Shown: positions 1 through 33,745 of the stretch, one piece after another
How positions within the stretch are numbered: the first letter of the stretch is position 1
How the letters are laid out: each line of letters begins with the position of its first letter
DNA from: a virus
DNA: 33,745 nt
Strand: one strand, 5' to 3'
IMG/VR virus record: IMGVR_UViG_3300042863_001878
Coordinates: 1 to 33,745 of that record
Notes under the pieces: model-generated
Databases searched by the model: none
What the model saw: the letters and a program-made list of their open reading frames with translations, nothing else
What the model was told of the DNA's origin: nothing
Translations under genes and position numbers: made by a program

Positions 1-939
1 GATGTTATCTATTTTGAAGATATGTTTCAGCCGGGCTTTGAGAGTCTGCCTTATATCCTTAATCAAGTTAGTGAGGCACATCGCCCTAAAATATATGTGC
101 GCTGTCTTGCGCAGTCTATCGATCCTGATGACTTTGTTCACGTTTGGGGGATGGCCAAATGGATGGGTTCCTATGAGAAAATGGTCTGCGAAGCTGTTAG
201 CCAGAGTGGTGGTGCGATCCTCGCAACTAATGAAGAAATGGTCATGAACATGAAGATTGCAGGTTGGGATGTACCAATCTACAATATCAGTGGTCTAGCA
301 TTTGGTAAGGATGAGGTTATGTCTCGTGTAGATAGGAATATTCCTTTTCATGATCGTAAACATCGTGTTGTATTCAGTGCTCGTTGGGATCAAGAAAAGC
401 AGCCTGATTTTTACATGGATGTTATTGAAGCATGGGCTAAACGTCATCCAAACAACAGTGTAGAATTTGCTGTGTGCAGTGGTGCTAAACTGCGTAGCAA
501 TAATGATAGTTACATGAAACGTACACATGATTTAGTAGAGCGTGACCTATTACGTATCTATGAGGATTTAGAAAAGAATGATTACTATGATATTGTTAAT
601 AACAGTCGTGTTGTTTTTAATTGTGCTTTACAAGATTGGGTTTCAAACACCGTATCAGAGGCCGATGCTCTTGGATGTAATGTACTGTATCCAGCGTATC
701 GTAGCTTCCCTGAAACTTTTAGTAACGATCCAGAAAGACTATACATCCCGTGGTCTGTAGAAGATGCATTAGATAAACTTGAAAAGTTATTGAAGAAACC
801 ACATGCTGATATTGGCAAAATCAGTGATTACAACAATGGAACGATTGATAGAATCGTTGACATTTTACAAGGCAATGGACAGAGTATGTTGAGAATGTCC
901 ACTGACTACAGAAAACATACCCGCGAATCTAAATATTAA
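1..939 (+). CDS. Glycosyltransferase, GT-B fold, 5'-partial
   Basis: The reading frame is open from base 1, so the start lies upstream of the window. The first visible residues (DVIYFEDMFQPGFE) are not a start region; the first in-frame ATG at 22 is internal. The C-terminal half looks like a GT4/GT1-type glycosyltransferase: FSARWDQEKQPDFYMDV is the usual first strand of the nucleotide-sugar-binding domain. A later segment (VSNTVSEADALGCNVLYPAY) fits the donor-binding E-x(n)-E region and loop. Donor and acceptor cannot be read from sequence. With the second glycosyltransferase (5944-7341), the cytidylyltransferase-like gene and the epimerase, it suggests a phage glycan or DNA-glycosylation pathway. 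Ten bases separate it from the next gene. Confidence 0.75.
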   Translation, partial: DVIYFEDMFQPGFESLPYILNQVSEAHRPKIYVRCLAQSIDPDDFVHVWGMAKWMGSYEKMVCEAVSQSGGAILATNEEMVMNMKIAGWDVPIYNISGLAFGKDEVMSRVDRNIPFHDRKHRVVFSARWDQEKQPDFYMDVIEAWAKRHPNNSVEFAVCSGAKLRSNNDSYMKRTHDLVERDLLRIYEDLEKNDYYDIVNNSRVVFNCALQDWVSNTVSEADALGCNVLYPAYRSFPETFSNDPERLYIPWSVEDALDKLEKLLKKPHADIGKISDYNNGTIDRIVDILQGNGQSMLRMSTDYRKHTRESKY

Positions 940-949
940 GGAGAAAATT

Positions 950-1147
950 ATGAGCGCACATCAAGATATTGAAACACAATTGGCTGCATACAATGCAGAG
1001 AACGCTAAGTTTGTAGCAGGTAATGCGGCAGCAGGTACTCGTGCCCGTAAAGCATTAGCTGAACTAGCTAAAGCAGTTAAGGCTCGCCGTAACGAAATTA
1101 CAGCAGAAAAAGCCGCACGTGCTGAAGAAAAAGCTAAAGCAAAGTAA
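950..1147 (+). CDS. Histone H1-like (Hc1-type) basic DNA-binding protein
   Basis: A 65-residue protein rich in Ala, Lys, Arg and Glu. The segment from residue 24 (AGNAAAGTRARKALAELAKA, then KARRNEI and an AEKAA-rich tail) follows the pattern of bacterial Hc1/H1-like nucleoid proteins: GN-x-AA-x-x-R-x-R, L-x-K, R-x-E. It is predicted to be a single long helix that binds DNA non-specifically. The start is supported by AGGAG about 7 nt upstream. In a phage it could help compact phage DNA or coat host DNA. The family match is by motif recall, not by search, and low-complexity composition is a confounder. Confidence 0.6.
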   Translation: MSAHQDIETQLAAYNAENAKFVAGNAAAGTRARKALAELAKAVKARRNEITAEKAARAEEKAKAK

Positions 1148-1162
1148 TTTTGCTAAATATGT

Positions 1163-1188
1163 TGTAAGCTACACAACGGTAGCTTACA
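1163..1188 (+). other. Perfect 10-bp inverted repeat hairpin
   Basis: TGTAAGCTAC at 1163-1172 pairs with GTAGCTTACA at 1179-1188 around a 6-nt loop. It lies between the H1-like gene and folE. No T-run follows, so a rho-independent terminator is unlikely. An mRNA-processing or stabilising hairpin in the folE leader is possible. Confidence 0.45.
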
Positions 1189-1222
1189 TATCAAAACAAA
1201 ACCATCACAAAGGAAGGTTATC

Positions 1223-1903
1223 ATGAGTTATAATAAAACAAAAACAGATCCAGAGTTGGGTCAAAAAGTACACGAACATCTAGTCAAAATGGGTGTCGAG
1301 ACACCTACATTGCCGAACAATTTAGATCGAAAAGATAAGATTGATAGAATTGAAGAACATTTCACTATCATTATGCAATATCTTGGATTAGATTTGTCTG
1401 ATGACAGTCTTATTGAAACACCAAAGCGTGTTGCTAAAATGTATGTCAATGAAATCTTTTGGGGGCTAGACTATGAGGCATTTCCAAAGTGTACGACTGT
1501 CGATAACAAGATGCATTACAACGAAATGGTCGTTGAACGCAACGTTAATGTCCAGAGTAACTGCGAACATCACTTTGTTATTATTGACGGTCTGGCCACT
1601 GTTGCTTATGTTCCTAAGCAAAGAGTCCTCGGACTTTCAAAAATTAATCGTATTGTCGAATATTTCTCTAAGCGCCCTCAAATCCAAGAGAGACTTACAG
1701 AACAAATCTTCCACACTCTCCAATTTATACTGGAGACTGAAGATGTTGCGGTAATGATTGACGCACAGCACTATTGCGTAAAATCACGCGGTGTAGAAGA
1801 TACAGGCTCAAGTACAGTTACTTGTCGTTTAGGTGGTGGATTCAAAACAGATCCAGCCGCAAGACAAGAGTTTTTACAGATTGCTAACAAGGGTTGCAAA
1901 TGA
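1223..1903 (+). CDS. folE: GTP cyclohydrolase I
   Basis: A 226-residue enzyme of usual family length that converts GTP to 7,8-dihydroneopterin triphosphate, the entry step to 7-deazaguanine (preQ0) and folate. The core is intact. CEHH at residues 114-117 gives the zinc Cys and His, followed by FVIIDGLATVAYVPKQRVLG and a long helix. HYCVKSRGVED supplies the second zinc Cys (about 185), and STVTC closes the active site. The start has a good ribosome-binding site (AAGGAAGG). It precedes queD and queE on the same strand, so its likely role is 7-deazaguanine supply, not folate. No queC is seen in the window. Confidence 0.95.
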   Translation: MSYNKTKTDPELGQKVHEHLVKMGVETPTLPNNLDRKDKIDRIEEHFTIIMQYLGLDLSDDSLIETPKRVAKMYVNEIFWGLDYEAFPKCTTVDNKMHYNEMVVERNVNVQSNCEHHFVIIDGLATVAYVPKQRVLGLSKINRIVEYFSKRPQIQERLTEQIFHTLQFILETEDVAVMIDAQHYCVKSRGVEDTGSSTVTCRLGGGFKTDPAARQEFLQIANKGCK

Positions 1904-2337
1904 GTGAAATTATTGAAGATACTATTAGTAGAAATAAAAAATTTCAAGAAGAAAGAACTCGCAGGTTAAAAAGAATGCGAGAACTTAAAGCACCTGATAT
2001 CATAATTCAAACTGAAGAAATGATATCAAAAATGACTATAGCAGAATATAAAATCTTCTGTCAGCAAGCCGAAGAAGAAGATAAAAAAGTTAAAGTAGAA
2101 TACGCTAAAAATAATCCTATTCAAAAACATATAGTCGATGAAATTTATGATAGGGAAAGTAAACTCTCTTATACTTTCTTCACTTACTCATCTACTGTAC
2201 AGTGGACAATGGCTATTAATCCTTTGAGTTTTATGAGTGCAGATGATTACGACAATGATTTATATCAAACTTTTTTAGACCATGCTCAAGAACTTTATCA
2301 AGAAAGATTCAAAGAAAAATGGAAGGCTGAAGAATGA
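1900..2337 (+). CDS. Unknown charged helical protein
   Basis: 145 residues, not recognised. I chose the ATG at 1900, which overlaps the folE stop as ATGA, over an in-frame TTG two codons upstream. The N-terminal half is highly charged (EERTRRLKRMRELKAP) and probably helical or coiled coil. The C-terminal half has an aromatic patch (SYTFFTYSSTVQWTMAINP). Translational coupling to folE suggests co-expression but not function. Confidence 0.7.
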   Translation: MSEIIEDTISRNKKFQEERTRRLKRMRELKAPDIIIQTEEMISKMTIAEYKIFCQQAEEEDKKVKVEYAKNNPIQKHIVDEIYDRESKLSYTFFTYSSTVQWTMAINPLSFMSADDYDNDLYQTFLDHAQELYQERFKEKWKAEE

Positions 2338-2459
2338 ATTTATTAATCATTATTTTAGTTATCGCAATCATTGTGTCAATCGCTCGTATGTTACCAAAAA
2401 GCAATTGTACAGGTAACTGTAATCAAGGTCGCAACTGTAATTGTGTTACAAAGGAATAA
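2334..2459 (+). CDS. Small membrane protein with Cys-rich tail
   Basis: 41 residues, coupled to the previous gene by ATGA. Residues 2-17 are a single strongly hydrophobic segment (LLIIILVIAIIVSIA). A short tail follows with four cysteines (CTGNCNQGRNCNC). C-x-GNC-x-QGR-x-C-x-C tails recur in small phage proteins as far as I recall, with no known function. The cysteines could bind a metal or form disulfides. Confidence 0.6.
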   Translation: MNLLIIILVIAIIVSIARMLPKSNCTGNCNQGRNCNCVTKE

Positions 2460-2461
2460 AA

Positions 2462-2698
2462 ATGGGATTCAGAAAACCAATGGACTATAATAGTGTTAGT
2501 CATCAAATTTATATGGCAGGTGTAGAACTATACAGTCCTTACAACGACGGATACGTTCAATTTGAAATCAAAAAAGACTTGTATAAACTCAAGTGGTTGA
2601 TTGATGCAATGATGAAGGATAGTCCTGAGTTTGGCGGTGAGCAAGAGTTTGTAACCGAACATGAAAAGACTATAATGTGGCGAACACTGACAAAATAA
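2462..2698 (+). CDS. Unknown small protein
   Basis: 78 residues, not recognised. The ATG at 2462 is preceded by AAGGA, 6 nt away, at the end of the previous gene, and is preferred to upstream alternatives. The sequence is mixed polar (MGFRKPMDYNSVSHQIYMAG) with no membrane segment or obvious motif. Confidence 0.6.
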   Translation: MGFRKPMDYNSVSHQIYMAGVELYSPYNDGYVQFEIKKDLYKLKWLIDAMMKDSPEFGGEQEFVTEHEKTIMWRTLTK

Positions 2699-2703
2699 GA
2701 CTC

Positions 2704-2952
2704 ATGAATAACATGACGAAAGAGGAAGCACGTGCTTTCATTCGTAAGGTTATGGGGCCTCCCAAACGAACGTTAGAAGGACAAGAGAAAGAAAACATGT
2801 TAACAGTGTTCCGTCTTATCGAACCTGTAGAAACTACTAACAATCAAAGATCGTTTACAGAAGAATATGTTCACGCAGGTAAAACATATTACGTTCATTA
2901 CTTTGGCAGTGAAACAGAAGTAGAAGAAGTATTACCAGATGATATTCAATAA
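2704..2952 (+). CDS. Unknown small acidic protein
   Basis: 82 residues from ATG 2704. A GTG at 2677 would add nine residues and overlap the previous gene; neither has a clear ribosome-binding site, so the start is uncertain. The N-terminus is basic (KEEARAFIRKVMGPPKRT) and the C-terminus acidic (SETEVEEVLPDDIQ). The last 14 bases overlap the nucleotidyltransferase gene, a sign of coupled translation. No family was recognised. Confidence 0.55.
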   Translation: MNNMTKEEARAFIRKVMGPPKRTLEGQEKENMLTVFRLIEPVETTNNQRSFTEEYVHAGKTYYVHYFGSETEVEEVLPDDIQ

Positions 2953-3409
2953 AGTTAAAGAATTAAAAGAGCAAGGTAAAAAAATTGGCATAACATTTAG
3001 TCAATTTGATATGCTACATGCAGGTCACATTGCTATGCTTGCAGAAGCAAAAAATCATTGCGATTATCTAATTGCAGGACTACAGACAAATGCATCAATT
3101 GATCGCCCGGACACTAAAAACCCACCTATACAATCTATTGTCGAACGTCAAATTCAGTTGGCAGCGTGTCGTTACGTTGATGAAGTGGTTGTGTATAGTA
3201 CAGAGCAGGACCTCGTTGACCTCTTACTCATATTACCGGTGGATGTCAGAATCCTTGGTGTCGAATATGCCGACAAGGAGTTCAGTGGTAAAAGTGAGTG
3301 CGAGCTCCGATCCATCGATCTTGTCTTTAACGGTAGAGATCACTCCTTCAGTTCCAGTAGCCTACGTAAACGTGTCTATGATAGCGAAACCAAAAAGCGA
3401 GGTCAATAA
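2939..3409 (+). CDS. Cytidylyltransferase-like nucleotidyltransferase
   Basis: 156 residues of the HIGH-type nucleotidyltransferase superfamily (TagD / RfaE C-domain / PanC-like fold). Evidence is ITFSQFDMLHAGHIAMLAEA, with the nucleotide-binding HAGH at residues 27-30. A C-terminal SSSSLRKRV stretch matches the (I/S)SST-x-x-R phosphate-binding motif. Such enzymes transfer CMP or AMP to a phosphorylated small molecule such as glycerol-3-phosphate or heptose-1-phosphate. The central 'RTK' loop is divergent, so the substrate is open. Neighbouring glycosyltransferases and the epimerase suggest activation of a sugar or polyol. It ends in TAATG, sharing a base with the next start. Confidence 0.75.
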   Translation: MIFNKVKELKEQGKKIGITFSQFDMLHAGHIAMLAEAKNHCDYLIAGLQTNASIDRPDTKNPPIQSIVERQIQLAACRYVDEVVVYSTEQDLVDLLLILPVDVRILGVEYADKEFSGKSECELRSIDLVFNGRDHSFSSSSLRKRVYDSETKKRGQ

Positions 3410-3696
3410 TGAATGATTTTATAAACAAGTATAGAATCAAGCATGTAAGAGTTGCTAAAGACTATCATACTATAGATTACGGGTACACACTCGGTTCGAC
3501 TATTAGTTACAGTGGTCGTGAAGATTTTATTGAAATGGAATTACCCCGCAGTGCATTTGAAGAACTGGTTAATATTGATCATACGATTCATGATTGGGTA
3601 CAAGAGGAGCGTAACGAAGAATACCTACGTAAAATGCACCCGGCACTTAGGGAAGCATATGATAAATACCGAATGCTCCTAGAGATATATCGGTAA
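3409..3696 (+). CDS. Unknown small acidic protein
   Basis: 95 residues, translationally coupled to the nucleotidyltransferase (TAATG). The protein is polar with an acidic mid-region and a helical, charged C-terminus (QEERNEEYLRKMHPALREAY). There is no membrane segment and no recognised family. It is the last gene before the queD promoter. Confidence 0.65.
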   Translation: MNDFINKYRIKHVRVAKDYHTIDYGYTLGSTISYSGREDFIEMELPRSAFEELVNIDHTIHDWVQEERNEEYLRKMHPALREAYDKYRMLLEIYR

Positions 3697-3725
3697 TCAA
3701 ATAGCGGTCTTGGCGTCATTCCCGC

Positions 3726-3754
3726 TTTACAAACTCTGCCGCCTATGCTATAAT
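3726..3754 (+). promoter_or_regulatory. Sigma70-type promoter for queD
   Basis: TTTACA at 3726-3731, a 17-bp spacer, then TATAAT at 3749-3754 with an extended TGC just upstream. AGGAG lies 7 nt before the queD start, so the leader is about 12 nt. Confidence 0.7.
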
Positions 3755-3771
3755 CAACATAGGAGAAAATA

Positions 3772-4275
3772 ATGGCAAATCAATCAGTAAGTTACAAGTA
3801 CACAAGTACTAAAGAGTATCACGATAGCTTCCCTTGTGCTTATCGTCAATGGAGAGCAGATAGTCACTGCAACATGATTCATGGTTACAGTTTCAGTATG
3901 AAGTTCTATTTCGGTACAAACGATCTAGATGTTCGCAATTGGGCAGCAGACTATGGTGGACTAAAAGAATTGAAAAAGATTCTTGAGGATCAGTTTGACC
4001 ATACTCTATTAGTCGCACAAGACGATCCCGAACTTGAAACATTCAAAATGTTACAAGAAAAGAAACTTGCTAAACTAACTATTCTTCCACGTATCGGTTG
4101 TGAGAGTTTAGCAGATATGCTTTACAAGTACGTCAATGGTGTTTACATTCCTGATATGTGGGGGTTAGGTGAACACAATCGTCTATGGTGCTATCGTGTT
4201 GAAGTGCGTGAGACACAATCTAACATGGCATATCGTGAAGGTCACCGTGAATGGAATGAGGATCTGTTTGCATGA
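3772..4275 (+). CDS. queD: QueD-like 6-carboxytetrahydropterin synthase, divergent metal site
   Basis: 167 residues of the 6-pyruvoyl-tetrahydropterin synthase/QueD family, which turns dihydroneopterin triphosphate into 6-carboxytetrahydropterin. The catalytic Cys (C33 in SHCNMIHGY) is present. So are the first His of the HGH motif (H37), the D-H pair (FDHTLLV) and the late Glu in VEVRET. Two of the three expected zinc histidines are tyrosine: AHR is AYR (Y24) and HGH is HGY (Y39). This may be a phage-specific subfamily with altered metal binding. It has its own promoter and sits upstream of queE. Confidence 0.85.
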   Translation: MANQSVSYKYTSTKEYHDSFPCAYRQWRADSHCNMIHGYSFSMKFYFGTNDLDVRNWAADYGGLKELKKILEDQFDHTLLVAQDDPELETFKMLQEKKLAKLTILPRIGCESLADMLYKYVNGVYIPDMWGLGEHNRLWCYRVEVRETQSNMAYREGHREWNEDLFA

Positions 4276-4487
4276 GCGGGCGCTTCCTTTCACCCAAGGA
4301 CCTAAGTGCTGCCAAGCATGAACGTGAAATAGTCAACAGTTTGCTTAAGCGGGGCAAAGTAAAAGCCGCAGAGCGTATTGTTAAAGAGTATCACATTGTT
4401 TGTGGTTGCGGTGTAGAAGGATGCATTTTCATTCACCTACAGCGTGACGAAACTGAAGAACAAAGAAAAGAACGTCTGGGGTATTAA
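4272..4487 (+). CDS. Unknown small protein with Cys cluster
   Basis: 71 residues, overlapping queD by ATGA. It is basic at the N-terminus, then contains CGCGVEGCIFIH, which could bind a metal through three Cys and a His. It ends in a charged helix (RDETEEQRKERLGY). No family recognised. Confidence 0.6.
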   Translation: MSGRFLSPKDLSAAKHEREIVNSLLKRGKVKAAERIVKEYHIVCGCGVEGCIFIHLQRDETEEQRKERLGY

Positions 4488-4645
4488 TGAAGCGACTTTG
4501 GCGCATTTGGGCAAAGGCATTAGGAGAGAAAGCAGGTAATACGGACACTGAGTCTGACCGCATTGCTTTCATCCGTACTCTTATTGTGTTATCATATATT
4601 ACAACAAACCTGTTTATCGTAGCAGGTGTTATACGGCATTGGTAA
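4487..4645 (+). CDS. Small single-pass membrane protein
   Basis: 52 residues, start shared with the previous stop (TAATG). A basic amphipathic N-terminus (MKRLWRIWAKALGEKAG) is followed by one membrane segment (residues about 31-49, TLIVLSYITTNLFIVAGVI). Small proteins of this design are common in large myoviruses; function unknown. Confidence 0.6.
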   Translation: MKRLWRIWAKALGEKAGNTDTESDRIAFIRTLIVLSYITTNLFIVAGVIRHW

Positions 4646-4647
4646 AA

Positions 4648-5499
4648 ATGAACAAATTAAAAATATCAGAATTATTTTATAGCATACAAGGTGAAGGTCG
4701 TCATATGGGTGTACCAAGTGTGTTCTTACGCACGTTTGGTTGCAACTTAAAGTGCGCTGGTTTCGGTATGCCAAAAGGTAAGTTGAGTGAAGAAAGAATT
4801 AAAATTGCTGAGTCTAGCCAAAATTACAAAGATTATAAATCCCTTCCGCTTGTCAGCACGGGATGTGATTCTTATGCATCTTGGGACCCTAATTTCAAAC
4901 ATCTTAGTCCTTACTATGATACCGGCGATGTTGTTAGTCGCATTATGGATATACTGCCATTCAATGCTTGGCATGATGAGCACTTGGTTATCACGGGCGG
5001 TGAACCGCTTCTAGGATGGCAACAACTATATCCTGAGTTGCTAAGTAATGAAAAAATGTTGAACTTAAAAGAGTTAACATTTGAAACTAACGGTACACAA
5101 CCATTAGGTGAAGAACTTAAAAAATATCTACAGACTAAGTGGCATAAACAAAAGGGAATTGAAACAGTTACATTTAGTGTAAGTGCTAAACTCTCTAGTA
5201 GCGGTGAAGATACGAAAGAAACTATCTGCCCTGATATTGTAGCAGAATACGAAATGTATGGTCACACATATCTTAAATTAGTTGTTGCAACAAATGAAGA
5301 TGTTGAAGAAGCATTAGAGGTGGTTAACACATATCGAAAGAACAATTTCTTTGGCAACGTGTATCTAATGCCAGTCGGTGGTGTTGAAAGTGTGTATAGT
5401 TTGAACAATCGTAGAGTAGCAGAACTTGCTATGAAACATGGATTGCGCTACAGTGATAGACTTCAAGTACCGTTGTTTAAAAATGAGTGGGGCACTTAA
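4648..5499 (+). CDS. queE: QueE-like 7-carboxy-7-deazaguanine synthase (radical SAM), split Cys motif
   Basis: 283 residues. Start ATG 4648 is preferred to an in-frame TTG at 4639. QueE converts 6-carboxytetrahydropterin to 7-carboxy-7-deazaguanine using SAM and a [4Fe-4S] cluster. The N-terminus is typical (SELFYSIQGEGRHMGVPSVF, then RTFGCNLKC), and VITGGEPLLG is the SAM-binding GGEP motif. The canonical CX3CX2C motif is interrupted. C32 and C36 are followed by AGF, not by the third Cys. After about 36 residues comes GCDSYASWDP, which matches the usual sequence beginning at the third Cys (C73). It is the third preQ0-pathway gene here. Confidence 0.85.
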   Translation: MNKLKISELFYSIQGEGRHMGVPSVFLRTFGCNLKCAGFGMPKGKLSEERIKIAESSQNYKDYKSLPLVSTGCDSYASWDPNFKHLSPYYDTGDVVSRIMDILPFNAWHDEHLVITGGEPLLGWQQLYPELLSNEKMLNLKELTFETNGTQPLGEELKKYLQTKWHKQKGIETVTFSVSAKLSSSGEDTKETICPDIVAEYEMYGHTYLKLVVATNEDVEEALEVVNTYRKNNFFGNVYLMPVGGVESVYSLNNRRVAELAMKHGLRYSDRLQVPLFKNEWGT

Positions 5500-5684
5500 T
5501 GACACAAGTTATAATTACACGAACACAATTTGAAAGACTCAAAGAAGTATTTGATATGTACGACAGTGTAGATCGAATTGTATGGAAGCAAGAATCACTC
5601 AGTGGTATTGGTCCCAATGTCACGATTGAGTTTGACCCAAAAGAATCTGTCAAAATAGATATAACAGATGTGGAGAGTTGGTAA
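5499..5684 (+). CDS. Unknown small protein
   Basis: 61 residues, coupled to queE by TAATG. Moderately acidic, with a helical N-terminus (QFERLKEVFDMYDSVDRIV) and a C-terminus likely to be beta-strand (VTIEFDPKESVKIDI). Not recognised. Its last codons lie inside a 30-bp tandem duplication. Confidence 0.6.
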   Translation: MTQVIITRTQFERLKEVFDMYDSVDRIVWKQESLSGIGPNVTIEFDPKESVKIDITDVESW

Positions 5685-5725
5685 TGATGGATAAAAGATA
5701 TGGAGAGTTGGTAATGATGGATAGT
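5666..5725 (+). repeat. 30-bp tandem duplication at a gene junction
   Basis: Unit 5666-5695 repeats at 5696-5725. The first 28 bases match with one difference (agatG/agatA), and both carry ggagagttggtaatgatgga. The unit contains the stop of one gene and the start of the next, so a second copy of the start region follows the first. Confidence 0.9.
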
Positions 5726-5947
5726 TTTGTTTCTCACCATCGAGAGGATGATTGGGCTCTTAACCGAGTACAAGATTGGCAATATAAATTATGCTGGAAA
5801 CCACACACCTGTTTTCTTACTGGAAAACAACTGTGGGGTAAACATGCTTATCACGGTACTAGAATTATTACTGGCCCCGGTGTTCCGATTCATGAAGACT
5901 ATTGGATTGGTAAGAATGAATTCGTGATTTGGAAATTAACAAAATGA
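5684..5947 (+). CDS. Unknown protein, duplicated start
   Basis: 87 residues from ATG 5684, which overlaps the previous stop (TAATG). Because of the 30-bp duplication, ATGs at 5714 and 5717 repeat the same context, and the ancestral protein probably began there. The body is compact and aromatic (DDWALNRVQDWQYKLCWKPH, and later GPGVPIHEDYWI). It looks conserved and folded, but I do not recognise a named family. Confidence 0.65.
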   Translation: MMDKRYGELVMMDSFVSHHREDDWALNRVQDWQYKLCWKPHTCFLTGKQLWGKHAYHGTRIITGPGVPIHEDYWIGKNEFVIWKLTK

Positions 5948-7341
5948 GAACATACGATAAACGAATTGCATTTTTAATCAGCGATCAGCACTTTATTCCT
6001 CACGGTGGCATTGGTAGCTTCTGTAAGAGTTTTACTGAAATGTGTAGTAGATTGAACTGGAAGGTTGATATTATCTTGGACAAGATACCTAATAACGATG
6101 ATTTTCAAAAGTTGATCGAAGGTGCCGGAGCAAATGTGATTTTTCCACCCAAAGCAGTGTCAGTTAGGCCCGGTGTAGTAGAAGTAAAAGCTGAATCAGC
6201 TTTACCGTATGACGATCACACCTCTACTTTTTCGTTCAGTGACACTATCAATTTTGAAAAGATCATTAACTTCCGCAAAGCAATAATTAAAGCGTTTGAA
6301 ACCAATGCGTATGACATGATTGTGTGCAATACACAGGAAGCAATGACTGCGGCTTATGCAATGACTATCAACAAGTACATTCCGGTAGTGTTCTATACTC
6401 ACTTACACAGTATGATCTTCCGTGAAAGTCAAGGCAGTGATGTGTTCTTGGATAGTTATCACAATTTCTATAACAAGCATATGGAATTCACTGATATCAT
6501 CATCGGTACACAAAGTCAAAAGAATATTGATGAACTCACTAAGTATGGTGCAACTAACTGTCAACTATTGCCAATGCCCATGAGTGAGCGAGGATTGCTT
6601 GAGTCGTATACAGGTGAGAAAAAAGGTGTATTGTTCATCGGTCGTTGGGAAGAAGGCAAGAACCCTGAAGCATACATCAGAGTCATGAAGGAAGCAAAAC
6701 TGCCATGCAAAGTAATGACTAACAGTAATGGACAAAAGAAGTTCGAAAAAGCTTTCGCTGAAGCCGGCATTACTGATTATGAAATCAAAGCAGGTATCAC
6801 TGGTCAAGAGAAAGTAGATTTCATTCGTAGTTCTAGTGTATTCTTTATGCCCAGTTTACGTGAGAACTATCCTTTCGCATTCTTAGAATGTCTAGGTCAT
6901 ATGCCATGTGTTGTATTAGATACACAAGATTGGTCTGATAACTTTCACAGCATATTCTATCACAAAGTACACATCACGAATGCCGCTGATACAATAAAAC
7001 AATTATATGGCATAGATCAACCATCGTTGGCACTTGATTATGTCAATCAACTTGACAATGAAGTTGCACAGAAGTGGGTCAAGTTCCTAGATGAATTTGT
7101 AGGGAAACGTAGTAATACTAACTCTGCAAAAATCAATACATACGAAACAATCAAATATAGAGATTATATCAAAGAATTAGAACGCAAACACTTAGCACGT
7201 GAAGATTTTGAAAGTGTATTGTCAAACAAATATAAGTTTATCAATGTTTGGTATACTGACAATGATACTTATTTGAGCAAAGACCCAACATTTAAACCAC
7301 AGGAGGAAGAAACAAACGAAAGTTTGTTTGAATGGCAATGA
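5944..7341 (+). CDS. Glycosyltransferase, GT4-like
   Basis: 465 residues. Start ATG 5944 overlaps the previous stop by ATGA. The N-domain has a glycine-rich acceptor-side loop (HGGIGSFCKSF). The C-domain starts with GVLFIGRWEEGKNPEAYIRV and carries FMPSLRENYPFAFLECLG, the E-x7-E donor-phosphate region typical of GT4 enzymes. A roughly 80-residue charged tail follows the catalytic domain. It is probably cytoplasmic, transferring a hexose from a nucleotide sugar. The next gene is a sugar epimerase, so the donor may be made or altered by that enzyme. Confidence 0.85.
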   Translation: MRTYDKRIAFLISDQHFIPHGGIGSFCKSFTEMCSRLNWKVDIILDKIPNNDDFQKLIEGAGANVIFPPKAVSVRPGVVEVKAESALPYDDHTSTFSFSDTINFEKIINFRKAIIKAFETNAYDMIVCNTQEAMTAAYAMTINKYIPVVFYTHLHSMIFRESQGSDVFLDSYHNFYNKHMEFTDIIIGTQSQKNIDELTKYGATNCQLLPMPMSERGLLESYTGEKKGVLFIGRWEEGKNPEAYIRVMKEAKLPCKVMTNSNGQKKFEKAFAEAGITDYEIKAGITGQEKVDFIRSSSVFFMPSLRENYPFAFLECLGHMPCVVLDTQDWSDNFHSIFYHKVHITNAADTIKQLYGIDQPSLALDYVNQLDNEVAQKWVKFLDEFVGKRSNTNSAKINTYETIKYRDYIKELERKHLAREDFESVLSNKYKFINVWYTDNDTYLSKDPTFKPQEEETNESLFEWQ

Positions 7342-8165
7342 AGAAAATTTTAATTACAGGTAGCTCAGGCTACATCGGTTCACATCTATGTGATCTATTA
7401 GCAGGTGAATATGAAGTACATGGACTTGATATCAATGACCCACAAGTAGAGATTGACAAGTTTTATAAACTGGATATCAACAAGCAGTTCTCAATTGAAG
7501 GTATTGAGTTTGATGCAGTTGTGCATTTGGCTGCATTGGTCAACGTAGGTGAAAGTCAAGAACGACCTATCAGCTATTATATTACTAACTTGAATGGTAC
7601 AATGAATGTCATGAACAAAGTAAAGACAAAAAACTTTATCTTTGCTAGTACTGGTGCCGCTCAAGATTGCATTAGTGCATATGGTGTTAGTAAACGTGCC
7701 GCAGAAGATGTAGTTCGTTCATACACGAAGATGGCGGAAGCAGACTATACTATCTTTAGATTTTACAATGTTATAGGTACTACAGTTGTTAAGCCAACTA
7801 ATCCCGATGGTTTGTTCTACAATCTAATCAAAGCTAAAGACACTGGTTCTTTCACTATCTATGGCACTGATTATCCAAACACTAGTGACGGTACTTGTGT
7901 TCGTGACTATGTTCATGTAGAAGAAATATGCCACGCTATCAAAATGGCTATTGAGAAGCCCGCAAACAAAACTGAATGCTTAGGACATGGTGTGGGATAT
8001 ACCGTACAAGAAATGTCTAGTATCTTTCAACAAGTCAACGATTGTGATTTTGATATAATCAAAGGACCACGCAGAGACGGTGACATTGAGTACTATGTAC
8101 TAGAAGATGTAAGTCCATATATGAAGAACCTCTACACTGTAGAGGATCTTTTGAGAATTGACTAA
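7338..8165 (+). CDS. NAD-dependent sugar epimerase/dehydratase, GalE-like
   Basis: 275 residues, an extended short-chain dehydrogenase acting on nucleotide sugars. The Rossmann motif G-x-x-G-x-x-G is in MKKILITGSSGYIGSHL (G8, G11, G14). The catalytic Tyr/Lys pair is Y115-x3-K119 (SAYGVSKRAAE), with FASTGAA before it. DGTCVRDYVHVEEICHA is typical of UDP-glucose 4-epimerases. At 275 residues it is shorter than standard GalE (about 330-340). The start at 7338 overlaps the previous stop (ATGA); ATG 7332 is an alternative. It is convergent with, and directly abuts, the Gp88-domain gene. Confidence 0.85.
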   Translation: MKKILITGSSGYIGSHLCDLLAGEYEVHGLDINDPQVEIDKFYKLDINKQFSIEGIEFDAVVHLAALVNVGESQERPISYYITNLNGTMNVMNKVKTKNFIFASTGAAQDCISAYGVSKRAAEDVVRSYTKMAEADYTIFRFYNVIGTTVVKPTNPDGLFYNLIKAKDTGSFTIYGTDYPNTSDGTCVRDYVHVEEICHAIKMAIEKPANKTECLGHGVGYTVQEMSSIFQQVNDCDFDIIKGPRRDGDIEYYVLEDVSPYMKNLYTVEDLLRID

Positions 8166-9575
8166 TTAGTGCTTCAACAGTAGGGTTGATATAATGTTAG
8201 GATCGTTAGCACTGATATCACCCTCTCCCGGAGCTACAATGACATTGTACTTCATCCCTGCAGGGATAGACTTACGCTTGGCCATGTATTCATTGTAATC
8301 TAAGATTGAGTTCGCACTGAGTCCATACTCACTAGCCAATCTTTGTTTTAGTTCAGGTAACTTGTCAGGTTGTACTTGCCATTGGCCACTCGACCCTTTA
8401 ACTAAGTTCTTTTTTTCATCCTTAACTAACAAGTCTTGGAACAATTCATCTGGAACAATGCGACTGTTCTTAGTTGTATCTAAGTTAGCATCTTTTGCTT
8501 TAACTTGTTTCTCTTGACTTGTATTAGCACCTTCACTCCAGTTGATAATGAAGTTAGGTGGTTTCTGTGCAAGTGCGGCACCAGCCATCTTTGTATAAGC
8601 ATAGAACTTAACATCAGGATGCTTTGCAGCCATTTTCAATGCCATGTCTAAATATTCTGGGCTAAAGAAGTCGCCGGCGTCATGCCAGCGAATAGTAGTT
8701 TCCCAACCATTAGGGAATTTCTTGTCGCCTTTTTTACCTGCTGCCTCTTCTTTAGCTATCTCACTACTTAACTGATTGAAGAAACCATCTGGGTCATTCA
8801 ATAGATATGTTAGTATTCTGCCATCGCTCTGCCAAGCGGCTTTGAACTGAACTTTACCACCTTTCATAGCGAAACAATCTACTTTACATGAACCAGCACC
8901 TGGACATGTGTTAACAATAATTAGATTGTTAGTTTGTTCGTCTACTGCGATACCAGTCAATGCGGCGAAGCCAACGTTGAAGAATTGTTCAAACTCACCG
9001 TTACTGTGCTTCATCTTTTCATTTTGCTTTAGTAACGCTTTTGGGCGTTGTGATAATGATTGCTTAATCTTATCTTCATCATAAGTCTTACCATCTGGGC
9101 CCAAGTATTCAATGATACTTGAACGATGGACATAAGGCATCTTGTACTTGTCTGACTTTGTTTTACCAGAGACATACTTCTCATTGCCCTTTTTGTCTAA
9201 CTTAATTTGACCAGTCTTCTTATCAATATCATCAGTTCCTTTGATACGATTCATGTAGTCTTGGAACTCTTGACCTTTCAAATCTCGGGTACTTGCTGGT
9301 AGTTTAGTTGCTTCATCTAAACCAGATAGTTTACGAATTCTTGATAAGTTTTCTTCGCCTTCCGCCACACCTTCCTCGTCATCTTCCTTCATTTTATCTA
9401 ACTTTTCAGAAAACTTAGGACCTTTACTAGGATTATAAGTCATGTCACGCCAATCTGATTGGCTCGGCATGTCACCGGCTTTAGCAACGAATTGCTGAGG
9501 TGTCATAATTTGAATACCCTTAGGTGCTCCGGGCATTGATGGCTCTGCGCCTTCTAATAAATGTTGAATTCTCAT
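8166..9575 (-). CDS. Gp88-domain phage protein with capsid-targeting-like N-terminus
   Basis: 469 residues from the ATG at 9575. The longer in-frame ORF runs into the uvsE gene and lacks sense as protein, so it was not used. Residues from about 215 carry the Gp88-type core: IVNTCPGAGSCKVDCFAMKG, then RWHDAGDFFSPEYL and YAYTKM. The Cys cluster could bind a metal. The first half is charged linker, including EENLSRIRKLSGLDEA. The N-terminus MRIQHLLE-G resembles T4 capsid-targeting propeptides cleaved after L-x-E, so it may be packaged in the head. Biochemical function of Gp88 domains is unknown to me. Confidence 0.75.
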   Translation of the reverse strand: MRIQHLLEGAEPSMPGAPKGIQIMTPQQFVAKAGDMPSQSDWRDMTYNPSKGPKFSEKLDKMKEDDEEGVAEGEENLSRIRKLSGLDEATKLPASTRDLKGQEFQDYMNRIKGTDDIDKKTGQIKLDKKGNEKYVSGKTKSDKYKMPYVHRSSIIEYLGPDGKTYDEDKIKQSLSQRPKALLKQNEKMKHSNGEFEQFFNVGFAALTGIAVDEQTNNLIIVNTCPGAGSCKVDCFAMKGGKVQFKAAWQSDGRILTYLLNDPDGFFNQLSSEIAKEEAAGKKGDKKFPNGWETTIRWHDAGDFFSPEYLDMALKMAAKHPDVKFYAYTKMAGAALAQKPPNFIINWSEGANTSQEKQVKAKDANLDTTKNSRIVPDELFQDLLVKDEKKNLVKGSSGQWQVQPDKLPELKQRLASEYGLSANSILDYNEYMAKRKSIPAGMKYNVIVAPGEGDISANDPNIISTLLLKH

Positions 9576-9592
9576 GTTTATTTCCGTAAAAT

Positions 9593-9621
9593 TTGACAAT
9601 AAATACGATTTATTGTACACT
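9593..9621 (+). promoter_or_regulatory. Promoter for uvsE
   Basis: TTGACA at 9593-9598 followed by ATAAAT, a 17-bp spacer and TACACT at 9616-9621. It lies in the 73-bp divergent gap between the Gp88-domain gene and uvsE. Confidence 0.75.
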
Positions 9622-9648
9622 ATGTAATATTTATCACTCTGGACTATT

Positions 9649-10680
9649 ATGCACTCTTTTGACATTACTACTAAACGTATCGGCTTTGCTTGCAAATGGG
9701 CTGAAATCAACAAAAAAGGCGAGATTGCTAGCACCGAGGGTCTTAATACAGGTGGCACTACATTAGCATGGGCTAACCGAAATAAACGTTCACTGGTAGA
9801 AGAAAAAATAATTGACGTTGCAAAAACCAACATTCTCAATACACACGCACTAGTCAAAAAGGTAGCCGCTCTACCCGAACCACTGCGTATGTTGCGTATC
9901 ACTAGTGACATGTTCAGCTTCTACACCCATGATGACTACAAAGACTTTTGGCATCAGCCCGACATTCAATCTAGTCTTGAACGCTGGATGGCTCCAATCG
10001 GTGAGACTGCACGACAAAACAATGTTCGTTTGTCGTTTCACCCTGACCAATTTGTAGTTCTTGCGAGTGATCGTCCTGAGGTAGTAAATAAGAGTATTGA
10101 AGAATTTGAATACCATGCTGACATGGCTAGATTTATGGGTTACGGTAAAACCTTTCAGGATATGAAAATCAACGTTCACATTTCCGGTAGAAAAGGTCCT
10201 CAGGGTATCAGAGATGTTTATAGTAGACTTAGCCCCGAGGCAAGAAATACACTTACACTAGAGAATGAGGAATATACACATGGACTATCTGACTGCTTAT
10301 CATTATCTGATCTCGTGCCTACGGTCATGGACATCCATCACAATTGGATTCGTGAGGGAAATTATATTGCCCATAATGACGACCTTGTTAAACAAGTTAT
10401 TGATAGTTGGCGCGGCGTACGTCCTACTCTCCATTACAGTGTTTCTCGGGAGGACATACTTATCGGACATGACATCAATCAATTACCCGATCAGGAAGCT
10501 TTGATCAAAGCAGGATACAGTAAACAAAAACTTCGGGCACATAGTGACTACTATTGGAACGAGGCTGTGAACGATTGGGCATTGACATTCTTAGACAACT
10601 TTGATATGATGTGTGAATCAAAGGCAAAAAATCTTGCCAGCTTTAAATTATACGAAAGATACAAATGTTTGAAAAAATAA
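9649..10680 (+). CDS. uvsE: UV DNA damage endonuclease
   Basis: 343 residues of the UVDE/UvsE TIM-barrel family, which nicks DNA 5' to UV photoproducts and starts alternative excision repair. Metal-site motifs are in order: LSFHPDQFVVL, KINVHISGR, TLENEEYTHG, VMDIHHNWI, TLHYSVSRED and LRAHSDYYWNEA. All expected His, Asp and Glu positions look present. The ATG at 9649 is preceded only by a weak GGA. It is driven by a strong promoter 28 bp upstream. The last 16 bases overlap the next gene. Confidence 0.9.
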   Translation: MHSFDITTKRIGFACKWAEINKKGEIASTEGLNTGGTTLAWANRNKRSLVEEKIIDVAKTNILNTHALVKKVAALPEPLRMLRITSDMFSFYTHDDYKDFWHQPDIQSSLERWMAPIGETARQNNVRLSFHPDQFVVLASDRPEVVNKSIEEFEYHADMARFMGYGKTFQDMKINVHISGRKGPQGIRDVYSRLSPEARNTLTLENEEYTHGLSDCLSLSDLVPTVMDIHHNWIREGNYIAHNDDLVKQVIDSWRGVRPTLHYSVSREDILIGHDINQLPDQEALIKAGYSKQKLRAHSDYYWNEAVNDWALTFLDNFDMMCESKAKNLASFKLYERYKCLKK

Positions 10681-11096
10681 AGAATTTATTTAAGAAACCC
10701 GAACCTGTTAAGGAACCTGTTAAGGAAAAGAAACCTCGCAAGGTTAAGGAAAAGAAAGTTGCACCTGAACTTACTGCTAAAGAAAAAGCAACGGCAGCAG
10801 GCGAGCCTTATGTTAACATCATTAAGATGGAAATAGATCCTAAGGACATTAACAGTGGCTCAGTAGAACTTGATTTCAACGATAAATTTGTATTGAATCT
10901 AATTCGTGCAGGTTATAAAATGAAAGAAACTGACACCGACAATGATATCGTGGATCGCTGGTGGACTAATTTATGCAGAGCAACCGTTTTGGAAACCTTT
11001 GAACAGGAAATCGCTGATCCCAACAAACGGACTCCCGGAGATGTACGCAATGTAGTCACTCGTGACTTAGGAAACGGGCGAACTGAAGTTAGCTAA
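10665..11096 (+). CDS. Unknown protein with Lys/Pro-rich N-terminus
   Basis: 143 residues, overlapping uvsE. Residues 1-35 are Lys/Pro/Glu-rich with a short internal repeat (EPVKEPVKEKKPRKVKEKK), probably disordered. Residues about 48-143 look folded (EPYVNIIKMEIDPKDINSG, then ELDFNDKFVLNLIRAGYKM, ending DLGNGRTEVS). The folded part resembles conserved proteins of T4-type marine phages as I recall, function unknown. The unusual N-terminus could bind nucleic acid. Confidence 0.7.
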   Translation: MFEKIKNLFKKPEPVKEPVKEKKPRKVKEKKVAPELTAKEKATAAGEPYVNIIKMEIDPKDINSGSVELDFNDKFVLNLIRAGYKMKETDTDNDIVDRWWTNLCRATVLETFEQEIADPNKRTPGDVRNVVTRDLGNGRTEVS

Positions 11097-11100
11097 AAAG

Positions 11101-11118
11101 TGTTGTAAAAATACAACA
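11101..11118 (+). other. Short hairpin after the uvsE operon
   Basis: TGTTGTA pairs with TACAACA around an AAAA loop (7-bp stem) directly after the stop codon. No T-run follows, so it is at best a weak terminator or a 3'-end stabiliser. Confidence 0.35.
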
Positions 11119-11127
11119 AAATTAAAG

Positions 11128-11156
11128 TTGACAATAATCTAGTGCGGGTGTATAAT
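11128..11156 (+). promoter_or_regulatory. Promoter for the GQH-motif gene
   Basis: TTGACA at 11128-11133, a 17-bp spacer, then a perfect TATAAT at 11151-11156. The start codon follows 34 nt later with AAGG about 8 nt before it. Confidence 0.8.
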
Positions 11157-11189
11157 AGAGACTTATCAACTTAATTCAAGGTGTTTTTC

Positions 11190-12566
11190 ATGGTCAGTAA
11201 AGTAAAAGTTCTTGACGCACAAGCAACAACAGTAGTATCTAACCTATTAAAAGGAAAAGTCAAAGTGACTACAACAAAGCCAACACGCACAACAACTGCA
11301 AAAGCTATCAAGAGTGCATTCCCATTAGTATTTAAAATTACCAAACGTGACCCAAATGATTTCCCGATTGAGAATATTTTGGAGCGTGAAGTTGACGAGT
11401 ATCGTGAAAAGTATGTAGAAGAACTATTGGCATCAATTCAAACTGAAGCAAATGATGCATACCATCGAGGAGTTGAGCGTTATCAAAAATTGGGCAAGAC
11501 ATTTAAAGCTGAGTTTTACCCTAAGGTTACAGAAGTTGAAATTGGTAAGCTAAAGTCTGACGAAGATATTAACCGTGAACTTGATGTGGCCCATGCTACT
11601 GATATTTTTGTAAACTACGATGAACAGTGCTTCCAACCTGTTTATTGTATCAAGACCCCCGGCAAAGATGAATGGACTATTGTTAACGGTCAGCACACTG
11701 CAACTTCAACAGCGGCGATTGTTGAAGGTGGGTTTATGACGATTAACGGAAAAAAGGTTCTTCCTAAGAATTGGAAGAAATTTAAGATTCTTGTTATCTA
11801 TATCGAAACACATGACCGAAGCACCGCACGTGAAGCATTCGCATTGTTGAACGGCGAAATGAGTAAACGCATTGATGTGTTTGACAAGTGGAAACAACAT
11901 TATTTGTCCGTACGTTTGGACAATAGTGCAAACCCAGTTTACAAGCACACTTACAATTTGATTCAAATTTTGAAGCAATATAACTGTACACCTCTTCCAG
12001 CTGACCACGATGATATCGGTGAACCCGGAGCAATTAGTCACTTGGCAGGTGTTGAGAGTTTGGCGCCAACTGCTGACTATAGTAAGGTGACATTTGTTTT
12101 TAGTACACGTGATAAATTTTGGAACAATTTATCAGTTGATAATGCTGAGTTAGGGTTTTATGGTACATTGTTTGATTTTGCTCAAGTTGAAAATGTTGAC
12201 ATGAACAGTTCAGATTGGGATCAATTTTTAAATGACTTGCATGCCACTGTTCAAGGTGTGTATCGTACTATGAACAAGTTGAAATCAAATGCTTCTAAGG
12301 CATTCAAGCAATATCGTTTTGAACAATTTACTGATAAAGACGGTAAAGGTGCAGGATTTACGTTGTCATTGTACTTTGCATATCAAGCATATATTAAATT
12401 GGGTGGTAAATTTGTGATTAAGGCTCTTAAAGACTTGCATGTTCACAAAGGTGTAGATGCATTGCAATATTTGGAAGCAAAACAAATTACACAAATCAAT
12501 GCTCATGCATCAGCCAGTGATCAAATTGTAAAACGCTCGATTCAACTTCCAAAGAAAGTTAAGTAA
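11190..12566 (+). CDS. ParB/DGQHR-like protein with GQH motif
   Basis: 458 residues. ATG 11190 is chosen over GTG 11181, since AAGG then has normal spacing. EWTIVNGQHTATSTAAIVE around residues 161-180 (G167-Q168-H169) matches the V-x-GQHR signature of ParB/Srx-like and DGQHR/DndB-like domains. A following ARE-x-FALLNGEMSKRID segment is typical of these proteins (STAREAFALLN). Such domains bind nucleotide or DNA; some act in DNA modification or partition, others are unassigned phage proteins. The His-Arg of the classic motif is His-Thr here. It has its own strong promoter. The C-terminal 200 residues were not recognised. Confidence 0.65.
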   Translation: MVSKVKVLDAQATTVVSNLLKGKVKVTTTKPTRTTTAKAIKSAFPLVFKITKRDPNDFPIENILEREVDEYREKYVEELLASIQTEANDAYHRGVERYQKLGKTFKAEFYPKVTEVEIGKLKSDEDINRELDVAHATDIFVNYDEQCFQPVYCIKTPGKDEWTIVNGQHTATSTAAIVEGGFMTINGKKVLPKNWKKFKILVIYIETHDRSTAREAFALLNGEMSKRIDVFDKWKQHYLSVRLDNSANPVYKHTYNLIQILKQYNCTPLPADHDDIGEPGAISHLAGVESLAPTADYSKVTFVFSTRDKFWNNLSVDNAELGFYGTLFDFAQVENVDMNSSDWDQFLNDLHATVQGVYRTMNKLKSNASKAFKQYRFEQFTDKDGKGAGFTLSLYFAYQAYIKLGGKFVIKALKDLHVHKGVDALQYLEAKQITQINAHASASDQIVKRSIQLPKKVK

Positions 12567-12568
12567 TT

Positions 12569-12997
12569 ATGCACGATTGGATCTTCTTTTACATTATGGT
12601 AATGAGTCATAATAATAAGGTAGGATTTGGAATTACAAAAAATCCCGAGAGAGTGGACGACTATACCGCCCACTGTCTTGAGGATCAATGCTTTATGTTT
12701 TTGTTTTATGGTCCTGAGGAAGAGATTGAAGATATCGAGGACGCATTTAAACAAAAACATCGTAAGATCCTTATCAAAAAATTAAAACGTAAAAAGTGGA
12801 GACTTGAAGGCATCGACCCAAAAGAATCATCAATGACTGCCGGTGATGTTAAGAATTGGGTAGAAAAATTTATCGTAGATAATAAATTCAAAACTCAAAG
12901 AATACAAGATAACTGGTTGCCATACAGTGGTGACAAACGAGTGTCCAGAAAAAATATCACTATCAGTCCTGAACTTTACTTAGAGACAATCAACTAA
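12569..12997 (+). CDS. Possible GIY-YIG-like small protein
   Basis: 142 residues, two bases after the previous stop and without a clear ribosome-binding site. The N-terminus (DWIFFYIMVMSHNNKVGFGI, then TKNPERVDDY) loosely matches the Y-(x)n-KIGIT-x-NP-x-x-R pattern of T5orf172/GIY-YIG nucleases. KWRLEGID follows where a catalytic Glu helix could lie. The match is weak; it may be a degenerate or unrelated fold. The middle is very Lys-rich (ILIKKLKRKKWR). Confidence 0.4.
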   Translation: MHDWIFFYIMVMSHNNKVGFGITKNPERVDDYTAHCLEDQCFMFLFYGPEEEIEDIEDAFKQKHRKILIKKLKRKKWRLEGIDPKESSMTAGDVKNWVEKFIVDNKFKTQRIQDNWLPYSGDKRVSRKNITISPELYLETIN

Positions 12998-12998
12998 C

Positions 12999-13027
12999 TT
13001 GACAAAAACTAAATAGTAGTATATAAT
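12999..13027 (+). promoter_or_regulatory. Promoter for the 5'-3' exonuclease
   Basis: TTGACA at 12999-13004, a 17-bp spacer, then TATAAT at 13022-13027. The distance from -35 to the start codon is 62 nt, as in several other copies of this promoter. Confidence 0.8.
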
Positions 13028-13060
13028 AGATACATATCAACACATACCTACTTTCAAAAA

Positions 13061-14068
13061 ATGAACTATGCTCTCATCGATACTGCCAACACTTTCTTTC
13101 GTGCCCGTCACGTTGCATCACGCAATAGTGATCCGGAAGAAAAAGCGGCTTTCGCACTTCATCTTACCCTCGCATCAGTCAATCAAGTGGTTCGTAATCA
13201 TAAAATTGATCATGTAGTGTTTATGTTAGAGGGTCGTAGCTTCCGTAAGGACTTGTATGAACCCTACAAAAAGAATAGAATTGTTGATAGTCTTTCTCAG
13301 ACTCAGGATGAGGTAGATGAAAATGCCATGTTCTGGTCTACTTACGAAACTTTCACAACTTTTCTTAAGGAAAAAACTAACTGTAGCGTATTACGTCATG
13401 AACAGGCCGAGGCTGATGACTTGATTGCACGATTCATTCACTTACATCCTGATGATACACATTATATTATTTCTACTGATTCCGATTATGTTCAGCTTAT
13501 TAATCAGAACGTGCTACAATACAATGGTGTCACAAATGAACTTATTACCCTCAATGGATATTTCAAAGATTCAGGTAAGCCAGTAATTGACAAGAAAACT
13601 AAAGAACCCAAACTTCTCGAAGACACCCCCGAATATCTGCTATTCAAGAAGATCATTCGGGGTGATGCGGGCGACAACGTATTCACTGCGTACCCCCGAG
13701 CACCCGAAAAAGGTTCTAAGAATCGTGTAGGCATTCGTGAAGCATTTGATGATCGTGACAAGCAAGGCTTTAAATGGAACAACTTCATGTTGCAAAAGTG
13801 GATCGACCACAATGGTGTCGAGGTGTGTGTACGTGACGCATACAATCGCAACCGTATGCTTATTGATCTTACTGCTCAACCCGAGGACATGAAACAAAAG
13901 TTCGACCAACGTATTCGAGAATCTGTCAGAGTAACTACTACTCCGCAAGTGGGAGTACATTTCATGCGCTTTTGTGGGAAGCATAATCTTGAAAAAATCT
14001 CACAAAATGTTGAGGCTTTCAGTAAGTGGCTTAACACACCATATACAGGACAACTTAATGAACACTAA
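13061..14068 (+). CDS. 5'-3' exonuclease / flap endonuclease (T4 RNase H type)
   Basis: 335 residues of the FEN/5'-3' exonuclease family, which removes RNA primers and flaps in replication. Acidic metal-binding positions are visible: YALIDTANTFFRA (first Asp), EAEADDLIARF and IISTDSDYVQLI. IIRGDAGDNVF is the conserved GDxxDN turn, followed by a helix-hairpin-helix region. DLYEPYKKNR is the helical arch segment. The start has no obvious ribosome-binding site. The 3' end overlaps the next gene by 11 bp. It acts with the ligase at 20372 in Okazaki-fragment maturation. Confidence 0.9.
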   Translation: MNYALIDTANTFFRARHVASRNSDPEEKAAFALHLTLASVNQVVRNHKIDHVVFMLEGRSFRKDLYEPYKKNRIVDSLSQTQDEVDENAMFWSTYETFTTFLKEKTNCSVLRHEQAEADDLIARFIHLHPDDTHYIISTDSDYVQLINQNVLQYNGVTNELITLNGYFKDSGKPVIDKKTKEPKLLEDTPEYLLFKKIIRGDAGDNVFTAYPRAPEKGSKNRVGIREAFDDRDKQGFKWNNFMLQKWIDHNGVEVCVRDAYNRNRMLIDLTAQPEDMKQKFDQRIRESVRVTTTPQVGVHFMRFCGKHNLEKISQNVEAFSKWLNTPYTGQLNEH

Positions 14069-14291
14069 TTTCACTGCAATGGAAAATCGTTTCAAAGAAA
14101 TTCAACGGGACGATGAACACTTTTACATGACTGATGGTATCAAAATAGTACCACGTGCAGGTTTAGAAATTTCAAACCAATGTCCATATGAGTACAAGTT
14201 GATTTTAGCCAATTGTATTGACAGAGGCTGGGTAAAACCAGTAGCATACGTAAAAATCAAAGAATTGATTTGGGAAGTATTAGAGCAATGA
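14058..14291 (+). CDS. Unknown small protein
   Basis: 77 residues. ATG 14058 has AGGA 7 nt upstream and overlaps the exonuclease gene by 11 bp. The sequence (IVPRAGLEISNQCPYEYKLI) looks folded. No family recognised. First of a chain of overlapping small genes running to 16580. Confidence 0.65.
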   Translation: MNTNFTAMENRFKEIQRDDEHFYMTDGIKIVPRAGLEISNQCPYEYKLILANCIDRGWVKPVAYVKIKELIWEVLEQ

Positions 14292-14743
14292 AAAAGATTT
14301 ATTACATTAAAGAAGGACACAAATATGTTCCAGTTGCAGAATATGATAACGAACTTATGGATAGCTTTTCAAAGGGCACTCATTTGGTTATGGTTTATCC
14401 CGGAGGCACTAGTCGTAGGTTCAATATCGATCCTAACTATGCGGCTATGATTGCCGCAGGGCGTGTTGCCGAAGATGCGATATGCAAAGCTATCAGTAAA
14501 GCAAGCGAACTACGGCCCCAACGAACACTTATCACTCCTGGGCAAAAGAAAGCATGGGAGAAGTTAGCTAAAGAATTAGGTAATGAACTTGCTACACTAA
14601 ATGGATTGTCTATTCGTGATTGTGCAGAGGCAGGCGTAAATGCTATGATGGAAGAGGCAACCAATTTGATGGAAAATCCCGCTGTCAAAAAGGCATACGA
14701 ACATTTCTTGTTAGTATGTGAGTTGACTAAAGAAAATAAATGA
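14288..14743 (+). CDS. Unknown Ala-rich protein
   Basis: 151 residues, ATGA overlap with the previous gene. A beta-rich start (KKIYYIKEGHKYVPVAEYD) is followed by a long Ala-rich helical part with repeated EDAICKAISKASEL-like segments, ending YEHFLLVCELTKENK. It looks like a conserved globular phage protein, not one I can name. Confidence 0.65.
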   Translation: MKKIYYIKEGHKYVPVAEYDNELMDSFSKGTHLVMVYPGGTSRRFNIDPNYAAMIAAGRVAEDAICKAISKASELRPQRTLITPGQKKAWEKLAKELGNELATLNGLSIRDCAEAGVNAMMEEATNLMENPAVKKAYEHFLLVCELTKENK

Positions 14744-14943
14744 AAACAAGGGAAGAGATAATAACGTCAATGTGTTACACGTATCGGCATGACTATGGGT
14801 TAAACCGCAGTGATGACGATGCACCATGGGTGGCAGGCATGACAGAATTTGAACGAAAAGGATTGTGGCAAACAATGGCTCATATATTTGATAACAATAT
14901 TGCACCACACATGAATCCTAAAAAGAAGAAAGGTAAAAAATGA
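14740..14943 (+). CDS. Unknown small protein with Lys-rich tail
   Basis: 67 residues, ATGA overlap. Contains DDDAPWVAGMTEFERKGLWQ and ends in a basic tail (NPKKKKGKK) suited to nucleic-acid or membrane contact. Not recognised. Confidence 0.6.
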   Translation: MKTREEIITSMCYTYRHDYGLNRSDDDAPWVAGMTEFERKGLWQTMAHIFDNNIAPHMNPKKKKGKK

Positions 14944-15242
14944 TTGATTTTAGACTTAGTATTAAGAACCCATTCAAGCATTCTGAGTGGCGTAATCTTT
15001 ATCAAGGTGAATGGATGATTACAAAGAATAAAGTTTTTGAGATTGGATTCTTTAATTACAGATATCGCCTATTTGAATTTCACGTTGATTTAAATTGGTT
15101 TGGAAGTGATCACGCTGGTCCTGAATTCAACCTTAATATACTTGGATACGAAATGCGTCTTGCATTACGTGACACTAGACATTGGAATCATGAAGAAAAC
15201 AAATGGCATATATATGAGAATGGAACACACACAAATGAATGA
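14940..15242 (+). CDS. Unknown aromatic-rich protein
   Basis: 100 residues, ATGA overlap. Unusually rich in Phe, Trp, Tyr and His (FFNYRYRLFEFHVDLNWFG; HWNHEENKWHIYENG), probably an all-beta fold. No signal peptide or membrane segment. Not recognised. Confidence 0.6.
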   Translation: MIDFRLSIKNPFKHSEWRNLYQGEWMITKNKVFEIGFFNYRYRLFEFHVDLNWFGSDHAGPEFNLNILGYEMRLALRDTRHWNHEENKWHIYENGTHTNE

Positions 15243-15693
15243 TTTAATTGCAAAACCTATTATCAAAGACCAGTTTTGGATAGTGACAGATGGTCAACAA
15301 AAAGTCGGTAACGTAATTGCTGAGGGGTCTGGATTTAATTTAAAGATCAACGGTGTTAGTAAGCATTTTCAAAACACCAATGAACTAAAACGTAGTACTA
15401 GAATTCAATTTCAACCATTGAAAACAAATAGAACTAAAACAGAACTGCCTTTTGCAAATTATCCAACTAGCGGTAAAGTATATAACTCTATGCTAGATAT
15501 TAAACGTAGGTTGCATTTGTATACCAAAACTGTTAAAAGCAAGTGTTACTATGCATCTGGTTGGTTCGCTATCAATCAAAATGGCACTTTTGAAACAATA
15601 TTATGTCCAAAATATATCTTTGTTCAGCGATATACGTATTACGGTCCTTTTAAAACTGAAAACGAAGCAGAAAACATGATAAATAGTCTATGA
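15235..15693 (+). CDS. Unknown basic beta-rich protein
   Basis: 152 residues from ATG 15235, overlapping the previous gene by 8 bp. Contains FWIVTDGQQKVGNVIAEGSG and INGVSKHFQNTNELKRSTRI, then an Arg/Lys-rich stretch and YTYYGPFKTENEAENM near the end. That final pattern (YGPF-x-T-E-x-EA) is typical of small domains annotated only as conserved phage proteins. Function unknown. Confidence 0.65.
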   Translation: MNDLIAKPIIKDQFWIVTDGQQKVGNVIAEGSGFNLKINGVSKHFQNTNELKRSTRIQFQPLKTNRTKTELPFANYPTSGKVYNSMLDIKRRLHLYTKTVKSKCYYASGWFAINQNGTFETILCPKYIFVQRYTYYGPFKTENEAENMINSL

Positions 15694-15896
15694 TAAACAT
15701 CAAAAGGTTTATAGATAGGGTTTCTATGATAGAAAGTAAACAAGGTAAAGACTTTGTTATGCCAATAATTGAAGCACGTGGACTACGTGATGAATTGGCT
15801 AAAATCCTTGTAGACCAATACCAGATGAACAGCGAGAAAAAACCTGATGAAGAACCTATCATTAAGGTAGAAATTAAAGGCGGAAGTTTTAAATGA
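15690..15896 (+). CDS. Unknown small protein
   Basis: 68 residues, ATGA overlap. A helical N-terminal part (IKRFIDRVSMIESKQGKDFV; GLRDELAKILVDQYQM) is followed by an acidic linker and a short strand (PIIKVEIKGGSF). Could be an adaptor-type peptide; no family recognised. Confidence 0.6.
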   Translation: MINIKRFIDRVSMIESKQGKDFVMPIIEARGLRDELAKILVDQYQMNSEKKPDEEPIIKVEIKGGSFK

Positions 15897-16198
15897 GTAG
15901 ATCACAACCCAAAGTCTTACTAGAACTAGTAGACAAGAAAACATATAAATGCGACCAAGTAGTCGAGGCTGCTGGCATTTGGGCTGTGTTTTACGACGGA
16001 CAATCTATTAACCTAAAGTCACAGCATTACCTAGATAATTTAGCTACGCCAAAGTACAAAAAAACAAGTTTTAGTAATCCGGGACATGCACGTAATTTAT
16101 GTCGTAAATTAAACTCACAATTTAAAACTGATAAGTTTACCGTAGTGTTTATGAACTCGGGTAGTGTGGTGTACCCCGATGACCAACAAGTCAACTAA
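15893..16198 (+). CDS. Unknown small basic protein
   Basis: 101 residues, ATGA overlap. Beta-rich with GIWAVFYDGQSINLKSQHYL and a basic helix (PGHARNLCRKLNSQFKTDKF). The last 20 bp overlap the next gene. Not recognised. Confidence 0.6.
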   Translation: MSRSQPKVLLELVDKKTYKCDQVVEAAGIWAVFYDGQSINLKSQHYLDNLATPKYKKTSFSNPGHARNLCRKLNSQFKTDKFTVVFMNSGSVVYPDDQQVN

Positions 16199-16580
16199 GC
16201 AGAAAATAACTGAAGCTGTATTATCTGAGATTCCAAAATCACATAGAATATACCACGAGCTACCAATTGAAGATGTAGTTTTCAAATGGTGGCAAACTGG
16301 CAGACAAGAAGGCCTGCGTTTGACCGAAGCAGGCTTAACTGCCTTTCAATTAGCAGAAATAGAATTCTATGACTATGAGTTTAAGCAAGATGGGCAAAGC
16401 TATCACAACTTTGTGATGGAACTAAACAAGAAAATAAAATGCCCATACTACATAGGCGTGAATCAAAAAGAAAAGACCAAATCGTTCTATATAAGAATCT
16501 TTGATAGTAAAACAGCAATGATGCTAGGTCTATATGGAAACTTACAAGATTATCTAGCATCAGTAAAAATAAAAAGATAA
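16179..16580 (+). CDS. Unknown protein, end of the small-gene operon
   Basis: 133 residues from ATG 16179, inside the end of the previous gene. A GTG at 16164 is a less likely start. Has RLTEAGLTAFQLAEIEFYDY and a C-terminal CPYYIGVNQKEKTKSFYIRI, likely an alpha/beta fold that places the protein under 'conserved phage, unknown'. It is convergent with the minus-strand gene 2 bp downstream. Confidence 0.65.
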   Translation: MTNKSTKQKITEAVLSEIPKSHRIYHELPIEDVVFKWWQTGRQEGLRLTEAGLTAFQLAEIEFYDYEFKQDGQSYHNFVMELNKKIKCPYYIGVNQKEKTKSFYIRIFDSKTAMMLGLYGNLQDYLASVKIKR

Positions 16581-16581
16581 C

Positions 16582-17073
16582 TTAATACCAGTGACCTTCA
16601 TTACGCATTCGTTTTATGAAAGTCAAGTAAGTGCTACACACCCCATAACATCTTAGTTTTACTGTACTGAACATACCTCTATCTTGAATCTCGGGTAAAA
16701 ATATCACACTGTTATTATTAATAGGAACAGTTCCTGGTGTGATTAGTTTACCGTTGCTTGCAGTAGCATATGGTGGAGGTGGAGTAGATGCCCCAAAGAT
16801 AAAATAGTTAGGATACAGATTAATTGATTGTGTTGTAAACCAGTTATATGTAGCTTGATCCTGACAATTAATCCAAAATCTATTACCTTGCAAGTAGGCG
16901 TCACTGACTTCTATCAGATCATTTGCAGTTCCTACATGTAGTTTGTTGTTGACTCTCCACACATCTACCATACAAGAAAACCCATTATTAAACGCCGTTC
17001 CAATTTGATTGGGAGTGTTGGCTTTTTCGTAGTTTTGCCCGTCGTAGATTCCTTGATAAGATATGTATAACAT
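16582..17073 (-). CDS. Glycerophosphodiesterase-like protein, catalytic residues lost
   Basis: 163 residues. The first 80 resemble the start of glycerophosphodiester-phosphodiesterase/PI-PLC-like TIM barrels: ISYQGIYDGQNYEKANTP, GFSCMVDVW, KLHVGTAND and YLQGNRFWINCQDQ. In active relatives these read roughly SHRG, (E)-x-DVW and GHD. Here the first His is Tyr (Y6), the Glu is Met (M35) and the second His is Thr (T49). The protein is also short for a full barrel, so it is probably a non-catalytic binding or structural protein. The start lies just after a TAAATACT motif on the same strand, with no ribosome-binding site. Confidence 0.6.
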   Translation of the reverse strand: MLYISYQGIYDGQNYEKANTPNQIGTAFNNGFSCMVDVWRVNNKLHVGTANDLIEVSDAYLQGNRFWINCQDQATYNWFTTQSINLYPNYFIFGASTPPPPYATASNGKLITPGTVPINNNSVIFLPEIQDRGMFSTVKLRCYGVCSTYLTFIKRMRNEGHWY

Positions 17074-17086
17074 GTAGTATTTATTA
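17074..17086 (-). promoter_or_regulatory. T4-late-like promoter motif for the phosphodiesterase-like gene
   Basis: On the minus strand, TAATAAATACTAC runs directly into the ATG at 17073. TAAATA resembles the T4 late -10 element. The start would fall at or near the ATG, giving a leaderless mRNA. Confidence 0.45.
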
Positions 17087-17183
17087 AAATGGGAAAGAAC
17101 TCGTCAACGAAACAACAGGCTACCGCGTTATATATATGTAGACACAAAAATCTACGATTTCATAAACTTAAAGGAAACCTAAC

Positions 17184-17468
17184 ATGAAAAATATCGCAAT
17201 CGCTCTTATCGCCTCTTTCGGTATCGCTACCGCTTTCGCACAAGCTGCCAAGCAACCAGAGAATATTGGTAAAACAGCACCGGCAGCGGCTCCTGCTCCG
17301 GCAGCTCCTGCAAAAGCTGAAGCACCAAAGACTGAAATGAAGTTGGCTAAGAAGAAGGAGGATGCTAAGGCTGCTCCCAAAGCAGATGCCACTAAAAGCC
17401 CTGGCCAGGACAAAAAGGCTGCAACAGCACCTGCTCCAAAAGCAGACGCAAAGCCAGCCGCTAAGTGA
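17184..17468 (+). CDS. Secreted Ala/Pro/Lys-rich protein
   Basis: 94 residues with a clear Sec signal peptide (KNIAIALIASFGIATAFAQA, cleavage after AFA). The mature part is low-complexity Ala, Pro and Lys (APAPAAPAKAEAPK and similar), likely disordered and periplasmic. The start has AAGGA about 9 nt upstream. Similar short periplasmic proteins are, as I recall, common in Burkholderiales, a weak hint to the host. The 110 bases upstream hold no clear promoter, only a weak hairpin (GTAGA/TCTAC, 17138-17155). Confidence 0.75.
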   Translation: MKNIAIALIASFGIATAFAQAAKQPENIGKTAPAAAPAPAAPAKAEAPKTEMKLAKKKEDAKAAPKADATKSPGQDKKAATAPAPKADAKPAAK

Positions 17469-17661
17469 AGTAGACTATAACGATGATGACTACGGTGAGG
17501 AGTTTGATCTTCATCGTAGTTATGGTAGACCTAAACTAATTAAAGCAAAGAATCTTTGGGATAATGATACAGAATTACCCGATCATATCACTAAACGACT
17601 GGCTGAGATTAGAGAGCAAGCTCTACAAAAATTTCGAGAAACGTGCTATAATAAGGCATAA
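17386..17661 (+). CDS. Acidic small protein with uncertain start
   Basis: The well-formed part begins after the secreted gene's stop (DYNDDDYGEEFDLHRSYGRP, then KAKNLWDNDTELPDHITKRL) and ends at 17661. No ATG, GTG or TTG exists in this frame between 17389 and the acidic region. The start must therefore be ATG 17386 (or 17362) inside the secreted gene, or the frame is entered by a +1 frameshift near the TGA at 17466. No well-placed ribosome-binding site supports 17386. Function unknown. Confidence 0.4.
   Translation: MPLKALARTKRLQQHLLQKQTQSQPLSEVDYNDDDYGEEFDLHRSYGRPKLIKAKNLWDNDTELPDHITKRLAEIREQALQKFRETCYNKA
17647..17652 (+). promoter_or_regulatory. Extended -10 promoter element
   Basis: TGC-TATAAT with no good -35 17 bp upstream. 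A short hairpin (AAGTAG 17665-17670 / CTACTT 17679-17684) lies in the leader before the gene at 17723, which has AGGAG 8 nt before its start. Confidence 0.45.
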
Positions 17662-17722
17662 ATAAAGTAGTTAGAGTTCTACTTAAAAACTCAACACTTA
17701 AACACACACATAGGAGATAAAC

Positions 17723-17992
17723 ATGTTTAACACAGCAACTTACGCCTTTATTGACGGCGTTTCAGACTTCAAAAAGAAATTCGTAGAACAAACAGTTCAA
17801 CACGAAGGCATCAAAAATGCAATGAATTCATTCGTTGATGCACAAGCAAAATATACTAAATCAGCCGCAGATGCAGGAATGCAATCAGCTATGGCTTTGG
17901 GTATGATTTTCACAAGCAAAGATTTCTATACACAATTAGCTGACCAGTACAAAGCAATGGTTCCAGCTTTCAATCAAAAGAAGGCTAAGTAA
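17723..17992 (+). CDS. Small helical protein, phasin-like composition
   Basis: 89 residues, mostly helical and Ala/Lys/Gln-rich (TYAFIDGVSDFKKKFVEQTV; NSFVDAQAKYTKSAADAG). The pattern of an amphipathic helical bundle resembles phasins, but no specific motif supports that. Strong ribosome-binding site (AGGAG). It heads an operon of very small genes that runs to 18629. Confidence 0.6.
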   Translation: MFNTATYAFIDGVSDFKKKFVEQTVQHEGIKNAMNSFVDAQAKYTKSAADAGMQSAMALGMIFTSKDFYTQLADQYKAMVPAFNQKKAK

Positions 17993-17994
17993 TT

Positions 17995-18159
17995 ATGAAA
18001 CTTTTAGGAATGCTAATAGCGTTCCTAGGTTTCTCTACAGACACCTACGGAACAGCACTAGAAAAATACATAGTAGGCAGAAACCCACAAGATGTGGGCG
18101 ACATAGATCGTTTGACATACGAATTTCATCGCAAACAATCAGATTGGAGATTTCTATGA
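17995..18159 (+). CDS. Very small phage protein
   Basis: 54 residues starting 2 bp after the previous stop. A short hydrophobic N-terminus (KLLGMLIAFLGF) could be a membrane anchor. It is followed by a polar part (RNPQDVGDIDRLTYEFHRKQ). Not recognised. Confidence 0.55.
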   Translation: MKLLGMLIAFLGFSTDTYGTALEKYIVGRNPQDVGDIDRLTYEFHRKQSDWRFL

Positions 18160-18230
18160 AAGAATTTTTTCGTAGTATACTTGAAGCCATTCAATCTTTT
18201 AAAAAATACAAAGCGAGTAAACTAAAATGA
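18156..18230 (+). CDS. Micro-ORF, 24 residues
   Basis: ATGA overlaps on both sides place it in the operon. An amphipathic basic helix (MKEFFRSILEAIQSFKKYKA). Support is position and coupling only. Confidence 0.4.
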   Translation: MKEFFRSILEAIQSFKKYKASKLK

Positions 18231-18346
18231 ATCAATGGCAACCGATGACCGATGAAGATTGGGAATGGGTTAATCATGGCACATTACCAAAACCCGTTGA
18301 CATTCCAGTCAACACAAAATACAATAAACACACATACACTTTTTAA
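18227..18346 (+). CDS. Small acidic protein, 39 residues
   Basis: ATGA overlap with the micro-ORF before it. The N-terminus is Trp and acid rich (NQWQPMTDEDWEWVNHG). Not recognised; reality is supported by coupling. Confidence 0.5.
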   Translation: MNQWQPMTDEDWEWVNHGTLPKPVDIPVNTKYNKHTYTF

Positions 18347-18356
18347 GGAAAATAAA

Positions 18357-18629
18357 ATGACAGACTTTACACCAAAACTACCCGAAGTAAAATTCAACAA
18401 GAATGGTTATGAACTCAGAACAGATATCTTAGCTATGGCTAAAGACATGGTTCAATCAGAATATTCTATGAAATTTCATGGTTGGGAAATGAGCGCCAAG
18501 CGTGACGAAAAAACAGGTCAACTTGTATCTACAGTTGAAATGCCACAGTTCCCAGGACTTGAAAAGATCCTAGAGACTGCTGGAAAGATGTACGAATTTG
18601 TTAATCAAAGTACACAGTCTAAAAAGTAA
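18357..18629 (+). CDS. Unknown small protein
   Basis: 90 residues from ATG 18357, preceded by AAGGA at normal distance. Starts MTDFTPKLPEVKFNKNGYEL, with an amphipathic helix (TDILAMAKDMVQSEYSMKFH) next and a final FPGLEKILETAGKMYEFVNQ. Shows the same helical style as the product at 17723 and may be related. Function unknown. Followed by a terminator. Confidence 0.65.
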   Translation: MTDFTPKLPEVKFNKNGYELRTDILAMAKDMVQSEYSMKFHGWEMSAKRDEKTGQLVSTVEMPQFPGLEKILETAGKMYEFVNQSTQSKK

Positions 18630-18649
18630 TACTGTTGTATTCAAACAAC

Positions 18650-18673
18650 AGCCCTGCTAGTCGGGGCTTTTTT
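18650..18673 (+). terminator. Rho-independent terminator
   Basis: AGCCC (18650-18654) pairs with GGGCT (18664-18668) and six T follow. A second hairpin just before it (CTGTTGT 18632-18638 / ACAACAG 18645-18651) overlaps the base of the terminator stem. The two may be mutually exclusive. Confidence 0.75.
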
Positions 18674-18684
18674 GCATCCAAAAT

Positions 18685-18713
18685 TTGACAATAATTGGAT
18701 TTGGGCTTATAAT
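18685..18713 (+). promoter_or_regulatory. Promoter of the TTGACAATAA(A/T)T class
   Basis: TTGACA at 18685-18690, a 17-bp spacer with GGATTTGGGC, then TATAAT at 18708-18713. It lies just after a terminator and drives the gene at 18744. Confidence 0.85.
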
Positions 18714-18743
18714 ACATGTATTGAATCGATAAAAGGAACTGAA

Positions 18744-18983
18744 ATGACTGAATTTGAATCTAAGTGCTATGGTATGTCTGAGTCTGATATCCGTACACAG
18801 TACATGGAAAGCATCACTGCTAAGTTTTCTGGTCTGGAAATGGTTGTGATGGGCATCATGAGTGACTGCCAAGAAATGATGGCAATGGGCACTGGTCCTC
18901 GCTCTGTTGAACACGTTCGTAAGCAAATGAACGTTGCTAAGTTCATCCTGTCTGAAATGATGGATGCCAAGCAAGCGGCTTGA
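18744..18983 (+). CDS. Met-rich small protein
   Basis: 79 residues, with AAGGA upstream of ATG 18744. Helical and rich in methionine (LEMVVMGIMSDCQEMMAMGT), ending in a helix (RKQMNVAKFILSEMMDAKQA). Its TGA stop lies inside the next promoter's -35 box. Likely an early phage protein given its promoter; function unknown. Confidence 0.6.
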   Translation: MTEFESKCYGMSESDIRTQYMESITAKFSGLEMVVMGIMSDCQEMMAMGTGPRSVEHVRKQMNVAKFILSEMMDAKQAA

Positions 18984-19008
18984 CAATAAATAGGTATTGT
19001 GCTACAAT
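18980..19008 (+). promoter_or_regulatory. Promoter of the TTGACAATAAAT class
   Basis: TTGACA at 18980-18985, which contains the previous gene's TGA stop. Then ATAAAT, a 17-bp spacer and TACAAT at 19003-19008. Confidence 0.8.
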
Positions 19009-19042
19009 ACTTGTATTGAAACTGATAAACAGGACTAACAAA

Positions 19043-19687
19043 ATGGCTCGCTTTCAACGCCCGATTCTGAACTTTATTGCCGACGATGTGTGGGCGGCAA
19101 GTTGTGCGGCTCAACGCATCAACGGTGCCTACATCAAACAGGTCCCTGTTGACCAAAAGGGTGACACCAATCGTCAAATCGTTGACATGTTTCTTGGTCA
19201 ACCTGATCTGATCCAACAAGCAGACCGCGACCTCGCCGAGAAGGTTCGCACGTACTACAAAGGCTTTACCTTTAAGATCCTGAAGGGTATCAAGCTGAGT
19301 GATTTTGACAACACCGCAATGGTTATCGCTAACCGTGATACGATTGAATCTAACTATGACCTCGCTGTCATTTGTTCTCTCCCTAGTTGCTATGAACGCG
19401 GTTCCAAGCGTGACCAACTGAACCAACGACTTGATTTTGCTAACGGCGGTACCGTCGGTTTACCCGGCAATAAAATTCGCATTGAAGGTGCTGAGGTTAT
19501 CAAGTGCAATTTTTCTCAACAATATAACACTCACTTTGTGTCCTGTATCACAAAGGAAGACCAAGTGGTGTTCTTTGCACTGCGCAAAGATGTACCGGTT
19601 GGTCAAGTTATCAACATCGAAGGTACTGTCAAGGTACATCGTGACCGCAACACTACTCAACTCAACCGTGCAAAGGTTTATTACTAA
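19043..19687 (+). CDS. Unknown protein, possibly OB-like C-terminus
   Basis: 214 residues. ATG 19043 has AGGA upstream at normal spacing; the longer ORF would run through the promoter. The N-terminus is helical (ADDVWAASCAAQRINGAYIK). The C-terminus is beta-rich (VPVGQVINIEGTVKVHRDRN), suggestive of an OB-like barrel and nucleic-acid binding, but this is a guess. GC-richer codons than the neighbours may reflect a different origin. Strong early-type promoter. Confidence 0.6.
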   Translation: MARFQRPILNFIADDVWAASCAAQRINGAYIKQVPVDQKGDTNRQIVDMFLGQPDLIQQADRDLAEKVRTYYKGFTFKILKGIKLSDFDNTAMVIANRDTIESNYDLAVICSLPSCYERGSKRDQLNQRLDFANGGTVGLPGNKIRIEGAEVIKCNFSQQYNTHFVSCITKEDQVVFFALRKDVPVGQVINIEGTVKVHRDRNTTQLNRAKVYY

Positions 19688-19688
19688 A

Positions 19689-19895
19689 ATGCAAATTCAA
19701 TTCAAACACAAACATCAAGTCAAAATTGCTGACCTTTTGTGGGAAGCTCAAGATGAAGCTTCTGTTAATTTGATTCTAAAAACATTTGGGCATGATGCCC
19801 GGGTAGTGTACAACATGATGATTGCATCTAGTATGGATCAAGTGACTGACACCAATCTTGCCGAACAGGCATTGAACAAGATTTTTAAGGAGTAA
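19689..19895 (+). CDS. Unknown small protein
   Basis: 68 residues, starting 1 bp after the previous stop without a clear ribosome-binding site. Helical (QVKIADLLWEAQDEASVNLI; TNLAEQALNKIFKE). Not recognised. Confidence 0.55.
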   Translation: MQIQFKHKHQVKIADLLWEAQDEASVNLILKTFGHDARVVYNMMIASSMDQVTDTNLAEQALNKIFKE

Positions 19896-19897
19896 AT

Positions 19898-20308
19898 ATG
19901 GGACTCGATATGTATGCATACGCTGGTCGTTCCGGCCAACGTGATGAATTTTATGAGAAGGCTCAATGGAACGAAGATACTAAAGAATTTGATAGTCCGA
20001 TTTCTAAACCAGTTGAACTTGCGTACTGGCGCAAACACCCTTCGTTGCATGGTTGGATGGAACAACTGTGGCAAAAACGTAATCCTGATGACGTGTCCAG
20101 TTTCAATGGTATTGAACTTGAACTAACTTGGGAAGATGTTGATGACCTTGAGCAAGCGGTTCGACATGGACAGCTTCCGTTTACTGAAGGATTCTTCTTT
20201 GGTAAGCCTGCTGATAATGTTTACTACGAAGAAGACCTCAAGTTTTGTGTTGATGCTAAGGCAGAATTGTTTTTAGGCTTCAAAGTATTTTACAATTCAA
20301 GTTGGTGA
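19898..20308 (+). CDS. Conserved 'MGLDMY' family protein
   Basis: 136 residues with AAGGAG 7 nt upstream. The N-terminus MGLDMYAYAG, then ELAYWRKHPSLHGWMEQLW and the C-terminal GFFFGKPADNVYYEEDL define a conserved family. I recall it from phages and bacteria; some members are labelled phosphoglycerate kinase, apparently without basis. Cytoplasmic, function unknown. Acidic C-terminal half. Confidence 0.7.
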   Translation: MGLDMYAYAGRSGQRDEFYEKAQWNEDTKEFDSPISKPVELAYWRKHPSLHGWMEQLWQKRNPDDVSSFNGIELELTWEDVDDLEQAVRHGQLPFTEGFFFGKPADNVYYEEDLKFCVDAKAELFLGFKVFYNSSW

Positions 20309-20314
20309 TTGGGG

Positions 20315-20343
20315 TTGACAATAAATCGGCTCGGTGCTATAAT
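20315..20343 (+). promoter_or_regulatory. Promoter for DNA ligase
   Basis: TTGACA at 20315-20320 followed by ATAAAT, a 17-bp spacer, and TATAAT at 20338-20343 with an extended TGC. The ligase start has AAGGA 7 nt upstream. Confidence 0.85.
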
Positions 20344-20371
20344 ACTTGTATAGATTGATTAAAGGACACAC

Positions 20372-21718
20372 ATGTCAGCTAGTTGGATTATCAAACTGAA
20401 CGAATCAGATAGCCGTCTTCACAAAGAGGACGTTCTCAAGCAGGCTCTTGAGGCTGCTACACTTGGCAGTACTAATGCACAAGTATTTTTAGGCTTGCTC
20501 AAAGCTTGCTACAATCCATATGTTACATTTGGTGTCAAACAAATTCCCGATACTGTAGGTATAGTTGGCGCTGAGAACCCTTGGCAGGCATTTAATGAAC
20601 TACTACTTCAATTATCTCAGCGCCAACTGACTGGTCATGCCGCACGTGATGCTATTCAAGAAATTGCAGAACGGTTTAACAGTGAAGAATGGAATACATT
20701 CTGTGCTCCTGTACTGCGCCGCGACATGCGGGCAGGTATCTCGTCAACTACTATCAATAAAATCTGTAAAAAGACAGACTACGAAATTCCCTTGTTCGGT
20801 TGCCAACTAGCAACTAATAGTGAGGGCCGCCCTGAAATGAAGGGCAACAAACGACTTGAGCCTAAGCTTGATGGCGTTCGTGTATTGATGACTGTTATCC
20901 CTAGCGACTTTGGGCTTACTGTAGTTAGCTATAGCCGAAACGGCAAAGTCTTTGAGAACTTTACACACATCGAAGAACAAATTTCATTGAACTGGACAAC
21001 GATGGTACGTGCATGTGCCGGTGTCGATCAAGGTCGTAGTCTTATTGACGGGTTCGTACTTGACGGTGAAGTGATCGGTAACACATTCCAAGAACTTATG
21101 CGCCAAGCACGCCGTAAAACTGACGTTCAAGCGGATGACAGTGTTTTCAACATCTTTGATATTGTACCATTGAATGAATTCCGTGAAGGACATTGGAATG
21201 CTCAACTGAAAAAGCGTATTGCTTTGCTTGACAATATGCGTCCAGTAATTCAAAATATGCCTAATGTCGAATTACTACCACACATCATGGTTGATCTTGA
21301 TACTGCCGCAGGCAAAGACCAACTAGAGCGTTATGCCAAAGACAACGTGAACGCAGGCTTTGAGGGTATCATGATTAAAAACATGGATGCACCTTATCTG
21401 TGTAAGCGTAGCACTGATTGGATGAAGTGGAAGCCAACTATCACGGTAGACTTAGAGGTCGTAGGTGTCGAAGAAGGCACTGGTCGCAATGTCGGGCGTT
21501 TGGGCGCACTTGTTTGTGCAGGTGTAGATGACGGAAAAGAAATCTCAGTCAACGTGGGTAGTGGGTTTAGCGATACTGACCGAGACGATTATTGGACTAA
21601 CCGCAATATGGTTATTGGTCGAACTGCTGAGGTATTGTGCGATGTGATTACACAGAATCAAGATGGTACCTACAGTTTGCGTTTCCCTCGCTTTGTTAGA
21701 TTTAGGGATGACAAATGA
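20372..21718 (+). CDS. ATP-dependent DNA ligase
   Basis: 448 residues of the T4/T7-type ATP-dependent DNA ligase family, sealing nicks in replication and repair. The nucleotidyl Lys motif is LEPKLDGVRV (K-x-DG-x-R). Motif III region reads FVLDGEVI, motif IV GFEGIMIKN and motif V DWMKWKP. The C-terminal domain (VNVGSGFSDTDRD) is the OB-fold. The N-terminal 150 residues match the DNA-binding region of T4-type ligases in length. Partner of the 5'-3' exonuclease. It overlaps the next gene by ATGA. Confidence 0.92.
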   Translation: MSASWIIKLNESDSRLHKEDVLKQALEAATLGSTNAQVFLGLLKACYNPYVTFGVKQIPDTVGIVGAENPWQAFNELLLQLSQRQLTGHAARDAIQEIAERFNSEEWNTFCAPVLRRDMRAGISSTTINKICKKTDYEIPLFGCQLATNSEGRPEMKGNKRLEPKLDGVRVLMTVIPSDFGLTVVSYSRNGKVFENFTHIEEQISLNWTTMVRACAGVDQGRSLIDGFVLDGEVIGNTFQELMRQARRKTDVQADDSVFNIFDIVPLNEFREGHWNAQLKKRIALLDNMRPVIQNMPNVELLPHIMVDLDTAAGKDQLERYAKDNVNAGFEGIMIKNMDAPYLCKRSTDWMKWKPTITVDLEVVGVEEGTGRNVGRLGALVCAGVDDGKEISVNVGSGFSDTDRDDYWTNRNMVIGRTAEVLCDVITQNQDGTYSLRFPRFVRFRDDK

Positions 21719-21858
21719 ATAAAGAAAAAATTATTTCATATCAAGTACAGTGGTCTCAACCTTACACTGAATGGGTTGAAGTCAAATTAGAAGAAACGGT
21801 CGATGTAACCGATTTCAAAGAAGCAAATGAACTTATCGAAAGGATTAAAAAGTTATGA
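21715..21858 (+). CDS. Small acidic protein, 47 residues
   Basis: ATGA overlap with ligase. A beta-hairpin-like N-terminus (ISYQVQWSQPYTEWVEVKLE) precedes an acidic helix (DFKEANELIERIKKL). Not recognised. Confidence 0.55.
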   Translation: MNKEKIISYQVQWSQPYTEWVEVKLEETVDVTDFKEANELIERIKKL

Positions 21859-22031
21859 TTAAGATGCTATTGATTTTTGGATTGTTATTCGCAGGGTTCT
21901 ATATGGGCATACAGGCACTTAGAACATTACAAGAAAAGGAAGTCTGGGGATTGACAAAAATGATAGGGTATAGTATACTGTGTTCACTGTTGACGATTGT
22001 AGTGTTGGCTTCAATCGTTGTCGTTTTTTAA
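21855..22031 (+). CDS. Small two-pass membrane protein
   Basis: 58 residues, ATGA overlap. Two membrane segments: about residues 3-20 (MLLIFGLLFAGFYMGIQA) and 38-57 (YSILCSLLTIVVLASIVVVF), with a charged loop between. Function unknown. The codons for its middle contain a strong internal promoter (21951-21979). Confidence 0.6.
   Translation: MIKMLLIFGLLFAGFYMGIQALRTLQEKEVWGLTKMIGYSILCSLLTIVVLASIVVVF
21951..21979 (+). promoter_or_regulatory. Intragenic promoter for the SPFH lipoprotein
   Basis: TTGACA at 21951-21956, a 17-bp spacer, then TATACT at 21974-21979, inside the coding region of the two-pass membrane gene. It would drive 22040 and the SPFH gene. Confidence 0.6.
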
Positions 22032-22039
22032 GGAATCAT

Positions 22040-22126
22040 ATGATCAATGATCGTTGGCTTAGGCCCTTGTATTTTGCATTGGGTTTTGTTTTTTGTTTTT
22101 ATCTTTTTTCTACTGGAGTTATTTAA
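22040..22126 (+). CDS. Micro membrane protein, 28 residues
   Basis: Strong AAGGA 5 nt upstream of ATG 22040. Almost the whole peptide is one membrane helix (LYFALGFVFCFYLFSTGVI). It abuts the SPFH gene (TAAATG). A small partner of the SPFH protein is possible. Confidence 0.45.
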   Translation: MINDRWLRPLYFALGFVFCFYLFSTGVI

Positions 22127-22924
22127 ATGAATCGTTATTTTAAACTTGGCATTGTTGCCACCGCAGTTGCATTGACTTCTGCATGTACTCGTATTGAGAC
22201 TGGTGAGGTCGGTGTGCGAGTTGGCTTTGACAAACAGGTACAGCCAGGTGAGCTTATGCCTGGTTCGTTCAATCAGACATTCATCGGTGATGTGCTTACA
22301 TTCCCGGTCAAGGATGTTAACGTGGTCTTGGAGAATATGACTCCGGTGGCCAAGGACAACTCAACCATGAAAGACTTTGATGCTGTAGTTGTTTACAACA
22401 TCAATTCACAGAATGTTGCCGAACTTTATTCAACCAAGAACAAATCGTTTCACGCTGAATTCAAAGGTGACACCTATGTAATGTACAACTATGTGGTTCA
22501 GAATGCTCGTAATGCTATCTACAAAGCCGCACGAAAGTACGAAGCATTAGACATGGCAGACAACCGCACTGACATGGAAAACTACATCAAGGAAGAAATT
22601 GTTCGCAACCTTGCTGAAGAAAAGTTGGACGGTTCGATTATGATTAGTCAGGTTATGATTCGTAATGTGTTGCCTTCTGACACTGTTGTTGAAAGTGCCA
22701 ACGCATTGGTTCGTAGTAAGAACGAACTCAAGCAGAAGGAAGTTGAAGTTAAGACCGCTGAAGCTGAAAGCCGTCGTATGGCAGCATTGGCTAATAACTC
22801 AGGTGCTAGTATTGCATTCATGCAAGCACAGGCCATGTTGAATATCTCAGAAGGTATTAAGAACGGTCAAGTACAGACTATTGTGGTGCCAAGCAACTTC
22901 AATGCATTGATGATGCCTAAATAA
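22127..22924 (+). CDS. SPFH/band-7 (prohibitin-like) lipoprotein
   Basis: 265 residues. The N-terminus is a lipoprotein signal with the lipobox TSAC (Cys20), so it is probably lipidated and sits in the periplasm. The body follows the band-7/SPFH plan: ETGEVGVRVGFDKQVQPGEL, then FPVKDVNVVLENMTPVAKDN, VVYNINSQNVAEL and a long helical C-part (NELKQKEVEVKTAEAESRRM). SPFH proteins form membrane rings and modulate FtsH-type proteases (for example HflKC). A phage copy may alter host membrane proteolysis or envelope stress. Behind an internal promoter. Confidence 0.85.
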   Translation: MNRYFKLGIVATAVALTSACTRIETGEVGVRVGFDKQVQPGELMPGSFNQTFIGDVLTFPVKDVNVVLENMTPVAKDNSTMKDFDAVVVYNINSQNVAELYSTKNKSFHAEFKGDTYVMYNYVVQNARNAIYKAARKYEALDMADNRTDMENYIKEEIVRNLAEEKLDGSIMISQVMIRNVLPSDTVVESANALVRSKNELKQKEVEVKTAEAESRRMAALANNSGASIAFMQAQAMLNISEGIKNGQVQTIVVPSNFNALMMPK

Positions 22925-22929
22925 TCACA

Positions 22930-23202
22930 ATGAATCTTGCTGACTATTTTGCACTAAACAGATATCACGGCAAGTATCAAATAGGAGACCGTATCATTGG
23001 AAAATGGCACGGTATCCCATTTGTGGGAACAGTATACAACGATAGCGTAGTCTCTGAAATTGAGGGGCCGAAGCTATCAGTGCATTCTGATTTGCCTATC
23101 AAGTATAAAGATAAGTACTATAACATTATCAACCCCAAGCACAAAGATATACGCAAACTTAAGGAAATAGGAGAAAAAGATGGTAACAATCGTAAAGCAT
23201 GA
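22930..23202 (+). CDS. Unknown small basic protein
   Basis: 90 residues. Looks folded: DYFALNRYHGKYQIGDRIIG, then KWHGIPFVGTVYND and a Lys-rich C-terminus. The sequence pattern is familiar from large myoviruses but has no function I can name. The last 23 bp overlap the next gene. Confidence 0.65.
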   Translation: MNLADYFALNRYHGKYQIGDRIIGKWHGIPFVGTVYNDSVVSEIEGPKLSVHSDLPIKYKDKYYNIINPKHKDIRKLKEIGEKDGNNRKA

Positions 23203-23839
23203 ATGGCATCAACACGATAGACAATATGCGATTGAACTGGATGAAGCACTGCTAAGTGAAATATATCCTGACTTGGATGAGGACGAGATTGCACAGAAAC
23301 TCGCAGACATTGAATCAGGTGAAGTTGATTACGAAGAAGTTATCAATGATGCCTACGAAAATGAGGTAGAGATTGAATGGGACTTTCAATACGATGACTG
23401 CTGGACTGACCGCAAAGGTGGTTATGATGTTACCTACGAACTAGGTGATGAAGATAGTTGGCATCACGAACCCGAACCTGACCCACCAACACACAAGTGT
23501 ACCAACTGCAAGTGGGAAGGTAGTGAGTATGAAGCTGATTGGCAATGGCAAGACAAAGATGGCAATGACCTAGACGAAGCTAAAAGAGTTTGTAAGTATT
23601 GCGAGAGTGATACTGAACTAACCGAGTTTGGCATTCAGAAAGAAAAAGAACGTGCCGAACGTACCGCACGTTGGGCTAAAGAAGCTGCCGATGAAGAGGA
23701 AGCTGTTCCTTGTTTCAGTTGCGGTGCAATGCATAAAGAATCTGAACTACCTGAAATCAAAGAGAGTGGTTACTACTGCCCTGATTGCAATGAAGGCTGG
23801 ATTATGATGGATAGTCGGGAAGAATCTAAAGATGATTGA
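23180..23839 (+). CDS. Acidic protein with two zinc-ribbon pairs
   Basis: 219 residues, good AGGAG ribosome-binding site. Four CxxC pairs: CTNCKWEG, CKYCESD, CFSCGAMH and CPDCNEGW, giving two probable treble-clef or zinc-ribbon modules. The rest is strongly acidic (Asp/Glu-rich N-terminal half, ERAERTARWAKEAADEEEA linker). It could bind nucleic acid or mimic DNA, but no family is recognised. Overlaps the next gene by 8 bp. Confidence 0.65.
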   Translation: MVTIVKHEWHQHDRQYAIELDEALLSEIYPDLDEDEIAQKLADIESGEVDYEEVINDAYENEVEIEWDFQYDDCWTDRKGGYDVTYELGDEDSWHHEPEPDPPTHKCTNCKWEGSEYEADWQWQDKDGNDLDEAKRVCKYCESDTELTEFGIQKEKERAERTARWAKEAADEEEAVPCFSCGAMHKESELPEIKESGYYCPDCNEGWIMMDSREESKDD

Positions 23840-24056
23840 TGATGTTGTAGGGAAAAGCCACACATTTGAAGATGGCGATAGCATAACTATCACGCAAATA
23901 AAGATACGTGATGGCGGTATACCATGGGTAACATACCAAATTCAACAAGGGCCCGGTATACCTAGAAAATTAGTAATGTCATTGATTGAATTCACTAGTA
24001 CTTATGGACATTTATTTGGGATAAGTGAAGACAATTTACCTGACTTTCCTGACTAA
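23832..24056 (+). CDS. Unknown small protein
   Basis: 74 residues, 8-bp overlap with the zinc-ribbon gene. Beta-rich (GDSITITQIKIRDGGIPWVT; GPGIPRKLVMSLIEFTSTYG) and acidic at the end. Not recognised. Confidence 0.6.
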   Translation: MIDDVVGKSHTFEDGDSITITQIKIRDGGIPWVTYQIQQGPGIPRKLVMSLIEFTSTYGHLFGISEDNLPDFPD

Positions 24057-24061
24057 ATACT
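24053..24061 (+). promoter_or_regulatory. T4-late-like motif before the membrane/coiled-coil gene
   Basis: CTAAATACT 5 nt before the start at 24067, which has no ribosome-binding site. A T4-type late start would place the transcript 5' end at or beside the ATG. Confidence 0.45.
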
Positions 24062-24066
24062 AGCTT

Positions 24067-25605
24067 ATGAAAAAACTTTTAAGCCTTTCCAATATAACAT
24101 TGTTGGTTGCACTGTCATTGAGTACAGTTGCAGCCTACTATAGTATCATTGGTTTAACTGCTATCTTTGCCGGAGCAGTTATTCCCATTATTATTATGGG
24201 TTCTATCCTAGAAGTAGGGAAGATCACTACTACTGTTTGGCTACGAAAATATTGGCATCGTGCTAGTTTGACTATTAAAATGTACTTGGTGCCGGCTGTA
24301 GTATTACTTGCATTCTTGACCAGCATGGGTATCTTTGGCTTTTTAAGTAAGGCACACACTGATCAAAGTATGATTAGCGGAGATGTGATATCTAAGATAA
24401 GTGTTTATGATGAAAAGATTAAAACAGCAAGGGAAAATATAGATGCAAATCGCAAAGCACTCAAGCAAATGGATGAGGCTGTGGACCAAGTTATGGGTCG
24501 AAGTCAAGATGAAAAAGGTGCGGACAAAGCAGTTGCACTACGTAGAGGGCAAGCCAAAGAACGCACTAGATTACTTTCTGAGATTACAGCCGAACAGAAA
24601 GTTATTACCCAACTTAGTGAAGAACGGGCACCCATTGCCGCTGAGGTCCGCAAGGTTGAAGCAGAAGTAGGACCGATAAAGTATATTGCCGCGTTTATTT
24701 ACGGTGATAACCCTGATACAAATTTATTAGAAGCCGCTGTACGCTGGGTAATTATTCTTATTGTTATTGTTTTTGATCCATTAGCTATTGCACTTGTATT
24801 GGCTGCTAACTCAAGTAGAAAATGGGATGAAGAGGAAGAAATTATTCCCTTACCTGTAGCAGAAGTTGATGAAAAGCCTACAGTAGAGGATTTGAAACCT
24901 GAAATAGAAAAGCCAGTTGAAGAAGTAAAAAAGTCAGGAATGACGTTTGTTGATCCAGGTGAACATCCACAAGATCAATTTGATATGGTCGTTGAAAACA
25001 AAGTAACCGATATCGAATTACCAGAACCTAGCGAACTACCCAAAATAGAACCTGAAAAATCTATACTAGAACAACATCCATATTTAACTGCAGGGTTCGA
25101 TCATTTCAAACATTTAGAACCAATGGTGTATAAACCAGCAACAAACATTGATAATGTTGACATTACAAATGATGAATTAGAAGCAACCGCATCATCTGAT
25201 ATAAGAATATCGTCAGATCCGGTGTTTAAGGAAGTGTCCGAAGGGTACGTTATATATGATGGCAAGATGATATCGAAAGATGCATTAAAAGAAATGAAAC
25301 CGCAGTTATTTAAGTTGACTGCTGATTCAGGTGTACCGGTGTCCACTAGCTTTGGCACACAATTCCCCAGGACAGCACATAAAGGTGATACATTCATTCG
25401 TGTCGATACACTTCCTAATCGTGTATTCAAGTTTGATGGCAAACGTTGGTTTGAAATTAACAAAGACACTGTTGATGCGTACTTGTATGATGAAAACTAT
25501 ATCAAGTACCTGATTGCAAAGATTGATAACGGTGAGTATGATTTAGATTTGTTGTCAGATAAAGAAAAAGAACAAATCGAACATTACCTTAATTCTAGCA
25601 AATGA
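24067..25605 (+). CDS. Membrane protein with central coiled coil
   Basis: 512 residues. Three hydrophobic segments lie in the first 100 residues (around 7-29, 33-50 and 72-95). A charged coiled coil of about 100 residues follows (EKIKTARENIDANRKALKQM and onward). A fourth segment is near 220-245 (VIILIVIVFDPLAIALVLAA). The C-terminal 260 residues are acidic and Pro-rich, ending in a small domain (VFKFDGKRWFEINKD). Proteins of this design recur in T4-type marine phages without a known function. The late-like motif fits a virion or late envelope role. Its transcript ends at a strong palindromic terminator. Confidence 0.7.
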   Translation: MKKLLSLSNITLLVALSLSTVAAYYSIIGLTAIFAGAVIPIIIMGSILEVGKITTTVWLRKYWHRASLTIKMYLVPAVVLLAFLTSMGIFGFLSKAHTDQSMISGDVISKISVYDEKIKTARENIDANRKALKQMDEAVDQVMGRSQDEKGADKAVALRRGQAKERTRLLSEITAEQKVITQLSEERAPIAAEVRKVEAEVGPIKYIAAFIYGDNPDTNLLEAAVRWVIILIVIVFDPLAIALVLAANSSRKWDEEEEIIPLPVAEVDEKPTVEDLKPEIEKPVEEVKKSGMTFVDPGEHPQDQFDMVVENKVTDIELPEPSELPKIEPEKSILEQHPYLTAGFDHFKHLEPMVYKPATNIDNVDITNDELEATASSDIRISSDPVFKEVSEGYVIYDGKMISKDALKEMKPQLFKLTADSGVPVSTSFGTQFPRTAHKGDTFIRVDTLPNRVFKFDGKRWFEINKDTVDAYLYDENYIKYLIAKIDNGEYDLDLLSDKEKEQIEHYLNSSK

Positions 25606-25610
25606 ATAAG

Positions 25611-25643
25611 ATTAGCAGTATAATATTATACTGCTAATTTTTT
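25611..25643 (+). terminator. Perfect 28-bp palindrome with T-run
   Basis: ATTAGCAGTATAAT (25611-25624) is followed at once by its exact reverse complement (25625-25638), then a run of six T. A strong rho-independent terminator that separates the membrane gene from clpX. Confidence 0.85.
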
Positions 25644-25657
25644 ACGATATATAAATA

Positions 25658-26860
25658 ATGAACCAAGAAAACAACAAACTAGACCATTGTTCCTTTTGTG
25701 GTAACCACAAAGACGTAGTTAAAAAACTTATCGTAAGTGAGTCAGTAGCAATTTGCAGTGATTGTATCGACCTTTGTACGCAACTTATAAAAGATGATGT
25801 TATCGTTGAGATAGACAAAAATTCTTTCCCAAATTTAGATCCAATAGAAATCAAAGCATACTTAGACAAATACGTTATCGGTCAAAGTGCCGCTAAAATG
25901 GTACTAAGTGTTGCTATTGCAAATCATTACAAACGAATTGAGAATCCACCTAAGGATTTAGAAATTTCAAAAGGTAATATTCTATTAGTAGGCCCAACTG
26001 GTTCAGGCAAGACTTTACTAGCTAAGACTGTTGCTAAATTCTTAAACGTTCCCTTAGTTGTTGCTGACGCAACCAGTCTTACCGAAGCAGGATATGTAGG
26101 TGATGATGTAGAGTCAATGATTAGTATGTTAGTCAATGCGGCAGGCGGTGATGTAAAACTTGCTGAAAAGGGAATTGTATTTGTTGATGAAATTGATAAG
26201 ATTGCTCGTAAATCTGAAGGTGCCAGTATAACACGTGACGTTAGTGGTGAAGGTGTTCAACAAGCATTGCTTAAACTTGTTGAAGGCACAGTATGTCGCA
26301 TTCCTGCAAGTGGTGGTAGAAAACATCCCGGTGGTGACATGTTAGAAATCAACACAAAAAACATTTTGTTTATTGCAGGCGGTGCATTCGTTGGTTTAAA
26401 AGATATTATCAAGTCTCGCAAAAAAGGTACCACTATTGGCTTTGGTGCAGAAATTAAATCAAGTGACGATCAAGTAAGCTTAGAACAAGTTACTCCAGAT
26501 GATCTTACACGATTTGGTATGATTCCTGAATTCATTGGTCGATTTACTACTACAGTGTCACTAGCAGATTTAGACAAAGAGCAATTATTAAAAGTACTGA
26601 CCGAAATCAAAAATAACTATATCAGTCAATATCAATATCTATTTGAAATCGACAATGTGAAGTTAGACTTTTTAGATGAAGCATTGGAACAACTTGTAGA
26701 TAATTGCTTAAAACTAAAAACAGGTGCACGTGGGTTACACACTGAGATTGAAAAAGCACTGATGCCTCATATGTACAATCTCAAGCAGTATAGTAAAAAT
26801 AACATAAAAGAAATATCTATTTCTAAAAATATGGTATTAGAACCTAAATCACTTCTGTGA
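25658..26860 (+). CDS. clpX: ClpX, AAA+ unfoldase
   Basis: 400 residues, close to bacterial ClpX (about 420). The N-terminal zinc-binding domain is intact (C11, C14, C33, C36). Walker A is GPTGSGKT (about 112-119) and Walker B is VFVDEIDKI. Pore loop GYVG (about 145-148) and RKH loop (about 221-223) are present, as is the arginine/sensor region TGARGLHTEIEKAL. The ClpP-docking IGF loop is kept (I260-G261-F262 in TIGFGAEI), so it should dock on ClpP, host or phage. A clpP lies 4 kb downstream. There is no ribosome-binding site; TATAAATA (25650-25657) directly abuts the ATG. Confidence 0.95.
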   Translation: MNQENNKLDHCSFCGNHKDVVKKLIVSESVAICSDCIDLCTQLIKDDVIVEIDKNSFPNLDPIEIKAYLDKYVIGQSAAKMVLSVAIANHYKRIENPPKDLEISKGNILLVGPTGSGKTLLAKTVAKFLNVPLVVADATSLTEAGYVGDDVESMISMLVNAAGGDVKLAEKGIVFVDEIDKIARKSEGASITRDVSGEGVQQALLKLVEGTVCRIPASGGRKHPGGDMLEINTKNILFIAGGAFVGLKDIIKSRKKGTTIGFGAEIKSSDDQVSLEQVTPDDLTRFGMIPEFIGRFTTTVSLADLDKEQLLKVLTEIKNNYISQYQYLFEIDNVKLDFLDEALEQLVDNCLKLKTGARGLHTEIEKALMPHMYNLKQYSKNNIKEISISKNMVLEPKSLL

Positions 26861-26892
26861 CCTAAAAACTTTTATTATTTTACGCAATCTGA

Positions 26893-26898
26893 TATAAT
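26893..26898 (+). promoter_or_regulatory. hsp20 promoter, TATAAT/TAAATAC
   Basis: TGA-TATAAT (26893-26898) with no clear -35. TAAATAC (26898-26904) overlaps it and is the late-like motif. Either would start the RNA near 26905-26909, just at the first leader hairpin. Confidence 0.5.
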
Positions 26899-26907
26899 AA
26901 ATACATG

Positions 26908-26961
26908 TTCAGATGCCGATGGTCGGGTCTGAAATCAAACGTCATACTTGCTTAATAGGAG
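26908..26961 (+). promoter_or_regulatory. Candidate ROSE-like RNA thermometer in the hsp20 leader
   Basis: First hairpin: TTCAGA (26908-26913) pairs with TCTGAA (26928-26933), with inner CCGA/TCGG and a 3-nt loop. Second: C-TTGCT (26947-26952) faces the ribosome-binding site AGGA-G (26957-26961) across TAAT. TTGCT against AGGA with a bulged G is the ROSE arrangement that opens on heating. Both hairpins sit in a leader of about 60 nt. Confidence 0.5.
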
Positions 26962-26967
26962 AAAAAC

Positions 26968-27411
26968 ATGACAAAAACTTTATCCCTTCGTTCCCTCGAC
27001 ATTCCGTCAATTCACAAATTTGGTATCGGTTTCGATAACATGTTTGATGAGTTAATGCGAATAAATGCGCAACAATCTTTAAACTATCCCCCATACAATA
27101 TCGTTAAACAAACAGAAGACACTTTCTACATTGAAGTTGCTACTGCTGGTTTCCGTGAAGGTGAGGTACACATCAATTTAGACAACCGCCTGTTGAGTAT
27201 TAAAGGTCGCATTTCACGTGATGAAGAAGGCGCGCAAGAGTACTTGCATCGTGGAATTAGCAGCCGAGACTTTGAACGTGAATTCACACTTGCTGAACAT
27301 GTTGAAGTTATCAATGCTAGTCAACAAGACGGCATTTTAACAATCTATTTGGAACGCAAAGTTCCAGAAGAAAAGAAGCCAAAATCTATTGCTATTAATT
27401 ACACTAAATAA
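26968..27411 (+). CDS. Small heat-shock protein Hsp20, IbpA type
   Basis: 147 residues, an ATP-independent holdase of the alpha-crystallin family. IbpA-like features are YPPYNIVKQTEDTFYIEVA, the DNRLLSIKG strand and the EYLHRGISSRDFEREF loop. QDGILTIYLER is the A-x-x-x-G-x-L region. The C-terminal I-x-I anchor is IAI in KSIAINYTK. The N-terminus has KTLSLRSLDIPSIHKFGIGF, as in IbpA relatives. AGGAG lies 6 nt before the start, inside the predicted thermometer hairpin. Likely assists virion protein folding or holds substrates for ClpXP. Confidence 0.93.
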   Translation: MTKTLSLRSLDIPSIHKFGIGFDNMFDELMRINAQQSLNYPPYNIVKQTEDTFYIEVATAGFREGEVHINLDNRLLSIKGRISRDEEGAQEYLHRGISSRDFEREFTLAEHVEVINASQQDGILTIYLERKVPEEKKPKSIAINYTK

Positions 27412-27425
27412 TATAATGTAATAGT

Positions 27426-27456
27426 GTGTGCGGTCACCCCGATCGCACACTTTTTT
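27426..27456 (+). terminator. Rho-independent terminator after hsp20
   Basis: GTGTGCGGTC (27426-27435) pairs with GATCGCACAC (27441-27450) around ACCCC, one G-T wobble, then six T. It separates hsp20 from clpS 12 nt later. Confidence 0.88.
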
Positions 27457-27467
27457 GAAAGAAAAAA

Positions 27468-27773
27468 ATGTCTAAAACAGATACTAAAGTAAAAATCAAA
27501 CCAAACATAGGTCTTCAAGAACCTCCTCTATTTAAAATCATTTATATCAATGATGATGTAACTTCTATGGAATTCGTTGTAGGATCACTAGTTGATTATT
27601 TTAACTATACCTCAGATTCCGCAGTGAACATTACACAGAATATTCATAATGACGGAAGTGCAGTAGTAGCAATTCTGCCTTATGAAATTGCAGAACAAAA
27701 GGGTATTGAAGTTACTTTAGATGCTAGAGCGCAAGGATATCCTTTACAGGTAAAAGTAGAAGCAGAAATTTAA
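27468..27773 (+). CDS. clpS: ClpS N-degron adaptor
   Basis: 101 residues. The core PPLFKIIYINDDVTSMEFVV has the N-degron pocket residues N28, D29, D30 and gate M34. The conserved His (H60 in NIHNDG) is present. ClpS delivers substrates with bulky N-terminal residues to ClpA/ClpC. No ClpA is seen here, so it may work with the host ClpA or an unusual partner. It follows a strong terminator with only a weak A-rich ribosome-binding site, so it may be read through or need its own signal. Four-base convergent overlap with the next gene. Confidence 0.93.
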   Translation: MSKTDTKVKIKPNIGLQEPPLFKIIYINDDVTSMEFVVGSLVDYFNYTSDSAVNITQNIHNDGSAVVAILPYEIAEQKGIEVTLDARAQGYPLQVKVEAEI

Positions 27774-28462
27774 ACTTCTATGTCTATTCTTTTAGCCCAG
27801 TAAGGATTTTTCTTATTGTAAGGGTTAGACAAATAGTTGATACTATCTAGTTTGGTGTCAACTATTTTTCCATATGAGCCATATGCCCAATGAGATATTT
27901 TTGATTCTAAATCAGCAAGTAATATCATTGTTAGCTCTGGTAGTATTTTTGCATCAGCAGGAACTTCCCCAAAGTATAGTTTTTCGTTAGGGACACCGTT
28001 TGTTAACATTAGGATCTTTTTAACATCTAAATGTTTTTGTAGTTTTTCGATAGAACTCTTTAGATAAATTAGATCCTCAAACCTACTTATACTATGTTTT
28101 TCTTCAAAATCATTTTCTACTTCTCCACCATACCAGCCCGGGCACCCTAATATGGCGACACCATCAATTATAACAACATGATGGTGCAATAATGCAACGT
28201 TTCTAATTTTCTTACAGACACGGGAAATCTCTTTAACTCGACTATCATAGTCTTCTATACCTTCGAATTCTAACGAACCCGGGGTATAGAAAACTCCCTG
28301 ATAAAACCTAGTTAAATGACTTAACGTTAATGCAATAGTCCTAATGTCATTACTGATATTTCCAGCAATTACACAATACAAACTTGTTGCTTTATTTTCC
28401 CAATTAAAACTATCATTAGGTGATAGATTCAAGTCACTTATTAAGTCAAACCCAATTTTCAT
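27770..28462 (-). CDS. Metallophosphoesterase-like pseudoenzyme
   Basis: 230 residues with the outline of a calcineurin-type phosphoesterase: FDLISDLNLSP at the start, then VIAGNISND, YTPGSLEFEG, VAILGCPGWYG, ILMLTNGVPNEK, SHWAYGSYGK and a final YLSNPYNKK. In active enzymes these read D-x-H, GD-x-x-D, GNHE, (T)H-x-P and GH-x-H. Here H is N12, D is N35, NH is S63-L64, the next His is Asn and the terminal HxH is lost. Only D10 remains, so it cannot bind two metals as usual. Probably a binding or regulatory protein. It has no ribosome-binding site; CTAAATA lies 4 nt upstream. Confidence 0.7.
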   Translation of the reverse strand: MKIGFDLISDLNLSPNDSFNWENKATSLYCVIAGNISNDIRTIALTLSHLTRFYQGVFYTPGSLEFEGIEDYDSRVKEISRVCKKIRNVALLHHHVVIIDGVAILGCPGWYGGEVENDFEEKHSISRFEDLIYLKSSIEKLQKHLDVKKILMLTNGVPNEKLYFGEVPADAKILPELTMILLADLESKISHWAYGSYGKIVDTKLDSINYLSNPYNKKNPYWAKRIDIEV

Positions 28463-28465
28463 CTA

Positions 28466-28825
28466 TTATTTAGCAACAGTCATTGTAGGTGCTTTTTTCA
28501 CACGCGGCTTAGCAGGTGCTTTTGCAGGTGCTTTTGCAGGTGCTTTTGCAGGTGCTGCCGGTGCCTTCTTTGCTCTGGGTTTTGCTTGACGTTTCGCTTC
28601 GACTGGTTCCGCTACTGGTGCAGTAGCCTCAACTCGGTCATCGGCTGACTTGCCGACTTCAACAGGCGCTTCTACTACTGGTTCAACCTTTGCAGATTCT
28701 ACTACAGGTGGCACATCTACCTTGTAAGGTGCCCCGTTTGTTGCTTCTTTGACTAGCTCTTTATCACGGAAAAAGAAGTACCAAACTCCAACGGCTGCTA
28801 CAGCCAATATAATAACTAATTCCAT
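28466..28825 (-). CDS. Membrane-anchored protein with Ala/Pro/Lys-rich H1-like tail
   Basis: 119 residues. One N-terminal membrane segment (LVIILAVAAVGVWYFFF) is followed by a Val/Glu/Pro linker and a basic tail of APAKAPAKAPAK repeats (RAKKAPAAPAKAPAKAPAK). The tail resembles histone H1-like C-termini and could bind DNA at the membrane. Good AGGAG ribosome-binding site about 6 nt before ATG 28825. A TAAATACT motif lies about 30 nt upstream. Encoded by a tandem 12-bp repeat that may vary in copy number. Confidence 0.65.
   Translation of the reverse strand: MELVIILAVAAVGVWYFFFRDKELVKEATNGAPYKVDVPPVVESAKVEPVVEAPVEVGKSADDRVEATAPVAEPVEAKRQAKPRAKKAPAAPAKAPAKAPAKAPAKPRVKKAPTMTVAK
28512..28559 (+). 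repeat. Tandem 12-bp repeat, three full copies
   Basis: gcaggtgctttt repeats at 28512, 28524 and 28536, with a partial fourth copy from 28548. It encodes the APAK repeat on the minus strand. Confidence 0.9.
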
Positions 28826-28890
28826 TGTATTCTCCTAAAAAGTAATTAACATAGTATTTAACGGTACACGTAGAATACTAAAATTTTATA

Positions 28891-28898
28891 CTAAATAC
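28891..28898 (+). promoter_or_regulatory. T4-late-like motif before sprT
   Basis: CTAAATAC, 3 nt before the start at 28902, which has no ribosome-binding site. Confidence 0.4.
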
Positions 28899-28901
28899 AA
28901 T

Positions 28902-29399
28902 ATGCCGAAATCTAATACACTTCTAGATTTGATGTCCGAGGATCTTCCCAATAGAACATTCCAAAAGAAATTGCGCTATAGGACAAGTGAGAGAGAAGTT
29001 TTGGCATTGTTTAAAGTCATAAACAAAGAAATTTTCAATAACAAGTTACCTATTCCCAAGATAGAAGTCATGCCAAATTGTAGGACGTATTGGGGATTGT
29101 GTTCGGCAAATGCGTTGGTATTGCATTCTGACAAGACAAAATCAAACTGTACGATAAGACTAATGGATAAATGGTTTTGCAAACAATGGCTTATCACTAC
29201 ACTAGCACATGAAATGTGTCATCAATATCAATGGGATGTGATCGGGTATCAACGTTTAAAAGAAGGCCGTGATCCTCTTATGAGTCACGGTCCCACTTTT
29301 TTCATATTCCGTGATAAGTTAGCCAAACGCGGCATATCTCTAAAAAGATCACATGGGATGCGCAGGTGGTTTCGTCATCAAAACTTATTTAAGTGTTAA
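28902..29399 (+). CDS. SprT-like zinc metalloprotease
   Basis: 165 residues of the SprT/Spartan-like family. The zinc motif is TTLAHEMCHQYQWD (HExxH) and a later SHGPTFF supplies the third His. The N-terminal LFKVINKEIFNNKLP is the family's usual lead-in helix. Spartan proteins cut DNA-protein crosslinks, but the role of phage SprT-like proteins is not established. Basic C-terminus (SLKRSHGMRRWFRHQ) fits DNA binding. No ribosome-binding site; it lies next to a late-like motif. Confidence 0.85.
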   Translation: MPKSNTLLDLMSEDLPNRTFQKKLRYRTSEREVLALFKVINKEIFNNKLPIPKIEVMPNCRTYWGLCSANALVLHSDKTKSNCTIRLMDKWFCKQWLITTLAHEMCHQYQWDVIGYQRLKEGRDPLMSHGPTFFIFRDKLAKRGISLKRSHGMRRWFRHQNLFKC

Positions 29400-29403
29400 C
29401 AAG

Positions 29404-29413
29404 CATAAATACT
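29404..29413 (+). promoter_or_regulatory. T4-late-like motif before the 29418 gene
   Basis: CATAAATACT, 4 nt before ATG 29418; no ribosome-binding site. Predicted start point coincides with the ATG. Confidence 0.5.
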
Positions 29414-29417
29414 CATT

Positions 29418-30956
29418 ATGCGTGAATACATCAATCTAATCCAACAACTATCCGAAGGTACGGGCATTGTCGGTCTAAGTGCCGGCGAAATCATAAAATA
29501 TGATGCTCGTTTTAAAAAATTTATAGAATACATAGAAGGTAAAAAACCCTTTACCACAGTAGACGGGGACAAAGTTATCGTTGATCCTAGAGAGGCAAGA
29601 CGCTTCTTAAATTTAAGAGCACAAGATATGTTCAAGGGTAGCTTAAAAGCAAGACTATCTGACGGAGACGAGATAGCCTTGAGTAGTCTAGCCAAAACAA
29701 AAGATTTTGGTGGCGCTGCACCTGAAGCCGGACAAGATCCTAGTTCCGCAGGCAAAGAAGCACTATTAGTAAAACCAGGTCAAATTGGAATTGTAGATCA
29801 AAATTATCCAGCAGAAGATTTTTATGACGTTATTGCAAGTAACCCAACATTATCCGGTACTGACTATGGACAAGTAATTCAGCAATTGGCTCAATATATC
29901 GTTTCAGGTGAATACGTTATGTTGCCTCAGGAATACAAGGGAGCGGCAAAAGAAAAAGTACGTAAAGCAATTGTTGATTATGCCGGCGAATATCTAGGTG
30001 TATTGGCGTTACTGTACAATCGTAGTCGCTTCCCACGTAAAGCACAATTTCAAGAATGGTTGGGCGGAGATATCAATCAAATTTCATTAAATTTTCCTAG
30101 CAAAGCAAACAATAATCTTGCTGATAGTTTTGCTACACTTACTAATAGTACTACAAATCACACATTGAATATTTCTAGTAAAGGAACCGGGGGCGGCGCA
30201 GCTCCTGCTATCTCGGGTCTTGTAATCCCTGAACATGTTAAATCAGATCCTAACTATGCAACTGTTGTTGAAATGATTGACATTTGCAAAAATGATTCTG
30301 TGTTAATGTCCATTTTTAATCTGATGGATTTAATTTACAGCGTAAATCCAAAAGCAATCGATGAGAGATATCATCCGTTCTTGCCGTTCTCGCAAAAAGA
30401 ACCTAAATTACCTGCACTATGTAAGCAGAGTAATGATTCTAGAAAATCAGCAAATCCTATAGGCATACCTAAAAAATATAAGTCATTGTGGTCTAATGTT
30501 ACTGGTGGTGGAACTGAAGGCGGTAAAGTATTATATGGTATTAGAAAACAAGTTGATGAAGCAATCAATAAGAAAGATGCTATTCCTGAATTCAAAGACG
30601 CTATCTTGCAGATTTTGGAAATGAACTTCATCCAACAATATTGTGACTACAAGGCCGGCGAACTAACATTTGCAACTCAATGGCCCGCAAAACTAGACGG
30701 CAAAATTAGCTTGGAGAACAAAGCAAGTACTACTGACCCGTTATCAAATGGATTCAGTTTTAAATTGGGCCGTACTGATAATAGTGTAAGCTCAGAACCC
30801 GGTGATGAAACTGTAGCTGATCCGGATACTGGTTTGGATACCGATGATGATTTCATGTCCAAAGCAGATAGCCTAGCAGGTGGTAGTGCTCCCAAAAAAG
30901 CAAAATCAAAAACCTCAGCACCCGAAGTGGGCAACGTTGGGCGCAAAAAACGTTGA
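29418..30956 (+). CDS. Putative head-packaged structural protein
   Basis: 512 residues, not recognised. The N-terminus MREYINLIQQLSE-G closely resembles the T4 capsid-targeting propeptide (MKTYQEFIAE) and has a gp21-type L-x-E cleavage site after residue 13. The body is Ala, Gly and Asn rich with a Gly-rich stretch (SSKGTGGGAAPAISG). It ends in an acidic then basic tail (KKAKSKTSAPEVGNVGRKKR). Preceded by a late-like motif without ribosome-binding site, consistent with a virion gene. The stop overlaps the clpP promoter -35 box. An internal head protein injected with DNA is the favoured guess. Confidence 0.5.
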   Translation: MREYINLIQQLSEGTGIVGLSAGEIIKYDARFKKFIEYIEGKKPFTTVDGDKVIVDPREARRFLNLRAQDMFKGSLKARLSDGDEIALSSLAKTKDFGGAAPEAGQDPSSAGKEALLVKPGQIGIVDQNYPAEDFYDVIASNPTLSGTDYGQVIQQLAQYIVSGEYVMLPQEYKGAAKEKVRKAIVDYAGEYLGVLALLYNRSRFPRKAQFQEWLGGDINQISLNFPSKANNNLADSFATLTNSTTNHTLNISSKGTGGGAAPAISGLVIPEHVKSDPNYATVVEMIDICKNDSVLMSIFNLMDLIYSVNPKAIDERYHPFLPFSQKEPKLPALCKQSNDSRKSANPIGIPKKYKSLWSNVTGGGTEGGKVLYGIRKQVDEAINKKDAIPEFKDAILQILEMNFIQQYCDYKAGELTFATQWPAKLDGKISLENKASTTDPLSNGFSFKLGRTDNSVSSEPGDETVADPDTGLDTDDDFMSKADSLAGGSAPKKAKSKTSAPEVGNVGRKKR

Positions 30957-30980
30957 CATTTCATAAACTTCCTGTATAAT
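30953..30980 (+). promoter_or_regulatory. Promoter for clpP
   Basis: TTGACA at 30953-30958 (contains the preceding TGA stop), a 16-bp spacer, then TATAAT at 30975-30980. The clpP start has AAGGAAG about 6 nt upstream. Confidence 0.8.
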
Positions 30981-31007
30981 AGTAATTATTTTATACAAAG
31001 GAAGTTT

Positions 31008-31598
31008 ATGAGTCTAGTCCCTATCGTTTTGGAACAAACAGCCCGCGGTGAGCGTAGTTACGATATTTACAGTCGATTGTTACGTGACCGTGTTATCTTG
31101 CTTGAGGGCGAAGTACACGACCAAATGGCAAACTTAATTGTTGCCCAATTATTATTCCTAGAGAGTGAAGATAGCGGAAAAGATATCAGCATGTATATCA
31201 ATAGTCCCGGTGGTAGTGTCACTGCTGGTATGGCAATCTATGACACTATGCAGTTTATCAAGCCTGATATTCAAACTATTGTTATGGGACAAGCATGTAG
31301 TATGGGTAGCCTGTTAGCACAAGCAGGAGCTAAGGGTAAACGAATGATGTTGCCAAACGCACGACACATGATTCACCAGCCAAGTGGTGGTGCTCGTGGT
31401 ATGCAAAGTGACATTGAAATTTCATACAAAGAAATCACATATCTTAAAAAGCGGTTGACCGAAATCTATGTCAAACACAATAGTGCCGGCAAGACATACG
31501 AAGAATTCGAACGTGACATGGACCGAGACAAATTCATGAGTGCTGAGGAAGCACTTGAGTACGGCTTGATTGATAAAATCATCGAAACACGCGGTTGA
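31008..31598 (+). CDS. clpP: ClpP serine peptidase
   Basis: 196 residues, same length as bacterial ClpP. The catalytic triad is intact: Ser98 ([11 protein letters not shown]), His123 (MIHQPSGG) and Asp174 ([16 protein letters not shown]). [20 protein letters not shown] is the conserved oxyanion and axial region. ClpP forms two heptameric rings and degrades substrates unfolded by ClpX. The N-terminus ([20 protein letters not shown]) is the usual one. Its own strong promoter separates its expression from clpX, so it may be made earlier. It could pair with the phage ClpX or mix with host ClpP. Confidence 0.95.
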
Positions 31599-31623
31599 CA
31601 ATAAATCCAAGGTGTAGTATACT
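31595..31623 (+). promoter_or_regulatory. Promoter for the phosphatase-like gene
   Basis: TTGACA at 31595-31600 contains the clpP stop codon; ATAAAT follows, then a 17-bp spacer and TATACT at 31618-31623. Confidence 0.8.
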
Positions 31624-31642
31624 ATCTTCAATTGGAGATATT

Positions 31643-32137
31643 ATGCCTTGGATTCAAAACGTAGCAAAGAGCGATATTGCAAAGGGGTTTCACATCAACC
31701 CCGGAGAGAACGCCATGCTCATTCAAATCGTTGACCCACCTGGAGACTTCCCTACTCCAAAGCACACTTTCAAAGAAGTGCATCAATTTCAATTCCTTGA
31801 CATTGAGGAGCACGACTTTGCATTGGATGAAGAAATGCGTTGCAGTCAAGAACAAGCCAACCAGCTTGTTGCACATTTACAACATGCATTAACTAACCAC
31901 ATGAATGTCATTGTTCATTGTGTCGCCGGTGTCTGCCGTAGCGGTGCAGTTTGTGAGGTAGGCGTCATGCTTGGCTTTGACGACACCGAAGCATTCCGTA
32001 GTCCTAACTTGTTGGTCAAGCACCGCATGATGAGGTGCTTGGGCTGGACTTATGATGCTGACGAACCACACACCATCAACGGTGTAACTACCGATTGGGG
32101 CTTTACCCTCCCCAAAGAGCGTGAAGGCGATATCTAG
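31643..32137 (+). CDS. Tyrosine / dual-specificity phosphatase-like protein
   Basis: 164 residues from ATG 31643, which has GGAG 6 nt upstream; the longer ORF would overlap the promoter. The P-loop is VHCVAGVCRSGA (HC-x5-R-S). An upstream acidic stretch (FLDIEEHDFALDEE) may hold the general acid Asp. Size and motif fit a small protein tyrosine or dual-specificity phosphatase. It could dephosphorylate host proteins during infection. Early-type promoter supports a host-takeover role, but the substrate is unknown. Confidence 0.8.
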   Translation: MPWIQNVAKSDIAKGFHINPGENAMLIQIVDPPGDFPTPKHTFKEVHQFQFLDIEEHDFALDEEMRCSQEQANQLVAHLQHALTNHMNVIVHCVAGVCRSGAVCEVGVMLGFDDTEAFRSPNLLVKHRMMRCLGWTYDADEPHTINGVTTDWGFTLPKEREGDI

Positions 32138-32144
32138 CCAAAGG

Positions 32145-32173
32145 TTGACAATAAATCACTTTGGCTATACAAT
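32145..32173 (+). promoter_or_regulatory. Promoter-leader cassette copy A
   Basis: TTGACA at 32145-32150, ATAAAT, 17-bp spacer, TACAAT at 32168-32173. Leader has TTAGACAGTTAACTAAAGGA. -35 to ATG is 61 nt. Confidence 0.85.
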
Positions 32174-32205
32174 AGAATCTTAGACAGTTAACTAAAGGAC
32201 TTAAA

Positions 32206-32490
32206 ATGACATTGCAAGAAATCAATCGTGCTATCATCGCAGGCACTTTCTCTAATGAAGACCTGAATTCTATCGGGGATGCTATCAAGTTTGCCCGCAG
32301 TCAACTTGCTGCCAAAGCCAAGTTTACATTCCGTGCAGGTTCACAAGTAAAATTCACTAATTCCCGATCTGGTCACATTGTGCTAGGTACTGTTGAAAAG
32401 GTCAATCGTAAATTTATCATCGTCCGTGAAAACGGCAAAACATTTGGTGGTAACTGGAGAGTGCCCGCTAACATGCTAGAGGCTGTATGA
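32206..32490 (+). CDS. Conserved small phage protein
   Basis: 94 residues, AAAGGA upstream. An N-terminal helix pair (QEINRAIIAGTFSNEDLNSI; AIKFARSQLAAK) is followed by a small beta domain (GSQVKFTNSRSGHIVLGTVE; WRVPANMLEAV). The combination is a recurring early protein in T4-type phages as I recall. Possibly KOW/SH3-like, so nucleic acid binding is possible. Function unknown. Confidence 0.7.
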   Translation: MTLQEINRAIIAGTFSNEDLNSIGDAIKFARSQLAAKAKFTFRAGSQVKFTNSRSGHIVLGTVEKVNRKFIIVRENGKTFGGNWRVPANMLEAV

Positions 32491-32666
32491 AATATTTTCT
32501 AATTGTTTTGTTGGTAGTTGTTCTCCTTGTTTTAGGACCTCTACTGACTATTTGGTCACTGAATACATTATTCCCGGCACTGGCTATTCCATATAGTTTA
32601 GAAACTTGGGCGGCAGTAATTATTCTTGGTGGTGTATTTAAAAGTAATGTGAGTAATACAAAATGA
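32487..32666 (+). CDS. Small two-pass membrane protein
   Basis: 59 residues, ATGA overlap. Two hydrophobic segments (residues about 3-24, FLIVLLVVVLLVLGPLLTIW; 38-50, ETWAAVIILGGVF). Looks like a small inner-membrane protein; function unknown. Confidence 0.6.
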   Translation: MKYFLIVLLVVVLLVLGPLLTIWSLNTLFPALAIPYSLETWAAVIILGGVFKSNVSNTK

Positions 32667-32836
32667 GTAAAGTAAACGAATTGTATATGGATATCGAATT
32701 GATGTTAGAGCAGGGTACCCACCCCTCAACAATCTCCGCAGTACTTGACGTACCGGTTTCTTGGGTTTATGAGGTGTTAGAAGATGCCGAAAAATCCGAT
32801 GAAGATTTTAGCCCCTTTAAAACAGTCAACAGTTAA
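32663..32836 (+). CDS. Possible small helix-turn-helix protein
   Basis: 57 residues, ATGA overlap. The segment THPSTISAVLDVPVSWVYEV has HTH-like spacing, preceded by an acidic helix. DNA-binding cannot be proved from sequence; the tail is acidic (KSDEDFSPFKTVNS). Confidence 0.5.
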   Translation: MSKVNELYMDIELMLEQGTHPSTISAVLDVPVSWVYEVLEDAEKSDEDFSPFKTVNS

Positions 32837-32888
32837 TACTGTAGTATTACTTTTTGGCGAACTAAAGTATTCATTTTGATGCCATAGG

Positions 32889-32945
32889 AACGCTAGGACC
32901 GATACTTTTTGCAGGAATGCATCTTGATACAGTTCTAGCGTTTTT
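32889..32945 (+). terminator. Long hairpin with T-run, possible structured RNA
   Basis: AACGCTAGGAC (32889-32899) pairs with GTTCTAGCGTT (32932-32942) over 11 bp with one G-T, then T to 32945. The 32-nt loop holds its own TGCA/TGCA mini-hairpin. Could be a terminator or the end of a small RNA. The rest of 32837-32953 has no gene that I can see. Confidence 0.5.
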
Positions 32946-32953
32946 ACCAAAAG

Positions 32954-32982
32954 TTGACAATAAATGGGTTTGGGTATATAAT
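32954..32982 (+). promoter_or_regulatory. Promoter-leader cassette copy B
   Basis: TTGACA at 32954-32959, ATAAAT, 17-bp spacer, TATAAT at 32977-32982. Leader AGACAGTTAACTAAAGGAC. -35 to ATG is 61 nt. Confidence 0.9.
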
Positions 32983-33014
32983 ACATACATAGACAGTTAA
33001 CTAAAGGACTCGAA

Positions 33015-33239
33015 ATGACCAAGCAATTTGTACAAGTTAGTGCCCACAAAGACAGCAACAACTTTGCCCACTGTAGCAACCTGAGCCTCATGGCAAATGA
33101 GGGTATGACTGCCGAACAAGCCCTGCGTAAATTGCAGGTCATGGCTGATGAATATGCACTGAACGGATACACAATCGAGTGGATCCGCGAAGATTTCGAT
33201 TCCGTATACGAGGAAATGTACGGCGAATTGTTTGCCTAA
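33015..33239 (+). CDS. Small acidic early protein
   Basis: 74 residues behind cassette B with AAAGGA. Helical (MTAEQALRKLQVMADEYALN) and acidic at the end (REDFDSVYEEMYGELFA). Not recognised. Its stop lies 2 bp before the next cassette. Confidence 0.65.
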   Translation: MTKQFVQVSAHKDSNNFAHCSNLSLMANEGMTAEQALRKLQVMADEYALNGYTIEWIREDFDSVYEEMYGELFA

Positions 33240-33241
33240 AT

Positions 33242-33270
33242 TTGACAATAAATGGATTTGGGTATATAAT
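33242..33270 (+). promoter_or_regulatory. Promoter-leader cassette copy C
   Basis: TTGACA at 33242-33247, ATAAAT, 17-bp spacer, TATAAT at 33265-33270. Nearly identical to copy B through the leader. -35 to ATG is 61 nt. Confidence 0.9.
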
Positions 33271-33302
33271 ACATACATAGACAGTTAACTAAAGGACACA
33301 AA

Positions 33303-33470
33303 ATGCAAGTCGCAACAGCAATCAAACACATTGAAAAAGAGTCAAAATTCTTGGGTATGGGTTTCTTGGAAACTATGAAGTTCATCCAAAAGAATCCTCT
33401 TGCACAGCCCCAAAAAACCATTGATGCATACCGTGTTATCATGGCAGAAGGCGCCAAAATGTTTGCCTAA
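33303..33470 (+). CDS. Small early protein, 55 residues
   Basis: Behind cassette C with AAAGGA. Helical, slightly basic (QVATAIKHIEKESKFLGMGF; IDAYRVIMAEGAKMFA). Ends in the same -FA as the previous product. Not recognised. Confidence 0.6.
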   Translation: MQVATAIKHIEKESKFLGMGFLETMKFIQKNPLAQPQKTIDAYRVIMAEGAKMFA

Positions 33471-33475
33471 AAAGG

Positions 33476-33504
33476 TTGACAATAAATGGATTTGGGTATA
33501 TAAT
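33476..33504 (+). promoter_or_regulatory. Promoter-leader cassette copy D
   Basis: TTGACA at 33476-33481, ATAAAT, 17-bp spacer, TATAAT at 33499-33504. The start region (TAATAGAATCTTAGACAGT) follows copy A; the spacer follows copy C. -35 to ATG is 62 nt. Confidence 0.9.
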
Positions 33505-33537
33505 AGAATCTTAGACAGTAAAGAAAAGGACTTGAAA

Positions 33538-33745
33538 ATGCGTACAAAAACTGTGATTGACGGCTTCAAAAATTCTCAAAAATTCCGTATTATTTTCAAA
33601 GGTGATGGTTCTGAAAATGATGTTGGTTTCTATATGACAGTCAAACAAATGACCGAGCAATTTGCTACAGTTAATGCCCGCACACTTTGCTGGGATGCTA
33701 TGCTTAAATTGTCTTATTTGCGTTATGAAGCCAAACGTAAAAACG
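33538..33745 (+). CDS. Unknown small basic protein, 3'-partial
   Basis: 69 residues visible, cut by the window end. Start supported by AAAGGA and cassette D. Basic with beta-rich N-part (DGFKNSQKFRIIFKGDGSEN) and a Lys/Arg helix at the end. Function unknown. Confidence 0.6.
   Translation, partial: MRTKTVIDGFKNSQKFRIIFKGDGSENDVGFYMTVKQMTEQFATVNARTLCWDAMLKLSYLRYEAKRKN

Follow-up and report, generated by a model that had tools for sequence, protein, structure and literature searches.

A syntenic clpX-hsp20-clpS-clpP locus with a candidate ROSE-type hsp20 leader in a putative jumbo T4-like phage

Described phage Clp loci and RNA thermometers

Clp genes are already known from jumbo phages. In the Wroclawvirus phages PA5oct and Paride, clpX, hsp20, clpS, and clpP occur within 11.3 kb, in the same order as in the window analyzed here (IMG/VR record IMGVR_UViG_3300042863_001878, positions 1 to 33,745), and ClpA and DnaJ are encoded nearby. 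Unlike the window, PA5oct also encodes FtsH and has a ligase gene between clpS and clpP, and its Clp sequences are just ~33 to 53% identical to those of the window. Agrobacterium phage Atu_ph07, in which seven Clp-like proteins have been noted (PMC6102473), and Sinorhizobium phage Phosso share ClpX, Hsp20, ClpS, and ClpP and have the order hsp20-tk-clpS, but their genes, unlike those of the window, are scattered over tens of kilobases. ROSE-type leaders upstream of hsp20 were found in both groups in this analysis. Large freshwater phages, namely, moraphages and pmoC-phages, carry HSP20, DnaK, or ClpA, and the accessible portions of the reports on them describe no RNA thermometer (PMC12619734, PMC7674155); moraphages belong to a different lineage with predicted Bacteroidota hosts.

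The ROSE and ROSE-like thermometers of bacterial hsp20/ibpA genes (RF00435, RF01832, and RF02523) lie directly before hsp20 and consist of the same two hairpins as the element described below, with a bulged G in hairpin I and, opposite the Shine-Dalgarno sequence, a U(U/C)GCU motif. Known phage RNA thermometers are those of lambda cIII, the fourU element of SPbeta blyA, and a fourU element of a sigma70 gene in a member of the Caudoviricetes (PMC10586365, PMC11182007). These are likewise temperature-sensing leaders in phage genomes, but they belong to another structural class and have other targets, heat-shock chaperones not among them, and the ROSE type is not represented. The literature searched yielded no report of ROSE thermometers in phages.

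The Clp module and its possible roles

The 33.7-kb window is best read as part of the genome of a jumbo T4-like myovirus that has PA5oct/Paride, Phosso, and Atu_ph07 as relatives, and the terminase of a long relative is nearest to those of Phosso (52%) and PA5oct/Paride (50%). The first-pass annotation placed four genes at positions 25658 to 31598, and all of them were confirmed there as intact plus-strand genes, with the ClpX, ClpP, and ClpS residues that it named both present and conserved across the clade. The AAA+ unfoldase ClpX (25658 to 26860) passes the NCBIfam ClpX model (525.8 bits; cut-off, 359) and has the zinc domain, Walker A and B motifs, GYVG pore, RKH loop, and IGF docking loop; the zinc-binding Cys11, -14, -33, and -36, GYVG, the Arg-Lys of RKH, and the Gly-Phe of IGF are kept in 98/98 clade sequences. 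ClpP (31008 to 31598) matches Pfam CLP_protease (E = 2.1e-82) and NCBIfam NF001368 (318 bits; cut-off, 249) and is a cellular-type, full-length S14 peptidase, the Ser98-His123-Asp174 triad of which is invariant in all 109 distinct clade sequences. The N-degron adaptor ClpS (27468 to 27773) has the ClpS fold and N-degron pocket and passes the Pfam cut-off (E = 5.1e-23), while the NCBIfam equivalog cut-offs were not reached; N28, D29, T32, and H60 are kept in 93/93 sequences, and M34 is kept in 86 of these. The product of hsp20 (26968 to 27411) is an IbpA-like small heat-shock protein (Pfam HSP20, E = 2.4e-17).

Relatives were collected as IMG/VR viral contigs seeded by ClpS, and a locus was counted only where the contig reached the neighboring gene. 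They share the gene order clpX-hsp20-clpS-(MPE)-clpP, in which MPE is a metallophosphoesterase-fold gene with altered metal-ligand motifs (27770 to 28462, minus strand) that is convergent to clpS. In these relatives, clpX lies upstream of clpS in 66/66 loci and clpP downstream in 50/50, hsp20 is in its place in 73/75, and the MPE gene is found in 74/74. An SprT-like metalloprotease gene (28902 to 29399, plus strand) is a frequent neighbor, and the gene upstream of clpP (29418 to 30956, plus strand), which encodes an uncharacterized protein, is present in only part of the clade. The convergent MPE gene between clpS and clpP, the ClpA of relatives, and the hsp20 leader had been overlooked in the first-pass annotation. 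The clp genes are under strong purifying selection, with dN/dS values of 0.04 to 0.08 for clpX, 0.03 to 0.07 for clpS, and 0.02 to 0.10 for clpP, and the value for hsp20 is 0.13 to 0.17.

That the four genes come from bacterial DNA or were acquired recently and in isolation is extremely improbable. Some "phage" records with clpX or clpP are indeed mislabeled bacterial contigs, and matches to ClpX, ClpP, and ClpS of "Acinetobacter phage MD-2021a" were discarded as such; however, synteny is kept in dozens of viral contigs with phage genes on both flanks, ClpX of the clade forms a single group (support, 100%) that is separate from bacterial ClpX, and cultured phages hold the same gene set. Contamination was rejected on these grounds, and the isolated, non-conserved acquisition that would have counted against the first-pass annotation does not agree with the synteny and conservation in relatives. 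It is possible, though doubtful, that phage ClpS and ClpX redirect host ClpP and ClpA, or that phage ClpP acts as a poison of, or a substitute for, its host counterpart, thereby seizing the host proteome. The substrate-binding residues of ClpS are kept, and jumbo-phage ClpS was proposed by Iyer and coworkers to recruit host ClpAP (PMC7824862). The evidence against this reading comes from relatives, which hold ClpA, ClpX, ClpP, and ClpS together, each with its docking parts, so that a phage-only complex is possible, although the phage proteins may also dock with subunits of the host. A ClpA-type ATPase is encoded in 14 of the 15 long relatives, 39 to 86 kb from the Clp locus, outside the span covered by the 33.7-kb window, which has no ClpA gene. 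It has a Clp_N domain and two AAA domains, and its best NCBIfam model is ClpA, at a score below the equivalog cut-off (786 versus 993 bits); the IGF ClpP-docking loop is present in 13/13 ClpA sequences examined, including that of PA5oct. ClpA is thus the probable partner of phage ClpS, the presence of which points to ClpAP rather than ClpXP.

A function of the Clp genes in virion processing, also raised in the first-pass annotation, is unlikely, given that 13/15 relatives and PA5oct also encode a distinct prohead protease of the S77 (T4 gp21) type; this enzyme likewise makes ClpP unlikely as the sole head protease. The fuller proposal, in which ClpP is the head protease and ClpX and Hsp20 serve as assembly chaperones or scaffold helpers, has little probability. 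ClpP-fold proteins are labeled "head maturation protease" in PHROGs, a capsid-scaffolding role for HSP20 has been proposed (PMC7674155), and ClpP is marked in the PA5oct record as detected by ESI-MS/MS. However, two other PA5oct proteins, ribonucleotide reductase and DNA ligase, bear the same mark, which means that the sample was not clearly pure virion, and ClpP of the window is matched by models of cellular ClpP and falls short of the head-maturation equivalog cut-off (104 versus 120 bits).

A candidate RNA thermometer upstream of hsp20

Within the set, Hsp20 is the part with visible, sequence-predicted regulation. Its leader (26902 to 26974) is a candidate ROSE-type RNA thermometer of two plus-strand hairpins. 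Hairpin I (26908 to 26933) has a bulged G and covaries heavily in the alignment, with compensatory, both-sided changes in 8/10 pairs. Hairpin II (26941 to 26972) has two pairing arms, in which GUCAU (26941 to 26945) pairs with the AUGAC of the start codon and UUGCU (26948 to 26952) lies opposite the Shine-Dalgarno sequence AGGAG (26957 to 26961). The GUCAU-AUGAC pairing recurs in clade hsp20 leaders; in the Pseudomonas element, by contrast, the start codon is left out of the pairing. The leader covariation score was 0.307, compared with 0.159 ± 0.008 for shuffled and ≤0.085 for slid alignments. The Rfam ROSE_3 (RF02523) match in the window stops at the hsp20 start and scores 25.4 bits; the gathering threshold of 43 bits was reached nowhere, the best relative scoring 36.5, and the element is therefore named ROSE-type and placed outside formal RF02523 membership. 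The features of ROSE-like elements, namely, U(U/C)GCU facing the Shine-Dalgarno sequence in the 3' hairpin, a stable hairpin upstream, and a heat-shock gene next, were all found. In ViennaRNA calculations, the hsp20 start codon is more hidden than those of clpX and clpS, and it opens only slowly on warming, without a sharp transition (mean unpaired probability, 0.13 at 10°C and 0.38 at 50°C). The predicted fold of the leader in the window itself has no unusual stability (z, -1.0). Covariation supports a ROSE-type structure, from which a temperature response is predicted.

Other plus-strand signals in the locus are an intrinsic-terminator-like hairpin with a T run between hsp20 and clpS (27426 to 27450), a consensus match only, and a perfect sequence match to a sigma-70-type promoter, TTGACA-16-TATAAT, before clpP (30953 to 30980). 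The clpP start codon also looks buried in a ViennaRNA hairpin, which was not accepted as a thermometer because its upstream arm overlaps this promoter and is probably not transcribed.

The ROSE-type element is widespread before phage heat-shock genes. In a ROSE_3 search of the relatives and Atu_ph07, 14/14 matches with E values of ≤0.0014 were at hsp20, dnaK, or groES, and with R1, a model of the leader element, in 1.26 Mb (E ≤ 0.005), all 96 matches precede hsp20 (82), dnaK (11), or groES (3). A pattern-only scan of viral contigs placed 80/83 matches before the same genes, and the element precedes hsp20 in 5/5 cultured marine phages tested, which were picked by protein. Roughly 500 phage records contain hsp20. 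The phage element differs from bacterial ROSE in its occurrence in phages, its scores below the Rfam cut-off, and its additional positions before dnaK and groES; phage dnaK itself is not new, as it is already in Lak and other huge-phage records and in moraphages. It is fairly likely that phage heat-shock genes are governed in cis by ROSE-type thermometers in PA5oct/Phosso-like jumbo myoviruses, Kyanoviridae cyanophages, and a SAR11 phage, and that their repetition before hsp20, dnaK, and groES in some jumbo phages constitutes a viral heat-shock regulon independent of host sigma factors. An unlikely alternative is that the leader is a conserved translational regulator of ROSE ancestry that now answers, for example, late-phase timing and not temperature. 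The gradual computed melting and TAAATA-like motifs upstream of hsp20, clpS, and the SprT-like gene are in its favor, and a count of the T4 late promoter TATAAATA as a timing signal was uninformative (1 match versus 3.2 expected). However, the pairing of U(U/C)GCU with the Shine-Dalgarno sequence and the two-hairpin layout are as in tested Pseudomonas ibpA thermometers (PMC3669281), and the element is almost confined to positions before heat-shock genes.

Implications for phage protein quality control

We put at about three in four the probability that the window holds a portion of a protein quality-control system that the phage encodes, made up of ClpXP, ClpS acting with ClpA, and thermometer-led Hsp20. 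Phage ClpX would use its IGF loop to dock on phage ClpP and would degrade unfolded proteins, and ClpS would pass N-degron proteins to a phage ClpA, predicted for this phage from its relatives, with its own IGF loop for ClpP. Hsp20 would hold misfolding proteins, its leader hiding the Shine-Dalgarno sequence and start codon when cool and opening on warming, and further copies of the element, which some relatives have ahead of dnaK and groES-groEL, would form a small regulon in which the host heat-shock sigma factor is unneeded. The earlier proposal that the phage runs its own degradation machine is supported because the genes are conserved, syntenic, and under strong purifying selection and because relatives add ClpA; what stands is the gene set, and its activity is a prediction. 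A remaking of the host proteome, the other use suggested in the first-pass annotation, is a possibility. No Aat, FtsH, or above-cut-off tmRNA was found in the clade, sub-threshold tmRNA matches being disregarded, and substrates must therefore arrive by other routes.

The thermometer and the protease may be separate traits, since the Clp module may be missing from marine cyanophages in which hsp20 has a ROSE-type leader. Among cyanophages, HSP20 has been described as a core gene, and the functions suggested for it extend from host heat tolerance to capsid scaffolding. A thermometer before hsp20 argues for a heat-stress role, which is testable in cultured S-SM2, P-SSM2, PA5oct, and Paride. A phage with ClpX, ClpA, ClpP, ClpS, and Hsp20, and sometimes DnaK or GroEL, would be nearly self-sufficient in protein quality control, and the presence of the same element before heat-shock genes in many other phages suggests a system of protein care, controlled by temperature, that belongs to the phages themselves. 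The thermometer also suggests a route by which temperature could directly alter lytic infection, which is relevant to warming waters.

Conservation of the clp-hsp20 locus

The window is an IMG/VR virus record of 33,745 bases. Its clpX, hsp20, clpS, and clpP genes are all complete and match their families, and the catalytic, pore, zinc, and docking residues that the first-pass annotation had reported as kept in the Clp proteins are conserved across 93 to 109 distinct relatives. Codon comparisons with near relatives gave dN/dS values of 0.02 to 0.10 for the clp genes and 0.13 to 0.17 for hsp20, and these low values indicate that the proteins are being kept functional. A search for co-occurrence of the four genes in viral contigs, which the same annotation had proposed, showed that the gene set is conserved and that its order is kept in 80 ClpS-seeded contigs. 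Among contigs long enough to show each gene, clpX (66/66) and hsp20 (73/75) lie upstream, clpP lies downstream (50/50), and a metallophosphoesterase-fold (MPE) gene convergent to clpS is present (74/74); since the contigs were picked by ClpS similarity, these counts describe conservation within the clade rather than prevalence among phages. In addition, ClpX, ClpS, and Hsp20 are present at 26 of the 32 ClpP-seeded loci with wide flanks. The clp-hsp20 locus is a conserved trait of one phage group. Clp proteins are already known from jumbo phages (PMC6102473, PMC7824862).

The MPE protein (27770-28462, minus strand) has a predicted structure (pLDDT, 90.1) with a metallophosphoesterase fold, resembling PptH (TM, 0.71). 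Active enzymes of this superfamily usually carry DxH, GD, and GNHE at the motif positions where the phage protein has SDLN, AGN, and PGSLE. Because of these altered metal-ligand motifs, it may have lost enzymatic activity and been retained for a different function, possibly as a conserved pseudo-enzyme. Part of the clade also encodes a dual-specificity-phosphatase-like protein directly 3' of clpP (31595-32137, plus strand) and a small protein (28466-28825, minus strand) with a single hydrophobic stretch at its N-terminal end and a KAPAKAPAKAPA low-complexity tail. Across the window, eight perfect TTGACA-N15-18-TATAAT promoters (11128, 12999, 18685, 20315, 30953, 32954, 33242, and 33476, plus strand) occur against 0.06 expected, and the spacer ATAAATGGRTTTGGGTA is common to several of them. 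FolE and QueE matches (1223-1903 and 4639-5499, plus strand) suggest a putative deazaguanine pathway in this phage.

ClpA, virion processing, and relatives

The usual partner of ClpS is ClpA, which is absent from the window. A second Clp ATPase is encoded in 14 of the 15 long relatives, in open frames of about 750 to 770 amino acids with a Clp_N domain; in the relatives compared, it lies 39 to 86 kb from clpX. ClpA is its best-matching model, although its score falls short of the ClpA equivalog cutoff, which is unsurprising for a divergent protein. Both Walker A motifs and the IGF loop are present in all 13 ClpA-type sequences read, including that of PA5oct, and we infer that the phage of the window also has ClpA. 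A single ClpS and a single main ClpP are encoded in each long relative; the exceptions are a 524-kb record and two records that have an additional, divergent ClpP. The clade yielded no Aat, no FtsH, and no tmRNA above the cutoff. Processing of virion proteins, one role envisaged earlier for this ClpXP, is not the best reading, as a separate T4 gp21-type S77 prohead protease is encoded in 13 of 15 relatives and PA5oct, and the window ClpP does not reach the cutoff of the head-maturation model.

Related gene sets occur in PA5oct, Atu_ph07, Phosso, and Salicola SCTP-2. The terminase of one long relative is nearest to those of Phosso (52%) and PA5oct/Paride (50%), followed further off by a Vibrio phage (44%) and GAP32 (45%). 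In phylogenetic trees, clade ClpX falls outside bacterial ClpX as a single group with full support and a long stem, and clade ClpP clusters with ClpP of PA5oct, Atu_ph07, Phosso, and Salicola (89% support); these quick trees are long-branched, so deep placement is uncertain. The 524-kb record, IMGVR_UViG_3300027749_002876 (524,565 bases), carries ClpX, ClpA, ClpS, and ClpP each twice with one strong terminase match and therefore seems to be two phage genomes joined in assembly. The INPHARED entry "Acinetobacter phage MD-2021a" was rejected as a mislabeled bacterial contig (tig-clpP-clpX, leuA, and metX).

ROSE-type leader of hsp20

Upstream regions of hsp20 have CTTGCTTA and AGGAGAAA in common. 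In the window, the leader (26902-26974) of hsp20 (26968-27411) matches Rfam ROSE_3 at 26907-26973, ending at the start codon, with 25.4 bits (E = 0.0056; 701 bases searched) against a curated cutoff of 43 bits; as this threshold is missed, the element is named ROSE-type and is not filed under RF02523. Among the long relatives and Atu_ph07, ROSE_3 gave 14 matches at E ≤ 0.0014 (11 hsp20, 2 groES, and 1 dnaK). In an alignment of 51 distinct leaders, standard pairs make up 93.6% of pair cells, and the covariation score is 0.307, versus 0.159 ± 0.008 for shuffled alignments; slid structures score no higher than 0.085. Eight of the 10 pairs of hairpin I (26908-26933) change on both sides. Hairpin II (26941-26972) places UUGCU opposite AGGAG and GUCAU opposite AUGAC; it is nearly invariant because its partners are the Shine-Dalgarno sequence and the start codon, and covariation consequently offers little independent support for it.

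Distribution and predicted temperature response

A covariance model (R1) built on the aligned hsp20 leaders was applied to 93 loci totaling 1.26 Mb. Every one of its 96 matches at E ≤ 0.005 sits directly 5' of hsp20 (82), dnaK (11), or groES (3); for three of the hsp20 matches the assignment is positional, since the gene start was read at the earlier of two ATGs. The 96 matches do not count as independent events, because many of the hsp20 leaders had served to train the model or are close to leaders that had, and some loci share a contig or lie on closely similar ones. Training did not include the dnaK, groES, Phosso, or Atu_ph07 leaders, and PA5oct contributed only its 3' 41 bases. Full-length DnaK is encoded in 7 of 31 records, and five records have a strong GroES match. 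A pattern scan of viral contigs, defined by anti-Shine-Dalgarno, Shine-Dalgarno, and ATG only, gave at least 83 matches in 80 loci; among the matches listed, 74 precede hsp20, 5 dnaK, and 1 groES. A ROSE-type leader stands before a phage groES-groEL pair (G010, a viral record, 97000-101000) and, on a contig that also encodes ClpS (L411, position 4184, plus strand), before a 65-amino-acid non-heat-shock protein.

Five cultured or complete marine phage records (S-SM2, S-CAM7, P-SSM2, C48C1, and Pelagibacter phage HTVC115P) were selected on the Hsp20 protein and the spread of hosts, without regard to RNA, and in all five the element is present where hsp20 starts (E = 1.6e-9 to 0.0033; 4.9 kb searched). 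The weakest match, in C48C1 (19.4 bits), does not outscore the top off-target match (20.3 bits in 371 kb), and its assignment rests on position at the hsp20 start. HSP20 is already known from freshwater phages and cyanophages (PMC7674155), and DnaK from moraphages (PMC12619734) and huge phages.

Three earlier phage RNA thermometers are all of other kinds (PMC11182007), and a search of the open-access literature turned up no account of a ROSE-type thermometer in a phage. ViennaRNA folding predicts that the hsp20 start codon is more hidden than those of clpX and clpS, with no sharp opening, the non-canonical pairs of ROSE elements being outside the model. In the Pseudomonas ibpA thermometers that have been tested, a two-hairpin structure places U(U/C)GCU opposite the Shine-Dalgarno sequence (PMC3669281), and the phage leader likewise has two hairpins with a motif of this type in that position. 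Its resemblance to the ROSE class suggests that the phage hsp20 leader would respond to temperature.

Follow-up and report, generated by a model that had tools for sequence, protein, structure and literature searches.

A ROSE-like leader with a likely thermosensing role ahead of the small heat shock gene of T4-like aquatic phages

The two-hairpin ROSE elements of Pseudomonas are proven RNA thermometers (PMC3669281). In the short ROSE of Pseudomonas ibpA, the gene of a small heat shock protein (sHsp) is preceded by a leader of ~60 nt with two hairpins. Hairpin I has a GAUGCC...GGGUC core, and a U(U/C)GCU motif pairs imperfectly with the Shine-Dalgarno (SD) sequence, leaving a G unpaired. In P. 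putida the gene is locked in the off state when the equivalent G (G39) is deleted and U38C introduced, and the AUG of the Pseudomonas elements is predicted to be unpaired and is cleaved at all temperatures (PMC3669281). The ROSE elements of E. coli ibpA and Bradyrhizobium hspA share with the phage leader reported here the U(U/C)GCU anti-SD, the SD hairpin and the heat-shock gene downstream, but their leaders are longer and form three to four hairpins (PMC3669281). ROSE-G is a further ROSE relative with an unpaired G, which differs in its CUGCU motif, its two opposed bulged Gs and the ABC transporter genes downstream (PMC12857270).

The RNA thermometers known from phages are so far few, isolated and of other types (PMC11182007), namely those of lambda cIII, of SPbeta blyA (FourU) and of a gut-phage sigma-70 leader (PMC4166951, PMC10586365, PMC11182007). 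These are likewise temperature-responsive phage mRNA leaders, but they belong to other structural classes, stand as single cases and do not precede chaperone genes. Chaperone genes themselves are on record in phages: hsp20 is a cyanophage core gene for which capsid scaffolding has been proposed (PMC3037559), pmoC-phages carry hsp20 (PMC7674155) and moraphages encode DnaK/DnaJ (PMC12619734). The roles proposed in these papers for the same genes as studied here are scaffolding, host survival or counter-defence. Our search of the open-access literature, with most subscription papers and preprints on bioRxiv outside its scope, gave no phage with a ROSE element, and the open-access papers on viral sHsps, pmoC-phages and DnaK-bearing jumbo phages mention no thermometer. 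ROSE elements in phages, cyanophages included, have apparently gone unnoticed so far.

The window analysed here is a 33.7-kb fragment (33,745 nt) of IMG/VR virus record IMGVR_UViG_3300042863_001878. At 26968–27411 on the plus strand it encodes a 147-aa small heat shock protein (Pfam HSP20, E = 2.4e-17), as the earlier note had called it. Its right half contains clpX (25658–26860), hsp20, clpS (27468–27773), a gene for a SprT-like metalloprotease and clpP (31008–31598) within 6 kb (25658–31598), forming a phage proteostasis cluster, and a terminator-like hairpin, GTGTGCGGTCACCCCGATCGCACAC, followed by a T-run, lies between hsp20 and clpS (27427–27457).

The hsp20 leader is 60 nt long and is built, like the short ROSE thermometers of Pseudomonas, from two hairpins; all of its features lie on the plus strand. 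Upstream of it is the promoter-like TATAATAAATAC (26893–26904), which contains ATAAATA at 26897–26903. This motif ends 4 nt 5′ of hairpin I, so hairpin I would sit at or near the mRNA 5′ end. Hairpin I (26908–26933) consists of UUCAGAU-(G)-CCGA, a UGG loop and UCGG-GUCUGAA, with G26915 bulged. A 7-nt linker then leads to GUCAU (26941–26945), a proposed start-codon clamp complementary to AUGAC (26968–26972), which comprises the start codon and two further bases. The anti-SD CUUGCU (26947–26952) carries the ROSE U(U/C)GCU motif with G26950 unpaired; it is separated by UAAU from its partner, the SD AGGAG (26957–26961), and a short A-rich spacer connects the latter to AUGAC. The TTCAGA/TCTGAA hairpin and the C-TTGCT facing AGGA-G that the earlier note had picked out ahead of the hsp20 ATG at 26968 are therefore both present. 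The position in the 5′ leader of a heat-shock gene, mostly a small one, which is among the criteria of the ROSE class, also holds here, on the Pfam assignment and on the gene specificity described below.

A permissive scan of 401 bases against 4,227 Rfam families returned ROSE_3 (RF02523) as the sole plausible family. The match spans 26907–26973 with 25.4 bits (E = 0.0032 against all 4,227 families; E = 6.3e-5 in a single-family search of the record), and it runs end to end over model positions 1–69 of 69 in the two-hairpin layout. The score does not reach the curated gathering score of 43 bits, so a default Rfam scan of the window leader lists no families; the search with the Rfam ROSE model that had been proposed as a check thus gives a full-length match that stays under the cut-off. 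Among 13 phage and cell loci scanned permissively, only the leader of phage Melnitz-3 scored at E < 0.1 (ROSE_3, 34.1 bits), and Rfam alone would therefore miss nearly all such leaders. Besides this low score, the phage leader differs from the Pseudomonas elements in being viral and in having the ATAAATA motif where they have a bacterial sigma-32 promoter. The FourU thermometer class was ruled out, since the SD is opposed by CUUGCU and not by four U.

To compare leaders among related phages, as the earlier note had suggested, we used protein similarity, without regard to the leader, to pick 80 hsp20 relatives from IMG/VR, and searched them with a covariance model, R1, built from 16 leaders of the window's clade (its E-values are rough). 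R1 finds the hsp20 leader in 79 of the 80 relatives, with 32–91 bits. In the R1 alignment 98.7% of cells pair, which drops to 38–53% after sliding the partners by 1–3 columns, and 142 cells show both-sided changes vs 35 in shuffles; the shuffle control ignores the relatedness of the sequences, which the slide control allows for. Covariation was observed directly in hairpin I, where 98.2% of cells are paired and 9 of the 10 pairs have changed on both sides. The anti-SD/SD helix (helix 2; 99.7% of cells paired) is near-invariant: both sides have changed twice at the outer C-G pair and once at the inner C-G pair, and cyanophages show a U-G to C-G exchange. Absence of covariation in the UUGCU/AGGA pairs had been named beforehand as a refuting outcome, but these pairs vary too little for the test to discriminate: ribosome binding holds the SD side constant, and the invariance of this helix for that reason neither supports nor refutes the pairing. 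R1 is a narrow model, as it gave no match at the E. coli ibpA locus or in two betaproteobacterial MAGs, although their hsp20 leader shows the motif by eye.

The unpaired position in the anti-SD is widely retained. CUUGCU/AGGAG is identical in 50/50 distinct clade leaders that could be parsed, CUCGCU occurs in each of 45 distinct leaders of the cyanophage type, and those dnaK leaders that were parsed retain a YGCU form; in 9/80 phage dnaK leaders, CUCACU or CUUACU places an unpaired A at the bulge position. One single deletion would turn CUUGCU into a perfect anti-SD. Since the bulge is kept all the same, selection seems to hold the helix imperfect, as a thermometer would need, although this is read from sequences only.

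The complementarity of GUCAU to AUGAC, start codon included, had been overlooked in the earlier note. At least 5 bp can form between the linker and the AUG region in 42/50 distinct clade leaders, mostly as GUCAU/AUGAC, and the longest linker–AUG helix averages 5.06 in the clade vs 3.47 with shuffled linkers. In a clade subgroup with ACT as second codon the partner is shifted, giving UAGU/ACUA. Cyanophage and dnaK leaders showed no excess of linker–AUG pairing over shuffled linkers. The Pseudomonas-type criterion of an unpaired start codon is thus not fulfilled in the window's clade, where a GUCAU/AUGAC helix is predicted without probing data, and this putative clamp is the main structural difference from Pseudomonas ROSE.

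We then asked how far the element extends. The layout is visible by eye in the Kyanoviridae phages C48C1 and Melnitz-3, the Pelagibacter phages HTVC008M and HTVC115P, the Sinorhizobium phage Phosso and the cyanophages P-TIM40, S-PM2, S-SSM4 and S-SSM5. When ten isolated phages were searched genome-wide with R1, seven (Melnitz-3, Phosso, P-TIM40, S-PM2, S-SSM4, S-SSM5 and HTVC115P) had a single match at E < 0.5, each at hsp20, and C48C1 had three equally weak matches, one of them at hsp20. The Vibrio phage IBT_VpB-34 has hsp20 without the element, so the link between the two is not universal in phages. UYGCU and an SD precede hsp20 in 77/77 usable cyanophage-type loci collected by protein from IMG/VR. 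Across 30 whole IMG/VR contigs (~4 Mb), R1 matches at E ≤ 0.1 comprised the 30 hsp20 leaders, a second hsp20 copy, dnaK and two weak others, one at a small ORF of unknown function and one a tail-fibre match in two contigs. The latter (G023, G028) precedes a tail-fibre-like ORF and was rejected as ROSE for its poor hairpin. Four of the largest contigs encode a T4-type gp23 capsid protein and are accordingly phages. The second hsp20 copy, on a 524-kb contig (G002; L168:1996–2061), has its own thermometer-type leader (76 bits) and its own clpS downstream.

The element is not confined to hsp20. UYGCU and an SD were found in 71/80 phage dnaK relatives. At the dnaK ATG, R1 gave ~42 matches with E ≤ 0.05, and in many of these loci an hsp20 that comes next bears a second element. 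ROSE-type leaders precede full-length phage dnaK (~600–640 aa) at L065:965–1033, L071:970–1036, L073:973–1037, L074:973–1037, L043:1032–1094, L169:1337–1400 and, in L413–L492, at ~1440–1509; in L043, hsp20 follows dnaK directly and lacks an element of its own. Among phage groEL relatives, the groES leader of 38 loci gives an R1 match at E ≤ 0.05, often joined by one on the hsp20 that follows, and 26/75 usable phage groEL loci have no element; the signature stands ahead of about half of phage groES genes. ROSE-type groES-groEL leaders are at L066:824–883 (= L493:1052–1111) and in L494, L495 and L541–L552, and L066 and its relatives have an 11-codon ORF between the element and groES. One phage groEL clade (e.g. 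L513–L530) was rejected as ROSE and has ordinary −35/−10-like leaders, which makes it a useful negative control.

Gene-blind searches led back largely to the same genes. Among the matches listed for DNA pattern A, 121 sites included 80 at hsp20 and three at dnaK, and most of the rest had no SD. Among those listed for pattern B, 107 of 120 sites were at hsp20 and five at small helical ORFs, and several further sites were hsp20 cut by contig ends. Pattern-scan sites without an SD were discarded as chance. In related loci, 74 of 925 ORFs have the signature (67 hsp20, 6 dnaK and 1 clpS). The ROSE-like device is thus general in T4-like aquatic phages, also on dnaK and groES, and its reach was understated in the earlier note.

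The promoter motif differs between phage and cellular genes. ATAAATA lies just 5′ of hairpin I in 43/52 distinct clade leaders (~1 expected) and in 54/60 dnaK leaders (0.7 expected), and CTTGAA occurs in none of these 52 and 60 leaders. In chromosomal Pelagibacter hsp20 the element is likewise present, preceded by the promoter motif CTTGAA: 12/12 distinct leaders from isolate, single-cell and MAG contigs have CTTGAA and 1/12 has ATAAATA. In the HIMB114 and CC_bin40 genomes the hsp20 leader is the only R1 match. The cellular gene thus combines a sigma-32-like motif with the thermometer-type leader, and the phage gene a phage-type motif with the same leader. ATAAATA resembles the core of a T4 late promoter. 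In four jumbo contigs we did not find it directly ahead of gp23, which encodes the major capsid protein, so that a late promoter remains a matter of resemblance. In the window, TATAAATA (25650–25657) directly abuts the start codon of clpX (25658) and AATAAATA lies 12 nt ahead of a minus-strand ORF (16582–17073); TATAAATA/AATAAATA is a probable promoter motif of this phage.

Together, the family assignment, the architecture, the gene context and the wide comparative evidence support a ROSE-like element that is real, and make thermosensing likely, if unmeasured. We hold it highly probable that the window leader is a ROSE-type RNA thermometer of the phage sHsp gene, its temperature response being inferred. 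We then propose a mechanistic model, based on homology to the probed Pseudomonas elements. At normal temperature, CUUGCU would pair imperfectly with AGGAG around the unpaired G and block ribosome loading, and in the window's clade GUCAU would also pair with the start-codon region. Upon warming, at a set point that can only be inferred, the weak 3′ hairpin would melt without the firm hairpin I unfolding, and translation of Hsp20 would follow. Transcripts could thus accumulate, with the chaperone made only in heat-stressed infected cells, which is the inferred benefit. The phage appears to control its gene with the translational switch that bacterial sHsp genes have, either retained or taken over from bacteria, the direction of descent being likewise an inference; a phage promoter would replace the heat-shock sigma-32 promoter, and related phages would have the same switch on dnaK and groES. 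On a wider reading, T4-like aquatic phages, including cyanophages, would run their own heat-shock regulon of hsp20, dnaK and groES from phage-type promoters with ROSE-gated translation and without sigma-32, so that heat stress of the infected cell would be the condition for making chaperones, a proposal that we favour with some reservation.

One possible alternative is that the leader is an autoregulatory site, at which Hsp20 represses its own translation until unfolded clients titrate it, so that heat would act indirectly. E. coli IbpA represses itself via its own 5′ UTR, for which R93 is required (PMC10474464). An Arg aligned with R93 is present in every phage Hsp20 compared, that of the window included (R100, invariant in 17 phage proteins), and E. 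coli IbpB has Gln. Alpha- and gamma-proteobacterial sHsps that have thermometers generally share this Arg, too, so autoregulation and thermosensing may coexist, and Hsp20 could add a second layer to the temperature switch. Autoregulation also does not account for the element on dnaK and groES, as we know of no evidence that DnaK or GroES binds such leaders. As a replacement for thermosensing it appears unlikely, yet it is to be taken seriously.

The leader could also be a constitutive brake or a 5′-end stabiliser, serving for example in mRNA protection or as a RegA-type repressor site, set to hold chaperone output down and without a biologically meaningful temperature range. Hairpin I adjoins the presumed mRNA start, regA lies just upstream of hsp20 in S-PM2, and the predicted accessibility of the window's SD is nearly flat with temperature: in nearest-neighbour folding its unpaired probability is 0.40 at 25 °C and 0.43 at 42 °C, compared with a rise from 0.16 to 0.35 for E. 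coli ibpA in the same test. As regards the thermometer itself, SD accessibility is below that of control genes in the clade and cyanophage hsp20 leaders, as groups, and above it in dnaK leaders, the latter speaking against it. Also against it, the start-codon helix is predicted to be still closed at 42 °C, so the leader might block too tightly. Standard folding thus does not predict a temperature response of the leader. Nearest-neighbour models lack the non-canonical pairs of ROSE elements, and we therefore treat these results as uninformative and do not use them as support. A brake or stabiliser would leave unexplained both the exact U(U/C)GCU with its unpaired G and the restriction to heat-shock genes, and we regard it as improbable.

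That the leader is a passive relic, which arrived with a bacterial hsp20 and has no specific role in the phage, could be argued from the chromosomal Pelagibacter hsp20 with the same element behind its CTTGAA motif. Yet hairpin I has been rewritten many times with its pairing retained, the dnaK leaders keep the bulge even where G has become A, the signature survives in groups as distant as cyanophages and freshwater jumbo phages, and the thermometer-type leader is the same although the promoter motif differs. On this sequence evidence the covariation speaks strongly against a relic, which we consider very improbable. Chance complementarity of the SD with an upstream stretch, a caveat of the earlier note in keeping with the unremarkable folding energy of the window leader (z-score −1.31; 26/200 shuffles equally stable), is refuted by the 79/80 relatives, the shuffle and slide controls and the gene specificity, and its probability is negligible.

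A ROSE-type thermometer would bear on the cyanophage core gene hsp20, whose role is unsettled beyond the scaffolding proposal (PMC3037559). If its translation is temperature-gated, a role in stress proteostasis becomes likelier for hsp20 than one as a constitutive assembly factor, and cultured phages, S-PM2 among them, allow such gating to be tested. Temperature would then directly set viral gene expression in very abundant aquatic viruses, with a bearing on infection under warming, and the leaders would be a large new set of natural thermometers, including ROSE elements on dnaK and groES. Short ROSE elements are already known in Pseudomonas; the distribution of the element among viruses is unexpectedly wide.

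Several minor observations concern the motif itself and leaders outside the chaperone genes. Within hairpin I (26914–26927), an unpaired G followed by a C-G pair (UGCC...GGG) echoes UGCU/AGG of the SD hairpin; an echo of this type is also present in the hairpins I of Pelagibacter and cyanophages, and hairpin I may be a second copy of the internal motif of the SD hairpin. R1 matches before clpS (L041, L070, L051 and L034) were rejected as ROSE, as the matched stretch has a different hairpin and no UUGCU. The clpS leader has a conserved hairpin, GCGGGTA...GTGCCCGC, of unknown function (L041:3525–3576, L070:3475–3525, L051:3475–3525). Leaders with UYGCU and an SD also precede small helical, phasin-like ORFs of ~65–97 aa (L170:1973–2037, L191:4158, L246:10494), and pattern-B loci with the same ORF context are L352, L363, L375, L389 and L394. 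Two of these small ORFs were tested and had no confident Pfam match; they are a possible non-chaperone client of a ROSE-like leader.
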